From Levilactobacillus zymae DSM 19395 (GTDB lineage: Bacteria > Bacillota > Bacilli > Lactobacillales > Lactobacillaceae), in NCBI RefSeq assembly GCF_001434115.1, contig NZ_AZDW01000003.1, positions 1-51,109 of the forward strand: a stretch of DNA of 51,109 nt, read 5' to 3'. The translations under genes were made by a program, and so were the position numbers. Below are positions 1 to 51,109 of the stretch, in pieces (the first letter of the stretch is position 1; every line of letters starts with the position of its first letter). A model generated the notes under the pieces. The model ran no database searches. It was not told the origin of the DNA and worked only from the letters and a program-made list of their open reading frames with translations.

Positions 1-76
1 GTTTTTGAAAAACATGAAAACTGACGACTTTTTTGGAAGGTATGAATAATTCAGGAAGATAGTAATTGATGAAATT

Positions 77-424
77 TTGCCGAGCTTGAATGAATATGTT
101 AATCGCGAACGGTCTAACCGTTATTCAGCGGCTGGATTAAAGCACAAATACACAACGTTGTGCAGCGTTTACACACGGGCGGGGATGAATGCCGGGATAC
201 ATTTTAACTGGCCGTGTCGGCTTAAATTCACGTGGTATTTAAAGGATAAGCGTAAGGATCCAGACAACGTGGCTTTTGCTAAGAAATTCATCTTAGACGG
301 GTTTCAACAGTGTGGATTCTTGGACAATGACAACTTGAAACACATCACGGGGTTTGTTGATGAGTTTTACATTGACAAGGAACATCCGCGTGTAGAAATT
401 GAAGCGTTAGGAGGTCAACCATGA
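77..424 (+). CDS. rusA: RusA-family Holliday junction resolvase
   Basis: Endonuclease that cuts four-way DNA junctions during phage recombination and replication. The central stretch KRKDPDNVAFAKKFILDG followed by DNDNLKH is the typical RusA signature, with paired Asp residues that bind metal. The length (about 115-119 aa) fits the family. The start is unclear: TTG at 77 is the first standard start, but family members normally have a short strand before PSLNEY. An ATT codon at 65, six bases after an AGGAAG site, would supply it (residues DEIL). The gene overlaps the next by four bases (ATGA), so the two are translationally coupled. It marks the end of the replication module. Confidence 0.85.
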   Translation: MPSLNEYVNRERSNRYSAAGLKHKYTTLCSVYTRAGMNAGIHFNWPCRLKFTWYLKDKRKDPDNVAFAKKFILDGFQQCGFLDNDNLKHITGFVDEFYIDKEHPRVEIEALGGQP

Positions 425-804
425 TTTATGTCAGCAATGCTCGAACGGGGAAAATCGTATACTCCGGCAAAACAATGGCAGAATGCAATAAGTGGCGTCT
501 AACTCACTTTCGTCGTGACTCACTGAACGCTAGGGAGATGCCGTACCCGCTTAAGATGACCAATGATGAGCATTTAGCCGAAGAAGCAATCATTTGGAAA
601 AATACTCTGGGAAATACGAAGGTTAAGAAAATTGAGACGGCCCGCTATGCGGTTACTTTAGATGGGGTCACGATTAATTTTTCTTCCAAGAAGGAAATCA
701 AAAAGACTTATCGTATTTCAGATTTAACGATAAAGAGGCTGATTTTCACTCATGGTCAGGACCACGGCATCAGCATTGAGAAAATGGCGGAGGTGCATTT
801 ATGA
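421..804 (+). CDS. Hypothetical phage protein
   Basis: Unrecognised 127-aa protein. The start ATG overlaps the stop of the rusA-like gene and is preceded by GGAGG, so the pair is translationally coupled. The sequence is mixed, basic, with no membrane segment. The last third (KKEIKKTYRISDLTIKRLI) is predicted helical and could hold a small DNA-binding element, but that is only a guess. The stop overlaps the next start. The position between recombination genes and the late activator is typical of phage accessory or early-late linker genes. Confidence 0.7.
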   Translation: MIYVSNARTGKIVYSGKTMAECNKWRLTHFRRDSLNAREMPYPLKMTNDEHLAEEAIIWKNTLGNTKVKKIETARYAVTLDGVTINFSSKKEIKKTYRISDLTIKRLIFTHGQDHGISIEKMAEVHL

Positions 805-1031
805 TCAAGAAACCAATTGGCTACGCCGTCGCGGTGGTTGATGACTGTAACTATGAGAAAGGCACCATCGGGGACGAAGAGGTATTCACAGCAACACAGC
901 CAGGGTGGACGAAAGGTCAGTTCGGTGCAACGTTGCACCAAACGTTGCGCGAAGCTAAAGAACGTTGCATTATCGTGAACCGCGATTGCTGCCATCATTA
1001 CTCGGTTGTTTGCGTTTGGAGGGATGAATGA
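801..1031 (+). CDS. Small hypothetical phage protein
   Basis: Unrecognised 76-aa protein beginning at an ATG that overlaps the preceding stop, with a GGAGG site ten bases upstream. It contains a Cys/His-rich patch near the C-terminus (NRDCCHHYSVVC), which might bind metal but matches no motif I know. No signal peptide or membrane segment. It belongs to the same tightly packed operon as its neighbours. Confidence 0.65.
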   Translation: MIKKPIGYAVAVVDDCNYEKGTIGDEEVFTATQPGWTKGQFGATLHQTLREAKERCIIVNRDCCHHYSVVCVWRDE

Positions 1032-1034
1032 TAG

Positions 1035-1469
1035 ATGAAAATTAAAGAATTCATTGATAAGATTCGTGAACTTGGACTCATGTACGATGTGCAGCTTAAG
1101 GACAATTACCAAGCTGAAACTGAAATTACTGTAACTCGTTATGGTGTGTGGCTGTTTAGAGTGACTTATCAAAATGAGCGAGTGTTAGTAAATCCCATGT
1201 TTCCACAGGTTAAGAAAGGGCCAGAGGATAAGGAGGCGCGAAAGCTGGCTGCGGAACTGGCTCATACGCCGAATGACAAAAAGGAAATACGATATCGGCT
1301 ACAAAATAAAGCGGGGCAGTATTTACGGGGGATGTCTGTCGAGACTTTGATGACGGGCCCGTTCTATAGAATGTCGTTTGACTTCGATCCCTACGGCATG
1401 ACTTTTACACCAAGACAAATTAAATTTCCACTTCAGTATGTGGGGCTGAAAACAGTGGAAGTGAAATGA
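1035..1469 (+). CDS. Hypothetical phage protein
   Basis: Unrecognised 144-aa soluble protein. The ATG lies three bases after the stop of the upstream gene; a weak GGAGG site (1018-1022) lies inside that gene. The N-terminus KIKEFIDKIRELGL is an amphipathic helix, followed by alternating strands and a lysine-rich middle. The N-terminal half resembles short phage proteins that carry one alpha-beta fold, but I cannot name a family. Confidence 0.65.
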   Translation: MKIKEFIDKIRELGLMYDVQLKDNYQAETEITVTRYGVWLFRVTYQNERVLVNPMFPQVKKGPEDKEARKLAAELAHTPNDKKEIRYRLQNKAGQYLRGMSVETLMTGPFYRMSFDFDPYGMTFTPRQIKFPLQYVGLKTVEVK

Positions 1470-1485
1470 AGGGGGGGATGTCATA

Positions 1486-1695
1486 GTGGGATTTCTAGAG
1501 CAGTATATTCAGCCTGGGTGGTCCATCAGGTCTTTAACCTCTGAAGAGAAAAAGGTATTTGGCAAGTATCAAAATGAGGATTGGATTCACGTTGATTGCA
1601 AGGTGAATTGCTATGGTGGAATTGACACCGGCCGAAGCATCTGGATCAGACAAGACTGGTTAGAGGCTGTAAAGGCTGGATATTATATGGCTTAA
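1486..1695 (+). CDS. Small hypothetical phage protein
   Basis: Unrecognised 69-aa protein with a GTG start, preceded by a G-rich stretch (seven G at 1471-1477) that contains one of the GGGGATG heptamers described in the findings. It is aromatic-rich (many Trp and Tyr) and soluble. The alternative is that translation starts elsewhere, but the reading frame is clean and the gap to neighbours is short. Confidence 0.55.
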   Translation: MGFLEQYIQPGWSIRSLTSEEKKVFGKYQNEDWIHVDCKVNCYGGIDTGRSIWIRQDWLEAVKAGYYMA

Positions 1696-1724
1696 ATTTT
1701 TACTTTATGTAGGGAGCAATAATT

Positions 1725-2165
1725 TTGAATAGATATGTAAAAACGATACCTATTGAAGCCGAGCAATTTGAGGAATCAGTAGGCATGATTAATAAATATG
1801 ATTTAACGTCTCTCTATAACGGCCAATGGTCAATTGATACCCTGGAAGGAGGCATGGTTTTTAATACCGGTGATTGGATTGCAACGGGAATCAATGGCGA
1901 ACACTGGGCGATTGCTGATGACGTTTTCCAGAAGACTTATATGAAGCTGCCGGTGATTCCTGAAGCGGTGTCTAATGTACTTATTTACGCCAAAAGTAAG
2001 AAGCGTAATCTTTACTGGGTATTTACGCAGACACCAAACAACTTGGCGAGGTTAAAGGTTATTGCTCCATCTGAACGTCGGGAAATCAGTGGATTTTTTA
2101 GAAAAAGTGGTAGTGACGAAATCTTTGCACGGGCATGGTTAGATGGGTATCAAGTTACTGAATAA
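1725..2165 (+). CDS. Conserved phage protein with GDWI-type N-terminal module
   Basis: 146 aa, TTG start after AGGGAG. The segment TGDWIATGINGEHWAIADD followed by FQKTY is a module seen in many small Firmicutes phage proteins that begin with IEAEQF. The C-terminal third, ending ARAWLDGYQV, resembles the end of DUF1642-type phage proteins, so the gene may be a fusion of two common phage modules. The biochemical role is unknown. It overlaps the longest reading of the next gene. Confidence 0.65.
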   Translation: MNRYVKTIPIEAEQFEESVGMINKYDLTSLYNGQWSIDTLEGGMVFNTGDWIATGINGEHWAIADDVFQKTYMKLPVIPEAVSNVLIYAKSKKRNLYWVFTQTPNNLARLKVIAPSERREISGFFRKSGSDEIFARAWLDGYQVTE

Positions 2166-2196
2166 AGCTTTTAATTTATGTAAAGGTGATGTGAGT

Positions 2197-2400
2197 GTGG
2201 AACAGGAGAATGCTAACGCCATTGTAGTGGGTGCCTTTTATGATATTTGTGACAGAGATGAACCGTTTTATATTGGGGTCTTTGACCTTTACTCCCGTGT
2301 TTCAAGTGGTTGTATGGATGAAGTCAGCAAAGCATGGCGTACATTGGAAAAAGATGATCCAGACATCATTGATTTCATAATCGGCCAGTTTCTTGGTTAA
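2197..2400 (+). CDS. Small hypothetical phage protein
   Basis: Unrecognised acidic protein of about 67 aa. The frame is open from an ATG at 2143 inside the previous gene, but the AAAGGTG site at 2181-2187 favours GTG at 2191 or 2197; I chose 2197 for spacing. The C-terminus (DDPDIIDFIIGQFLG) is an acidic amphipathic helix. No domain recognised. Confidence 0.5.
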   Translation: MEQENANAIVVGAFYDICDRDEPFYIGVFDLYSRVSSGCMDEVSKAWRTLEKDDPDIIDFIIGQFLG

Positions 2401-2431
2401 TAAGATTTCTATTTCAGATAGGGGGATTAAA

Positions 2432-2884
2432 TTGAATTTGAAGAACTCTGAAACATCCAAACACGATGATTACTGGGACGGAATCGTTACCCTAGATGGA
2501 ATTAGAAGCAGTGACAATCCTGAAATAGTAGACCAGCTTCAAATTGGACAACTTGTACTGTTTAATGGCCAGTTTGCAACTGTGGTAGATGTAGGTGGCC
2601 CTTCGTTTGCTAAGGTGATGTTAGATTTAGCTCCTCAAACTGCTATCGATGCCCACAAAAAGAGATTCCAAGGTCAGAAGGATTGTCCTTATTGTCACGT
2701 AGACGAAGGGAACGAACCTGAGTGGAATTATGAACTTCAAGTTGGGCAGAGACTACCACACGATGGGTATGGATATCCCGAAGTTAGTATTGATCCTGGT
2801 TCAGCACAAATTTACATTGACGCATTGGATACGCCTACGTTAGACATTAACTTTTGTCCAATGTGTGGGAGAAAATTAAATTAG
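2432..2884 (+). CDS. Zinc-ribbon hypothetical phage protein
   Basis: About 150 aa. Two CxxC knuckles are present, CPYC near the middle and CPMCGRKLN at the extreme C-terminus, which together form a zinc ribbon. Such proteins in lactobacillus phages are uncharacterised. The frame is open from 2393, overlapping the previous stop, but a G-rich site before the TTG at 2432 gives the more likely start. A role in nucleic-acid or protein binding is inference. Confidence 0.6.
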   Translation: MNLKNSETSKHDDYWDGIVTLDGIRSSDNPEIVDQLQIGQLVLFNGQFATVVDVGGPSFAKVMLDLAPQTAIDAHKKRFQGQKDCPYCHVDEGNEPEWNYELQVGQRLPHDGYGYPEVSIDPGSAQIYIDALDTPTLDINFCPMCGRKLN

Positions 2885-2893
2885 GAGGGCGAC

Positions 2894-3175
2894 ATGAAAT
2901 ATAAAGAATTAGCACGGATTGCGGAGCGAAATGGTTTCAAAACCAGAGTTACCCCTAACGCAATCATGGTTATTAATCAGGATAGTGATCTAAAGGCTTT
3001 AATTGATCGCAATGATCCTGATCACTACACAATTTGGTCGTCTGGTTCTTGGGCTAACTTTGTACCGGCAGAGTTAGCCCAAGCAATTGCTGAGTATTCA
3101 CATACTTTGTGGGGAAAGCGAGATGAGCCAGATTACGACTTGGACTTGTGGAAAGGCAAACGCGAAGATAAATAG
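2894..3175 (+). CDS. Hypothetical phage protein
   Basis: Unrecognised 93-aa protein with an ATG nine bases after an AGGAGGG site. The N-terminal part (KYKELARIAERNGFKTRV) is helical and the middle is a small beta region. Its last 50 bases overlap the following gene in another frame, suggesting coupled translation. Confidence 0.65.
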   Translation: MKYKELARIAERNGFKTRVTPNAIMVINQDSDLKALIDRNDPDHYTIWSSGSWANFVPAELAQAIAEYSHTLWGKRDEPDYDLDLWKGKREDK

Positions 3176-3680
3176 AAGTGAAATCGAACTCCTTAAAATT
3201 GAACGTGAAAACATTTCTCAACTAATTGAAGACTTATTTGAGCGTATAGATGAGCGTGGCCGTCTGCAACTCACTCTAGATGATCAATTGCCATTGATGA
3301 TAATGCAGGTTAATAAGATGATTAGGCATGTTCAAATGATAGACACACGTATTGCAGATTTGGAGGGCGAAATGAATAATAGATGGCGTCGCGTAGAACG
3401 GCTAAGAAAACAGGAAATGAGTAGTGAGGGCCGTAAATACCATGAATTGGCCGCGTACGCACTCGAACAGTATAAAGAGATTGAGCGACTACGGGTATTG
3501 CAAGATGAAGCCCTTGAGTCAATGATAAAGAAAACGATAGAAGATCCCCATCCCCAGGTTGCACCAACACCGAAAGTAGTCCCTCATGAGGATGCGCCAG
3601 TTCATAAGCCAGGTATTTTTAAGCGAGCTGCTAGTAAAATTGGCAGTTGGTTTTTAAAAAAGAAAAGGGGATCAAAGTAG
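3123..3680 (+). CDS. Coiled-coil hypothetical phage protein
   Basis: About 185 aa. From residue 20 to 130 the sequence is almost entirely charged heptad-like helix (ERENISQLIEDLFERIDERG), followed by a proline-rich linker (PHPQVAPTPKVVP) and a basic tail KKKRGSK. The frame is open from 3087, inside the previous gene; ATG 3123 after GGGGAAAG is preferred. Function unknown; the layout suggests a structural or tethering protein rather than an enzyme. Confidence 0.55.
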   Translation: MSQITTWTCGKANAKINRSEIELLKIERENISQLIEDLFERIDERGRLQLTLDDQLPLMIMQVNKMIRHVQMIDTRIADLEGEMNNRWRRVERLRKQEMSSEGRKYHELAAYALEQYKEIERLRVLQDEALESMIKKTIEDPHPQVAPTPKVVPHEDAPVHKPGIFKRAASKIGSWFLKKKRGSK

Positions 3681-3895
3681 TGGGGCATATTCAACGAGTC
3701 GATAAGAATGCAACCAAATGGTTAGTAAATGAACCTAAGTGGGTCCATTTGGGGACAGTCTTAATTAACCTGAATAACATTGCTTTCGTTCAAGATAGGG
3801 GCGACGAGAACGGTATTACTGTCTATTTGATTGATGGTAGACGTTTAGATGTTTCCGGAAGGTCACTTAAGGATTTTGAGGAGTCTCTCGGTTAA
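3680..3895 (+). CDS. Small hypothetical phage protein
   Basis: About 71 aa, GTG start after AAAGGGG, overlapping the previous stop by one base. The pattern LGTVLINLNNIAFVQD...VYLIDGRRLDV resembles small beta-barrel proteins of phages and plasmids that are often annotated only as hypothetical. It is the last gene before the late-control region. Confidence 0.55.
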   Translation: MGHIQRVDKNATKWLVNEPKWVHLGTVLINLNNIAFVQDRGDENGITVYLIDGRRLDVSGRSLKDFEESLG

Positions 3896-3897
3896 TA

Positions 3898-3924
3898 AAA
3901 AAAGCCGTCCATGTATGGACAGCT
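3898..3924 (-). terminator. Intrinsic terminator facing left
   Basis: The hairpin GTCCA-TGTA-TGGAC, extended by GC pairs, has a run of seven or more A on its left side. Read on the minus strand this is a classic stem followed by seven T. There is no T-run on the plus strand. No minus-strand gene lies to its right nearby, so it may block antisense transcription or end a very short antisense RNA from the adjacent palindrome. Confidence 0.6.
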
Positions 3925-3934
3925 TCCTCACAAC

Positions 3935-3957
3935 ATAATTAATCGACAATTAATTAT
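3935..3957. promoter_or_regulatory. Perfect 9-bp inverted repeat, candidate operator
   Basis: ATAATTAAT and ATTAATTAT flank a five-base centre CGACA, giving a perfect 9-bp palindrome 30 bases before the late-activator gene. It also includes TATAAT on the minus strand. It could be a repressor operator, a bidirectional promoter, or both. The sequence shows the symmetry; the role is inference. Confidence 0.5.
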
Positions 3958-3986
3958 ACCACAGGCAGTGAAGGAGTTGGATCAAC

Positions 3987-4457
3987 GTGGAGGGCGTACA
4001 AACTGAATTGATGGCTAAACCAAGGGGTTCAAAAGAGATTAAGCACGACGTTAAGCGGTATTTCCGTCAGGACTTCCAGCGACTAGTGCTGCTGTCCGGT
4101 AAGAAAATATCGGCGCTACGGTCACCACAGTATGATGGGATGCCGAAAGCCCCAGGTGTGAACGGGGACTTTGATAGTGACCTATCCAAGCAAGCCGATC
4201 AGCAGGTTATTGTGGACTGCACGATGGAGGCACTCAATAACATCACCAGCATTAGCTGCGCGATTGTATGGCGCTCACTGGTAATGGATGAACGGGAGGC
4301 AAAGATTCGCCGAATCATTCATTATCAGCACACCCGGTATTCTGAGCGGAAGACGGCGGCCATGATGGAGTTCTACTACGCTTTCCTGGGGCGATTGGCT
4401 AAACGGGGAATTAGCGCACCTGATCTTAACTTTGATGAGTTTCTTGAATGGAACTGA
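3987..4457 (+). CDS. ArpU/RinA-type late transcriptional activator
   Basis: 156-aa phage late-gene regulator. The motif LRSPQYDGMPKAPG followed by a predominantly helical body matches the ArpU family, whose members sit just before the terminase genes of Gram-positive phages and switch on packaging, morphogenesis and lysis genes. The C-terminal part (RYSERKTAAMMEFYYAFLGRLAKRG) has the sigma-70 region 4-like look of the family. GTG start ten bases after AAGGAG; ATG 4011 is an alternative. The three 11-bp iterons immediately downstream are its probable binding sites (inference). Confidence 0.8.
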   Translation: MEGVQTELMAKPRGSKEIKHDVKRYFRQDFQRLVLLSGKKISALRSPQYDGMPKAPGVNGDFDSDLSKQADQQVIVDCTMEALNNITSISCAIVWRSLVMDEREAKIRRIIHYQHTRYSERKTAAMMEFYYAFLGRLAKRGISAPDLNFDEFLEWN

Positions 4458-4461
4458 AAAA

Positions 4462-4515
4462 CGAACTTTTAGCGTACTTTGACCGAACTTTTTAACTGAA
4501 AAATGGGGTTATATT
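4462..4515 (+). promoter_or_regulatory. Candidate late promoter with three 11-bp iterons
   Basis: CGAACTTTT at 4462, CGTACTTTG at 4473 and CGAACTTTT at 4484 recur at exactly 11 bp, one helical turn. Seventeen bases after the third copy is a -10 box TATATT (4510-4515). There is no good -35 box, as expected for an activator-dependent promoter. The repeats lie directly after the activator gene and before the non-coding RNA, tRNAs and terminase operon. Confidence 0.6.
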
Positions 4516-4519
4516 AGTA

Positions 4520-5156
4520 GTGTGCCAAGGATTAAAACACGCCTTTGTTAGTTGGCGACGAGACGAAGACAGGCTTTGCTGGTGGTTCAAGTCCACCTCT
4601 CGTCATTGACCCGGGTAAGTCAGAAACTGCCTAGCATTCAAGCTGGTGTATAAGGGATGGTTAATCCCGCCCACGCTGATGGCTGTTAGTCGCTATGCCG
4701 TCCATCAAGGATACCTGATGGATTACAAATGCCGATTCGGTTGGCTGGTCTGAAAGAAAGGGCTGCGCGTGTCATTGAAGGTAGCAAATCGGCAGAAAAA
4801 TGCACTGTCGGGTCCGCACTCATAACGGTAATAATCGTCCTCAGCATAATGGTGGTTTGGCGACCATCAGAACCAACGGGGGATGCCACTAAGAGTGCTT
4901 CGTAGTTGAACCGGGTAACGCCGGGTATAAGGACTTAGATGGGTACGAGTGGGGATAATCTACGCATACAGAAAATCCAAAATTGGATACAAATATGCCT
5001 ACAATTCCTGAAAGTTGGCGGTCATCGTACCGGCCCGGACCATGTGAGACGTCAACAGCATATCGGGTAGCTCCTGATATGTAGGCGTTGGCGAGTCCGT
5101 AGCATAATATTTCTAGGATTTAAGCGAGCCACGCAAACCAATGCGGAATGCTTCTC
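4520..5156 (+). ncRNA. Large structured phage RNA, GOLLD/ROOL-class candidate
   Basis: About 640 nt with no credible ORF but many perfect hairpins: GGGAT/ATCCC (4654-4668), TCCATCA/TGATGGA (4701-4722), a long-range TGCCGATT/AATCGGCA pair (4730 and 4787), ATCCAA/TTGGAT (4975-4988) and a 9-bp stem CATATCGGG/CCTGATATG (5059-5081). It begins at a late promoter and runs directly into tRNA genes. Giant ornate RNAs of the GOLLD and ROOL families are known from lactobacillus phages in exactly this setting, next to tRNAs, and GOLLD is expressed during lytic growth. The length fits ROOL a little better than GOLLD; I cannot separate them without a covariance search. Confidence 0.7.
4557..4605 (+). other. 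Miniature tRNA-like element inside the ncRNA
   Basis: A 7-bp stem GACGAGA/TCTCGTC encloses a 17-nt spacer and a perfect T-arm, GGTGG-TTCAAGT-CCACC, followed by an unpaired A. This is an acceptor plus T arm without D or anticodon arms, 49 nt in total. It resembles the tRNA-like domain of tmRNA in outline. It may be part of the fold of the large RNA or a tRNA relic. Confidence 0.55.
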
Positions 5157-5157
5157 T

Positions 5158-5230
5158 GGACCTTTAGCTCAGTTGGTAGAGCACCGGACTTTTAATCCGG
5201 GAGTCACTGGTTCGAATCCAGTAAGATCCA
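5158..5230 (+). tRNA. tRNA-Lys(TTT)
   Basis: 73 nt. Acceptor GGACCTT/AAGATCC with one C-A mismatch, D-arm TAGCTCAGTTGGTAGAGC, anticodon loop CTTTTAA (anticodon TTT) on a CCGGA/TCCGG stem, T-arm CTGGTTCGAATCCAG. No CCA is encoded. First of a phage tRNA cluster directly after the large RNA. Confidence 0.93.
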
Positions 5231-5235
5231 TTTAT

Positions 5236-5308
5236 GTGTCTTTAGCTCAGTCGGTAGAGCGTCGGCCTGTTAAGCCGGTTGTCGTTGGTTCGAGCCCAAC
5301 AAGACACG
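5236..5308 (+). tRNA. tRNA-Asn(GTT)
   Basis: 73 nt. Acceptor GTGTCTT/AAGACAC, D-arm TAGCTCAGTCGGTAGAGC, anticodon loop CTGTTAA (GTT), T-arm GTTGGTTCGAGCCCAAC, discriminator G. Canonical throughout; no encoded CCA. Confidence 0.93.
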
Positions 5309-5310
5309 TT

Positions 5311-5333
5311 GACGGGGGATGGTCATCCCCGTC
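5311..5333. repeat. GACGGGG-type palindrome between tRNAs
   Basis: GACGGGG-GATG-GT-CATC-CCCGTC is a near-perfect inverted repeat with a two-base centre. Each arm holds one copy of the heptamer GGGGATG in opposite orientation. It lies right after tRNA-Asn and could act as an RNA-processing hairpin or be a doubled copy of the heptamer signal. Confidence 0.6.
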
Positions 5334-5381
5334 GATACCCCCAATAGAACTTGATGTGGATTGTTAGGAGTAGAGAAACTG

Positions 5382-5429
5382 ACTGGTACTATGGTAGCCG
5401 ATTTGCGGGTTCGAATCCCGCTGCCAGTT
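5382..5429 (+). other. Miniature tRNA-like element
   Basis: Acceptor-like stem ACTGGTA/TGCCAGT, a 16-nt spacer, and a perfect canonical T-arm GCGGG-TTCGAAT-CCCGC, total 48 nt. D and anticodon arms are absent. Size and plan are nearly identical to the element at 4557-4605, which argues against random decay of a single tRNA. It may be a relic, a processing signal or a functional tRNA mimic. Confidence 0.6.
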
Positions 5430-5433
5430 ATAT

Positions 5434-5538
5434 GTGTTGACCGAAGTAACATGTTTTGCCAAGGACAGGGCGCAAGGGGCCATGATAGGATTTCCCGCTG
5501 ACGACCGACACAGCTGGGTTTAACTCCCAGCCAACACA
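5434..5538 (+). other. Atypical tRNA-like element, 105 nt
   Basis: GTGTTGA pairs with CCAACAC (one mismatch) around a 3' T-arm CTGGG-TTTAACT-CCCAG. The loop lacks the usual C56, and the roughly 67 nt between the acceptor strand and the T-arm do not form a normal D or anticodon arm. It may be a degenerate type II tRNA or another tRNA-like structure; it is not a standard tRNA gene. Confidence 0.45.
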
Positions 5539-5552
5539 GAAAACTTGATTGT

Positions 5553-5615
5553 ACGGGCACATCCCCCAAACGAGGAGGTGAAAACACCTCTAAAATTTGT
5601 TTCTAAAGTGCCCGT
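5553..5615 (+). other. Two-tier hairpin before tRNA-Ser
   Basis: An outer 8-bp stem ACGGGCAC/GTGCCCGT (5553-5560 and 5608-5615) encloses an inner perfect hairpin GAGGTG-AAAA-CACCTC (5575-5590). The pairing ends three bases before tRNA-Ser. A processing signal in the tRNA precursor is plausible. Nothing in the stretch encodes a protein. Confidence 0.5.
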
Positions 5616-5618
5616 CTT

Positions 5619-5705
5619 GGAGCGGTAAGCATAATGGTACTGCAGCGGCTTGCTAAGCCGTTACACGGTAATCCCGTGATGCTGGTTCGAATCCAGCTCG
5701 CTCCG
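5619..5705 (+). tRNA. tRNA-Ser(GCT)
   Basis: 87 nt type II tRNA. Acceptor GGAGCGG/TCGCTCC, anticodon loop TTGCTAA (GCT) on GCGGC/GCCGT, a long variable arm (ACACGGTAATCCCGTG) and T-arm GCTGGTTCGAATCCAGC, discriminator G as in tRNA-Ser. Confidence 0.92.
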
Positions 5706-5710
5706 TATTT

Positions 5711-5782
5711 GTCTCACTGGTGTAATGGCCAGCATAGCGGTCTCCAAAACCGCTGATCGAGGTTCGATTCCTTGGTGAGGCG
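5711..5782 (+). tRNA. tRNA-Trp(CCA)
   Basis: 72 nt. Acceptor GTCTCAC/GTGAGGC, anticodon stem GCGGT/ACCGC with loop CTCCAAA (anticodon CCA), T-arm CGAGGTTCGATTCCTTG, discriminator G. Last tRNA of the cluster. Confidence 0.92.
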
Positions 5783-5802
5783 TGTAATGTTTTATTAAAA
5801 GT

Positions 5803-5830
5803 CAGTCTTCTAAGTGAGGACTGCTTTTTT
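5803..5830 (+). terminator. Intrinsic terminator after tRNA cluster
   Basis: CAGTCTTC pairs with GAGGACTG (one G-T) around loop TAAGT, followed by C and six T. It closes the late-promoter / large RNA / tRNA transcription unit. The terminase operon beyond needs read-through or its own promoter; I see no convincing -35/-10 pair at 5831-5918. Confidence 0.8.
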
Positions 5831-5918
5831 CGTGCGTAGACTATGGTAATACGAAAAATCTTGAATCATTAGAATAAATACCGTCTTGAAATGCAGAAAG
5901 CTTTAGTGGGGGATGCCT

Positions 5919-6017
5919 ATGAAACGTTATATTATAACTAATCTAATTTTAGATCTGATTTTAGGATTGCTTACGTTGGGATTAGGTATTCTTGTTGGGG
6001 TTTTGGCGCAATTTTAA
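5919..6017 (+). CDS. Small single-span membrane protein
   Basis: 32 aa, MKRY then a continuous hydrophobic stretch (IITNLILDLILGLLTLGLGI) and a short tail ending AQF. One membrane helix with a basic N-terminus. The ATG follows a G-run that contains GGGGATG. The gene is too short for usual ORF cut-offs and its function is unknown; it is the first gene of the packaging operon. Confidence 0.55.
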   Translation: MKRYIITNLILDLILGLLTLGLGILVGVLAQF

Positions 6018-6035
6018 TTACTGGAGGATAGACAA

Positions 6036-6293
6036 TTGGACAAAAATGAATTTATTAAGCTGTTTGGTGACAAAATCGGTGAAATCGCAAATCAGGACGC
6101 AGTTCGCGCTCAGACCCTAAAACGTGAAATCGATGATGGGACCATGGATGTAACCGTAAATAACGCAACCACGGTTACGTGGTATACCTACAATCAAGCA
6201 TTAAAGGCCGGCTTTACGGACGATAAAGCATTTTACATGGCCTGCCAAATGGCCGGAATTGATATTGAGGCTCCGTACAATCACGAGGCCTAA
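6036..6293 (+). CDS. Hypothetical phage protein before terminase
   Basis: Unrecognised 85-aa acidic protein, TTG start after GGAGG. It is predicted all-helical with a central TTVTWYTYNQALKAG patch. Its place just before terS suggests an accessory packaging factor, but that rests on position only. Confidence 0.6.
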   Translation: MDKNEFIKLFGDKIGEIANQDAVRAQTLKREIDDGTMDVTVNNATTVTWYTYNQALKAGFTDDKAFYMACQMAGIDIEAPYNHEA

Positions 6294-6326
6294 GCTGATA
6301 GATTAGATGGGGTGTGGTGATATGTA

Positions 6327-7142
6327 ATGGACGTCGATTGGGAGAAAATCAAAAAGGACTATGAAACGTCCACTGCAACGGCTAAAGACTTAGCAGATAA
6401 GTATGGGGTTAAGCCGACAACGCTACGCTCACGGAAGAATCGTGAGAAGTGGCAGCGGTCGGGGGATGCCCCACCAAGTGAAACGAAACAATGTAACGTT
6501 GCAACGCAACACGACGATGACGCGTCACGACGCAACGCCGAAGCAGCTATTGCTAAGTTGAACGCCAGTGGATTGAACGACAAGCAGAAGCTCTTCTGCG
6601 TCTACTACCTGCAGCGTTTCAATGCGACCTGGGCATACCAACAAGCCTATAAGGCCAATTACGCGGTAGCCCACGCAAATAGTAGTCGACTGATGGCAAA
6701 TGCTAACGTGCAAAAATTACTGGGCGACCTGAAGGAACAAGAGCAGGGCGACCTATTTTTGACGTCCGAAGATATTTTGCGTGAATACGCGAAGCAGGCG
6801 TTTTCCAGTCTGGGCGATATCATCAAGTACAACGTGCAAGAAGAGATTGCAACTGATCCAGAAACGGGAACTGTTCTGGACACGAGCGACAATCCTGTGA
6901 AGTTTCACGTTACTGACATCTATCTCAAGCCGTCTGATCAAATCGATTGGTCCGTGGTCAAGAGCATTCACAAAGGCCGAGACGGCCTAGTGGTCGAACT
7001 CTATGACAAGCAAAAGGCTATGCGCGAGCTGATTGATCGATTACCTGCGGCCAAGGTTACCGATTCTGATGAAGATAGCCTGCTGCAGGCCATTATCACC
7101 CGAGCCAAACAGAGTAGCTTACCTAAAGGGGATGATGATTAA
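6327..7142 (+). CDS. terS: Terminase small subunit
   Basis: 271-aa DNA-recognition subunit of the packaging motor. Residues 1-45 form a helix-turn-helix (ATAKDLADKYGVKPTTLRSR), and residues 80-150 form the Terminase_2 core (LNDKQKLFCVYYLQRFNATW, then AYKANYA and SSRLMANANVQK). The C-terminal part is the usual oligomerisation and motor-binding region. The start ATG follows GGTGTGGTGAT; the stop overlaps the ATG of terL (TAATG), so the subunits are translationally coupled. It binds pac or cos DNA and hands it to TerL. Confidence 0.88.
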   Translation: MDVDWEKIKKDYETSTATAKDLADKYGVKPTTLRSRKNREKWQRSGDAPPSETKQCNVATQHDDDASRRNAEAAIAKLNASGLNDKQKLFCVYYLQRFNATWAYQQAYKANYAVAHANSSRLMANANVQKLLGDLKEQEQGDLFLTSEDILREYAKQAFSSLGDIIKYNVQEEIATDPETGTVLDTSDNPVKFHVTDIYLKPSDQIDWSVVKSIHKGRDGLVVELYDKQKAMRELIDRLPAAKVTDSDEDSLLQAIITRAKQSSLPKGDDD

Positions 7143-7585
7143 TGAACGCTGCGCAGTTTGAATTTACGCCATTCTCTGATAAGCAATTTGAAGTGCTGAA
7201 TTGGTGGATGGACCCACGACTTTCAGCGGCCAAGGATACAAGTAAAGTAGTATCAATGCATCCTGAGTGGCTCAATCGTCGAGATAAGGAAGCCCTTATT
7301 TGCGATGGCTCTGTTCGTGCGGGTAAGACTTTAATCATGTCGTTATCGTACGTCCTATGGGGGATGACTAACTACCGTGGTGAGCAGTTCGGTATTGCCG
7401 GTAAAACTATCGGGTCACTACGCCGAAACGTTATACGTCCTCTAATTCGTATGTTGAGAGGACGCCACTATCGAGTTAAAGACCGCCGGGCAGATAACCT
7501 ATTGGAAATTACCTACGGCAGTACAACCAATCTGTTCTACCTCTTCGGGGGCAAAGACGAAGGAAGCCAAGACCTAGTACAGGGT
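7142..7585 (+). CDS. terL: Terminase large subunit, exon 1
   Basis: N-terminal 148 residues of the packaging ATPase. It contains the adenine-binding and Walker A-like segment CDGSVRAGKT. The frame ends in GSQDLVQG, where other TerL proteins continue without a break into ITxAGxFFDEV. Without splicing the frame meets TAA at 7601, six codons into the intron. Splicing between 7585 and 8594 restores a 455-aa protein of normal TerL length. Confidence 0.9.
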
Positions 7586-7693
7586 AAAATGATGCTCCCC
7601 TAATTAGTAATAATTAGGTAAACATTGGGGAAAATCGGTGAAGGCTAAGTTTTAAGATTGAATAGGAAATAACGTTTGCCGGCTTCTATGTAG

Positions 7694-7699
7694 TATAAT
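7694..7699 (+). promoter_or_regulatory. -10 box for the intron ORF
   Basis: TATAAT lies 25 bases before the homing-endonuclease start, with no clear -35 at 17 bp. Intron endonucleases often have their own promoter so that they are expressed independently of late transcription. The AAAGG site before the ATG gives efficient initiation. Confidence 0.4.
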
Positions 7700-7723
7700 T
7701 ATTGTAGAAAGGCGGCGTTTTCC

Positions 7724-8386
7724 ATGAAAGATATTGTTGGTCAGAAATTTGGGTTGCTTACAGTAATTGCATTTGATCATAGAGAAATTCATGTTCGTCC
7801 AAATGGTAAAAAGACTTATCGAATTTATTGGAAATGCAAATGTGAGTGTGGAAGCGTTGTCGTTAGGAGACGTGATGCTCTAAATAACCCTGGGCATGTA
7901 GTAAGCTGTGGATGTTATAGGACTCAGGTAAATAAGACATTTATGGAGCAGCATAACCCTAAAGCTTCTCATGGCTTATCACAAACGCGAATCTACAAAA
8001 TATATTACAAAATGCGGGAGCGTTGTTATGATAAAAATTATCCGCAATTTGATTTATACGGTGGACGTGGAATTCGTATTTGTTCAGAGTGGTTAGATGA
8101 TTTTCGCAATTTCTATGATTGGTCAATCAGCCATGGATATTCTGAAGACAAGAGTATTGATCGTATAGATTTTAATGGAAATTATGAACCGAAAAATTGC
8201 CGATGGGCAGATGTGTATCAGCAAGCCGATAATAAACGCAACAATATCGTCTTAACTCATGACGGAATTACCATGACAATGCCAGAATGGGCAAGAAAAA
8301 TTGGCTTACCGTATTCTACGCTTGCAGATAGGCGAAGAAAGGGTAAGACGGTTGAGGAAATTCTGTATCCGAAAAAACTAAGATAA
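7724..8386 (+). CDS. Intron-encoded HNH-like homing endonuclease
   Basis: 220 aa, the mobility gene of the intron. The N-terminus holds a zinc-binding cluster (WKCKCECGS around residue 36 and SCGCY around 63). The centre has HGLSQTRIYKIYYKMRERC, YGGRGIRICSEW and SIDRIDFNGNYEPKNCRW, the signature of phage homing endonucleases annotated as HNH/AP2 type. The C-terminus (MPEWARKIGLPYSTLADRR) is a helix-turn-helix for target recognition. It is AT-richer than terL, consistent with independent transfer. It would cut intronless terL alleles near the insertion site. Confidence 0.88.
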   Translation: MKDIVGQKFGLLTVIAFDHREIHVRPNGKKTYRIYWKCKCECGSVVVRRRDALNNPGHVVSCGCYRTQVNKTFMEQHNPKASHGLSQTRIYKIYYKMRERCYDKNYPQFDLYGGRGIRICSEWLDDFRNFYDWSISHGYSEDKSIDRIDFNGNYEPKNCRWADVYQQADNKRNNIVLTHDGITMTMPEWARKIGLPYSTLADRRRKGKTVEEILYPKKLR

Positions 8387-8593
8387 GCTAATACCGAGGT
8401 AAAGCACCTATTAAAATAGGTGGCTCACCGTAACGCATAGGGGATGAACCTTCAAGAAGAATATAACTCCCCCAAGAGTCTCCGACGACCATTGGCCATA
8501 GTAATATGGTCTTTTTTTATGGTCGAAAATGTATGCTGAGCTTACATGAAAGTGTAAGATGCGTAGGATAAAAAGCCAGCGCGATAACAAATG

Positions 8594-9517
8594 ATCACGG
8601 TCGCAGGCTTCTTTTTTGATGAAGTTGCATTGATGCCAGAGAGTTTTGTTAGTCAGGCAACCGCCCGGGCCAGCGTGGACGGTGCGAAATTTTGGTTTAA
8701 TTGCAATCCCAGCGGCCCCTACCACTGGTTCAAGCTGAAGTGGTTGGACAAGCTGGACGAGCACAAAGCCGTTCACATTCATTTCACCATGAAGGATAAT
8801 CCATCCCTCTCAACCGAGACGATTGAACGGTATGAGCGAATGTATACGGGCGTTTTCTATCAACGGTATATTCTAGGCCAGTGGGTATTGAGCGATGGTG
8901 TGATTTACGACAACTTTAGTCGTGAAACGATGGTCACATCCCCACCGGCCCCAAGTAAGATTACAAATTATGTAGTATCAGCCGATTATGGCGCATTGAA
9001 CCCCACAGTTTTCCTGCTGTGGGGCTTTTCTAATGGTATCTGGTATTGCCTAAAGGAATACTACTACAACGGTCGTGCGGCCTCTAACAGCCATCAGAAG
9101 ACGGACGGCCAATATGCGGATGACCTGGCCCGTTTTCTCTCTGATCAGGGGGATGGTTCATCTCACTTTCGGGGAACTATTAAAGCACCAATCATTCTGG
9201 ACCCGTCGGCGGTTCACTTTGCCATCTTACTTCAGCAACGTGGTTACGAGGTCATCCCCGCTAACAACGATGTGTTAGATGGTATCAGGCTAACTCAGTC
9301 ATTGATGAGTAACGGTCGAATCATGTTTACCCCGGGGCTAACCAACCTGTTCAAAGAGTTGGCCAGCTACGTCTGGGACGATAAGGCTGCGCAACACGGT
9401 GAGGATAAAGTTGTTAAGGAGCACGACCATGCGATGGACGCCATGCGTTACTTCTGTATGGGCGTCTTAGCACCGGAAACGGATGAATCGGGGATGCAGG
9501 TATTGCCAAACTATTAG
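8594..9517 (+). CDS. terL: Terminase large subunit, exon 2
   Basis: C-terminal 307 residues of TerL. It starts with ITVAGFFFDEVALMP, the Walker B and catalytic Glu, then the coupling segment, and continues into the RNase H-like nuclease (SADYGALNPT, ILDPSAVHFA, and HDHAMDAMRYF at the end) whose acidic residues cut concatemeric DNA. An ATG at 8591 in the intron gives a false full-length start; as a separate protein it would lack Walker A. It is followed by the portal gene after 14 bases. Confidence 0.9.
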   Translation: MTVAGFFFDEVALMPESFVSQATARASVDGAKFWFNCNPSGPYHWFKLKWLDKLDEHKAVHIHFTMKDNPSLSTETIERYERMYTGVFYQRYILGQWVLSDGVIYDNFSRETMVTSPPAPSKITNYVVSADYGALNPTVFLLWGFSNGIWYCLKEYYYNGRAASNSHQKTDGQYADDLARFLSDQGDGSSHFRGTIKAPIILDPSAVHFAILLQQRGYEVIPANNDVLDGIRLTQSLMSNGRIMFTPGLTNLFKELASYVWDDKAAQHGEDKVVKEHDHAMDAMRYFCMGVLAPETDESGMQVLPNY

Positions 9518-9531
9518 GAGGCGGTTAGACA

Positions 9532-11154
9532 TTGGATATTGCACAACAATTTAGTGCGGCTAATAATCAGGATTTCCTGTTGAGCGGTCGGCCGCTGAGA
9601 ATAGAAGACTACGCTGGTTCTGAAGAAATCAAGCTGAGTCAAAATGTTAGCTTGACGGATGACGATGTGTTTTTGTACTCGGCTGACCTGAATATTCTAG
9701 ATCACTTAGATGATGTGTTTAGCATTGCTACTTACCATAATCAGGTTATTGCCCAGAAATACCGCATGAAGCGGGATTACTACAAAGGCCGCCATTATGA
9801 CATTATTCATCGTGAAAAAAAGCCGCTAAACAAGCCGGATTCTCGGTTGGTGATTAACCTACCAAAGAAGCTGGTCAATACGTTTAACGGCTATTTTAGT
9901 GGGGACCCGGTCTCCATTAAGCATCAGACTGATGGTAGTGGGGATGACGATTGGAACGATAAGATTCAAGCGTGGTTAACTGAATGCGATTACTCGGACG
10001 TCTTTAGCGAATGGGCCAAGCAGGCGGACATCTACGGACGTTCCTATCTTTATGCTTACCTGGTAGAGGGGAACCTTAACTTTACCGTTAGCTCGCCGCG
10101 TGACACAATTGTTGTTTATGACGACACGGTGATGCACAACCCGTTGTTTGGTATCCGGTACTCAACCGGGGATGGCGAAATCATCCCCACGTTGATCACG
10201 AAGAACGCTAATTACGTGCTGGAAAAGAAAGATGGAACGGTATCGGTGACTAACGCCGATGTTGCTAATCCTAGAGCCGTCCGAAAGAGCGACATGTATA
10301 AGTTTAGCCAACTACCGTTAATCGAGTTTGCGGAGGATGACGAACGGACTGGGATTTTTGATGACGTTATCAGCCTGATTGATGCGATTGACAGTGTGCT
10401 GTCAGCCAAGACAAATGATATTTCGTCGTTTGCTGATGCTTACCTGGTGATCAAGGGTGTCAAGCTGAGTGAAGAGCAGCTTAGAGAGATTCAGGATAAC
10501 CGGTTGATTAACCTCTATCTTAGTAAAAAGGCTTCATTTACGAATGATACGTCAATCCAACCGAGTGCTGAGTTTATGACGCCTGATTCTAATGATGAGA
10601 CGCAGGAAAATTTCCTAAACCGGGCGATTGACCTGGTTTATCAGATTAGCCAAGTGGTGAACCTGAACGATTCTAGCATGGGGATGTCGGCTCAAGCTAT
10701 TAGCGGAGTTGCGTTGCTGCAACGTTACCAGCCGATGCAGGCTAAGGCACGGACGAAAGCCCTTAAGATGGATAAGGCATTACGTCAGCTATTTGGGATT
10801 CTCTTTAACGATGTCTGGCGAGAATCGTCACTAAAAGTGAGCGATCTAGCATTCGATCATAAACGGAGCATCCCCCATAACTTGGCTGAAGAAGCAGACA
10901 TCGTCCAAAAGATGAATGGTCAAGTTGATGACGTGACCAAGCTGGGGCTCTTCTCAGGCATTGATAATCCTGAAAAGGCGGTTCAACGCTTAAAGGACCA
11001 GGAGGCCGAGGAAGCTGACTTAGTGGCCCCCCAATTGCAAAGCTACCTATCCGACCAGAAGAAGGGCGGTGGCGTAGTTGATAACCCAGCAGCAGGAACG
11101 GAATCATATCCAGCAACTGGTCAATCAGGACAATCAAACGGACCAACAAAGTGA
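9532..11154 (+). CDS. Portal protein, SPP1 gp6-like
   Basis: 540 aa. Dodecameric portal at the packaging vertex. Typical features: the N-terminal YHNQVIAQKYRMKRDYYKGRH segment, KPDSRLVINLPKKLVNTFNGYF, the DISSFADAYLVIKG stretch and a C-terminal helical and acidic tail rich in Gln and Gly (KKGGGVVDNPAAGTES). TTG start after AGGAGG. Its 3' end overlaps the minor capsid gene by 77 bases in another frame, a common arrangement for portal/gp7 pairs. Confidence 0.9.
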   Translation: MDIAQQFSAANNQDFLLSGRPLRIEDYAGSEEIKLSQNVSLTDDDVFLYSADLNILDHLDDVFSIATYHNQVIAQKYRMKRDYYKGRHYDIIHREKKPLNKPDSRLVINLPKKLVNTFNGYFSGDPVSIKHQTDGSGDDDWNDKIQAWLTECDYSDVFSEWAKQADIYGRSYLYAYLVEGNLNFTVSSPRDTIVVYDDTVMHNPLFGIRYSTGDGEIIPTLITKNANYVLEKKDGTVSVTNADVANPRAVRKSDMYKFSQLPLIEFAEDDERTGIFDDVISLIDAIDSVLSAKTNDISSFADAYLVIKGVKLSEEQLREIQDNRLINLYLSKKASFTNDTSIQPSAEFMTPDSNDETQENFLNRAIDLVYQISQVVNLNDSSMGMSAQAISGVALLQRYQPMQAKARTKALKMDKALRQLFGILFNDVWRESSLKVSDLAFDHKRSIPHNLAEEADIVQKMNGQVDDVTKLGLFSGIDNPEKAVQRLKDQEAEEADLVAPQLQSYLSDQKKGGGVVDNPAAGTESYPATGQSGQSNGPTK

Positions 11155-12469
11155 GCAGTATCTAAACGAGTGTCTCCGGTACATTAGGGACCACCTCACA
11201 GCCTTCTACACGCAATATGCCGACGAAACGGGATTGTCGCTTACCCAGGTACGCCGCAAAGTGTCTAGATGGGATCGCCAGGAGTTTCGGCGGGCGATTG
11301 TGGAGTTGGATATTCGTAATTGGCCGGATGAAGCGACTGACCGGCTAGACTTTTACTCTGGTAGCTATAAGGACATCGATAAGCGGCACATGTTAATTGC
11401 GATTATCGCCTTAGGACTCCTACAGTTGACTTCGCGTAATCAACGGGCAATTGCTAAGCGCGTTGGGGATGACATTAAGCGTCAGTATAGCTACCTCAAG
11501 AAGGGATATAGCCTTACCCCTAAGCAAGTAGGTGTGGCAAAACACGAAGTTAGTGTGATCACTGACCCGAGAAATGTGGCACAGTGGTCGGACCGCTTGT
11601 GGGAACACAACGATGAACTGGCTGGGGATGTTGAACGATTGATAAATCGCCACATTCGGCATGGCATGGATTTAAAGGATTTAGGTAAGCTACTTGAATC
11701 ACACATGAATCCCAAACAGTTCAAGCCAACCCAGTCAGTCGCTGATCGAGTTAAGCAGATGGATTACATCTCACAGCGATTAGTTCGCAGTGAGTCCGCG
11801 CGTTTAATCGATGAGGCTAATATGACGACCTATCGCATACTAAAGGTCACCAAGGTTGATTGGGTCACTGAGCCAGGGGCGTGCACAAAATGCTTAGGTC
11901 TGGCTAACGAGGGACCGTATCTTATTGATGAAGCGCCAAGTATTCCTGGGAGCAGTCATCCTAATTGTCGATGTAGTAAAATTCCGCATATTGATACCCC
12001 TCTGGTAAAAGCAGTAAAAGGAGCAGTAGTAGCAAGAGCAATCGAGTCTACAGTAAGCAATCAGGAAGATGGTTCCAAAACAAACACACACGGGTCAGGC
12101 ACCCGTGATGCGCCACAAACTGTACCGCTACCGGATGCTAAAAATGTAATTATTCCGGATGCGAAGTTTGACCATTACGCGTTGGACTTTACTAGCCCCA
12201 AAGGGAAAGACAAAGCCCGTGTTTTCAAATCGGCTTTAGGTTATACTAAAGAAAATTATAAGAAGTATGGTTTAGTGGATCAGATTCGTGAAGGAGTAGT
12301 AAAAATTCCTGCGATTCCTAAAAAGGATGTGGGACATGGTCCTCGGTATGAAGTTGACATTCCGGTAACGGGTCCAAATGGACAAACACATACCGTACTT
12401 ACTGCATGGATTGTTGATGAAAAAGGTACAAGGCTAACTTCTCCATATATCAAGGATAAAAAGAGGTGA
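11078..12469 (+). CDS. MuF-type minor capsid protein with C-terminal toxin domain
   Basis: 463 aa. Residues 1-300 are a head-morphogenesis (SPP1 gp7 / Mu gpF) protein, with the diagnostic CTKCLGLAN and SSHPNCRC zinc motif near residues 270-302. A variable linker (residues 305-355) leads to a C-terminal domain starting IIPDAKFDHYALDF and containing FKSALGYTKENY, YEVDIPVTGPNG and TAWIVD, which matches DUF6883, a domain found at the C-termini of polymorphic toxins. MuF-toxin fusions are a known class in temperate Firmicutes phages. The DNA of the toxin part is AT-richer than that of the head part. The next gene is the likely immunity protein. Enzymatic activity of the domain is unknown to me. 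Confidence 0.8.
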   Translation: MITQQQERNHIQQLVNQDNQTDQQSEQYLNECLRYIRDHLTAFYTQYADETGLSLTQVRRKVSRWDRQEFRRAIVELDIRNWPDEATDRLDFYSGSYKDIDKRHMLIAIIALGLLQLTSRNQRAIAKRVGDDIKRQYSYLKKGYSLTPKQVGVAKHEVSVITDPRNVAQWSDRLWEHNDELAGDVERLINRHIRHGMDLKDLGKLLESHMNPKQFKPTQSVADRVKQMDYISQRLVRSESARLIDEANMTTYRILKVTKVDWVTEPGACTKCLGLANEGPYLIDEAPSIPGSSHPNCRCSKIPHIDTPLVKAVKGAVVARAIESTVSNQEDGSKTNTHGSGTRDAPQTVPLPDAKNVIIPDAKFDHYALDFTSPKGKDKARVFKSALGYTKENYKKYGLVDQIREGVVKIPAIPKKDVGHGPRYEVDIPVTGPNGQTHTVLTAWIVDEKGTRLTSPYIKDKKR

Positions 12470-12475
12470 TGGGAA

Positions 12476-12664
12476 ATGTTGGAAGCTAAAGAATTTGATT
12501 GTGTAATTCTTGATGATGGCACGGAAGCGGCTGTCCTTGAGGACTATCCAAACGGGGACTTGTTGTTAGAAAAAGAGATTAAATCAGATGGTGACTATCC
12601 TGATTACGAGCAATTTGCTTCTGATAATTCTCATGTCGTTAAAATAACGTATCGCCCTAAATAG
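12476..12664 (+). CDS. Putative immunity protein for the MuF toxin
   Basis: 62-aa acidic protein (FDCVILDDGTEAAVLEDYP) predicted as a small beta barrel, similar in style to DUF4926-type proteins that follow toxin C-termini. It begins six bases after the toxin-bearing gene, has its own GGTGATGGG site and is followed at once by a terminator. Position, size and acidity fit a cognate antidote. It has no place in the conserved head operon otherwise. Function is inferred from context. Confidence 0.6.
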   Translation: MLEAKEFDCVILDDGTEAAVLEDYPNGDLLLEKEIKSDGDYPDYEQFASDNSHVVKITYRPK

Positions 12665-12722
12665 GCGCGGAACCTTAATGCCGGATATGGCAGTGCATAA
12701 ATTTAACAAATAACTTTAAAGG

Positions 12723-12760
12723 GTCGATCACTCGGTATTTGTCGGTGAATCGGCTTTTTT
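12723..12760 (+). terminator. Intrinsic terminator inside the head operon
   Basis: GTCGATCAC pairs with GTG(A)ATCGGC around a 13-nt loop and is followed by six T. It isolates the toxin/immunity end of the operon from scaffold and capsid genes. Late transcription must pass it, either by partial read-through or antitermination; I see no clear promoter in 12761-12840. Confidence 0.7.
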
Positions 12761-12846
12761 CTGTGCCATTTTCCATGTGTTGCTGGCGTAAAACAACAAC
12801 CCGAGAGCCTCCCACGGCTTTAAATGCGCGAAAGGAGCAAGTGATT

Positions 12847-13518
12847 ATGAAGAATTTAGAAACGATTATGCCAATGAACCTGCAGTATTTTGCTGAGGAT
12901 GATATCCAGAATAATGGTGACCAGGCAAACGATGAAATTGATCATACTGGGGATGAATCCAACACTAATAATTCGAATGGAAATGACGATTCAAGCAGTT
13001 CCGACGATGAAAAACCAAATAGTGATGATAATTCCAATGATGCAGTTATCAAAAAGCTAAAGGGACGCATTGGTAAGGAACAAAGTCGAAAAAATGAGCT
13101 GCAAGCGCAACTTGATCAGGCACAAGCTGAGTTAGAGAAGCTACGTGGCGGGGATAAGAACAAGGAAAAGCCTAAGAGCCCAGAGCAACAGGAAATTGCT
13201 GCTCTGAAGGCGCAGATGGCTCGCCGTGACACGGTTGATGAAACTCTGAGCGTATTTACTGAGAGTGGAATCGATGTTCCTAAGAACATCGTTGAGGTCT
13301 TGGTAACGGACGACCACGACAAGACCATCGATAATGCTAGCAAGCTGTTAGACTTCATTACCAATGTTCGTAAGACAACTGAGGATGCCGTTCGCAAGGA
13401 ATACCAAGCGGGGCACATCCCCAATGCTACGAAGCACGGTAACGAAAGCTTGACTGACTTTGGCAAATCGATTGCTGAATCCAATAATTCACGAGCTTCC
13501 TTGGATAATTTTAAATAA
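12847..13518 (+). CDS. Capsid scaffold protein (DUF4355-like)
   Basis: 223 aa. The N-terminus MPMNLQYFAEDD is the usual start of phage scaffold proteins, followed by a very acidic Asn/Asp/Ser-rich stretch (residues 20-60), a coiled coil (KNELQAQLDQAQAELEKLRG) and a basic C-terminal region that binds the major capsid protein. An in-frame ATG at 12739 exists, but AAAGGAG at 12831-12837 fixes the start at 12847. Located between minor and major capsid genes, as expected. Confidence 0.85.
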   Translation: MKNLETIMPMNLQYFAEDDIQNNGDQANDEIDHTGDESNTNNSNGNDDSSSSDDEKPNSDDNSNDAVIKKLKGRIGKEQSRKNELQAQLDQAQAELEKLRGGDKNKEKPKSPEQQEIAALKAQMARRDTVDETLSVFTESGIDVPKNIVEVLVTDDHDKTIDNASKLLDFITNVRKTTEDAVRKEYQAGHIPNATKHGNESLTDFGKSIAESNNSRASLDNFK

Positions 13519-13536
13519 AGTACAGGAGGGAATACT

Positions 13537-13929
13537 ATGGCAAAGAAGTTTGTAACCAGTCATGATATTTTGCTGGATGATGAAAACGCCACGCTTATTC
13601 CGGGGATGATTAATGACCCTAGTATGGTGGCCGATGCGGACGGTAATAAGTATATGCGTGGTGGGACGTTACTAACCGCCGATAAAGAGTTCGATTTGAA
13701 TAATGATGGTTCCGTGGTGCTGGTTCCAACAACGGATGCAACCGTTGCACAGGGTATCTTGCGTCAAGATTACAACATTTTGGATGGCCCAGTTCCGGCC
13801 TCAATCATTATTTCTGGAACGATTAATCGTCATCAAATGGATGAGGATACGCAAAAGGTCTATACGTCAGAACTCAAGAAGGCTTTAAAGGCAGTCTTAC
13901 CTAAGATTTCTGTCGTTGACCGGTACTAG
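13537..13929 (+). CDS. Putative head decoration or fibre protein
   Basis: 130-aa all-beta protein without cysteines, starting after AGGAGGG. Its position between scaffold and major capsid protein is where lambda gpD-like and head-fibre proteins are found. The segment ATVAQGILRQDYNILDGPVPASIIISGTI has the pattern of a capsid-stabilising protein. Assignment rests on position and fold style. Confidence 0.6.
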   Translation: MAKKFVTSHDILLDDENATLIPGMINDPSMVADADGNKYMRGGTLLTADKEFDLNNDGSVVLVPTTDATVAQGILRQDYNILDGPVPASIIISGTINRHQMDEDTQKVYTSELKKALKAVLPKISVVDRY

Positions 13930-13941
13930 GAGGGATAACGA

Positions 13942-15060
13942 ATGCGTACAATTGCAGATATTGAAAATCCAACCTCTATCATTGGGTGGTGGGATGCACG
14001 GGCAAATGAACGAGCGCCTTACCTGTATCAGAGCTTGTTTGATTTAACTTATAGCAACACGGATGAAATTGAAATGCTGTATGGGGAAGATCACCCAGCC
14101 GAAATGATGACGGCTACCACGGACGATGTCGGATCCATTAAGCGCGACAACATTGGGTTTGAAAGTGAGACTTTAAAGGCGATTCCTTTTAAGAACTACA
14201 AATCCATGAACGAAAAGCGACGTAATGATATTAAGCGGGCATTAGCTAATAATGCCAATTCGGCGCAAATCAAAGCAATTACGGATACTCAGTATAAGGA
14301 TCCAGCATCTCTGTTGACAGACGCACTGTTTACCCGTGAAGTGTTGGCCATGCAAGCCCTCACCACAGGGTTAATTAGCGTAACCAGTGATGGAATTCTC
14401 TACAAACGTGATTTCAAAATTCCGGACGAACATAAAGTTACGGTTAAAACGGCCTGGGGAACTATGGATTCATCCCCGCTAGCCGATATTCAAGATCAGA
14501 TTGATAAAATTGCTGACGATAATGGTACGACGATTGCGTATGCCATTATGAATGGCCGTACTTTCCGTAAGTTAGCTCACTCTGGCGAAGTTATTAATAG
14601 CCTATCCTTGAATAAAACTAATACCAATATTGGGATGTCACAAACAGCAGCGAAGGCATTATTTGTGGATATTCTTGGTGGGGTGCAACCATTGATTTAC
14701 AACAAGGGTGTTGGCTCAAACCGCTTTATTCCCGACGATATGGTCGTGCTTATCCCAGAGGGCGGCGTTGGTCGTATGAGTTGGACAGATACCGCTGAAG
14801 ACATGGGGCTGGCGGGAGATCCTCATTACCAATTATCACGAACCTCTGATGGTATCACGATGTACACCAAGCGAGTTGATAATCCGGTTGCAACCATGAC
14901 TCACGTCTCCCAGAAGGTACTACCTGCCCTAGATAAGGCTCGTAATATCGTGATTATGAACGTTGCTGGGACTGAACCTGCACCAGCATCGACCCCTGAA
15001 AAGTCGACACCCAGCGAAGAAAATTCTGGGGATGGGGAAGCTGAAACACCAAAAAACTAG
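13942..15060 (+). CDS. Major capsid protein (GpE family)
   Basis: 372 aa in the zero frame. Features of the phage major capsid protein E family: IGWWDARANERAPYLYQSLF, DVGSIKRDNIGFESETLKAIPFKN, ITDTQYKDPASLLTDALF and a C-terminal segment with MSWTDTAEDMGL. The last 25 residues are a Pro/Ser/Glu-rich linker. The frame ends AAA AAC TAG. A programmed -1 frameshift at A AAA AAC would read through the stop into a further 45 codons (see next entry). Confidence 0.9.
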   Translation: MRTIADIENPTSIIGWWDARANERAPYLYQSLFDLTYSNTDEIEMLYGEDHPAEMMTATTDDVGSIKRDNIGFESETLKAIPFKNYKSMNEKRRNDIKRALANNANSAQIKAITDTQYKDPASLLTDALFTREVLAMQALTTGLISVTSDGILYKRDFKIPDEHKVTVKTAWGTMDSSPLADIQDQIDKIADDNGTTIAYAIMNGRTFRKLAHSGEVINSLSLNKTNTNIGMSQTAAKALFVDILGGVQPLIYNKGVGSNRFIPDDMVVLIPEGGVGRMSWTDTAEDMGLAGDPHYQLSRTSDGITMYTKRVDNPVATMTHVSQKVLPALDKARNIVIMNVAGTEPAPASTPEKSTPSEENSGDGEAETPKN

Positions 15061-15194
15061 TAACGCCGTCTGAAGAAGGCGGCGTTCCCGACGACAGCTG
15101 GACGAATGACCAGATTAAGGCCTACCTTGACGAACATGGAGTCACTTATAAGACTTCCGACACCAAGGCCCAGCTGTTAGCTTACATTGCTTAG
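15051..15194 (+). CDS. Frameshift extension of major capsid protein, HeH/LEM-like
   Basis: In the -1 frame the sequence after the slippery heptamer A AAA AAC (15051-15057) is open to TAG at 15192. It encodes a short linker and then DSWTNDQIKAYLDEHGV plus TYKTSDTKAQLLAYIA, a helix-extended-helix (LEM/SAP-like) fold common at the C-termini of phage structural proteins. A 7-bp stem AACGCCG/CGGCGTT (15062-15086) begins four bases after the heptamer. The result would be a 417-aa minor form of the capsid protein. The segment has no start codon or ribosome site of its own. Confidence 0.75.
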   Translation, partial: KKLVTPSEEGGVPDDSWTNDQIKAYLDEHGVTYKTSDTKAQLLAYIA

Positions 15195-15204
15195 GAGGCA
15201 AAAT

Positions 15205-15477
15205 ATGGCTACTAAATTAAATGTGTACAAAAAGGATGGGACTACGCCGGTAGCAACGGGTACCGATACGGAAGGCGCTGTAATTACTGGGCTTGCTGCA
15301 GGAACTGTAGTGCCAACCGGAGATTATGAGTCGACCCATACTGACGATGCCGGTATTCTGACGGAATCTAATCGGGTACCGGTGCCTGGTTTCACAGTCA
15401 AACAGGCTCAGGAAGCGGCTCCGACCAATGTAACGAGTACGCCAACCGAGGATGGGGCCACCGTTAAAGCTGGCTAG
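15205..15477 (+). CDS. Small head-associated protein
   Basis: 90 aa, ATG seven bases after AGGAGG. It is a beta-rich, Thr/Gly/Val-rich protein (DGTTPVATGTDTEGAVITGL) ending in a flexible tail. It looks like an Ig-like or adhesion-type module as found in head fibres, but I cannot place it in a family. It lies between the capsid gene and the first connector. Confidence 0.6.
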   Translation: MATKLNVYKKDGTTPVATGTDTEGAVITGLAAGTVVPTGDYESTHTDDAGILTESNRVPVPGFTVKQAQEAAPTNVTSTPTEDGATVKAG

Positions 15478-15488
15478 GAGCTGATTAA

Positions 15489-15821
15489 ATGACTGATGAA
15501 GAGATTTCAAAACAGATTACTGGCCAGAAGAAGTATTCGACCATCGGTGCTGCAGAAATTGCGTTAGCCATTGGGGATGCTCGGAACTCCGTTAAAACGT
15601 ACAATATTACGGATGAAAATATTGATCGGGCTGTGCGGCTGTATGCCTGCCACTTGCTATTTTTGCGAGTCATTAAGCACAAGGAACGGTTCCAGACGAT
15701 TAAGGCTGAGAATGCGACTGCTACTAAGTTTGATCAGGCGATGTCTGATGATGCTTGGGGAGAGTTCCAAGACTTACTAAGCGAGCAAGGCTACGGAGAG
15801 TACGGAATTCAAATTTTATAA
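15489..15821 (+). CDS. Head-tail connector protein
   Basis: 110-aa all-helical protein (AEIALAIGDARNSV, DRAVRLYACHLLFLRVIKH) at the gp6/gp15-type adaptor position just after the capsid genes. Resembles DUF4054-like connectors that sit beneath the portal. ATG after AGGAG. Family assignment is tentative, the role by position is fairly safe. Confidence 0.65.
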   Translation: MTDEEISKQITGQKKYSTIGAAEIALAIGDARNSVKTYNITDENIDRAVRLYACHLLFLRVIKHKERFQTIKAENATATKFDQAMSDDAWGEFQDLLSEQGYGEYGIQIL

Positions 15822-15836
15822 GAAGGGATGATTAAC

Positions 15837-16055
15837 TTGGCAAAAACAAATAGCTTTAAACCGGTGGGACAAGTTCTCATTAACCAACGAGAAGTTCCGT
15901 TTGCGACTTACCGGGTGCAAGAAGGCGATACGGTTTACGGGCTGTGGTTGAAGCTCCGGGATAAGACGACTGTGGGTGCTTTAAATGCAGCTAATGGGTT
16001 ACAAGGTAACGAATTGGCTGCTGGTAAGACGCTGAAGATTCCGCTGGTTGTCTAA
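15837..16055 (+). CDS. LysM-domain protein in connector module
   Basis: 72 aa, TTG start nine bases after AAGAAGG (ATG 15828 is too close to that site). Residues 25-70 form one LysM module (TYRVQEGDTVYGLWLKL, LNAANGLQGNELAAGKTLKIP). LysM domains bind peptidoglycan or act as small structural modules in phage baseplates. Here the gene sits among head-completion genes rather than beside the tape measure, which is unusual. The stop overlaps the next start (TAATG). Confidence 0.75.
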   Translation: MAKTNSFKPVGQVLINQREVPFATYRVQEGDTVYGLWLKLRDKTTVGALNAANGLQGNELAAGKTLKIPLVV

Positions 16056-16513
16056 TGGAATCTGGGGCGGATAAGGTCCTGAAAAAATTAACCATGCAGA
16101 AACGACGTTTGAAGCAATTAAATGCCGCTGAGGTGAGTGTTGGGGCAATTAAGCCAGTCCCGGAGCATACGCCTGAAGAATTACAAAAGATTGTCCGCTA
16201 CAACGAGTTTGGGACTAGTAAAATCCCGGCGCGTTCTTTTTTACGTGGGGCCGTTTATCGCAATTCTAAGCATGGTTGGCGGTTTGTTAGTCGTGAGGCG
16301 GTTAAGGGCGTTGTTGAGGGCAGATTAACGGGGAATGCGGCCTATAAGTTAGTCGGAAAACGTATGGTTCAGGACGTCCGCCATCAGATTGACATCGTCA
16401 GTCCGGCCAACGCTCCAAGTACCATCAAGAAAAAGGGACGTGACCAGCCGCTAGTTGATACTGGCGGGCTTTATCGCTCAATTGATGAGGAGGTCCTAAA
16501 ACGTGGACAATGA
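16055..16513 (+). CDS. Head-tail joining / tail completion protein
   Basis: 152 aa. The motif YNEFGTSKIPARSFLR, followed by PLVDTGGLYRSI near the C-terminus, is typical of HK97 gp10 / Mu gpG-type tail-completion proteins. Basic overall. Start overlaps the LysM gene; stop overlaps the next start. It probably forms the ring at the head-proximal end of the tail. Confidence 0.75.
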   Translation: MESGADKVLKKLTMQKRRLKQLNAAEVSVGAIKPVPEHTPEELQKIVRYNEFGTSKIPARSFLRGAVYRNSKHGWRFVSREAVKGVVEGRLTGNAAYKLVGKRMVQDVRHQIDIVSPANAPSTIKKKGRDQPLVDTGGLYRSIDEEVLKRGQ

Positions 16514-16913
16514 CGATTTATATGAAGCGTTGAGCATCTACGCCGTACCCGTTAAGGTGCATCCCCAGCTGAATGTTCTCGATGGTGGTAAGAAAAATGC
16601 CTTGAATGAGGTAATTCCGTTCACCAGGGATGATTTAACCGATGATTCTAATGTCGAATCTTATAATGATCCGGTCGTACCACGGTCTTCTAGTGCGGTT
16701 TTGTCTGCCATGATGGCCCAGTCACTCGGAGGTGGCGGCAATACTATCCCTCGGGAGTATGCCTGGTATTCCGAACGCGAATTTCGGGTAGGCACGTTAG
16801 TTGAGTGTAAGGGGCATATCTTCCAGATTGACGAGGTGGCCCCTAATGACAACACGGCTAACATCTTTGTCTACTACCTGAAGGGGGATGACGCCCTTGA
16901 GCCAGCCGTTTAA
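16503..16913 (+). CDS. Neck-region hypothetical protein
   Basis: 136 aa, GTG start after AGGAGG inside the previous gene. Soluble and acidic, with EREFRVGTLVECKGHIFQIDE, a beta-barrel-like stretch. Unrecognised, but conserved position between tail-completion and tail-terminator genes suggests a neck component. Confidence 0.6.
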   Translation: MDNDDLYEALSIYAVPVKVHPQLNVLDGGKKNALNEVIPFTRDDLTDDSNVESYNDPVVPRSSSAVLSAMMAQSLGGGGNTIPREYAWYSEREFRVGTLVECKGHIFQIDEVAPNDNTANIFVYYLKGDDALEPAV

Positions 16914-17400
16914 TAAAAAGACGCTGGACTTTGAAGAAAAGCTTGCACCGTTAGTTGGCGTGATTGGGAAAATAACGGGGTGTGAGGTCGTCCCTAATGC
17001 ACAGATTGCACAGGTAAAGCAACCTCCGTTTGTGACCTACTTTCCTTTAACGTTTGATGACCCCGTTTTTAGCGATGCGACTGCCAATGATGGGACCTTC
17101 GAAGCAGTGATTAGCATAGACGTATTTGCTAAGGTCATGGGTCAAGGGATGCAAATTTGTGGGGACTTAAGGACCTATTTGTTGGACCCTTACGTTCGAC
17201 AGCTTTTGCGCACTAACGCTGGCATTACGATCCAAAAGGCAACGCCTGCGCGATCCCGGTCACTGACAGATTTACCCTTTAGCGCCGTTTACCACCACGG
17301 ATTTGATTTGACGATTCAATACTACAGACACTACACAAGCCCTATCGACGTAATCAGCGCCGTTGAGGGCTTTTTTAATACCCAAAAGGAGGATGAATAA
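16888..17400 (+). CDS. Putative tail terminator protein
   Basis: 170 aa. The pattern of an alpha-beta protein that starts with PFVTYFPLTFDDP and continues with FEAVISIDVFAKVMGQG fits LIC_12616/gpU-like neck proteins that stop tail-tube polymerisation. Overlaps the gene before and shares TAATG with the sheath gene after it. Assignment by order and fold style. Confidence 0.6.
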   Translation: MTPLSQPFNKKTLDFEEKLAPLVGVIGKITGCEVVPNAQIAQVKQPPFVTYFPLTFDDPVFSDATANDGTFEAVISIDVFAKVMGQGMQICGDLRTYLLDPYVRQLLRTNAGITIQKATPARSRSLTDLPFSAVYHHGFDLTIQYYRHYTSPIDVISAVEGFFNTQKEDE

Positions 17401-18584
17401 TGGCCAGTACGTTATTCAGTACGGTGAACCGGATTTCCCCGGCTCACATCTCAAACCAGTATACGACCGCTGCTAAGGCCGTTTTTGCTGGTGGATTAGT
17501 CAAAGGGGACAAGCAAGGAATCAAGGTTTACGACGACTTAGATGCCGTTACCGAAGATTTTGAGATGTACTCCCCGTTTTGGAAGAAGGCACGGGCCTAC
17601 TTCTCTGCAAATAACGAAGCTTCAAGTTTGTTGGCGCTGACTTACGCACCAGTTGCTTCTGCGGAAGGTGATCCTACAAACGTGCAGTCTGAAGCAACGG
17701 GGGATGGCGCTAAAGTGACGGCCGATGCTGGGAGTGCATCCCCAACGTTGACTGCTGATGCAACCGGGGCTGTGACTGCTCTGAAAAAGTATTACTTTGC
17801 GGGGCCACAAATGTGGTTTTTAGTGGATTTCGATGATGAAGTAGCCCAGGCGATTTCTAACTTCATTGAGTTGCAGAACACGGGGATGTTTATCCTGTAC
17901 GCCGATGATCCTACTAAGTTGCAAGGATATTCCGATAACAAGCGGACGATGAAGTTCACCTTACCAAAGGTGGATGACTCTACGGCCGATGTTCAGGACA
18001 CCTACAACAACGTGTTAGATGCTGCGTTTATTGGTTCGGAAGACGGGCGGAATCCTCACGCAGCCGTTAAGTATGCACTGGGAGACTTACCCTATACCAA
18101 GCCGCAGGACCGGTTCGACTTTACGCCGGATGATCTTGCCGAACTGGATAAGCACAACATCGTTACCTACGCTTATGTGCTTGATTCTCCACGGATTACT
18201 AGTTCTCGGATGTCTGCCGATGGGATTCACATCGATACCATTCTTGGCTGGGATTGGATTCAAAACGAAGCGACTGCTCGGATTGCCAACCTGTTCATTC
18301 AGAACGCGGCCCAGGGTATTCCTTATAGCGAAGTTGGGTTCAACGCTATTGTGAATGTAATTCGGGGTACTTTCCTGGATGCCGGTGACCTGGACATTAT
18401 CGCACCGGCCGTTGACGCCGATGGCAATGAGACGGGTAAGCCCGATTACGAGGTTGATTACCTGACGCCATCGCAACTACCGAAGAGCTATGAAACAAAG
18501 CGTGAAATGCGTGGTGTCAAGACGAAGTACCACCCAATGGGGATGGTTGAAGACGTCTACATTGAAAACACGATTGTGATGTAA
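17400..18584 (+). CDS. Contractile tail sheath protein (DUF3383-like)
   Basis: 394 aa. Starts with TLFSTVNRISPAHISNQY and contains FWKKARAYFSANNEASSLLALTY and a C-terminal TPSQLPKSYETKREMRG, the pattern of DUF3383 sheath proteins. Residues 90-115 are a flexible Ala/Thr/Gly insertion. Its presence shows that the phage has a contractile tail (myovirus). The tail tube gene follows after 16 bases. Confidence 0.82.
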   Translation: MASTLFSTVNRISPAHISNQYTTAAKAVFAGGLVKGDKQGIKVYDDLDAVTEDFEMYSPFWKKARAYFSANNEASSLLALTYAPVASAEGDPTNVQSEATGDGAKVTADAGSASPTLTADATGAVTALKKYYFAGPQMWFLVDFDDEVAQAISNFIELQNTGMFILYADDPTKLQGYSDNKRTMKFTLPKVDDSTADVQDTYNNVLDAAFIGSEDGRNPHAAVKYALGDLPYTKPQDRFDFTPDDLAELDKHNIVTYAYVLDSPRITSSRMSADGIHIDTILGWDWIQNEATARIANLFIQNAAQGIPYSEVGFNAIVNVIRGTFLDAGDLDIIAPAVDADGNETGKPDYEVDYLTPSQLPKSYETKREMRGVKTKYHPMGMVEDVYIENTIVM

Positions 18585-18600
18585 GAGAGGGGGAAAAATA

Positions 18601-19038
18601 ATGGCTGGACAAAATTTAGCTAACACGCTTGAAGATGACGAACCTTTGTTCGATGCGGCCGACGTAGCCATCTACTTGGATGACAAGCTGGTCAAATACT
18701 TCAACGGTAACGATATGGTGTCGGTTACTTGGACGACTGATAACGTCACGATGGAAATTGATGCTCAGGGTGCTGGTACCGCTGTTAAGAACCACGATGG
18801 CCGTGGGACGATGACAATTCACTTGAATCGGGCTTCTGATACTTGGCAAGACATCATGGGCTTTGGTGCATCGACTGGGTACCACAAGATTGATGTTACG
18901 ACGCCATACGAACACATCTTTACGAGTAAAGCGCTACTCACTAAGAATCCAGATATTAACGTTGGTGGGACTGCCCAGACGGTTGACGCCGGGTTCTCAT
19001 GCAACAAGATTTCTTTGGAAGGCAACAAGGCCGCTTAA
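18601..19038 (+). CDS. Tail tube protein
   Basis: 145 aa, beta-rich. VSVTWTTDNVTMEIDAQG and TMTIHLNRASDTWQDIMG are typical of DUF3277-like inner-tube proteins of contractile phages. The ATG follows GAGAGGGGG. It pairs with the sheath gene and precedes the chaperones, in the canonical order. Confidence 0.8.
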   Translation: MAGQNLANTLEDDEPLFDAADVAIYLDDKLVKYFNGNDMVSVTWTTDNVTMEIDAQGAGTAVKNHDGRGTMTIHLNRASDTWQDIMGFGASTGYHKIDVTTPYEHIFTSKALLTKNPDINVGGTAQTVDAGFSCNKISLEGNKAA

Positions 19039-19052
19039 TTTAGGAGGATTTT

Positions 19053-19586
19053 ATGAATAACCAAGATGCAATTACTGAAAACAACAACCCTGCAGCAGGG
19101 GTTCCCGGTGGTGTGAATGCTGGAAAGGCTAATCCGGGGACTTCGGTAACGGGGGATGCAACTCCGGTAGCGACTCCGGCTACTGATCAGGCGACGGATA
19201 CTCATCCCGAAGTCATGGACACCTTACCATCTATCAGCCGTGGGGACGATGAAGAAATTACGGTTGATGATAACTTCAACCTGGACTACGACCTGAAGAA
19301 TGGTAAGAAACTTCGAATTACGGTAGTTAAGCCTGATTTAGAGGTCAGCACGAAGCTGTCTGATAACCAAGTTCGAATTAACGAAACGCAGAGCGGTGAT
19401 CGTTACATCACGGTTAACAACTTAGGTGTTTACAAGATGATTTTGAGTGAAATCATTCGTGTCGTTCTGGTTAATCGCGCGCCAATCCACAAGGCAACGC
19501 TTAAGAGTCTATCTCAGATTGGGATGACTAAAGCCGAACTCGATGATGTGATGAGCATCATCGTCACGTTTTATCTCAAGAACTAA
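19053..19586 (+). CDS. Tail assembly chaperone, upstream frame
   Basis: 177 aa. The N-terminal 60 residues are low-complexity (Asn, Ala, Pro, Thr). The ordered part (residues 65-177) has the features of XkdN/gpG-like chaperones that coat the tape measure during tail assembly. It ends AAG AAC TAA. The next 80 codons, in the +1 frame, have no good start and look like the T-type extension; the two are probably joined by a ribosomal frameshift, as in most tailed phages. Confidence 0.78.
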   Translation: MNNQDAITENNNPAAGVPGGVNAGKANPGTSVTGDATPVATPATDQATDTHPEVMDTLPSISRGDDEEITVDDNFNLDYDLKNGKKLRITVVKPDLEVSTKLSDNQVRINETQSGDRYITVNNLGVYKMILSEIIRVVLVNRAPIHKATLKSLSQIGMTKAELDDVMSIIVTFYLKN

Positions 19587-19821
19587 TATTTTCTTCAATA
19601 AGCGTCAGATTGAGAAAATCTTTGAGAAGAACCCCGAACTAGCAATGGAATGGTCGGCATACATTCACGGAGCCGTGAACATCACTCGTGAGGAAATCAG
19701 CAGGATGTCGGGGAATGAGTTAAGCATTCTGCAGTACGCGACGGAGCAGCGCACGAAGATGAATAAGTACACGCAGGCTTCCGCGATTGCCTTAGCCTTT
19801 GGAGCTAAGGAGGGGTCGTAA
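19573..19821 (+). CDS. Tail assembly chaperone, frameshift extension
   Basis: An 82-codon open segment in the +1 (equivalently -2) frame: FFNKRQIEKIFEKNPELAMEW, AYIHGAVNITREEIS and LSILQYATEQR, ending TAA that overlaps the tape-measure ATG. It is open back to 19554, so the shift must occur at about 19555-19586. ACG TTT TAT (19566-19574) allows a tRNA-Phe to slip +1 with perfect re-pairing. Independent initiation at ATG 19646 is possible but has no ribosome site. Confidence 0.6.
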   Translation: MSRTNIFFNKRQIEKIFEKNPELAMEWSAYIHGAVNITREEISRMSGNELSILQYATEQRTKMNKYTQASAIALAFGAKEGS

Positions 19822-22800
19822 TGCCTGACATTGCTGGAGACAGGATTAATTATCGAATTGACATTGATGGCCTTTCCAATCTCGATGGGATGAAAAAGAC
19901 CATTCAACAACTTGATAAGCTGGTTCCTGGGTTAAGCAAGTCCGTTGACGGTGCTAAAACTGCCGTTGGTAAGCTAAATCGTGAGGCTAGTAATAGTCGC
20001 ATCCCCGAAAGCATTCGTCAGGAGACTCGTGGGTTTGACAGCCTAACGGGGGCCGTCGGTCGGACTGGTAGCAAGATTGATTGGGTCAACACGAAGACCA
20101 CGAACCTTTCTCGGACGATGAAGAAGGCTACTGGAACCTCCTACTTTAAAAAGCAAACTCGTGACTTGGGTGAGCTGGGAAGTAAGATGCAGTCCTTTGG
20201 GGCTAAGGCAACGGCCGTAACGGGTGCAGTAGTACTGGGGGCCGGGGCAGCTTTGAAGACGGCTGCCAGCCTGCAAAACCGGTATAAAGTGATCAATAAT
20301 TTAGCCGTAACCGGTGGTGAAAAGCAGGCGGAGGTCACCAAGAACGTAGCGGCGATGCAACGGGACGGGGCAAAGTATGCCAACACCTATGGAGTCGCGC
20401 AGAAAAAGATTGGCGCTGGGTATGAAACGCTGATTCGGCGTGGATATACGTCTAATCAGGCTTTAGGTTCGCAGAAGTCCTATCTGCAGGGGGCTATCGC
20501 TTCCGGCGATGCTTACGCCGATGTCGTGAACAACGCGGCGTCGGCTATCGAACAATTTGGGATGAAAGTGAACTCCGTTAAGGGGATGGCCGCAGCCAGC
20601 AAGACGGCCATTAACCAGATGGCGTACTCAGCTGACCTGACGGCGACGAGTTTCAGTGACTTAGGTGAAGCACTTAAGTTCTCTGGGCCTGATGCGCACG
20701 CCGCCCACCAGTCGCTACACACGACAGTTTCAGCAATTGGTCAACTTTCCAATTCGGGGATTGATGGTAGCCAGGCTGGGACCTCAATGCGGCAAATCTA
20801 CCAGCGTTTAACTAGTCCTCCGACAAAGGGGAAAGCACCTAACGCAATGAAGCGTTTAGGATTAAGCTATAGTGACTTCCGTGATGCCCACAAGGAACTT
20901 TTGCCAATTCAGGATATTTTTGGAAAACTTGCGACTAAGATGAACAAAATGAATTTAAGCCACACTGAAAAGGGTGCGATTTATGCGCAACTTTTCGGGG
21001 TTAACGCCTCTAGTGCGGCTCAAACTCTGGGTGAAACTTACAAGCAGGTCGATGCTCTGGATAAAAAGGTTCAAAAGTCTCAGAACATGAACCACGGTAA
21101 GGGTTACGTTGCTACTTTGTCCGAGAAGAACATGAACACGCTCCAAAAGCAATGGGATCGGCTTAAACAGGGGCTAATTGGCTCGGGTGTCAATATTGCT
21201 AATGCGTGGATGCCATCGCTAACTAAGATTACTAAGGCCTTGGCGGATATGCTGGAAGGGTTCCAGGCATTACCAGAACCAACTAAGAAGTTCATTAGTC
21301 TTGGTGTTGGGTTGGCCGCCGTAGTTGGTCCATTAGCGTTAGCGGCCGGCTCATTGATGAAGATGCACGCGGCATTAACTGCCATGGCCGGGTTTAGTGG
21401 TAAGAGTAAAGGCGGTGGATTATCAGGCTTAGTGGGAAGTCTCCTGGGGGTTGGCGGTAAGAAGCCAGCAACTGGACGCGAAAGCTTACGCTCTGGAACC
21501 TCGCACTTCAGTAGCCGAGTAAAGACTCCAGGAAGTCTAGTAATGAATGGCTGGAACTGGTCAGGTATGCGTCGAGGTGGTTCTAAAGCCGTTAACTGGA
21601 TGGCTGGAACGAAACTAGGTTCAGGAATTAAATCCGCAGCAGTTTATGCCGCCTCTAAAACTAAGGGCGGTTTTAATTTTGCCAAAAACGGAGTTAAATC
21701 CTTAGCTTCACGAGGTGCGGGGGCATTAGCACACATCCCCGGAGCTACTACAGCAGGAAGACTAGCCAAGGGTGGGCTAAAGCTTGCTGGTAAGTTGCCG
21801 GTCTTAGACGTTGCTGTGGCTGGAACTAACTTAATCGGTATGAATCACAAAAATGCTGGTAAAAAGGTTGGGTCCGCCGGAGGGATGCTCGCTGGTGGTG
21901 CGATTGGTTCGATGTTTGGCCCCATTGGGGGGATGGCCGGTGCTGAGATTGGCCAGGCTCTTGGTGCCAAAGTTGGGTCAACGATTCAGAAAACTCTACC
22001 CAAAAAGTTAAAGAAGTCGATTGGGTCAGCAGTTGCTGGCGTGAAAAAGACCTTTAGTAGTCTACTCAGCCCGTTCAGGACGACCATCAAGTCAATTACG
22101 AGGGTTTGGGACTCCGCAACTAAGGGGATCTCTAAAGCGTGGACTCGCTATGTGGTAAAGCCGCTCTCCGGTAAGAATGGTAGCGCGGCCATCAAGGATA
22201 CTTTGAAACTCTTCAAGGTTATCTTAGTTCCGACTATGAAAGTTGCTGGTGTTGCCTTTAAGGTATTTGGTGCGGTGGTTAAGACTGCTATCAAAGTAGC
22301 GGCTCACGTTTTAGAAGGCTTGATCAAGACAGTCTCTGGTGTATTTAAACTGGTCAGTGACTTGATTCACGGCCGTTGGAAGAATATCTGGGGCGATGCC
22401 GTTCAAATTTTCTCCGGAATTTTTGGCACGATCAAGAATGTTCTTGGCGATATTTTGAAGACGGTTTGGGACGGAATTGTTGACCTTGGTAAAAACATCG
22501 GTAAGTTCCTGGCACATCCCATCAAGACAATCGAAAGTTGGGTAGGCGGGGGCAACGCTTCGTTTACTCCTAAGGCTGTCGATTCAACAGTAAAAGGTGC
22601 CCAAGCCAACCAAAAGCAATTGAATAATCTCGGCAAGTCAAAGAGTTCAAAAGGTAGTAAGCCTAAGCTCAACGTTCAAACCGGGTTTGCTCATGCAGCT
22701 GGTGGGTACATGCAAACTAACCATATGGCCCTCGTGGGCGAACAGGGCCGAGAAATGGCTTATCACCCAGGTAAGGGGTATATGCGTTGGCTGGGTCAAA

Positions 22801-25268
22801 ACGGCCCGGCATTAGAGCGAGTTCACTCTGGTGAGCGAATTCTAAATGCACGTGATTCCGCTGCAGTGGCTGCTGGTGGCCTTGGTCGGGGGATGACTCT
22901 TCCAGGTTATGCTAGTGGAACTACTAAGCTAGTCAAGGGTAAGAATAGGGGAACAACGAGCCTCAAATTCGATGCCTACGGCGCTTCTTCTAAGACTTCA
23001 TTGAAGTCCCTGACCAAGCTACAAAAGGGCTCTAAGAAGTCCTGGTCAACGATGCAGAAGGAGTCAACTAAGAGCGTCAAACTTCTCAGCAAGACTAATC
23101 TTAGCGAATTTACTGGCATCCAGAAGGGCACTAACAAACGGACCGATACCATTCGGAAAAATACCGTCAGTGATTTTGATACCATGCAAAAGGGCTCAAT
23201 GATTCAAATGAACCAACTGCATAAAGGGATGAACTCCGTTACGCAGGCCATGGTATCAGACTTTGACAAGATATTCGGTAAGTTACCGGGTTACGCCCAC
23301 AAGGAAATGGCGGCCACTATCAAGCAATTGAATGGCGGTATTAGTGGGATTAATACGGTACTGAACAAGTTTGGTGGCGGTGGTAGTGTCCTACCTCTTA
23401 TTCACTACGCCCAAGGTAGTAGAGGCCCTATCAGTAAGCACACGATGGCGGTTGTGAACGATGCAAAAATTGGTCCACGGCAGGAAACCATCGTTAAGCC
23501 CAACGGCCGAGCTTACATGCCTAAGGGTAACGATGTGGTCTTACCGCTTGGTCCGGGGGATGAAGTCCTTAATGGGACCGAAACCGCACAGCTTCAAGAT
23601 GTCGGGGCTTTACCGCACTTTGCAAAAGGGACGGACGGCTTACGGCGCCTGATCAAGCGAAGCGATAAGAACCCTAAGGTGGCATGGAGCCGTGATTTTA
23701 CCAGCAACCTTAAGGGCGGCAAAAATACGTTCCTTGGGAACAGTCTGATGGCAACCTCCAAGGGTGCTGCCAACCACGTTGGGAAGCCTTGGAATGCCGA
23801 GGTATGGTCCCAACTGAAGGATGCGATGTCTGGTGGTGCCGGTGCGGGTGGTAACTGGGCCCATACGCCTGGCCTTACTAAGGAAGATGGATTTGGAACA
23901 TCTCGTGCCCAATACTATGGTAAAGGCGCTACTCATGATGGTGTTGACTTTAGTGGATCATTGGGTTCTGCCATTAGAGCTATTCATGGCGGAATAGTAT
24001 CCAGAATTGGTGGCGTTGGAATTCCTGACTTAGGTAAGGTCATCATCGTCAAAAGCGATGATGGCTTTCAAGAAATTTACCAGGAATTTGGCGGAATGAA
24101 TAACATTAAAGTTGGTGTTGGTGACACAATAAAGACAGGCCAGCGTATTGCTACGCTGGGTAAATTAGTTGGGACAGGCTCAGGTTCTCACGTTCATATT
24201 GGAGTTACCAAAGGAAATCCACTTAAGAAGAATATGTTATCTACCAGCGGTTGGTACGATGTTACCAAAATGCACGGAAATAGCTCTGGCGTTGCTAAGT
24301 CTAAGGCAAAGAGTAAGAACACGGCATTATCTAAGCTAGTTAAGTCAGAACTTGGTAGTCGACTTAAGTGGGTTTCTAAAAACCTCAGCGAGGAAGATGT
24401 TGGGAGCTTAAGCCTTTCAGGCAGCTTATCTAAGCGTGTTAATGCCCTAGCTGCAGCGTTTAAGAAGTTATATCCGGCAGCTACAGAAAATGGTATTGCT
24501 GCCGTTCTAGGAAACTGGAACTTTGAATCCGGTGGTCTTAACACAGGAGCCGTTAATTCAAGTGGTGGTGCATCAGGCTTAGGGCAATGGCTAGGTGGCC
24601 GGAAAACTAATCTGATGAATTACGCTAGAAAGCACGGTAAGAGCTGGAAAGATGCTGGCGTTCAACTCGCCTTTGCCCTTAGGGGTGAAGGCTCCGACAG
24701 TGCACTATTACGTAGCGTCCTTCGCGGAAAAGGTTCAGTTGCCTCGCTAGCCGCGCGTTTTTCAAGTGGTTGGGAGCGTGGCGGTTACACGGCCGAACAC
24801 GTTGATGGCGCTCGGAAAGTTGAAGCGGCCTTGCATGCAAACGGCGGCTGGGCAAAAAACGGAAAGCTTAATGTTTTTGGCGAAGTCCCAGGTCAATCAG
24901 AGGTCGCTATTAACACCAGCCGCCCAACGGCGGACAAACTGTTGCTGGAAGCCATGAGTGATCGCGCCAACAAAGCGCCTAACAGCATGTTTGGTCAGCT
25001 TAAAACGTTCGCTAAAATGCAGCGTGAGTTTGCCAAGATGAAAGAATCGCAGACTAAGTTCTCTAAACAAAGCGTATCGACTACCCAACCTTCTAAAGGG
25101 GGGATGGTTCTCCGTCCACAGATTACGTATAGTCCTAAGTACGTGATTCAAGGCGTCAGTGATCCAGAAGCTGTACGCAAGACGATTGCTAAACAGGAAA
25201 CTCAAAGTCAACGTGATTTTGAAGCCAAGATGAACAATCTGGCTATGAAACTCATGTCAGCAGAATAG
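19821..25268 (+). CDS. Tape measure protein with M23 peptidase and tail lysozyme domains
   Basis: 1,815 aa, sets tail length and delivers DNA. Residues 1-450 carry the TP901-like core (AASLQNRYKVINNLAVTGGE, SLHTTVSAIGQLSNSG). Hydrophobic helices lie at about 490-520 and 640-720. Lys/Ser-rich helical repeats with TMQK cores occur at about 1050-1140. A peptidase M23 domain is at about 1365-1460 (HDGVDFSGS, the zinc ligands His and Asp, and GSHVHIGV). A Phage_lysozyme2-type domain is at about 1555-1640 (IAAVLGNWNFESGGLN, SGLGQWLGG). Two wall hydrolases in one tape measure should open peptidoglycan during entry. Start overlaps the chaperone stop (TAATG). Confidence 0.9.
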   Translation: MPDIAGDRINYRIDIDGLSNLDGMKKTIQQLDKLVPGLSKSVDGAKTAVGKLNREASNSRIPESIRQETRGFDSLTGAVGRTGSKIDWVNTKTTNLSRTMKKATGTSYFKKQTRDLGELGSKMQSFGAKATAVTGAVVLGAGAALKTAASLQNRYKVINNLAVTGGEKQAEVTKNVAAMQRDGAKYANTYGVAQKKIGAGYETLIRRGYTSNQALGSQKSYLQGAIASGDAYADVVNNAASAIEQFGMKVNSVKGMAAASKTAINQMAYSADLTATSFSDLGEALKFSGPDAHAAHQSLHTTVSAIGQLSNSGIDGSQAGTSMRQIYQRLTSPPTKGKAPNAMKRLGLSYSDFRDAHKELLPIQDIFGKLATKMNKMNLSHTEKGAIYAQLFGVNASSAAQTLGETYKQVDALDKKVQKSQNMNHGKGYVATLSEKNMNTLQKQWDRLKQGLIGSGVNIANAWMPSLTKITKALADMLEGFQALPEPTKKFISLGVGLAAVVGPLALAAGSLMKMHAALTAMAGFSGKSKGGGLSGLVGSLLGVGGKKPATGRESLRSGTSHFSSRVKTPGSLVMNGWNWSGMRRGGSKAVNWMAGTKLGSGIKSAAVYAASKTKGGFNFAKNGVKSLASRGAGALAHIPGATTAGRLAKGGLKLAGKLPVLDVAVAGTNLIGMNHKNAGKKVGSAGGMLAGGAIGSMFGPIGGMAGAEIGQALGAKVGSTIQKTLPKKLKKSIGSAVAGVKKTFSSLLSPFRTTIKSITRVWDSATKGISKAWTRYVVKPLSGKNGSAAIKDTLKLFKVILVPTMKVAGVAFKVFGAVVKTAIKVAAHVLEGLIKTVSGVFKLVSDLIHGRWKNIWGDAVQIFSGIFGTIKNVLGDILKTVWDGIVDLGKNIGKFLAHPIKTIESWVGGGNASFTPKAVDSTVKGAQANQKQLNNLGKSKSSKGSKPKLNVQTGFAHAAGGYMQTNHMALVGEQGREMAYHPGKGYMRWLGQNGPALERVHSGERILNARDSAAVAAGGLGRGMTLPGYASGTTKLVKGKNRGTTSLKFDAYGASSKTSLKSLTKLQKGSKKSWSTMQKESTKSVKLLSKTNLSEFTGIQKGTNKRTDTIRKNTVSDFDTMQKGSMIQMNQLHKGMNSVTQAMVSDFDKIFGKLPGYAHKEMAATIKQLNGGISGINTVLNKFGGGGSVLPLIHYAQGSRGPISKHTMAVVNDAKIGPRQETIVKPNGRAYMPKGNDVVLPLGPGDEVLNGTETAQLQDVGALPHFAKGTDGLRRLIKRSDKNPKVAWSRDFTSNLKGGKNTFLGNSLMATSKGAANHVGKPWNAEVWSQLKDAMSGGAGAGGNWAHTPGLTKEDGFGTSRAQYYGKGATHDGVDFSGSLGSAIRAIHGGIVSRIGGVGIPDLGKVIIVKSDDGFQEIYQEFGGMNNIKVGVGDTIKTGQRIATLGKLVGTGSGSHVHIGVTKGNPLKKNMLSTSGWYDVTKMHGNSSGVAKSKAKSKNTALSKLVKSELGSRLKWVSKNLSEEDVGSLSLSGSLSKRVNALAAAFKKLYPAATENGIAAVLGNWNFESGGLNTGAVNSSGGASGLGQWLGGRKTNLMNYARKHGKSWKDAGVQLAFALRGEGSDSALLRSVLRGKGSVASLAARFSSGWERGGYTAEHVDGARKVEAALHANGGWAKNGKLNVFGEVPGQSEVAINTSRPTADKLLLEAMSDRANKAPNSMFGQLKTFAKMQREFAKMKESQTKFSKQSVSTTQPSKGGMVLRPQITYSPKYVIQGVSDPEAVRKTIAKQETQSQRDFEAKMNNLAMKLMSAE

Positions 25269-25274
25269 AAAACA

Positions 25275-25300
25275 GGTCTCTCAGCGATGGGAGGCCTTTT
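25275..25300 (+). terminator. Weak terminator-like hairpin after tape measure
   Basis: GGTCTC pairs with GAGGCC (one T-G) around a ten-base loop and is followed by four T. It lies six bases after the tape-measure stop. It may attenuate transcription or protect the long mRNA; it is too weak to be a full terminator. Confidence 0.45.
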
Positions 25301-25328
25301 ACATAGAAAATCAAGAGGAGGTAGTCCT

Positions 25329-26333
25329 ATGGCTAAGAAAAAAACGTTAAAGTCGTATGAGTCTCAGGTAACCAAAGCTAAGGGAGCGTACAACAAAGCG
25401 AACCGAATTTATATTTCGAATAATAAAAAGCTGGGGGGATTGAAGACCAAACGTGTTAAAGCCAAGACTACCGCCGAAAAAAATTCTTTAGACAGAAAGA
25501 TTAAAACAGCCACACGAGTGACCAACAAGGCTAAAGGAAAGGTTACTAAAACTAAGGGAGACTACAACAAGGCTAAAAGTAACTTGGCTTCTTTCAAGAA
25601 AAGTCAGGCTGCTGAACGTCGAAAGGCGGCGCTAAATACAAAGAAGAAAATCATTACTAAAATGCAGAAGGATAAACCAGGGTACTGGAAAGCTAAGCGT
25701 CCCTTTGTCATCCCCAAGTATCCGCGGAGCGTTAACAGCTATGTTTACATTGATAACACGACCGAAAGCGAAACGGTTACAACTGACTTGACTACCAACT
25801 CGATTGCTCCCGGTCAGTACGTTAATCACTATACGCAGACATCCCCCGTTCAGCGGCAAATCGACGGGAAACTAGGTGGCTCGTTGATCTCGGAAATTAA
25901 AGGTCTGAAAGAACAGTTTGATAGCTTAAAACGGTGGTCCACAAACGGAACCGAAGTTGAATTGCATCATGGTCAGCGGCAGAGCAATCATGCTGTATTA
26001 ACCTCCACTGCATCAAACTTTGATGCTCCCAGAGATAATGCGGTTCCTGTTTCTATCGCCATTGAGGATGTGAAGTGGGCTAAAAGTGAAGTAAGCAAAA
26101 AATCGAAGGGAAAGGCCACTACTAAAAAGGAAAATAACACAGGTAAGAAGGCAGAGACCAAGGGGACACGTAAGGCTAACAAACCTAAAGCAGGCAAATA
26201 TTTAACCATCAAGAAAGGTGATACCTATTGGGGGTATCACCTTAGTTTTGGGACATCTATTGCTAAATTACGAAGTTGGAATGGTTTTCCAGATAATAAG
26301 CTCCCAATTGGTAAAAAAATCCGGGTAAAGTAG
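25329..26333 (+). CDS. LysM baseplate/tail hub protein
   Basis: 334 aa, start at ATG after GAGGAGGTAG (the frame is open from 25287). Residues 1-115 are a Lys-rich coiled coil, residues 130-250 a beta region (NSYVYIDNTTESETV), and the C-terminal 45 residues form a LysM module (YLTIKKGDTYWGYHLSFG, IAKLRSWNGFPDNKLPIGKKI). LysM proteins at this position (XkdP-like) join tape measure and baseplate hub in contractile phages. Confidence 0.78.
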   Translation: MAKKKTLKSYESQVTKAKGAYNKANRIYISNNKKLGGLKTKRVKAKTTAEKNSLDRKIKTATRVTNKAKGKVTKTKGDYNKAKSNLASFKKSQAAERRKAALNTKKKIITKMQKDKPGYWKAKRPFVIPKYPRSVNSYVYIDNTTESETVTTDLTTNSIAPGQYVNHYTQTSPVQRQIDGKLGGSLISEIKGLKEQFDSLKRWSTNGTEVELHHGQRQSNHAVLTSTASNFDAPRDNAVPVSIAIEDVKWAKSEVSKKSKGKATTKKENNTGKKAETKGTRKANKPKAGKYLTIKKGDTYWGYHLSFGTSIAKLRSWNGFPDNKLPIGKKIRVK

Positions 26334-26343
26334 GTGAATTCGT

Positions 26344-26829
26344 ATGTACCGGAATACGTTCAATTTTAATAAATATCAGTTGCCTGAGACTTTTAACGTA
26401 ACACTGAGTGGCGTCGATTATGAGGCTGAGGTCTGGTACAACCACGTCAACGATCGGCTTTACATCACACTCAGGGATGAAAATGGGGAAGATCTAATTA
26501 CCAGTGAGAAACTAGTTGCTGGGGAGCGGCTATTTGCGGGAGTCAACGACGAGAATCTCCCACGAGAAGATTTGGTAATGATTGATGAAACCGGTAAGGC
26601 CACGGTAGTCAATTTTGCCAACGTTAATCGGGATATTTGGATTACCGAGGATGAGACCTTTACTGGCGAATTAGACCCAGGCAATGCAGATGAGGGTATC
26701 TTCAATCCTGATGGGGATGAGGCTAACATCGATTTTGACTCTGATGAGACGGATGACCCTAGCGATGACGATGACCTAGACGAGTTGGACGACTTGGATT
26801 TGATTCGTGGTGAAGGGGGCGGAGAGTGA
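26344..26829 (+). CDS. Baseplate plug protein
   Basis: 161 aa. The first 110 residues (FNVTLSGVDYEAEVWYNHVN, LYITLRDENGEDLI) match the baseplate-plug fold seen in small contractile phages. The last 45 residues are extremely acidic (Asp and Glu), possibly binding cations or the basic hub tail of the next protein. Its stop overlaps the next start. Confidence 0.65.
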   Translation: MYRNTFNFNKYQLPETFNVTLSGVDYEAEVWYNHVNDRLYITLRDENGEDLITSEKLVAGERLFAGVNDENLPREDLVMIDETGKATVVNFANVNRDIWITEDETFTGELDPGNADEGIFNPDGDEANIDFDSDETDDPSDDDDLDELDDLDLIRGEGGGE

Positions 26830-28133
26830 TGGATTTCGTTCACCGGTATATGCGAATTTATGTTGCTTGGTCTAAGCACCACGTTGAATTTTTGTCGTGG
26901 GATAAAGCTCCGTACAACAGCACCATGGAATTGACTTCCCCTTTTTCAACCGGGATTAATCCCGATATGAATCAATTGATCATGTATAACCTGACGCCCA
27001 GTCAGTTCGGAATATTCTTGGAAGGGCGCACCATTTCCGCGACGGCTGGCTTTTATAATGCTGACGCCACCGCTAAAAATGGCGGATTGATTACTAAGGG
27101 AACGATTAAATCTTCAACGCCAATGGCCCAAGATGGCATGGATAGAACGGTTCAGGTCAATTTTAATCACTTCCCAGATATCAGTGGAGACGTACTCAAG
27201 GTTCGAAAGGTCACAAAGGTCCGGGTGAAGCAAACCAAAAACACACGGAAAAAAGCCAGTGGTAAAAGTGCAACTGATCGGATTAAACAGTACAACCAGA
27301 AGAAGACTAAGGAACTAAATACCTGGCTAAGGAACAATCCTAATGCTAAGTCTCATGACCGGGCACTTAAGCGAGGCGAGATTGCCCGACAGCGGAAGTC
27401 CTATGCGGCCCGGACGCGTAAAAAATACACGCAAACTACTAAGCAAGCCAAAACGAAGGCTAAGTATGCTAAACAGGTCAAATACGCAAATTTATCTTTT
27501 AAAAAGGGAACCACTGTATTAACTGCTATCCGGTCAATTGCTGGTAAGGCGAACATTCCGTTAGGAGCGGTGAAGCTTACCTATAACCACAAGTTTGCCA
27601 ATGACTACACCGTAAACAGTAAGCCTCTCAGCGCCATTAAAAAGTTAGCCGATATCGCCAGTACAACGTGCTATATCATGAATGGCAAATTATACATTCG
27701 TGAGATTACGACTGGGCAGAAGGCGAAGTTGCATCTAACGCCAGAAACAGGACTATTAACGCATCCTACTCCTAGTGATGATGGCTCTTATGATGGCCAG
27801 AAGTACGAGGCTCAGTCGCTTATGCGGCAAGAAATTTACGTTGGTGCGTTGGTTTACGTAGACGATGATATCAAGAATTTGGGGAAGTGTGTGGTTCTAG
27901 GTGGTCAGCGAGAGTACACGCCTTCTTCTAGCACGGTGACGTTTCAATTCGTTCCGCTGGCTGCCTATAAAAAGTCTAATGCAGGACGCTTGAGTAAGGC
28001 TAAGGCTGCTGCCAATAAAGAGAGATTGAAGGCTAAGCTCAAAGAAAAAAACGAGCGGGCCAAAGACGCTAAGAATCGAAAATCCGAGAAGTCTAAGCGG
28101 GCCTCACGGCATGCTAAAAATAAGAAGAAATGA
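26829..28133 (+). CDS. Baseplate hub protein (gp27/XkdQ-like)
   Basis: 434 aa. N-terminal beta domain (MRIYVAWSKHHVEFLSW), a Lys/Arg-rich helical insertion at about 125-215, a hub domain (TAIRSIAGKANIPLG, IKKLADIASTTCYIMNGKLYI) and a basic 60-residue C-terminal helix. The insertion and tail are unusual in length and charge and mirror the acidic tail of the plug upstream. GTG 26826 immediately before ATG 26829 is an alternative start. Confidence 0.72.
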   Translation: MDFVHRYMRIYVAWSKHHVEFLSWDKAPYNSTMELTSPFSTGINPDMNQLIMYNLTPSQFGIFLEGRTISATAGFYNADATAKNGGLITKGTIKSSTPMAQDGMDRTVQVNFNHFPDISGDVLKVRKVTKVRVKQTKNTRKKASGKSATDRIKQYNQKKTKELNTWLRNNPNAKSHDRALKRGEIARQRKSYAARTRKKYTQTTKQAKTKAKYAKQVKYANLSFKKGTTVLTAIRSIAGKANIPLGAVKLTYNHKFANDYTVNSKPLSAIKKLADIASTTCYIMNGKLYIREITTGQKAKLHLTPETGLLTHPTPSDDGSYDGQKYEAQSLMRQEIYVGALVYVDDDIKNLGKCVVLGGQREYTPSSSTVTFQFVPLAAYKKSNAGRLSKAKAAANKERLKAKLKEKNERAKDAKNRKSEKSKRASRHAKNKKK

Positions 28134-28143
28134 GGTGGGTTAA

Positions 28144-28473
28144 GTGAAAAGTGGTGAGAGCGCTCTTTTGCCGCTGATTGATCAACGGGTTAGTCGCCAA
28201 GTCGATGGGTTAAAAGCATTATATCGGGCAGTGGTCATTAAGCTAGACCCGCTTACTGTGCAACCACTGTCTTACACGAAGGATGGAAAGAAGCAACCGG
28301 CTGTTCGGGATATTCGGCGTTTGAATTTCGGTAGGTTAGAGCTTGGTAATGAAGTTTTGGTTGGTGTGATTGCGGACGGGACCCCGAATTATAAAAGTAG
28401 TGCCACCTACCGCGCAGACCCTTTCAGACAAAACATTATTAATTCTAGTGTCATTTTGGGGGTGATTGTATGA
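28144..28473 (+). CDS. Baseplate spike-type protein (DUF2577-like)
   Basis: 109 aa, GTG start. KALYRAVVIKLDPLTVQPL plus LNFGRLELGNEVLVGVI is an OB-fold pattern as in DUF2577 or Gp138-like central spike proteins. It overlaps the gp25-like gene by four bases (ATGA). Small for a full spike, so it may be the OB module only. Confidence 0.65.
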   Translation: MKSGESALLPLIDQRVSRQVDGLKALYRAVVIKLDPLTVQPLSYTKDGKKQPAVRDIRRLNFGRLELGNEVLVGVIADGTPNYKSSATYRADPFRQNIINSSVILGVIV

Positions 28474-28853
28474 GCCTAGATGTTCAGCTAGATGAAAATG
28501 GTAATCCGGATCCAACTAACGGGACGATGATGATTAATGGCATCGAAGAATTACGGCAATCGTTGGAGATACGATTACTGTCACAAGTTGGCTGGGCTGT
28601 CAATGATGTTGAGTTTGGGGTTGAATGGCTGGACTTCTTTGGTCAAAACGACAATGCGGATTTGGCAGCGGATAAAATTGCCGAAGCATTAGAAAAAGAT
28701 GACCGCATTGCTAACGTTTTGAGCGTCACGGTAACACCGGATTATAAGGCGCGGAAGGCTCAAATCCATACGATGTTACAGCTTGCTGATGACGATTTAA
28801 TTGTTGAGAATGATGATCCTAATCTATCCTTTGACGCAAGCATTGGAATTTAA
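28470..28853 (+). CDS. Baseplate wedge protein, gp25-like
   Basis: 127 aa. NGIEELRQSLEIRLLSQVGWAVNDVEFGVEW is the core of the T4 gp25/XkdS lysozyme-like wedge proteins that nucleate the sheath. The N-terminus MSLDVQLDENGNPD is also typical. Starts overlapping the spike gene stop. Confidence 0.8.
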   Translation: MSLDVQLDENGNPDPTNGTMMINGIEELRQSLEIRLLSQVGWAVNDVEFGVEWLDFFGQNDNADLAADKIAEALEKDDRIANVLSVTVTPDYKARKAQIHTMLQLADDDLIVENDDPNLSFDASIGI

Positions 28854-28870
28854 GAAAGGAGGTAGTGCTA

Positions 28871-30037
28871 GTGCCCCTGACATTAACTGGGTTTGAGCCT
28901 AAAACTTATGAGGAATGGCTAGTGGCCATTCAAACAGTTCTACAGCGAGAAGAGAATCTGGGCCCAGATGTTGACCTATCAACTGGATCCTATGTTGAAT
29001 CCTTCGCAGAATCGCTAGCGCGTCAACTGGCGGAGTCCGATTTAACTAAGCAAGACCTGTATGATTCTCGTTTTGTCTTACTTGCTGAAGGTGTTCAGCT
29101 AGACCGCTTGGCAAGTAACGTAGGAATCTCACGGAATGCAGCGTCTTACGCAACAACGCAACTGCTAATTAAGGGTGTTGCGGGATACGTTATCGATGCC
29201 GAGACCATGTTTAGCAATAATCAAGACCGGTACTACCTGACTGAGGAAGAAGCCACTATCGGTCAAGATGGAACTGTAACGGTTAAGGTCGATGCAGAAG
29301 AGACCGGGGATGAGTATAACTGTGATGCGAATACGATTACTGACCAAGTGACCTACGTTGAGGAAATCACAGAAGTGACTAATGCTGAACCAGCTGGCGG
29401 CGGGGCTGACATGGAAAACGACTATAGTCTACGTCGTAGAGTTATCCTGACTCAAAATGCCGTGAAGTCACCAACACCAAATGGGGTCTCAACGGCGCTA
29501 TTCGATATTCCAGACGTTCGAAGTGTTCGATATATCATCAATACTGACGTGCCCAAGGTAGCGGGAGACCCGCCATATACTACTCATATCTATGTATTGG
29601 GAGGAAATATGGGTGTCGTGGCTCAGACGATTTCAGATAATATTGCGTTAGGAATTACCTTGACCGGTACCCAGAAATATAATATTCCATTAGACAATGG
29701 CGACGTTAATCACGTCGCTTTTTCTGTTGGGTCAACTCAGCAAATTTACATGAAACTTAGCGTTGATTTAGGCGATATTGGCGAAACAACCACTGATGAA
29801 GTGATTCAAGATATTCGCGATAGTATTCAAGCCTGGATGGATGAATTTAATATGGGCGACAAGCTAAAGTACACACAGCTTTTTGGCGTCGTTTATGATG
29901 TTGAGGCCGTTAGCAACGTTACGGACTTGCAATGGGGAACGTCAGCGGATGATTTAAAACGCGCTGATATTCAGCTGGATAATTTCGCTATTGGCGATAC
30001 TAATGATGAAGCGATTGGGGTGGTAATCAATGGGTAA
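28871..30037 (+). CDS. Baseplate wedge J-like protein
   Basis: 388 aa. Baseplate_J family: YEEWLVAIQTVLQREENLGPD, SPTPNGVSTALFDIPDVRSV and VTQ-rich strands, forming the wedge that carries tail fibres. An in-frame GTG at 28865 exists, but the GGAGG site at 28858-28862 fits GTG 28871 better. Overlaps the next gene by eight bases. Confidence 0.82.
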   Translation: MPLTLTGFEPKTYEEWLVAIQTVLQREENLGPDVDLSTGSYVESFAESLARQLAESDLTKQDLYDSRFVLLAEGVQLDRLASNVGISRNAASYATTQLLIKGVAGYVIDAETMFSNNQDRYYLTEEEATIGQDGTVTVKVDAEETGDEYNCDANTITDQVTYVEEITEVTNAEPAGGGADMENDYSLRRRVILTQNAVKSPTPNGVSTALFDIPDVRSVRYIINTDVPKVAGDPPYTTHIYVLGGNMGVVAQTISDNIALGITLTGTQKYNIPLDNGDVNHVAFSVGSTQQIYMKLSVDLGDIGETTTDEVIQDIRDSIQAWMDEFNMGDKLKYTQLFGVVYDVEAVSNVTDLQWGTSADDLKRADIQLDNFAIGDTNDEAIGVVING

Positions 30038-30635
30038 ATCCGAATTTGAGTTGTATCACGAAGATGAGGTCTTAGCCGTTCCGACCAATCGAATCAACAC
30101 TACAAAGGGTAGCCCAACAGAACGCATGATGCGAGTCTTCGACAAGTTCTTATATGACGATATTGAAGACGCCGAAGCCATTGAACGAATCACTGCTTTG
30201 GACAACATGGTTGGCGGTCAACTAGATGATTATGGGGATGACTGGGGATTACTTCGCCAAGGTAAGTCTGATGAAGTCTATCGGTTTTTGTTGAAACTAC
30301 GATCAGTTAATCGGACTAGTCAAGGAACGCCCAACGAAGTGATTCGCATCATATCGCAGTCCTTCGATGTTGATCCCCGTGAATTTCAGGTAAAGAACGA
30401 CTATCAAATTAATGATGATGGAACGACGACTGGCAAACCATTTCACGTTTCAATTGAAAACTTGCCACTAGACGACGTTGGACACCCCGAATTAATCCAG
30501 ATTTTCATGAACGAGTTGAAAAACTCATTAGTCTTAGGGGTAACGCTATCCCGAGTTTCTCTGATTACTAGCATCCATGTAGAGACCTACGTTTCAGCCT
30601 GTGTTCAAGTTAATGAAGATTTAAACATCGGTTAG
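30030..30635 (+). CDS. Baseplate protein, XkdU/DUF2313-like
   Basis: 201 aa. DNMVGGQLDDYGDDWGLLRQGKSDEVYRFLL is characteristic of DUF2313-type wedge proteins that follow the J protein in contractile phages and attach fibres. The order J, XkdU, fibre is conserved. ATG is inside the J gene. Confidence 0.78.
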   Translation: MGKSEFELYHEDEVLAVPTNRINTTKGSPTERMMRVFDKFLYDDIEDAEAIERITALDNMVGGQLDDYGDDWGLLRQGKSDEVYRFLLKLRSVNRTSQGTPNEVIRIISQSFDVDPREFQVKNDYQINDDGTTTGKPFHVSIENLPLDDVGHPELIQIFMNELKNSLVLGVTLSRVSLITSIHVETYVSACVQVNEDLNIG

Positions 30636-30656
30636 CAAAAAGAAAGGAGTGAAACT

Positions 30657-32957
30657 GTGAACTATACCTCAAGTATGACTGACGTTGGTACAGCAATGAT
30701 TGCTAGTGCCAACAAAGCCGAAAAGGCAATTATTTTTGATAACTTTTTGGTCACGGAATCGATGTCAACAGATACTGATTTAACTAAAGCGACCATGGAT
30801 CTTTTTGCTAACTCTCTGAGTTATCCAATTAACTCTAAAACCTCATTGGATAATACCTTTACGGTTAAGGCCGTTTTAGCTAATAAAACTGACAAGTTTA
30901 CGGTAAATCAAGATTTCACTATCAATGCGATTGGAATTTTAGCTCACATTGATGGTGATAGTGATAGTAGCTTAATAACAGTTGCTGTGGCCGATGGGGA
31001 TGGGGCCGTTATTACTGCATTCAAGGATACTTTATATAGCCTGACCGTTGGAGTTACCCAAACTTATAGAGCTAGCAAGCCAGCAAAATTTGAACTGGGT
31101 AATTTGGCCTATGCTCTGGCGATTGATTTGAAGAACTACTACAACAAGCCTGAAATTGATGCCAAGCTTAAGGACCTCGATGGATACGCCACAGTTAAAC
31201 AAGTTAATGATGGGGATGCTGCTACGCTTGCCAGTGCTAAGGGATACACGAATGAACAGAACGCCCCGCAATTACTTGATGGGACCACGGATGTGTGGCA
31301 AGAGTGCAACACTAACGGCACCGGTTTTCCCTTTGAGGCGGTTAAAGGCCAACCATACTATATCAGTGTGTATTTTAAAAAGCCTTCAACGGCGGGTGGT
31401 GTGGCTATCCAACTTCGAACGCCGACAGCTGCTGGAATGGGTGGCTCGGAACATCTTGATACGGCCCAGATTAACACGAATTTGGCTAAGGCGGCGCCAA
31501 ATGGTGAACTAGATACTTATCTCTGGACCGCTACTGAATCGGGGACAGTCCATCTAAGAGCGGCCGAATCCACTAATGGGAACTCTTTCATGAAGTTAAC
31601 CGTCACCAATACTAGCATTTATGTGCCGTGGGAACGAGCAATGGCTAACCGGGTGCCAGTAGACGTAAGTGGGTACCAGCAGCAATCGCTTTTTACTAAA
31701 AATGATTACAAAATCTTAGCAGTTCCAAGTGGGTCAGACTTTCGGTCTTACATCATGGCGCACCTTCCCAATCCGGGGATTTATTATATCCGAGACGATA
31801 CTCAAAGTGGCGTTTTAACGGACATAATGCTAATTTCGGAGGGCAATGGCAGTTACAAGATGTCAGGGCTTGATTCCCAACATCGATTTAAGTTTCGTTC
31901 TTTCGATTCAAACACCGATACGGGGTGGTTCGTAACGGCCACCGATAATAACGGATATGGTGCCGAAAATTTGATTTACAACTCCTCACATCTAGTTAGT
32001 TTAGATGGGTGGTCTACCAACGGCAATGGCGCCAATAGTGCAAATATATCGCTTGGAAAACACAATTTTTATCATAATGGTCAGGATAATTTAATCGTTA
32101 TTTCCACATCAAACCAGTATAACGGTGGAAGTTCCGGAGAAATTTATACGACCAGCAAAAAGTTCGCTGTAACGCCTGGGGCAATGATGTTCTATTCAAT
32201 GATCTGTTTTGCTAGTGCGAACGTTTATGGCGTTGATATCTACTTCTTGGGTTACAAAGCCGATGGAACCATGGTTCCTGTTTTGATTCAATCCAATGCC
32301 AAATTATCTCCTAATAATGCCGAAATACGCAGAGGATTCTTTGCCGTGCCAAACGATTGTGTGACAGGAAGCTTCCGAGTTGATAATAATGGGAGTACCG
32401 ATGGTAAGAGCAGTGGCGTTTATTTTGTCGAACCTCAAGTTAAGGAACAGTCGATTGCGTCTCCTTACACGGCCTCACCGATGGATTTCTTTGCCTATCG
32501 CGATGGAACCAGTCGTGAAGGGGCAGACTTAGATGTTGATTTCGCTCCTGGAATTCATCGCTCTGATTCAGGCGTTTTACATGGTTTCTTTGGTGGAAAT
32601 AATAACTCTTATATCGTATGGGAAACACTTCTTGCAGATAATAACGCAATGATTCAAAAGGAGTATAAGAATGGTGTTACTGCAACACGGGAATACTATC
32701 TAGGTAGTGGCTGGGGACCCTGGCATGGAACCACCGTTGATAACGGCAATGGAACCATTACCTACAATGGTAAAACCTATACGCCGTTAACTAAGGAGAA
32801 TGACCTACAAGCCATTTATAACCAGGTTCAAACAATGATCCTGGCTGAATTCACCAAGCGTAACGCACCAAGTCATTGGTACACCGGTCTTACTCAGGCA
32901 CAGTACAACGCCATCACCACCAAGGACACTACTGCTGAGTACGACATTAACGAATAG
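30657..32957 (+). CDS. Tail fibre / receptor-binding protein
   Basis: 766 aa, GTG start after AAAGGAG. N-terminus NYTSSMTDVGTAMIASANKAE matches fibre-attachment modules. Residues 170-330 and 440-620 look like carbohydrate-binding jelly-roll domains (GGVAIQLRTPTAAGMGGSE, YFVEPQVKEQSIASPYTASP). NPGIYYIRDDTQSGVL and REYYLGSGWGPWHGTT are pyocin-knob-like repeats. The C-terminus is a short trimer-type tail. Determines host range. Confidence 0.8.
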   Translation: MNYTSSMTDVGTAMIASANKAEKAIIFDNFLVTESMSTDTDLTKATMDLFANSLSYPINSKTSLDNTFTVKAVLANKTDKFTVNQDFTINAIGILAHIDGDSDSSLITVAVADGDGAVITAFKDTLYSLTVGVTQTYRASKPAKFELGNLAYALAIDLKNYYNKPEIDAKLKDLDGYATVKQVNDGDAATLASAKGYTNEQNAPQLLDGTTDVWQECNTNGTGFPFEAVKGQPYYISVYFKKPSTAGGVAIQLRTPTAAGMGGSEHLDTAQINTNLAKAAPNGELDTYLWTATESGTVHLRAAESTNGNSFMKLTVTNTSIYVPWERAMANRVPVDVSGYQQQSLFTKNDYKILAVPSGSDFRSYIMAHLPNPGIYYIRDDTQSGVLTDIMLISEGNGSYKMSGLDSQHRFKFRSFDSNTDTGWFVTATDNNGYGAENLIYNSSHLVSLDGWSTNGNGANSANISLGKHNFYHNGQDNLIVISTSNQYNGGSSGEIYTTSKKFAVTPGAMMFYSMICFASANVYGVDIYFLGYKADGTMVPVLIQSNAKLSPNNAEIRRGFFAVPNDCVTGSFRVDNNGSTDGKSSGVYFVEPQVKEQSIASPYTASPMDFFAYRDGTSREGADLDVDFAPGIHRSDSGVLHGFFGGNNNSYIVWETLLADNNAMIQKEYKNGVTATREYYLGSGWGPWHGTTVDNGNGTITYNGKTYTPLTKENDLQAIYNQVQTMILAEFTKRNAPSHWYTGLTQAQYNAITTKDTTAEYDINE

Positions 32958-32968
32958 GAGGCGAAGAC

Positions 32969-33466
32969 ATGCCGGAACAGCGAAATAAAAAGATTGTACA
33001 CAAATATCGGGGGCCACTAGTCTATAGCGAGGACTACTGGACCTCGTTAAAGTTACAAAACAATCTGGGTGGTCACGTCTTTTTTAAGGACAACGAAAAC
33101 GGAACTGCCACGTTAACGGGGTATGTTCTTTTCCACACCGATCCAGCTAAGAGTTCCATGCTCCCCTTTGTTATGCCGCCAGATGGATACGCATTTACAT
33201 CACTAAGCGGGTGGCCATCTGGAACGAGTGCGGGATTAATATCCTATGATTCAGTCATATATGGTATTAATCAGCGGTTAGTGGGTGGAATGCATGATGC
33301 CACTTATAAGGAAAGCGCTTTTGGTGCCCAAGTAATCTCTGGAGCCTTGTGTATGAATATTCAGGGACCCGGTTCAGATGATTGGTATGTCTATTTTAGT
33401 GAGCAAGCACTAACGACTAGCTTAACTCACGGTAATCAAGTGACTATTGGCATTAAGCGATTATAG
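32969..33466 (+). CDS. Fibre-associated hypothetical protein
   Basis: 165 aa, ATG after GGAGG. Beta-rich with many aromatic residues (GGHVFFKDNENGTATLTGYVLF) and a PDGYAF patch common in phage side-fibre C-domains. Probably a second adhesin or fibre component that follows the receptor-binding gene. Confidence 0.6.
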   Translation: MPEQRNKKIVHKYRGPLVYSEDYWTSLKLQNNLGGHVFFKDNENGTATLTGYVLFHTDPAKSSMLPFVMPPDGYAFTSLSGWPSGTSAGLISYDSVIYGINQRLVGGMHDATYKESAFGAQVISGALCMNIQGPGSDDWYVYFSEQALTTSLTHGNQVTIGIKRL

Positions 33467-33477
33467 GAGGTTAAATT

Positions 33478-33576
33478 ATGTTTATAGTATTAATTAAAAT
33501 GGGGGGGGCACTTGACCCCCGCCTAGACCACCCCACGCGCTACATGACTGGGGGTCAGCATCATGCCCATCTATAA
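33478..33576 (+). CDS. Possible 32-aa leader ORF with G8 tract
   Basis: ATG with a perfect AGGAGG site opens a 32-codon frame that ends inside the next gene, overlapping its start by 14 bases. It contains a run of eight G (33501-33508) and a TGACCCCC/GGGGGTCA pair. Since the downstream gene has only a G-run as ribosome site, it may be translated by coupling from this ORF. The peptide itself looks random. Confidence 0.4.
   Translation: MFIVLIKMGGALDPRLDHPTRYMTGGQHHAHL
33513..33557. repeat. Perfect 8-bp inverted repeat before tail gene
   Basis: TGACCCCC at 33513-33520 and GGGGGTCA at 33550-33557 pair perfectly, with a 29-nt loop. The right arm covers the only candidate ribosome site for the gene starting at 33563, so pairing would mask it. 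No T-run follows, so it is not a terminator. Confidence 0.55.
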
Positions 33577-34162
33577 ATCAGGCGGTAAGCTGGCCCATCG
33601 GCAGCGTGGGAGAGACATCGTAAAAGTGTATCGGAATACAAATTTGGTTTTCCAGGAGTTCTTACCGGACGGTACGGTGCTTTTTGCGGGTCCGGCTATT
33701 TTCATTGGCAATGAGGATGAGGACCTAGCCGCGCAGCGACCTTATATTGATAAGACCGGCATGAAGGTATATCTCAATACGACTGTTCCACTCGCTGGTC
33801 CAATTCACAAACTTAAAACAGGCATTAAGCTCACTGGTTGTGGAGATTTCTATATTTGGGATGAACCATACTATAACCGGTGGGACGTCAAATTATATGA
33901 GGACAGAAGCCCTGAAAACGCAATTCAAAACATGACGATTTCTCGCGAGGATTTGCTATCGCATAAAATTATTCAGGTAAATGCCCCGACAAATGGGATC
34001 TCATTTAGAATCACTATGCAAGCCATTGATGACACGCATATTAAAGTAGTTTCTCAGGATCCATATAATTTGAATCCTTGGCCCAATTCCACTCAAAATT
34101 TCTACGATGGATCAAATAATTATTACTACTATTCACCCATCCAATCCATTACAGCCTACTAA
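33563..34162 (+). CDS. Tail-associated hypothetical protein
   Basis: 199 aa. RGRDIVKVYRNTNLVFQEF is an N-terminal pattern seen in small lactobacillus tail proteins. The C-terminus is aromatic (NNYYYYSPIQ). Probably a baseplate or fibre accessory; no enzyme motif. Its start is covered by the repeat described just above. Confidence 0.55.
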   Translation: MPIYKSGGKLAHRQRGRDIVKVYRNTNLVFQEFLPDGTVLFAGPAIFIGNEDEDLAAQRPYIDKTGMKVYLNTTVPLAGPIHKLKTGIKLTGCGDFYIWDEPYYNRWDVKLYEDRSPENAIQNMTISREDLLSHKIIQVNAPTNGISFRITMQAIDDTHIKVVSQDPYNLNPWPNSTQNFYDGSNNYYYYSPIQSITAY

Positions 34163-34174
34163 GGAGGTTTTTCC

Positions 34175-34597
34175 ATGAGTCAATTCTATTTTCAATTAGA
34201 CGGCCGGTCTAAGCCGGTTAAGATTGCCAAGCAGCTTACAGATGATGACAAGATTGATGACTGGCTGTCTATCATCTTACCTGATGCTTGGGACATTGAT
34301 TTCGGTGCTAACTTCGACGCCTATGTATATAATCCTGACCAAAAGACAATGACGCCACCGGGTAACACAGACACACCCACACTAGGTAGTCTAAATCAGC
34401 GGGTAAAGGACCAAGATGACACTATTGCCGCTCAGAAGGCGACTATCACAGAGTTGAACACTACGCTTGCTAAGGCACAGAGGTCGATGGATGGCCTAAG
34501 CACTCAGCTGACCACCACACAGTCTGCCTTGCTTGAAATTAGTGATACCGTGCTTGCTTCGGCGGCAGCCGCTACTACTGGTGCGACAACCAAATAG
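34175..34597 (+). CDS. Coiled-coil tail protein
   Basis: 140 aa, ATG after AAGGAGG. N-terminal beta part (QFYFQLDGRSKPVKIAKQL) and C-terminal coiled coil (IAAQKATITELNTTLAKAQR) ending in an Ala/Thr tail. Resembles small phage proteins placed before XkdX. Function unknown. Confidence 0.55.
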   Translation: MSQFYFQLDGRSKPVKIAKQLTDDDKIDDWLSIILPDAWDIDFGANFDAYVYNPDQKTMTPPGNTDTPTLGSLNQRVKDQDDTIAAQKATITELNTTLAKAQRSMDGLSTQLTTTQSALLEISDTVLASAAAATTGATTK

Positions 34598-34608
34598 GAG
34601 GTGAGAAG

Positions 34609-34728
34609 ATGAAATTTAGCGCGTTGGCGCAGGTATATGCAGATTCAATCAAACGTGGGGATCGGACAATTGAGCAGGTTCCTGCACAGCTTAAAGATGA
34701 TGTTTCTAACTTAATCACTCAAAAATAA
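34609..34728 (+). CDS. XkdX-like short protein, copy 1
   Basis: 39 aa, ATG after AGGAGGTGAG. MKFSALAQVYADSIKRGDRT followed by EQVPAQLKDDV is the pattern of XkdX-family proteins found before lysis genes in many Firmicutes phages. A second, related gene follows at 34743. Confidence 0.6.
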   Translation: MKFSALAQVYADSIKRGDRTIEQVPAQLKDDVSNLITQK

Positions 34729-34742
34729 GGAGATAATTTACT

Positions 34743-34904
34743 ATGAATTTTTCTAGCTTAGCAGCAATTTACGCTTCATTTGTTTTGGACGGTATGCGAA
34801 CCATTGACCAAGTTCCAGAAGTGCTTAAGGACCAAGTAAACGGTATTTTGGGTATTACAAAAAATTCTTCAAGCACCGACGAATCTACGCCTGTACAGGC
34901 ATAG
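34743..34904 (+). CDS. XkdX-like short protein, copy 2
   Basis: 53 aa. MNFSSLAAIYASFVLDGMRT then DQVPEVLKDQV aligns with the preceding 39-aa protein (FSxLAxxYAxxxxxGxRTIxQVPxxLKDxV). The C-terminal 15 residues are Ser/Thr-rich. This is a tandem duplication that has diverged. Confidence 0.6.
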   Translation: MNFSSLAAIYASFVLDGMRTIDQVPEVLKDQVNGILGITKNSSSTDESTPVQA

Positions 34905-34928
34905 CCCTTCTGGTTGGTGCTTTTCTTT
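34872..34928 (+). terminator. Terminator overlapping XkdX copy 2 end
   Basis: AGCACCGAC at 34872 pairs with GTTGGTGCT at 34913 (one G-T), followed by TTTCTTTT. The loop is about 32 nt and holds the stop codon. It separates tail genes from the lysis cassette. Confidence 0.6.
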
Positions 34929-34958
34929 TGGGATTTTTAATTGGGAAGGGGTGATAGG

Positions 34959-35396
34959 ATGCCCAGATTTTCAAAGGATGGTGGCCCACTTAAACAAATT
35001 TCACGCCACTGGAATCATTTCTTCTTTGGCGTCGCCTCTTTACTTGGAGGAATTTATGTGTGGCTTCATCAGGGGTATCTTGATGATCCCCGCGTAACAC
35101 CGCCACCACCGCCACCGCATCTAGAACAAGTTATTTTTGGATTCGCTGATGACTGGTGGTTTGCGCTTTGGTTGATTGCGTGTGGATTAGTAATTTTATA
35201 TGGGACAGCTTTTTGTCATCGTAAGTTGAGAGATTGGGGCATGGTTGCCTTATCGCCCGCTTTTGGAGCCATTGCTGTTGCTTTTTCGGTACGTGGCTTT
35301 TTTGATATGCGGTTTAACTTGACGTGGATTTTTGCATTGCTCACTTTGGCCCTACTCTTTAGTACTTTGATGAGAGGTGACCACAGTGAACGCTAG
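34959..35396 (+). CDS. Polytopic membrane protein of the lysis region
   Basis: 145 aa with about four membrane segments (HFFFGVASLLGGIYVWL, WWFALWLIACGLVILYGTA, MVALSPAFGAIAVAFSV, LTWIFALLTLALLF) and a Pro-rich loop. No known holin family identified. ATG 34959 chosen over the earlier TTG 34941 because it gives a normal charged N-terminus. The stop overlaps the next gene. Confidence 0.6.
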   Translation: MPRFSKDGGPLKQISRHWNHFFFGVASLLGGIYVWLHQGYLDDPRVTPPPPPPHLEQVIFGFADDWWFALWLIACGLVILYGTAFCHRKLRDWGMVALSPAFGAIAVAFSVRGFFDMRFNLTWIFALLTLALLFSTLMRGDHSER

Positions 35397-35769
35397 TAAC
35401 TGGATTGGACTCCTGGGGGCGATTGGGGCTCTGATTACTGCAGCGTTTGCGGCTATTCATGGGCAACGTGTAGATAATCGGGCAGCTAATAAGGACCAAC
35501 AACAGCTTGAAGCTTACATCATGGACCAGGTTAAGCAAGACAATCAACAACTTCGTGATGATCGCGAATCAGACCGAAAGAAGTTTGCTGATGAACTTAA
35601 CGAGTTAAGTGCCAAGTTAACTGCATTAGGCGTCAAGAAAGATGCCATGGAGAACGAACTTAATCAGCAAATTGCTCTAAAGGTTCGGGAAAATGAGCAA
35701 TTAAAGCAACGCAATGCTGGCTTAGAACGAGAGAATCAAGAGTACCGTGACCGATACGGTGAATTATAG
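35386..35769 (+). CDS. Membrane-anchored coiled-coil protein
   Basis: 127 aa, GTG start after GAGGTGA. One membrane segment (WIGLLGAIGALITAAFAA) then a long coiled coil (ESDRKKFADELNELSAKL, ENEQLKQRNAGLEREN). Shape resembles spanin-like or holin-associated proteins, but Gram-positive phages lack an outer membrane, so the role is open. Confidence 0.6.
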   Translation: MNASNWIGLLGAIGALITAAFAAIHGQRVDNRAANKDQQQLEAYIMDQVKQDNQQLRDDRESDRKKFADELNELSAKLTALGVKKDAMENELNQQIALKVRENEQLKQRNAGLERENQEYRDRYGEL

Positions 35770-35782
35770 GAGGGATATTTTT

Positions 35783-36289
35783 ATGAGCATTACAAAATTG
35801 ATTCAATTGCTTAGCGATACCGGCATCTTGGGTATCGTTATTTTTTTGTTTGTAGCTTGGTTCAATCGGATCAACCCTGCAGTAAAGGCTAAAATTGCGT
35901 CCAATAAGTCTGCTAATCAACGTGAAGTGTTGGGCTTGTTGGATAGCTTGGCAAGTAACGTGGTGCATTTGTTGTCAACGTCCTATGAAATGCCCGGCGA
36001 CGAAAAGCGGGAAAAAGCCGTGGCAGATGTTACCAGTCAGCTGAATGATTTAGGCCACCATATTGATCCCGCCATCGTCTCGGCGGCAATCGAAAAGGCC
36101 TATCAATTGATGACCACTCAAAACACTGTGGCTCAAGAAAAACAGGCTAAATTTGATGAGGGACAGGCGAATACAGAGCAAGCGTTCGCAGATAAGGAGG
36201 CACAGTTGGCCGAGCATGAAGCTAAAGCCGATACTCCTTTGAATGTTCCAGCCACTACTCAAGGCCTGGCGGAGGGAGGTACTAAGTAA
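35783..36289 (+). CDS. Holin, LLH family
   Basis: 168 aa, ATG after GGAGGG. One N-terminal membrane helix (DTGILGIVIFLFVAWFN) followed by a long helical, charged domain ending in a Glu/Ala-rich tail. This is the layout of the phage LL-H-type holin. The stop overlaps the endolysin start (TAATG). It would permeabilise the membrane at lysis. Confidence 0.75.
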   Translation: MSITKLIQLLSDTGILGIVIFLFVAWFNRINPAVKAKIASNKSANQREVLGLLDSLASNVVHLLSTSYEMPGDEKREKAVADVTSQLNDLGHHIDPAIVSAAIEKAYQLMTTQNTVAQEKQAKFDEGQANTEQAFADKEAQLAEHEAKADTPLNVPATTQGLAEGGTK

Positions 36290-37350
36290 TGCCCCGATTA
36301 GATATGGTCGACACGTCAAACAATAACGGTATTATGACCGTCGCTAATTGGCGTTCGATGAAAAAGTATGGTGTCCGTGCAATGGTTGCAAAACTGTCTG
36401 AAGGCACCTTTTTTACGGATCAAACCGCTAGGGTAAGTATCCGAAACGCGGTCAAAGCAGGTTTGCATGTCAACGGCTATCACTTCGCACGGTTCACTAC
36501 CGTAGCGGGCGCCAGGGCAGAAGCTCAAATGGCGGCACATTGCGCATTTAACGCTGGACTCGGTAAGGATGCTGTAATTGTATTAGACTTTGAGGCCACC
36601 AATCTCGGCTGGACTCGTAACGCGGCGAACATCAAGGCGTGGATCGCCGAAGTTAAGCGCATGGGGTATCCTAAGACCGATGTGTATACCATGGGCTCTT
36701 GGACCAACTCGATGCCCCTTAATAATTCGGGACGTGGTGGTTGGATTGCCAACTATCCATCTAACCCGGCTGGTTTAAAGTTTTACGCCAATTACCGTGG
36801 TTGGCAGTGGACGTCAACTAAGCATTTTCCTGGATGCTATGGTGGTTTCGATGTTAGCCAGATGTATTCTTCCTATTATTATGGGTCAACTGCGGTTAAG
36901 ACAACCAAGCTGAAACCTAAAAAGGCAGTCTACTATCATTACAATCCAGGAACCATCTACGCGCGGACCACAATCAAGCGGTATAAAGATAAGGCCTTTA
37001 AGCACGTTGTCGATTCTTGGCCATCGGGGACCGTCTTCGAAGTGGCTAAGCTGGTGAAGTATGGTAAAATCACGCGCTTCCAATTGGCAAATGGTTACTA
37101 CATCACGTCTAATCAAACCAATGTAAACCGCTTGTATTACAGCGTTACTGGCGGCGTTAAGCAGGTGAAGTCAGTCCATGGTACACATCGGTATAAGGAC
37201 GTGGCGTTACATCATGTAAAGGATTGGATGCCCGCTGGAACCGTCTTTGATGTTACAGCCGTGGTTAAGCATGGGAGTACCACAAGGATTAAGTTAGGGA
37301 ACGGCCTGTACATTAGTGGTAACAAGAAAATCAACAGTTTCGTGAAGTAA
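36289..37350 (+). CDS. Endolysin, GH25 muramidase with DUF5776 repeats
   Basis: 353 aa. Residues 1-200 are a GH25 lysozyme (DMVDTSNNNG, KLSEGTFFTD, AVIVLDFEA with the catalytic Asp/Glu, WQWTSTKHFPGCYGGFDVSQ). Two C-terminal repeats of about 70 residues follow (RYKDKAFKHVVDSWPSGTVF and RYKDVALHHVKDWMPAGTVF), DUF5776-type wall-binding modules. No signal peptide, so the holin is needed for release. Cleaves muramic acid bonds. Confidence 0.88.
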   Translation: MPRLDMVDTSNNNGIMTVANWRSMKKYGVRAMVAKLSEGTFFTDQTARVSIRNAVKAGLHVNGYHFARFTTVAGARAEAQMAAHCAFNAGLGKDAVIVLDFEATNLGWTRNAANIKAWIAEVKRMGYPKTDVYTMGSWTNSMPLNNSGRGGWIANYPSNPAGLKFYANYRGWQWTSTKHFPGCYGGFDVSQMYSSYYYGSTAVKTTKLKPKKAVYYHYNPGTIYARTTIKRYKDKAFKHVVDSWPSGTVFEVAKLVKYGKITRFQLANGYYITSNQTNVNRLYYSVTGGVKQVKSVHGTHRYKDVALHHVKDWMPAGTVFDVTAVVKHGSTTRIKLGNGLYISGNKKINSFVK

Positions 37351-37396
37351 CTATGATAAGATTGAGGGGATGAAGTTTGGTCACCTCATCGATAAA

Positions 37397-37442
37397 GGGT
37401 CACTCTACTTTGAGTTTTAGTAAGTAGAGTGACCCTTTTTTA
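37397..37442 (+). terminator. Strong terminator at the end of the phage
   Basis: GGGTCACTCTACTT pairs with AAGTAGAGTGACCC around a 12-base loop, followed by seven T. A 14-bp stem. It ends the late lysis transcript. Confidence 0.92.
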
Positions 37443-37659
37443 TGTATTATTGACGCTGCCCAGTCGTTTAAAATCTCCCACAGGGGTTCCCACAGATAAA
37501 CGAATTTACGTGAATCTTGTTGGCTGTTCGTTATTTGAGAATGTTGTTATGTCGGTCTTTTAGGCAGATACAGTACATTGATGTTTGCTTGGCAGAAAAT
37601 ATAGTGTACCACAAAATTCGCGAATACCACATCTACTTCACAGAAATTTCCGGCCCATT
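37443..37659. other. Gene-free junction, possible attR region
   Basis: About 220 bases without a gene between the phage terminator and host genes. The most notable structure is at 37465-37502: CGTTTA and TAAACG face each other around two copies of TCCCACAG (37476-37483 and 37488-37495). The shape is that of a recombinase core with arms, but without the left end of the prophage this is only a candidate. No tRNA 3' end is seen here. Confidence 0.35.
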
Positions 37660-37687
37660 TTGGTGAGTTTGGGCATTGCTGTATAAT
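37660..37687 (+). promoter_or_regulatory. Promoter of the HAD phosphatase gene
   Basis: TTGGTG, 16-base spacer, TATAAT, with TG just before the -10. Followed by a 39-base leader containing GGAGGG. Confidence 0.7.
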
Positions 37688-37726
37688 AGAAGTGTTGGTA
37701 ATAGTGGATTTGGAGGGATTAACAGA

Positions 37727-38497
37727 ATGACACAAGCAGTCGTATTTTTTGATTTAGACGGCACGCTCTTCGATGACGCGAAAAATGTGTTACCCGAAAG
37801 TATTGCCGCGATTCATCAGTTACAGGCCCACGACGTCTTGCCGGTGATTGCGACCGGCCGCAATGTTTTTGAGATTCAAGACGTCTTAGACGCCACGGGC
37901 ATCGACGCCGTGGTCAGTGCCAACGGGAGTTACGTCCAGTATCAGGGGCAGCGGTTGTCGGCCGCAGTGATTGAGCCAGCCGTGTTGACGGCGGTGACCC
38001 AGTTTGCCGCTCAGCAGGGTGATCCGGTGGGCTACTTTAACAACCGGGGCTTTCGCCTGAGCCAAGCGACGCCGGATACCCGGGCGAATTTCAAGCTGCT
38101 GCGGCTCAATGCCGTGGTGGACCCGGATTGGTACCGCACTCAGTCCATTAACTTCTTAAACGTGTTTAACCGCGATAAGCTAAAGCTCTACCAGGACCGT
38201 TTCGCCGGGCAGCTCAGCTTCGTGCGGAACAATCCGCGCGCCCTAGATACCATGGTCACGGGTGTCAGCAAACAAACCGGGATTCGGACGTTCCTGCGGG
38301 CGGCCCACCTGGAAACGGCGCGGACCTACGCCTTCGGGGATGGCGCTAACGACCTGCAGATGTTTGACGAAGTCGACGTGCCGATTGCGATGGGAAACGG
38401 GGTCCCCGCGGCTAAGGCACAGGCGGCCTACGTGACCACCACTAACCAGACGGACGGCATCGTGCGCGGACTCCAGCACTTTGACCTTATTGATTAA
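37727..38497 (+). CDS. Cof-type HAD phosphatase
   Basis: 256 aa. FDLDGTLFDD at residue 8-17 is the nucleophile motif, VIATGRN motif II region, GDGANDLQMFDEV the motif IV metal site. The cap is the type IIB Cof fold. Likely dephosphorylates sugar phosphates or flavin-type substrates; the exact substrate is unknown. ATG follows GGAGGG; the longer frame from 37676 includes the promoter and is rejected. First clear chromosomal gene. Confidence 0.85.
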   Translation: MTQAVVFFDLDGTLFDDAKNVLPESIAAIHQLQAHDVLPVIATGRNVFEIQDVLDATGIDAVVSANGSYVQYQGQRLSAAVIEPAVLTAVTQFAAQQGDPVGYFNNRGFRLSQATPDTRANFKLLRLNAVVDPDWYRTQSINFLNVFNRDKLKLYQDRFAGQLSFVRNNPRALDTMVTGVSKQTGIRTFLRAAHLETARTYAFGDGANDLQMFDEVDVPIAMGNGVPAAKAQAAYVTTTNQTDGIVRGLQHFDLID

Positions 38498-38504
38498 ATC
38501 CTAA

Positions 38505-38552
38505 AAAAACGTGCCGCTTACCAAATTGATTTTGGCAAGCGGCACGTTTTGA
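38505..38552. terminator. Bidirectional terminator
   Basis: ACGTGCCGCTT pairs with AAGCGGCACGT around an AT-rich loop with an inner CCAAA/TTTGG match, flanked by A7 on the left and T4 on the right. It serves both the HAD gene and the convergent pgmB. Confidence 0.85.
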
Positions 38553-38572
38553 CGTCGTGATGAGCGTTAGGG

Positions 38573-39244
38573 TTAGGCCATGTGTTTTTCGATGTTGGCT
38601 AAGGTGACCAGCGAGGTGTCGGCAAAGACCATGTCGGCGGCACCTAGTTCGGTCGCGTCACCGATCCCTAGGGAGGTCTCTCCGGCGGCGTTAATGGCTT
38701 GAACCCCGGCCGCAGCGTCTTCTAGGCCCACACATTGAGCGGGATCTAAGTTCAAGAGCTGGGCACCCTTAGTGTAGATTTCGGGATCCGGCTTACCGTG
38801 CTTGAGGCTGGCCGGGTCGACGATTTCTGGGAAGTAGTCGGTCAGTTCCAGCTTGGCCAAGACGCGTGGGGCGTTCTTAGAAGCGGAAGCCAGGGACAGC
38901 AGGTAGCCCTTGTCCCGAATATCATCGAGAAAGGCCTTCATGCCGGGCAGAATGTTGGCGGGCGTCATCTTGTCGACTTCGGCCACGTAGTTGGTGTTCT
39001 TCTTGGCGGCTAGTTCGACTTTTTGCTCGGGAGTGTAGTCGTTTTCCTTACCCCCGGCCTTGAGAATCATTTCCAACGAGTCCATGCGGCTAATACCCTT
39101 GAGTCCGTCGGCCAGTTCCTTGGACCACGCGACCCCTAAGTAGTCGGCGAGTTGGTGCCAAGCGGTGCCGTGTAAGACGGATGTATCGGTGATGACACCG
39201 TCGAGGTCGAAAACGAAGCCCTTAATATCTGCAAATTTGGTCAT
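38573..39244 (-). CDS. pgmB: Beta-phosphoglucomutase
   Basis: 223 aa. FDLDGVITDTSVLHGTAW near the N-terminus carries the two catalytic Asp residues; SLASASKNAPRVLAKLEL, GKPDPEIYTKGAQLL and GLEDAAAGVQAINAAG are the other HAD motifs of PgmB. Converts beta-glucose 1-phosphate released by the upstream phosphorylase into glucose 6-phosphate. Starts with AAGGAG 20 bases downstream of the phosphorylase gene; the two form one operon. Confidence 0.92.
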   Translation of the reverse strand: MTKFADIKGFVFDLDGVITDTSVLHGTAWHQLADYLGVAWSKELADGLKGISRMDSLEMILKAGGKENDYTPEQKVELAAKKNTNYVAEVDKMTPANILPGMKAFLDDIRDKGYLLSLASASKNAPRVLAKLELTDYFPEIVDPASLKHGKPDPEIYTKGAQLLNLDPAQCVGLEDAAAGVQAINAAGETSLGIGDATELGAADMVFADTSLVTLANIEKHMA

Positions 39245-39264
39245 AATTGAACACTCCTTAAAGT

Positions 39265-41982
39265 TTAGTAGTTAAGTGTGACGGGTTGATGAGCAGTCAG
39301 CGCAACCGGTTGGTGTTTGAATTGAATGGAACAGTCGTGGTCGGCCGTGACCTGAACCTGGTGATGGTCGATGGTCAGGTCGTAGGTGACGCCGCGAACC
39401 AGCTGGCGGAAATGCAGGGCCTGCCAAGCTTGCGGCAGGTGGGGGGCAATCGTGAGCTGGGGAGCCAAGACGTCGACTCCGGCGTAGAACCGGGTGATCA
39501 TGAAGGTCACGGCCCCCATGACGCCCAAGTGGACCCCTTCGGCCGTGGTCCCACCCTGAATGTCGTAGTAGTCGGACAATAGGGCCTGGGAGAATAGCCG
39601 CCAGGACTGGTCCATGTGATCGGCCATGGCGGTCAACGCCGCGTAGACGATCCGCGACAGGGTGGAACCGTGGGTGGTGCGGTCCAGGTAGAACTGGAGG
39701 TTCCGGCTCAACGCGCCATCAGGTAAGGTGTACCCCAGTTGTTTCAGGAGGCCCAGGACCTGCGGGGCGTCTAAATTATAAAAGGCCATCAACGCGTCGG
39801 CTTGCTTGGCGACTTGATAGGCGTCGGGGGTCTTGCCCTCGGCCTTTAAGATCCGGTCCATCCGGGAGATGTCGCCGTATTTCTTCTGATACTTGGTGAA
39901 GTCGAGCGTGGGGAGTTTGAAGTAACCCTCGAACTGACCGATGATGCCCTGGTCGTTGATGTCGAGCTTCAGGTGCCGGCCGACCCGGTCGAGTTGTTTG
40001 AGCGTGTGAGCGGTAAAGTCGGTCTTGTGGTCCACGGCCGTCACGGTCGCAGTTGGTAACTGTTGCCGTACCCGGCCAATTTGTTGAAACAGCCAGGCCA
40101 CCATGAGATTGGTGTAGGCGTTGTTGGCCAGGCCCGGGGTGTCAGCGTTAGGATAGTTTTCGTGAAATTCGTCGGGTCCCATGACCCGGTCAATGGTGTA
40201 GCGGTGCGTCTGCGGGTCGAGCTTGGCCTTACTCAGCCAGAACTGAGAGATCTCCTGTAACATTTCTAAGCCGTAGGTGGCCAGAAAGTCTTGATCACCC
40301 GTCAGGTGAGCGTACATGAGCACGTTGTAGGCGATGGCCAACGAGACGTGGCGTTGCAGCGAGGAATTATCGGGATCCCAGGTATTGGTCAGCGGGTTGA
40401 GGTGGACGACTTGGGATTGTTCGTCGCCGCTTTCCCCGGATTGCCAGGGGTACATGGCCCCGGCGTACCCGGCTTGCTGGGCGTTACGCTTGGCCGCCGT
40501 CAACCGATTGTAACGGTATAGCAGGAGTTGGCGGGCCAACTGTGGGTCGTGTAAGGCGTAGATGGGCAGGTCGAACATTTCGTCCCAGAAAACGTGGCCT
40601 CGGTAGGCTTCCCCGTCCAGACCCCGGGCGTTGACCGAGGCGTCGAGGTGACCGGTCCCGATGGCTTGGGTCGCCGAGAAGAGGTGGTACAGGTTGACCC
40701 GCGTTAATTTCTGCGCGGTGATGTCGCCGGTGATCTGAATGTCGGCGCCGGCCCACCGCTTCTGCCAGTAGGCCGTACTACTTTGCAGCGTATCCGCAAA
40801 GGTGGCAGCTTGGAGCTCGTGGGTGGCCGCGGTCAGCAGGTCCGTGGTGGTTTCGCGGTCGGTGAAGAAGACCACGTTTTTCTCAAAGGTGTAGGTCTGT
40901 TGCGGAACGACGGTCACCGAACGCATCTGCCGGACCCGTTGTTGCGCGTGGGGCTGGTTGTCGACGGGCGCGCTGAGGGCCTGTCCCGGACCGGTCAGGT
41001 GGGAGCCAAACGCAAAGTGGACTTGCGACGTGCGGGTCTGGCCTTCCAGGTAAATGGTGTCGGGTTGTTGCGCCGTACCGGTGATTTGCAGGTGGTGTTG
41101 GTCGAAGGCCGCGTACCGGTCGACGTTGTCGTTGATAACGCTACCATCAATTTCGGAATAGAGTTGCAGGCTTCCCGCAAAGTTGAGGGGGGTCACCCGG
41201 TAGCGAATGGCGAGACGGTGCCAGTCCTTAAAATTAGCGAGCTTGGTGGTCTCAAGGCGTAACGCGTGACCGGTCGGCAGCTGGACCAACATGGTGGTGG
41301 TCAGCGCACCGGTGTGTAGGTCGAGACTCCGGTAGATGTCTTGAATGTCACTGGCCTTGATTTGAAAGGGGTTCTGGTGATCGACCCCGAAAGTCAGAGC
41401 TTGGGCGTTGGGCAGGTTGACCAGGTCTTCGTTCATGACTTGGCGGCCGTTGAGGTTGGTGGTCAACTGGTCGTATAAGCCCGCGGCGTACATGCCGGGA
41501 TAATTATCGGCATCGGCGTGCGCTTCGACATAAGCTCCCCGGACCCCGAAGAATCCGTTACCCACGGTCAGCATCGCTTCTTGCCCGTAGTTGCGTTTGC
41601 CTTGGTATTGCCCGTAATAGTCGAGGTGCCAAGTCAGGTAGTCGCGCTTCGTCGCTAGGGCCTGGGCTAAGCCGTGCTGGTCGACAGCTTGTTGACTGAC
41701 CACGGGGATGTTGAGCATGTTGGTGATGGCGAGACCAATATCGATCCGTTGGTGATTGATGCCCACGACCGTATCCGAAAAGGGATAGCTCAGGGCGTTA
41801 TCGACGATGGCGGCGTCAACGTCTAGCCCGACCAACCTGACCCGTAAATTTTCGAGGTTCTCACCAATGGTTTGGTTGGCGTTGTAGGCAATGTTGAATT
41901 GGCGTTGCGGGGTCCGCTGGCCTTCGGGGGCGTAGCTGACCTGCAAGGCGTCATCTAAAACGTGAAGTGTGATCATTTTCAA
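39265..41982 (-). CDS. GH65 disaccharide phosphorylase (maltose-type)
   Basis: 905 aa, longer than the usual 750-790. Residues about 1-130 form an extra domain (a HAD-like or unknown module) before the GH65 N-domain (WHLDYYGQYQGKRNYGQ). Catalytic region: YPWQSGESGDEQ, RVMGPDEFHENYPN with the catalytic acid Glu, and HGSTLSRIVYAA for phosphate binding. Together with pgmB it would convert maltose or a related alpha-glucobiose to glucose and glucose phosphate. Maltose, kojibiose and trehalose specificity cannot be told by eye. Start TTG at 41982 has the better spacing to AAAGGAAG; ATG at 41976 is the alternative. Confidence 0.85.
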   Translation of the reverse strand: MKMITLHVLDDALQVSYAPEGQRTPQRQFNIAYNANQTIGENLENLRVRLVGLDVDAAIVDNALSYPFSDTVVGINHQRIDIGLAITNMLNIPVVSQQAVDQHGLAQALATKRDYLTWHLDYYGQYQGKRNYGQEAMLTVGNGFFGVRGAYVEAHADADNYPGMYAAGLYDQLTTNLNGRQVMNEDLVNLPNAQALTFGVDHQNPFQIKASDIQDIYRSLDLHTGALTTTMLVQLPTGHALRLETTKLANFKDWHRLAIRYRVTPLNFAGSLQLYSEIDGSVINDNVDRYAAFDQHHLQITGTAQQPDTIYLEGQTRTSQVHFAFGSHLTGPGQALSAPVDNQPHAQQRVRQMRSVTVVPQQTYTFEKNVVFFTDRETTTDLLTAATHELQAATFADTLQSSTAYWQKRWAGADIQITGDITAQKLTRVNLYHLFSATQAIGTGHLDASVNARGLDGEAYRGHVFWDEMFDLPIYALHDPQLARQLLLYRYNRLTAAKRNAQQAGYAGAMYPWQSGESGDEQSQVVHLNPLTNTWDPDNSSLQRHVSLAIAYNVLMYAHLTGDQDFLATYGLEMLQEISQFWLSKAKLDPQTHRYTIDRVMGPDEFHENYPNADTPGLANNAYTNLMVAWLFQQIGRVRQQLPTATVTAVDHKTDFTAHTLKQLDRVGRHLKLDINDQGIIGQFEGYFKLPTLDFTKYQKKYGDISRMDRILKAEGKTPDAYQVAKQADALMAFYNLDAPQVLGLLKQLGYTLPDGALSRNLQFYLDRTTHGSTLSRIVYAALTAMADHMDQSWRLFSQALLSDYYDIQGGTTAEGVHLGVMGAVTFMITRFYAGVDVLAPQLTIAPHLPQAWQALHFRQLVRGVTYDLTIDHHQVQVTADHDCSIQFKHQPVALTAHQPVTLNY

Positions 41983-42089
41983 AACTTAATCGGCTTCCTT
42001 TCTGCAAATTTCCGAAGATCTCTTCACGATTAAGTCTAGCCGCCGTGGTGGGAAATGACAATTAATTCCCTTAAGAATCGATCACCATC

Positions 42090-42134
42090 ATCGTAGCATA
42101 AAACCTGTTATATCGCAATTGCAATCGGTTGCAA
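42090..42134 (-). promoter_or_regulatory. Promoter and LacI-type operator of the GH65 operon
   Basis: On the minus strand: TTGCGA (-35, 42113-42118), 17-base spacer, TACGAT (-10, 42090-42095). Immediately upstream is TTGCAATCGGTTGCAA (42119-42134), an inverted repeat that fits the MalR/LacI-family operator TGCAAnCGnTTGCA. Maltose-responsive or catabolite control is the likely purpose. Confidence 0.7.
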
Positions 42135-42323
42135 AAATCAAAAGGTGCTGCATCGGATACTGCGGGGGTTAACGTGCCAACCGGCGCCTAAAAATGAGCC
42201 GGTGGTCCGGTTGCTTCTATTGTAACCGCTATCCAAAAGAAACTCGCGACAGGGACCACTTTACGGGGGACTTATGGTAAAATTTGTCTCAACCGGATCA
42301 TTTTAGGAAAGGGGAGAACCCTA

Positions 42324-42575
42324 ATGAAACTGTTAGCCGCAATGTTGATCACGTTGGTCCCAGCGGGAATCGTGGGCGGGACCCTCTGGGTGATCTTTAG
42401 CTGGTCGTTAGTGGGCTGGCTTAAATGGGTGGTGGCCTTCGGGGGCCTGCTGGTGGGGACACTAGCCAGTCTCGGCCTGTACTGGGTCTTATGGCCCCGT
42501 CCGTTACCGGAGGACTTACAGGATGATGAAACGCCCGCTGATCATTCAGGGCAACAAAAAAAGCCATTACGATAA
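42324..42575 (+). CDS. Small membrane protein
   Basis: 83 aa with two membrane segments (LLAAMLITLVPAGIVGGTLW and WLKWVVAFGGLLVGTLASLG) and a hydrophilic Asp/Pro/Lys tail. ATG after AAAGGGGAG. No family recognised. Alone in its transcription unit. Confidence 0.65.
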   Translation: MKLLAAMLITLVPAGIVGGTLWVIFSWSLVGWLKWVVAFGGLLVGTLASLGLYWVLWPRPLPEDLQDDETPADHSGQQKKPLR

Positions 42576-42598
42576 GTCGCAATGGCCAAAGAGTAAGG

Positions 42599-42662
42599 TT
42601 ACAACATAATTGGGGGATTATGTTGTAAAAATTTCATCTACTTTGGGGGAGTAAAATGAAAT
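42599..42662 (+). other. Two tandem hairpins with the same G-rich loop
   Basis: A perfect 12-bp stem TTACAACATAAT/ATTATGTTGTAA (42599-42628) and a second stem ATTTCAT/ATGAAAT with an inner ACT/AGT (42631-42662). Both display TTGGGGGA at the loop. No T-run follows, so they are not ordinary terminators. Could be a regulatory RNA or protein-binding element. Confidence 0.5.
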
Positions 42663-42706
42663 CTGTCTGTTGAATGAGGACAGAATCCTCACGCATGAGC
42701 TGGAGG

Positions 42707-42736
42707 TTGGTCCAAACTCATCCGCAACTCTATAGT
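42707..42736 (+). promoter_or_regulatory. Promoter of the CPBP protease gene
   Basis: TTGGTC, 18-base spacer, TATAGT. The transcript would have a leader of about 65 nt. Confidence 0.55.
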
Positions 42737-42807
42737 AACGCATCTTTATAAAAAAATCTATAATTAAGCTAAGATTTCTTTACATTTTAAAAAAGGGGAT
42801 GACGGTT

Positions 42808-43485
42808 GTGCCACAACCGCAACAACGCGTTAGTAATCAAAACTGGCTTTGGTTAATCATTCTGGTGATTTTAACGGGCGTCATCCAACGTCCACTCCTG
42901 AAACTCACCACGCCGGACCTAGGCAGTCGCCTTTTATGGAGCGGCGTTTACCTGCTGGGATTTGGTGTCACGGTGGGCTTAGCGGCTTGGGTCTACTACC
43001 GGATTCGGCCCGGATGGTCGCGTTTGACGACGGCCGATTGGGGCTTGATGGTGAAGGGTTACCTCTTTATCCTGGTGGTCGAACAACTTCTGACCTGGCT
43101 CAACCGGGTGTGGTTTCACCAAGTTAGTACGGCAAACAATCAAGCCATCGCGGACCTCCTGCAGCAGGGGGTGTGGGTCCAGATTTTGCTGAGTATAACG
43201 GCCATCTGTGTTTCCCCGTTTATCGAAGAATTTATCTTCCGGGGAATCCTGATCGACGGGTGTTTTGCGGGGCTGTCGTTTTGGCCGCCCGTGATTATTA
43301 GTGGGATAGCCTTTGCGTTGGTCCACGCCAATTCCACGTTGGCGAGCTGGTTGATCTACGCCGTCATGGGGGGAACCTTCGCTTACATCTACCGCCGGAC
43401 GGGAAAACTGCAAAGCACCATTATTTTACACGGCATTAATAATTTGTTAGCCATGGGAATTCTCCTATGGGGCCTGTATCGTTAA
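42808..43485 (+). CDS. CPBP-family intramembrane metalloprotease
   Basis: 225 aa, about six membrane segments. EEFIFRGIL carries the EExxxR motif and FALVHAN the HxxxN-type site of CAAX/Abi (CPBP) proteases. In lactic acid bacteria such proteins process peptides or give bacteriocin immunity. GTG 42808 is nine bases from AAAAAGGGG; ATG 42799 abuts that site. It stands alone. Confidence 0.82.
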   Translation: MPQPQQRVSNQNWLWLIILVILTGVIQRPLLKLTTPDLGSRLLWSGVYLLGFGVTVGLAAWVYYRIRPGWSRLTTADWGLMVKGYLFILVVEQLLTWLNRVWFHQVSTANNQAIADLLQQGVWVQILLSITAICVSPFIEEFIFRGILIDGCFAGLSFWPPVIISGIAFALVHANSTLASWLIYAVMGGTFAYIYRRTGKLQSTIILHGINNLLAMGILLWGLYR

Positions 43486-43489
43486 CCAC

Positions 43490-43521
43490 CGGACTGCCGC
43501 TTGGCGGTCCGTTTTTTTTTT
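43490..43521 (+). terminator. Terminator after CPBP gene
   Basis: CGGACTGCC-GCTT-GGCGGTCCG, a perfect 9-bp stem with tetraloop, followed by ten T. Confidence 0.92.
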
Positions 43522-43568
43522 TGCATAAAAAAAGCCCCAACCGGCGAGCAGTGGAACTTTTGAACAGA

Positions 43569-44048
43569 CTATTTTTGGAGATTAACCTGTTTATCAATCA
43601 GACGTTGGTGGCTCACTTGATCCAGCTGAGCCTTGACGGTGATGAGGTCGGTCATTAACGTTTCGATTTCCTCATCTGACATTCCCAAGAGGGTCTGACA
43701 TTGACCAATGCGTTGGTAAACTTCGTCGCGCTTGGCCGTGGCCATTGCCGTTAAATGAATCAAAACTTGACGTTCATCGGTACGACTCCGTACCCGCGTC
43801 ACCCAACCTTGCTTTTCTAACCGCTTTAGCAGTGGGGTCAACGTCCCACTATCGAGTTCTAACCGTTGACCTAACTGGTGCACCGTTAACGGCGCATCTT
43901 CCCAAAGGGCTAACAGCGCAATGTATTGCGGGTAGGTTAGCTTAAAGGGTGCCAGTGCGCTTTGGTAGAAGTGATTGAACTTCTTGCTGGCAGAGTAGAT
44001 GGAGAAACAAAGTTGTTCATCTAGTAATACCGGGGTAACTTCAGACAT
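43569..44048 (-). CDS. MarR/OhrR-family regulator
   Basis: 159 aa. LLDEQLCFSIYSASK contains the reactive Cys14 of OhrR-type peroxide sensors and YPQYIALLALWE plus LELDSGTLTPLLKRLEKQGW is the winged helix. ATG after AGGAGG. The operator at 44080 suggests autoregulation. The usual partner ohr (organic hydroperoxide reductase) is not present on either side, so its target may lie elsewhere. Confidence 0.85.
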   Translation of the reverse strand: MSEVTPVLLDEQLCFSIYSASKKFNHFYQSALAPFKLTYPQYIALLALWEDAPLTVHQLGQRLELDSGTLTPLLKRLEKQGWVTRVRSRTDERQVLIHLTAMATAKRDEVYQRIGQCQTLLGMSDEEIETLMTDLITVKAQLDQVSHQRLIDKQVNLQK

Positions 44049-44079
44049 GTCCGCGGCCTCCTTTCTTTATCTCAAATAG

Positions 44080-44101
44080 TATTGTATACAATTAAATTGT
44101 C
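44080..44101 (-). promoter_or_regulatory. OhrR-box-like operator
   Basis: TATTGTATACAATTAAATTGTC contains two overlapping palindromes, ATTGTATACAAT (44081-44092) and ACAATTAAATTGT (44088-44100). This matches the OhrR recognition pattern known from Bacillus. It lies just upstream of the regulator gene. Confidence 0.7.
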
Positions 44102-44970
44102 ATTGGCAAGCAGAAAAACCCGTTAAATTTCACAAGCTCATGTAACGGAATTGAAAAACTGTAACCTTACGCTAATTATATAGCAGACCTATCGGTAAGT
44201 TCAATCATAATTAGGTAAATTATCATGTTTCCCTAGAAACCGTTACCCCATTTACTGATTTGATTTAAACGACTGGGAATCAGTGGGGGAAAATCACCAA
44301 GTGACAATTGCGCAATTTTACCAGAATGACGGAGAAAAGGGAAGGGGATTGACGCAGAAATTCAACCGGTTGCCCCACGGCTATTGACAATTGTCCGGGG
44401 CTTCGTTTGCTTGATTGGGGGTGGGCCAAGGCTCTCGAGTTTGCGAAATACGGTGATTGGACTAGTCGTTAAGGGGCATCACCAGTAAGTGACCGTTTGG
44501 GGGCGTGATCAGCTAAGGAAGTTGAGCTAGACGTTTTACCAGCTTGTGTAATCTGTAACGACCGGGTCGACTTAGCCGGTGGCAGCTGAATGTGGCGTCC
44601 AAAGCGTTGCTGTCACGGAAACACGTTTTAAAGAGTGAACGACTAATCCTAAAAAAGTTATGTCGACTGGCGGACTTGTGGTGAAAAAGCGGTAACGATT
44701 AGCTCGTGACGCGTTAGTTGGGATTGGGGGCACGGGACTGGTTTTTGGGTAAAATGACAGGTTTAGTTTCTGGGACGAACGTACGGAGAAGACAAGTGAA
44801 AACCGGGACAAAACGGCTAATCGGCGGGTAGGTGGTGGTTGGCTCGGCGGCTAAGAGCCGTTACGAGGACGGAACTGGGCAACGGCGACTGCTAATTTAG
44901 GAAAACTTAGCAAACGCTGGCGGCATTGCGTGGCGTTAGTTACTTACCGACCAGCGGGGGCGGATGAGCG
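44102..44970. other. About 870-bp stretch without a clear gene
   Basis: No reading frame has a convincing ribosome site, codon use or motif. The longest frame is 79 codons on the minus strand and looks random. The left 200 bases are AT-rich, the rest GC-rich. It may be the decayed remains of a gene next to ohrR, but I cannot recognise which. Confidence 0.5.
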
Positions 44971-44999
44971 TTGTCTCCCATTATTAATTGTCTTATACT
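44971..44999 (+). promoter_or_regulatory. Promoter of the VanZ-like gene
   Basis: TTGTCT, 17-base spacer, TATACT; 28 bases before the start codon with AGAGGGGG between. Confidence 0.75.
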
Positions 45000-45027
45000 G
45001 AGACCACCTATAAGAGGGGGACTGAGA

Positions 45028-45537
45028 ATGAGTCGTTGGGTACCATTTGGTTTGGTCAGCTTAGTCTGGCTGGTTTTAGTGATTAAGAATTATCGGAAGC
45101 GCCGTTACCGGCGAACGCTGTGGTGGTTGGGATGCTGGGCGCTCAGTGCGCTGACTTGGACGCCGTTAGCCTTTTCGTTTGGCACCGATGGCGAATTGGC
45201 CCAAATTCACACCAGTTGGTGGTCCGGCGGGGTCTGGGTCTTACGACCCTTTGATCCGGCCGACATGGACACGTCGTTTTGGTTGAACATTGTGATGACC
45301 ATGCCCCAGGGAATGCTGCTCCGGTTAAATTGGCCCCGGTTACGGTGGCCCCAGTGGTTACTGGCCGGTTTAGGGACCGGACTGGCCCTAGAAGGCGGTC
45401 AGGCCATCGGTAACGCGTTAGTGAGTCTTGGGCGCTGGGTCGATATTAACGACGTGATCACCAACTTTACGGGTGTCGTACTGGGGGCCTTGCTGATGAC
45501 CTGGGTGGCCCGCCGGTGGCCGGTGACGCTGGATTAA
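45028..45537 (+). CDS. VanZ-like membrane protein
   Basis: 169 aa, four to five membrane segments. WVDINDVITNFTGVVLG near the C-terminus and MTMPQGMLLRL are VanZ-family signatures. VanZ-like proteins affect teicoplanin resistance in enterococci, but the lactobacillus copies are uncharacterised. An upstream ATG at 44971 lies inside the promoter, so ATG 45028 is chosen. Confidence 0.82.
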   Translation: MSRWVPFGLVSLVWLVLVIKNYRKRRYRRTLWWLGCWALSALTWTPLAFSFGTDGELAQIHTSWWSGGVWVLRPFDPADMDTSFWLNIVMTMPQGMLLRLNWPRLRWPQWLLAGLGTGLALEGGQAIGNALVSLGRWVDINDVITNFTGVVLGALLMTWVARRWPVTLD

Positions 45538-45643
45538 GGCGTAGTACCTAATAGTTAACCGTGCAGGGCTTACACCCGGTGATTGACAACGCTTCGGGGA
45601 TGGGTCACTATAGAGGTAAGTTGGATGAAACGGGGGAATAACC

Positions 45644-45931
45644 ATGTTTATGACGACGGGCGGTTTGAACCGCTCACACGCAATTCAGGGCATCCTAACG
45701 GCAACGGCCCACAACATGTTGACGTCGGAAAAGCCCGATGAGTTTGAACGCTTTGACCCATTGTTCGACCAGGTGAAGCAGGATTTGATGCAACAGGCCC
45801 AGGCCGCGGGGGCGGATGGCTTGATCGAAGTGCGGTTTAATACCGAGGTCGTGCAGATGAATGTGGCCCCCAAATTCCTGGTCGTGCATGGTTATGGCAC
45901 GGCAATTACCTTTCCACAGAAAAAAAGTTAA
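45644..45931 (+). CDS. YbjQ-like heavy-metal-binding family protein
   Basis: 95 aa. DLMQQAQAAGADGLIEVRF and FLVVHGYGTAI fit the YbjQ (DUF74) fold, a small pentameric beta protein, though the usual N-terminal part is shorter. Function unproven in the family. ATG after GGGGGAATAACC. A TTGACA box at 45583 is the only promoter hint. Confidence 0.6.
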   Translation: MFMTTGGLNRSHAIQGILTATAHNMLTSEKPDEFERFDPLFDQVKQDLMQQAQAAGADGLIEVRFNTEVVQMNVAPKFLVVHGYGTAITFPQKKS

Positions 45932-45953
45932 AAAAGGGGTTCCCTTTTTTAAC
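45927..45953 (+). terminator. AT-rich terminator
   Basis: GTTAAAAAAGGG-GTT-CCCTTTTTTAAC, a perfect 12-bp stem whose right arm has the T-run. Overlaps the end of the YbjQ-like gene. Confidence 0.75.
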
Positions 45954-45988
45954 CAGATAGTGTAAGATATTATTTGTTGTTAAGAAAT

Positions 45989-46072
45989 GCCCCGGTGGCG
46001 GAACTGGCAGACGCGCAGCGTTCAGGTCGCTGTTTGGGTAACCAAGTACAGGTTCGAATCCTGCCCGGGGCA
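45989..46072 (+). tRNA. tRNA-Leu(CAG)
   Basis: 84 nt type II. Acceptor GCCCCGG/CCGGGGC, anticodon loop TTCAGGT (CAG) on CAGCG/CGCTG, long variable arm TTTGGGTAACCAA, T-arm ACAGG-TTCGAAT-CCTGC. The outer T-stem pair is A-C. The fragment at 48382 carries the matching T at this site (see finding). Confidence 0.92.
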
Positions 46073-46087
46073 TTGATATGACGTGAA

Positions 46088-46115
46088 GGACATCCAGCGA
46101 TGGGTGTCCTTTTTT
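46088..46115 (+). terminator. Terminator after tRNA-Leu
   Basis: GGACATCC pairs with GGGTGTCC (one T-G), loop of six, followed by six T. Confidence 0.85.
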
Positions 46116-46190
46116 ATGGCTTTCATCAGATAACGAAAAAAGGGCAACGGATCGCTACTGGCCGCTGTCCCTTGAGGCTTATTGAATGTG

Positions 46191-46652
46191 TTACCGTTGA
46201 CGAGTCATCCTTTTCAGCTGAGAAAAATTAGGAGTTGTGGAGTTGGTGTAGTAATCTACCCCAGCGTAAATCACCTTATTGCTAATTTTTTTGACCTTTA
46301 ACGCGGGAGTTAGGCCCATATCTTTATCATACTTTCCCTTAATGATAATATATTTTCCCTTGTGGGTGTAATGACAACCCTTTAAATTAGCGGCATCCTG
46401 ATAGCCAAGGTAGCGCACCTTAGTTTTCGTGAAGTGTAAATCTTCGGAACGGCGTGAATTGATGGGGACCTTTTTACCGTTCATTTTGACGTATTTTGGT
46501 TCTAACTTAGTTCGGTAAAAGTGTCCGCGCAGAAATTTGGGGACGCCCTTGTGCCAGGTTGCGGCGTGTGCGGGGTGCTGACAAGTGGTCACACCTAACG
46601 TGAATAGACCGGATGACGCCAAAACTAATGCAACGCATTTTTTTAAATGCAT
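46191..46652 (-). CDS. Small secreted protein
   Basis: 153 aa. N-terminal signal peptide (KKCVALVLASSGLFTLGVTT) with likely cleavage after AHA. The mature part is basic and Tyr/Lys-rich (HFTKTKVRYLGYQ). Similar small exported proteins are frequent in lactobacilli and uncharacterised. ATG after AAGGGAG. Confidence 0.7.
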   Translation of the reverse strand: MHLKKCVALVLASSGLFTLGVTTCQHPAHAATWHKGVPKFLRGHFYRTKLEPKYVKMNGKKVPINSRRSEDLHFTKTKVRYLGYQDAANLKGCHYTHKGKYIIIKGKYDKDMGLTPALKVKKISNKVIYAGVDYYTNSTTPNFSQLKRMTRQR

Positions 46653-46794
46653 TATATCGCTCCCTTGTTATTTACATTCATTAACAATTACTATCATACA
46701 CAGGCTAAGTGACGCTGACTGAACTGAATGTAAATTAGCGCAGAAATGGTGCACTCTTGGCGAAGTAAAGTTATGATGTTAACCGGATAACAAA

Positions 46795-46833
46795 GAAGGC
46801 GTCGACCACCAGACCGTGATCGACGCCTTCTTT
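46795..46833. terminator. Bidirectional terminator
   Basis: GAAGGCGTCGA pairs perfectly with TCGACGCCTTC (11 bp), 14-base loop. It is followed by TTTC on the right; on the left the flank is AACAAA. It lies 10 bases past the end of the permease gene. Confidence 0.75.
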
Positions 46834-46843
46834 CGTTAGAATT

Positions 46844-48172
46844 TTAATCGCGTAAATGTTGTTTCTTCAGATAATACACCGGAATCCCAATCGCTACGAT
46901 TAAGAGCGAGAGCAGCACTCCGGACAGATCCGAGCCAATCTCACTGACGATGACGAACAGGGCACCGAGAATGGCCACTAGCGGCGTTAGCGGGAACCAT
47001 GGTGTCGAGAAGGGCCGCGGCTGCCCGGCGTTACGTTTCCGCAACAGGAAGACGCCGATAAACGCCGCCACGTAGAAGCAGTAGACCGTGAAGATACACA
47101 GGTCGGACAACCGGTCAGGGTTGAAGAACAGAATCATGACACTAGCGTACGCAATGATTACCGTCGTGGCCACCATGGGTTCGTAGGTTTTACGGTGCAG
47201 GTAGGCCAGTTGTTTGGAGAACGGTAACTGATCCTTCTTGGCCATCGCGTAAACGATGCGGGGGAAGGTCATAATTTTTCCGTTCAGACAGCCGACCATC
47301 GAAATAATGATCCCAATGTTTAGCAAGCGACCGCCGATGGTCCCGAAGGCACTCTGGGCGAAGTAGACCGTGGTTTGCTCGCCCAGCCGGTGAATCGTGG
47401 CGGCGGGGATGAAGTGTAAGATCCCGTAGCTGACCAGCGTGTAGGCGACCAATACCAGCGAAATACCCAGGATAATGGCCTTCGGCAGAATCTTTTGGGG
47501 ATTCTTGATTTCCCCACCCAAGTTGGCCACGAGAATCCAACCGTCGTAGGCGAACAGGGTGGCCAGCACGGCGACCCCGAAGTTACCGGTCGATTGGGTG
47601 ACCGTGTGCAATGACTGTCCGAAGGCGTCCTGATTCCCGTAGAAGAGGCCGAAGATGATGATGGCAGCAATCGGGAGGAGTTTACCCAGCGTGGTCACGA
47701 TTTGAAAGGCGGCGCCCCAGCGGTTGTTCAACATGTTCAACCCACCAATCAGGATGATGACCCCGATGGCTAACGGCGCGTGCCACGCACCGTTGAGCTT
47801 GAAGAACCCTACGAGCAGGATACTCAGGTAGGCCGCAATCGAGGCAATGATGGCGGGACCGTAAACGGCGATCTGCATCCAGCCGGACAGAAAGCCCCAG
47901 AATTTACCGTAAATGCCGTTCATATAGGCGTAGAGTCCGCCGGTGTGGGGCATCTGCGCACCAACTTCGGCGATGGTCAAACCGGCCGTTAGCGTGATGA
48001 CCCCACCCAGAAACCAGGCCAACAGTGCACTGCCCGTAGAGCCCGCACTATCCAATACGGAAGATTGTTTGAAGAAGATTCCGGAGCCAATGACAGTCCC
48101 CACAACTAAGGACAGGGCGGACCAGAATCCGAGAGAACGGTTCAGGGTAGTGGTAGCGTTTGTTTTAGGCAT
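46844..48172 (-). CDS. APC-family amino-acid permease
   Basis: 442 aa, twelve predicted membrane helices. LVVGTVIGSGIFFKQ is the APC-family TM1 GSGIF motif; LFAYDGWILVANLGGEI matches the L-type/SteT exchanger group. Substrate probably neutral amino acids. The start at 48172 follows GAGG; the frame is open from 48205. Single gene. Confidence 0.85.
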   Translation of the reverse strand: MPKTNATTTLNRSLGFWSALSLVVGTVIGSGIFFKQSSVLDSAGSTGSALLAWFLGGVITLTAGLTIAEVGAQMPHTGGLYAYMNGIYGKFWGFLSGWMQIAVYGPAIIASIAAYLSILLVGFFKLNGAWHAPLAIGVIILIGGLNMLNNRWGAAFQIVTTLGKLLPIAAIIIFGLFYGNQDAFGQSLHTVTQSTGNFGVAVLATLFAYDGWILVANLGGEIKNPQKILPKAIILGISLVLVAYTLVSYGILHFIPAATIHRLGEQTTVYFAQSAFGTIGGRLLNIGIIISMVGCLNGKIMTFPRIVYAMAKKDQLPFSKQLAYLHRKTYEPMVATTVIIAYASVMILFFNPDRLSDLCIFTVYCFYVAAFIGVFLLRKRNAGQPRPFSTPWFPLTPLVAILGALFVIVSEIGSDLSGVLLSLLIVAIGIPVYYLKKQHLRD

Positions 48173-48205
48173 AGCTGATGACCTCGCTTTCAACATTTTA
48201 ATCAA

Positions 48206-48540
48206 ATTTTAATCTGATACAGTGTACCAAATTTAACGGGGAGACGCAATCACTAATCAGCTGACCGGTCAGTTGCGGAAGCTAATTAACGTCGGGGTGA
48301 GACTCTCGGTGGGAATCGTCGTTTGGGTGGTCTTAAAAGTGGCGTTTTGATTGAACTTAGAACGTGGCAATTGAGGAAGCTTAATGCCCCGGACAGGATT
48401 CGAACCTGCCGGAAACTTTCCGGGAAATGGAGCTGCGTTCATATTCACTATCAACGATTGGCAGTGTCTTTCCTTGCCCTCTCCCGCACTTAGCGGGAAA
48501 ATTAACCCGTTAAGCATTTCGTTACGAAAGGGGAAATGAC
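48206..48540. other. Intergenic region with tRNA-Leu 3' fragment
   Basis: 335 bases without a gene. It holds a stray tRNA-Leu 3' end (48382-48410) and a perfect CCGGAAA-C-TTTCCGG palindrome (48409-48423). I looked for a T-box motif before the permease and saw none. No clear promoter for uvrA-like. Confidence 0.5.
48382..48410 (-). pseudogene. 3' fragment of tRNA-Leu
   Basis: On the minus strand GGCAGGTTCGAATCCTGTCC continues to GGGGCATTA, which matches the T-arm and acceptor end of the tRNA-Leu at 45989-46072 with few differences. No 5' half (GCCCCGG) precedes it. This is the typical scar of a tRNA-targeting integrase, or a transposed fragment. Confidence 0.7.
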
Positions 48541-51057
48541 ATGTCAGCAACACCTAAATTACCCCAAGCCATTAAGGTGCGGGGCGCGCGGGTCAACAAC
48601 TTAAAGGACCTCGACGTCGACATTCCACTTCACAAATTTGTCGCCATTACCGGTCGGAGTGGCTCGGGGAAGTCTTCTTTGGCCATGGGCGTGCTCTACG
48701 CCGAGGGGGCGCGGCGCTACCTGAACGCGTTGTCGACCTTTACCCGGCGACGCATCAACCAGGTCGGCAAAGCCGCGGTGGATTCCGTCGAATACTTGCC
48801 CTCGGCACTGGCCCTGAAACAACGGCCGGCGGTTCCCGGCGTGCGCTCGACCGTGGGGACCATGTCCGAAAGCCTAAATATTTTACGGCTGGTCTTTTCC
48901 CGACTGGGGTCGCCGGTCTGTCCCAACGGTCACCGGCTAAAGCCGACGCTCGACGTGGCGGGCAACATGGGCCATCTGACCTGTCCGGTCTGCGGCGTGC
49001 ACTTCACGGCACCCGGGGCCGAAGACTTTGCGTTTAACTCCGATGGCGCATGTCCCACCTGTGGCGGTCTAGGTGAGGTCCGGCAATTGGACCCCGACCT
49101 GATCATTGCCGATGAGAATCAGACCTTGCGCGAGGGGGCCGTGGCCTCCTGGCACCTGCCGGGACGCAACTTCATGCCCGTGGTGGCCGATGCCATTGGC
49201 ATTCCCATCGACGTGCCCTACAAGGACCTTAGCGATGAGATGAAGCAGCGGGTCCTGCACGGCAAGAAGGAAACGGTGTCGCTCAACATCCCCAGCAGCA
49301 AGGGTAAAATCTTTCACATGGATAACGCCGTCTACGAGAACGCCTTTGCGGCGGTTGAGGATAGCGTGAAGACCACCAAGAACGAACGGACGATTGCCAA
49401 ACTCAACAAGTTTTACACCTTCTCGACCTGCCCGACCTGTCACGGCACGCGCTTGAAGCCAGAACTCCTGCAGCAGACCATCAACGACCGCAACATCGCC
49501 GAACTCTGCGACTTACCGTTAAGTGATTTAACGCAGTTTGCGGACACCATCGTGGCCGGGTTACCCGCCGAAATGCACGAGATGGGGACCAGTTTGGTCG
49601 GCGAACTTAAGGATAGCTTACAACCGCTATTTAACCTGGGGCTCGACTATTTGACGTTGAGCCGACCGGGCGCGACCTTATCGACCGGGGAACTCCAACG
49701 GATTCAGTTGGGGCGGACCCTGCGCAGTGCAACGACCGGCGTGCTTTACGTGTTGGACGAACCCTCGGTGGGGTTGCATCCGGCGAACGTGACCGGGTTG
49801 ATCAAGACCTTCCGCGGCTTGGTGGCCCAGGGCAACTCCGTAGTAGTCGTGGACCACGACCCACGGATCATCGCCGCGGCTGACGACGTGCTGGAGATTG
49901 GTCCGGGCGCCGGCAAACTGGGCGGCACCGTGGTCGATCACGGGACCGTTGCGCAGGTGGCCCACAGTCCCAAATCGTTGATTGCGCCGTTTCTAACGGG
50001 GCAGGTGCCCTTACGGCAGCGGCCGCAGGTGCCTGCCGAACAACTCTGGGCCAAGGGGGCCATCGGGCTGGAGGTCCAACACCGCTTTAACATCGACGAC
50101 GTGACGGCCAAGCTGCCTAAGAACCGCCTGACCACGGTCACGGGGATGAGCGGGGCCGGCAAGACCACCTTGGTGTTGGACAGCTTAATTCCGGCCATCG
50201 AAGCCCAGGTGGCCAAGACGCCGTTGCCGAAACACGTTAAGCAGTTGGAACGCAACGGGGTGCGGCACGTGGTCGTGGTCGATTCCGTACCAGTGGGCAA
50301 GAACGTCCGCTCCACGGTGGCGACCTACACCGATATTTTGACCCATCTCCGGAAACTCTTTGCGGCGACCCCGGCGGCCCAAGCTAAGGGCTACACCGCC
50401 AGCCGGTTTTCCTATAACGTGGCGGCGGGGGCCTGCCCGGTCTGCAACGGGACCGGCCAAATCTCGTTAGACGTCCAGTATCTGCCGGACATTACCCAGG
50501 TCTGCCCGCAGTGTCAGGGCAAACGGTACAACCGTGAGACGCTGGCCATCAAGTGGCACGATTACAGCATTGCCGACATCCTGGCGCTCTCCGTCGACGA
50601 AGCGTTACCGGTCTTTGCGACCGAGAAGGGCATCGAACAAACGTTACAGACGCTCCACGACATGGGACTAGGTTATCTGCTATTGGGTGAAAGTACGCCG
50701 TTACTCTCCGGGGGGGAGGCCCAGCGGTTGAAGTTGACTTCGCGGCTGGGTAAACGCCAGACCGGCACGTTATTTGTCTTCGACGAACCCACGGTGGGCT
50801 TACACCCGCTAGACATTCAACAGTTGATCCGGGTTTTCGACCAACTCTTGCAACAGGGGGCCACGGTGCTGGCCATCGAGCACGATTTGGAATTGATCGC
50901 TAATGCCGATTACGTGATCGACATGGGGCCCGGCGGTGGTCGGCTGGGGGGCCATCTGGTCGCCACGGGGACGCCGCAAGCCGTGAGTGTTAACCCGCAG
51001 AGTGTGACCGGGCAGTATCTGAAACGGGCGTTTGATCAGATAAAAATGAAGTCATAA
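48541..51057 (+). CDS. UvrA2-like excinuclease ABC paralogue
   Basis: 838 aa, shorter than UvrA (about 940). Two ABC modules: Walker A GRSGSGKSS near residue 38 and GMSGAGKTT near residue 536; signature LSTGELQRIQLG in the first and LSGGEAQRLKL in the second; Walker B VLDEPSVGLHP and FDEPTVGLHP. Several CxxC zinc fingers (CPVCG, CPTCGG, CPTCHG, CPVCNG, CPQCQG). The length fits UvrA2 paralogues that lack the UvrB-binding domain and are linked to resistance to DNA-binding drugs. ATG after AAAGGGG. Confidence 0.85.
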   Translation: MSATPKLPQAIKVRGARVNNLKDLDVDIPLHKFVAITGRSGSGKSSLAMGVLYAEGARRYLNALSTFTRRRINQVGKAAVDSVEYLPSALALKQRPAVPGVRSTVGTMSESLNILRLVFSRLGSPVCPNGHRLKPTLDVAGNMGHLTCPVCGVHFTAPGAEDFAFNSDGACPTCGGLGEVRQLDPDLIIADENQTLREGAVASWHLPGRNFMPVVADAIGIPIDVPYKDLSDEMKQRVLHGKKETVSLNIPSSKGKIFHMDNAVYENAFAAVEDSVKTTKNERTIAKLNKFYTFSTCPTCHGTRLKPELLQQTINDRNIAELCDLPLSDLTQFADTIVAGLPAEMHEMGTSLVGELKDSLQPLFNLGLDYLTLSRPGATLSTGELQRIQLGRTLRSATTGVLYVLDEPSVGLHPANVTGLIKTFRGLVAQGNSVVVVDHDPRIIAAADDVLEIGPGAGKLGGTVVDHGTVAQVAHSPKSLIAPFLTGQVPLRQRPQVPAEQLWAKGAIGLEVQHRFNIDDVTAKLPKNRLTTVTGMSGAGKTTLVLDSLIPAIEAQVAKTPLPKHVKQLERNGVRHVVVVDSVPVGKNVRSTVATYTDILTHLRKLFAATPAAQAKGYTASRFSYNVAAGACPVCNGTGQISLDVQYLPDITQVCPQCQGKRYNRETLAIKWHDYSIADILALSVDEALPVFATEKGIEQTLQTLHDMGLGYLLLGESTPLLSGGEAQRLKLTSRLGKRQTGTLFVFDEPTVGLHPLDIQQLIRVFDQLLQQGATVLAIEHDLELIANADYVIDMGPGGGRLGGHLVATGTPQAVSVNPQSVTGQYLKRAFDQIKMKS

Positions 51058-51109
51058 TTCTAAAAATACTAAGCTTAGAGGCATAGAAGTTACCCGACGG
51101 GGTGCTCCT

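What the first reader, a model, noticed from the sequence alone, without database searches (positions are those of the whole stretch)
4520..5157. Giant structured RNA candidate of the late region
About 640 bases without coding potential but with many perfect stems, including long-range ones, run from a late promoter straight into a tRNA cluster. This is the setting of GOLLD and ROOL RNAs of lactobacillus phages. The sequence shows stems and position; the family is inferred. It could also be a new class. GGGGATG occurs once inside it (4879-4885).
Basis: partly seen in the sequence, partly recalled or inferred. Interest (0 to 1): 0.8.

Follow-up and report, generated by a model that had tools for sequence, protein, structure and literature searches.

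The report
ROOL RNA beside an anticodon-less tRNA
The stretch is a ROOL RNA, one of the giant phage RNAs known to build hollow cages; here it lies between an odd tRNA-like piece without an anticodon and a normal tRNA, which suggests how such RNAs may be cut out of a longer transcript.

Summary
Window 4618-5152 matches the Rfam ROOL model above its gathering score (106.4 against 99.1 bits); no GOLLD match. Homologues show compensatory base-pair changes (31 of 109 pairs, against 3-7 when partners are slid). It is a new member of a known family of unknown function.

The new part is the setting. ROOL is preceded by a 48-nt tRNA-like element with acceptor and T arms only (4557-4604) and followed, 5 nt after its closing helix P1, by tRNA-Lys. 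A tRNA starts 4-6 nt after P1 in all 19 such loci measured, which hold four P1 sequence types. A related prophage group has a 59-nt tRNA without anticodon arm directly before ROOL. That element, found in 122 loci (51 distinct sequences, 98.5% of stem cells paired), is followed by ROOL in 8 of 121 and otherwise by other sequence.

Most likely tRNA-maturation enzymes cut ROOL free at both brackets. This is inferred, not shown. Against it: some ROOLs lack tRNAs, the window's own element shows no covariation, and energy folding prefers another fold for the 59-nt element.

The parts
3987..4457 (+). gene of a phage transcriptional activator (phrog_248; a gene in similar place in phage Sha1 is annotated RinA), probable late activator of this unit
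   Evidence: E 7.6e-15; no Pfam match at 1e-3; for Sha1
4461..4528 (+). probable late promoter: repeats CGAACTTTT / CGTACTTT / CGAACTTTT, then TATATTAGTAGTGTGCCAA; conserved in L011 and L012, similar by eye in L002 and in the L030 group
   Evidence: no sigma-70 consensus found
4520..4556 (+). leader
4557..4604 (+). TLS1: 48-nt tRNA-like element, acceptor stem 7 bp + T arm 5 bp, 17-nt linker in place of D and anticodon arms; A4605 in discriminator position
   Evidence: scores as tRNA 21.2 bits, below gathering 29; fold z -2.48
4606..5157 (+). ROOL RNA, probable mature extent (552 nt); Rfam match 4618-5152
4633..4639 (+). P1 5' strand AGCATTC, pairs with 5146-5152 GAATGCT
4850..4869 (+). hairpin whose loop TGGC (4858-4861) can pair with GCCA at 4885-4888 (the interaction reported between molecules as bridge B4)
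   Evidence: bridge B4 from PMC12286853
4879..4888 (+). GGGGATGCCA: joining segment that holds GCCA, partner of the loop above
4958..5003 (+). variable linker, corresponding in the model to the linker that is disordered in the cage
   Evidence: PMC12286853
5059..5081 (+). hairpin with loop holding AGCT (5069-5072), taken as the symmetric kissing loop L18
5132..5145 (+). P19 hairpin CGCAAACCAATGCG (name assigned by me)
5146..5152 (+). P1 3' strand
5158..5230 (+). tRNA-Lys (UUU), 5 nt after P1
5236..5308 (+). tRNA-Asn (GUU)
5309..5335 (+). small hairpin (GACGGGG.../...CCCCGTC)
   Evidence: z -2.63
5382..5428 (+). TLS2: 47-nt tRNA-like element, acceptor + T arm, 16-nt linker
   Evidence: pairs kept by one-sided changes in L012; fold z -1.26
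5433..5538 (+). TLS3: 106-nt tRNA-like element, acceptor + T arm with a 73-74-nt insert instead of D and anticodon arms; compensatory changes in L011 and L012
   Evidence: fold z -1.41
5553..5615 (+). long hairpin ACGGGCAC/GTGCCCGT with inner GAGGTG/CACCTC; outer stem covaries in L011
   Evidence: (z -5.80)
5619..5705 (+). tRNA-Ser (GCU)
5711..5782 (+). tRNA-Trp (CCA)
5803..5830 (+). intrinsic-terminator-like hairpin and T run, probable end of the RNA unit
   Evidence: 2 found, 1.7 expected by chance

Best explanation
The stretch encodes a ROOL RNA of a Levilactobacillus prophage. Shown: family identity, conserved fold, and the layout leader, anticodon-less tRNA-like element (TLS1), ROOL, tRNA-Lys, further tRNAs and tRNA-likes, terminator-like hairpin. 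Inferred: the unit is one late transcript switched on by the upstream activator; host tRNA-maturation enzymes cut it like a chain of tRNAs (3' maturation of TLS1 after A4605, RNase P before G5158), releasing a ROOL of about 552 nt whose ends close in P1. Inferred from the family: the released RNA assembles into an eight-copy hollow cage. What the cage does for the phage is unknown; holding cargo during the late phase is the guess I would test first.
For: Rfam ROOL match over the full model. Covariation on an alignment not fitted to the structure. P1 occurs in four sequence types that all pair: AGCATTC/GAATGCT, AAACATT/AATGTTT, AAGTATC/GATACTT, AGTGTC/GACACT. B4-type loop and partner complementary over 4-5 bp in 9 of 10 ROOLs that carry the GAACCA anchor, in four sequence versions (3 of 13 tried lacked the anchor). 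A tRNA starts 4-6 nt after P1 in 19 of 19 loci of these four types, with Lys, Tyr or Leu tRNAs (8, 11; many are near copies). Directly before ROOL stands an anticodon-less tRNA-like in two groups (window group; L030 group, 2 nt from P1) and a tRNA that ARAGORN calls but Rfam does not in two more (L002, LP65). The 59-nt element of the L030 group is conserved as structure: 51 distinct sequences, 98.5% of 816 cells paired, 8 cells with double changes against 1.8 in shuffles. It is present without ROOL in the Sha1 and L. brevis plasmid stretches. Embedded ROOLs have a short contiguous P1 (6-8 bp), L004, L014 and L020 long ones (16-24 bp), but L005 does not follow.
Against: No expression or cleavage data. 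No control was run for the chance of the 4-6 nt spacing. TLS1 itself shows no compensatory change; L011 has two changes in its acceptor, one breaking a pair. In Iacchus (L017) and L039 the tRNA before ROOL is 56 nt away. In Aerococcus phage AVP (L020) no tRNA follows directly; a tRNA-like, read by eye, starts 38 nt after P1. L004, L005 and L014 have ROOL with no tRNA in the ~3.5-kb stretches held, so tRNA cutting is not needed by ROOL in general; L005 also has only 6 contiguous pairs in P1, against my link between P1 length and setting. RNAfold prefers another fold for the 59-nt element by about 5-9 kcal/mol in 3 of 3 sequences tried, although that fold shows no covariation beyond shuffles. 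Energy folding of ROOL alone is not beyond chance. The window score is only 7 bits above the gathering score.
Confidence: 0.7

Rival explanations
1. ROOL is independent of its neighbours: it sits in the tRNA island because such islands gather accessory RNAs, and its ends come from exonuclease trimming down to the stable fold.
For: ROOLs with no tRNA in the stretches held exist (L004, L005, L014); in AVP no tRNA follows directly. ROOL near tRNA islands is already known (PMC12286853, section 6).
Against: The 3' spacing is 4-6 nt in 19 of 19 loci of four P1 types, with three different tRNAs; passive neighbours would be expected to vary more, though no control was run.
Confidence: 0.27
2. TLS1-TLS3 and the 59-nt element are decaying tRNA genes without function.
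For: TLS1 has an unpaired acceptor position in L011. Control phage arrays also gave 3 odd hits of 83. T-stem position 2 is unpaired in 7 of 51 distinct 59-nt elements.
Against: For the 59-nt element, 51 distinct sequences keep 98.5% of pairs and show double changes. TLS3 stems show compensatory changes among three phages. The element is kept with and without ROOL.
Confidence: 0.15
3. The anticodon-less tRNAs have a job of their own, for example decoys for tRNA-binding enzymes or toxins, or a recombination site where accessory RNAs and genes are swapped, and ROOL is only a passenger next to them.
For: ROOL follows the 59-nt element in only 8 of 121 loci; the sequence behind it falls into 26 clusters, several of which look protein-coding by eye.
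Against: It does not explain the tight 3' spacing between ROOL and a normal tRNA.
Confidence: 0.25
4. GOLLD or an entirely new giant RNA class.
For: Low margin over the ROOL gathering score; similar setting.
Against: Full-length ROOL match, ROOL hairpins and covariation; no GOLLD match.
Confidence: 0.02

Closest known systems
ROOL RNA (RF03087), cryo-EM octamer nanocage (Kretsch et al. 2025, PMC12286853)
   Same: full-length model match, overall plan of stems, L18- and B4-type loops, variable linker, phage and tRNA-island setting
   Different: 49% GC (38-39% in L004 and L005), short P1, lowest score among the loci scanned, equal with its near copy L010; tRNA-like element directly upstream; cage untested
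lncRNA of Ligilactobacillus salivarius UCC118 (Cousin et al. 2017, PMC5643018), treated as ROOL in PMC12286853
   Same: same family; 520 nt reported there, 516-607 nt between brackets in the eight loci
   Different: megaplasmid-borne and very abundant there; prophage unit here, expression unknown
GOLLD RNA
   Same: giant phage RNA near tRNAs, cage former (PMC12286853)
   Different: no model match here
tRNA punctuation in mitochondria and minimal acceptor/T-arm RNase P substrates (recalled, not looked up)
   Same: tRNA-shaped marks set the ends of neighbouring RNAs
   Different: here inferred for phage RNAs; no cleavage shown
Non-canonical tRNAs, such as armless mitochondrial tRNAs (titles and abstract beginnings in the listing; passages of PMC7609411)
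   Same: arms missing from a tRNA
   Different: those lack D or T arms; these lack the anticodon arm and cannot decode

Membership tests
ROOL (RF03087) | covariance-model score at or above gathering (99.1 bits) | tested here: met
   106.4 bits, model 1-574
ROOL (RF03087) | conserved secondary structure supported by covariation | tested here: met
   21 of 25 helices have at least 70% of cells paired, four have less
ROOL (RF03087) | L18 symmetric kissing-loop sequence | tested here: met
   GGT[A/C]GCTCC in 6 of 6 aligned sequences; elsewhere it varies, e.g. GGTAGCTCT in L033 and L034
ROOL (RF03087) | B4 quaternary kissing loop (loop and joining segment complementary) | tested here: met
   4 bp in the window; at least 4 bp in 9 of 10 anchored ROOLs; 445 of 5000 shuffled joining segments reach this
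ROOL (RF03087) | no conserved protein-coding frame | tested here: met
ROOL (RF03087) | phage or prophage location, often near tRNAs | tested here: met
   terminase small subunit and portal, tRNAs
ROOL (RF03087) | octameric RNA-only cage | not testable with these tools
   needs cryo-EM or mass photometry
ROOL (RF03087) | folding energy better than shuffled sequence (not a defining feature; listed for balance) | tested here: not met
   z -0.81
GOLLD | match to the Rfam GOLLD model | tested here: not met
tRNA (RF00005), for TLS1 | score at or above gathering (29 bits), cloverleaf with anticodon arm | tested here: not met
   21.2 bits; D and anticodon arms absent
tRNA (RF00005), for the 59-nt element of the L030 group | score at or above gathering (29 bits) | tested here: inconclusive
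   met by the copy in L042 (45.8 bits), no match at gathering for L030, L032, L033, L034, L041; none up to E 0.01 in L043 and L045
tRNA (RF00005), for the 59-nt element of the L030 group | acceptor, D and T arms conserved as pairs | tested here: met
   the D arm was fixed by the search pattern, so only acceptor and T arm are a test
tRNA (RF00005), for the 59-nt element of the L030 group | anticodon arm | tested here: not met
   10-nt linker instead; the search pattern fixed the first 7 linker bases (CACAATGG begins in the D arm's last base), so versions with an anticodon arm were not sought; not called by ARAGORN in 10 of 10 loci tried

The most novel reading that the evidence does not exclude
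Lactobacillus phages carry a late RNA unit in which structured RNAs, ROOL being one, are exchangeable cassettes between fixed tRNA-shaped marks that have lost their anticodon. The marks serve as cutting signals for host tRNA enzymes, so any RNA placed between them is released with clean ends.
Probability: 0.38. Interest if true: 0.8.

Novelty: new variant of a known kind. Interest (0 to 1): 0.55.

Why it matters
How ROOL ends are made and what ROOL is for are open. If tRNA-like marks set the ends, the cutting can be tested at once in vitro, and the marks become a handle for finding other phage RNAs, since the sequence behind the 59-nt element differs widely between prophages. I did not see conserved tRNAs that keep acceptor, D and T arms but have no anticodon arm in what my searches listed (open-licence PubMed Central only; titles, abstract beginnings and passages of one paper seen), which is a limited search.

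Tried and rejected
Blastn of window 4450-5850 against phages and plasmids: in the rows listed (40 of 789 and 20 of 450) the matches lie in the tRNA-Lys/Asn part only; ROOL diverges too fast, so family models and short conserved motifs were used, and one ROOL query did find the L. plantarum phages. Protein-anchored searches with the upstream gene gave only 2 and 1 close loci. L013 matched a TLS3 pattern but shows no tRNA or ROOL and reads as coding by eye; about nine chance matches would be expected by my own rough estimate (no call), so it was dropped. L016 (25-nt match) gave no RNA-family hit and was dropped. L037 and L038 share only a TLS2 pattern and gave no ROOL and no TLS2 in the scan. 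L007 and L040 match a ROOL motif; L040 has no Rfam hit at gathering, L007 was not scanned. L031 and L036 carry ROOL motifs but no Rfam hit: L031 is interrupted, the L036 stretch begins inside ROOL. A loop finder without anchor picked wrong hairpins in several ROOLs and was replaced by an anchored one. The duplex calculation used unreliable anchors for L002 and L006; only inner contiguous helices of the others were used. The Rfam P1 of the window (9 of 16 pairs canonical) was replaced by the 7-bp P1. MAFFT gaps the TLS3 T stem differently from the ungapped stems used. A chemically minded reading of the insert between the 59-nt element and the next element in L043 as a structured RNA is not proven: a 121-nt part folds with z -1.18. 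Tree building, structure prediction and covariance-model building were not used.

Survey caveats: the eight loci with ROOL gave 15 scan hits not called by ARAGORN against 26 called, the eight controls 3 against 80. Window, L011 and L012 are related, L006 gave none, and at least two of the 15 (L019) and one of the 3 (L029) look to me like real tRNAs that ARAGORN missed, so the contrast is smaller than the raw numbers. The scan is loose: 8 chance hits in 2.26 Mb of random sequence.

Full report
What is there. The finding (4520-5157) has three parts: a leader (4520-4556), a 48-nt tRNA-like element (4557-4604, TLS1) and a ROOL RNA (about 4606-5157). The ROOL model of Rfam matches 4618-5152 over its full length with 106.4 bits, gathering score 99.1; with permissive settings nothing competes for that stretch in 4400-5900. 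The window is contig C30 of a genome whose genus-mate G001 carries its ROOL on a contig of 289,615 bases, the length of a Levilactobacillus acidifarinae record found with the upstream gene; hence Levilactobacillus. Terminase small subunit and portal genes follow downstream. A gene matching phage transcriptional activators lies just upstream; a gene in similar place in phage Sha1 is annotated RinA.

Is it more than chance? Energy folding says no (z -0.81). Covariation says yes. With six sequences (window, L011, L012, L002, L017, L019) aligned by MAFFT, without reference to structure, 86.9% of 642 cells pair and 31 of 109 pairs have changes on both sides; sliding partners by 1-3 columns gives 33-46% and 3-7 pairs. 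The structure was taken from the Rfam match plus P1 and P19 set by eye, and pairs not canonical in the window were left out, so the percentage is biased upward; the double changes are less affected. Window, L011 and L012 are close, as are L017 and L019, so there are about three independent sequences. Four of 25 helices have under 70% of cells paired. Coding is excluded by short ORFs and frame-breaking indels.

Parts tied to the known cage. The published structure names an intermolecular kissing loop B4 and a symmetric loop L18 (PMC12286853). The L18 sequence GGT[A/C]GCTCC is present in 6 of 6 aligned sequences, with a variant in L033 and L034. The B4-type loop and joining segment are complementary over at least 4 bp in 9 of 10 ROOLs carrying the GAACCA anchor, in four versions (TGGC/GCCA, TAGT/ACTA, TGAGA/TCTCA, TGAT/ATCA); L006 has 3 bp; L004, L014 and L020 lack the anchor and were not counted; 445 of 5000 shuffled joining segments reach 4 bp. 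Matching these loops to the published B4 and L18 is my reading from the text.

Other ROOLs. Over the gathering score: 3 of 35 genomes of the genus, the window's own included; 4 of 201 of the family with stricter filters, again with the own genome; 2 of 18 relatives of G160, one of them already; L010 and L011; unannotated stretches of phages Iacchus, Bromius, LP65 and Aerococcus phage AVP, 4 of 5 sources; and 7 of 12 further viral loci. Dionysus was matched by BLAST only.

The brackets. I measured the distance between P1 and the neighbouring tRNA or tRNA-like, with P1 strands set by eye. Downstream, in eight loci: 5 (window, L011, tRNA-Lys), 5 (L002, tRNA-Lys), 4 (L030, L042, tRNA-Tyr), 6 (L017, L019, L039, tRNA-Leu). 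Eleven more loci of the same types give 4-6 as well, so 19 of 19; these are four P1 sequence types, and many are near copies. Upstream in the eight: 27, 27, 3, 2, 2, 56, 19, 56 nt. The 3' spacing is tight across three tRNA identities; the 5' spacing is tight in two types only. No chance control was run. Upstream stand TLS1 (window group), a 59-nt tRNA without anticodon arm (L030 group), a tRNA called by ARAGORN but not by Rfam in L002 and LP65, and a normal tRNA-Asn 56 nt away in Iacchus and L039.

ROOLs that do not fit. L004, L005 and L014 have no tRNA in the ~3.5-kb stretches held; L004 and L014 show a promoter-like sequence and a terminator-like hairpin by eye. AVP (L020) has tRNAs upstream but none directly behind ROOL; a tRNA-like read by eye starts 38 nt after its P1. 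In L006 P1 was not resolved; a tRNA-like, by eye, follows the ROOL end. P1 is a duplex of 16-24 contiguous pairs in L004, L014 and L020 against 6-8 in embedded ROOLs, but L005 has only 6, so the link between P1 length and setting is only suggestive.

tRNA-like elements in the window. A strict scan for a 7-bp acceptor joined to a 5-bp T arm with a T-loop motif finds TLS1 (linker 17 nt), TLS2 (5382-5428, linker 16 nt) and 3 of the 4 tRNAs of the cluster, and nothing in 2.04 Mb of first-order random sequence. A looser scan adds TLS3 (5433-5538) and gives 8 chance hits in 2.26 Mb. TLS3 stems, set ungapped by anchors, differ between window, L011 and L012 by compensatory changes: acceptor T-A to C-G at one position; T stem at three positions (G-C to A-T twice, C-G to G-C once, with G-T in L011); all stem pairs are kept or wobble. 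TLS2 keeps its pairs through one-sided changes. TLS1 is nearly invariant; L011 breaks one pair. Direct evidence of selection therefore exists for TLS3, is weak for TLS2 and absent for TLS1. Energy z-scores are -2.48, -1.26 and -1.41.

The 59-nt element. In the L030 group the element before ROOL has acceptor, D and T arms and a 10-nt linker where the anticodon arm should be. A pattern from its D arm and linker, leaving acceptor (but one base) and T arm free, was found in at least 120 viral contig stretches (scan stopped at its limit). With L043 and L045 there are 122 elements, 51 distinct sequences. On these 51, 98.5% of 816 cells pair, 4 pairs and 8 cells have double changes (shuffles 1.4 and 1.8), and slid versions pair at 17-46%. 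On the first 7 sequences alone the signal was weak (41 of 500 shuffles as high). RNAfold prefers another fold by about 5-9 kcal/mol in 3 of 3 sequences; that fold pairs 95.9% but shows no excess over shuffles. Rfam calls the L042 copy a tRNA (45.8 bits) but not those of L030, L032, L033, L034, L041. Of 201 genomes of the family one has the pattern, and the window's own genome has none, so this element marks a particular prophage group and not the window's phage. TLS1 takes the same place in the window, downstream of a similar promoter-like sequence.

What follows the element. Of 121 elements with at least 120 nt behind them, the first 110 nt fall into 26 clusters by shared 9-mers; the largest holds 53, and 8 begin with ROOL; ROOL 3' motifs within 1.6 kb are seen in 6 of 122. 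A Leu-like tRNA element lies within 1.6 kb in 74 of 122. The promoter-like motif is found upstream in 63 of 122 (63 of the 119 with 200 nt held), so about half lack it. In phage Sha1 and an L. brevis plasmid the same promoter-like sequence and element are followed not by ROOL and tRNA-Tyr but by another stretch of about 165 nt, ending at the Leu-like element; part of it is also in LP65 at 93.7% identity, there before a similar Leu-like element by eye. Whether that stretch is a structured RNA is unproven (a 121-nt part folds with z -1.18). Several of the 26 clusters look like protein genes, so the site also takes other inserts.

Reading. The brackets and the exchange of what lies between them are observed. 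That the brackets are cutting marks is inferred from general knowledge that acceptor plus T arm suffices for bacterial RNase P and that CCA-less tRNAs are cut by RNase Z in Gram-positive bacteria (recalled, not looked up). It predicts ROOL ends at about 4606 and 5157. The length between brackets (516-607 nt) fits the 520 nt reported for the L. salivarius RNA (PMC5643018; abstract, outline and one passage seen).

Literature seen. PMC12286853: passages and three sections. PMC5643018: abstract, outline, one passage. PMC9241854: one passage (phage K RNAs compared with GOLLD and ROOL by position and transcription). PMC6669764: passages (tRNA modules of Iacchus and relatives; the words non-coding and noncoding do not occur). 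PMC7609411: passages. Other papers: search listings only. The original ROOL description of 2017 (Weinberg et al.) is recalled and was not read.

Noticed in passing
window 1-51109: GGGGATG occurs 59 times on both strands against 8.1 expected (largest of 100 shuffles 14), 43 on + and 16 on -, the most frequent 7-mer of the contig. A phage-wide motif of unknown role.
   Followed up: partly
window 5553-5615; L011 from 5672: Very stable hairpin (z -5.8) with AGGAGGTGA, like a strong Shine-Dalgarno sequence (recalled), paired to CACCTC; outer stem covaries in L011.
   Followed up: partly
window 4608-4632; L017 4621; L019 5995; L030 minus strand: A short motif GACCC..G.AAGTCA..AAACTGC between TLS1 and ROOL recurs after tRNAs or tRNA-likes in LP65 and the L030 group and in Iacchus, as if ROOL had been joined to the start of another small RNA.
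   Followed up: no
L017 4773-4885, L019 5885-5990, L002 2347-2476, L020 2519-2638, L039 7414-7624, L043 1863-1943: Leu-like tRNA elements (mostly ..TGCTTGTGGCGGAATAGGTAGAC...GGGTGCAAATCCC...) whose anticodon domain is replaced by inserts of very different length, in several Lactobacillus phages and in L020.
   Followed up: partly
L020 4329-4403; L006 2031-2111 of the reverse complement: tRNA-like elements with one long arm in place of D and anticodon arms, then a terminator-like hairpin, behind ROOL in Aerococcus phage AVP and in L006 (read by eye).
   Followed up: no
L031 4158-5917: ROOL appears interrupted by a transposase-like coding stretch (by eye); the Rfam model does not match there.
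   Followed up: no
window 7142-8386: A 153-aa ORF matching the middle of terminase large subunit is followed by an HNH endonuclease ORF, suggesting a terminase gene split by a homing-type insert.
   Followed up: no
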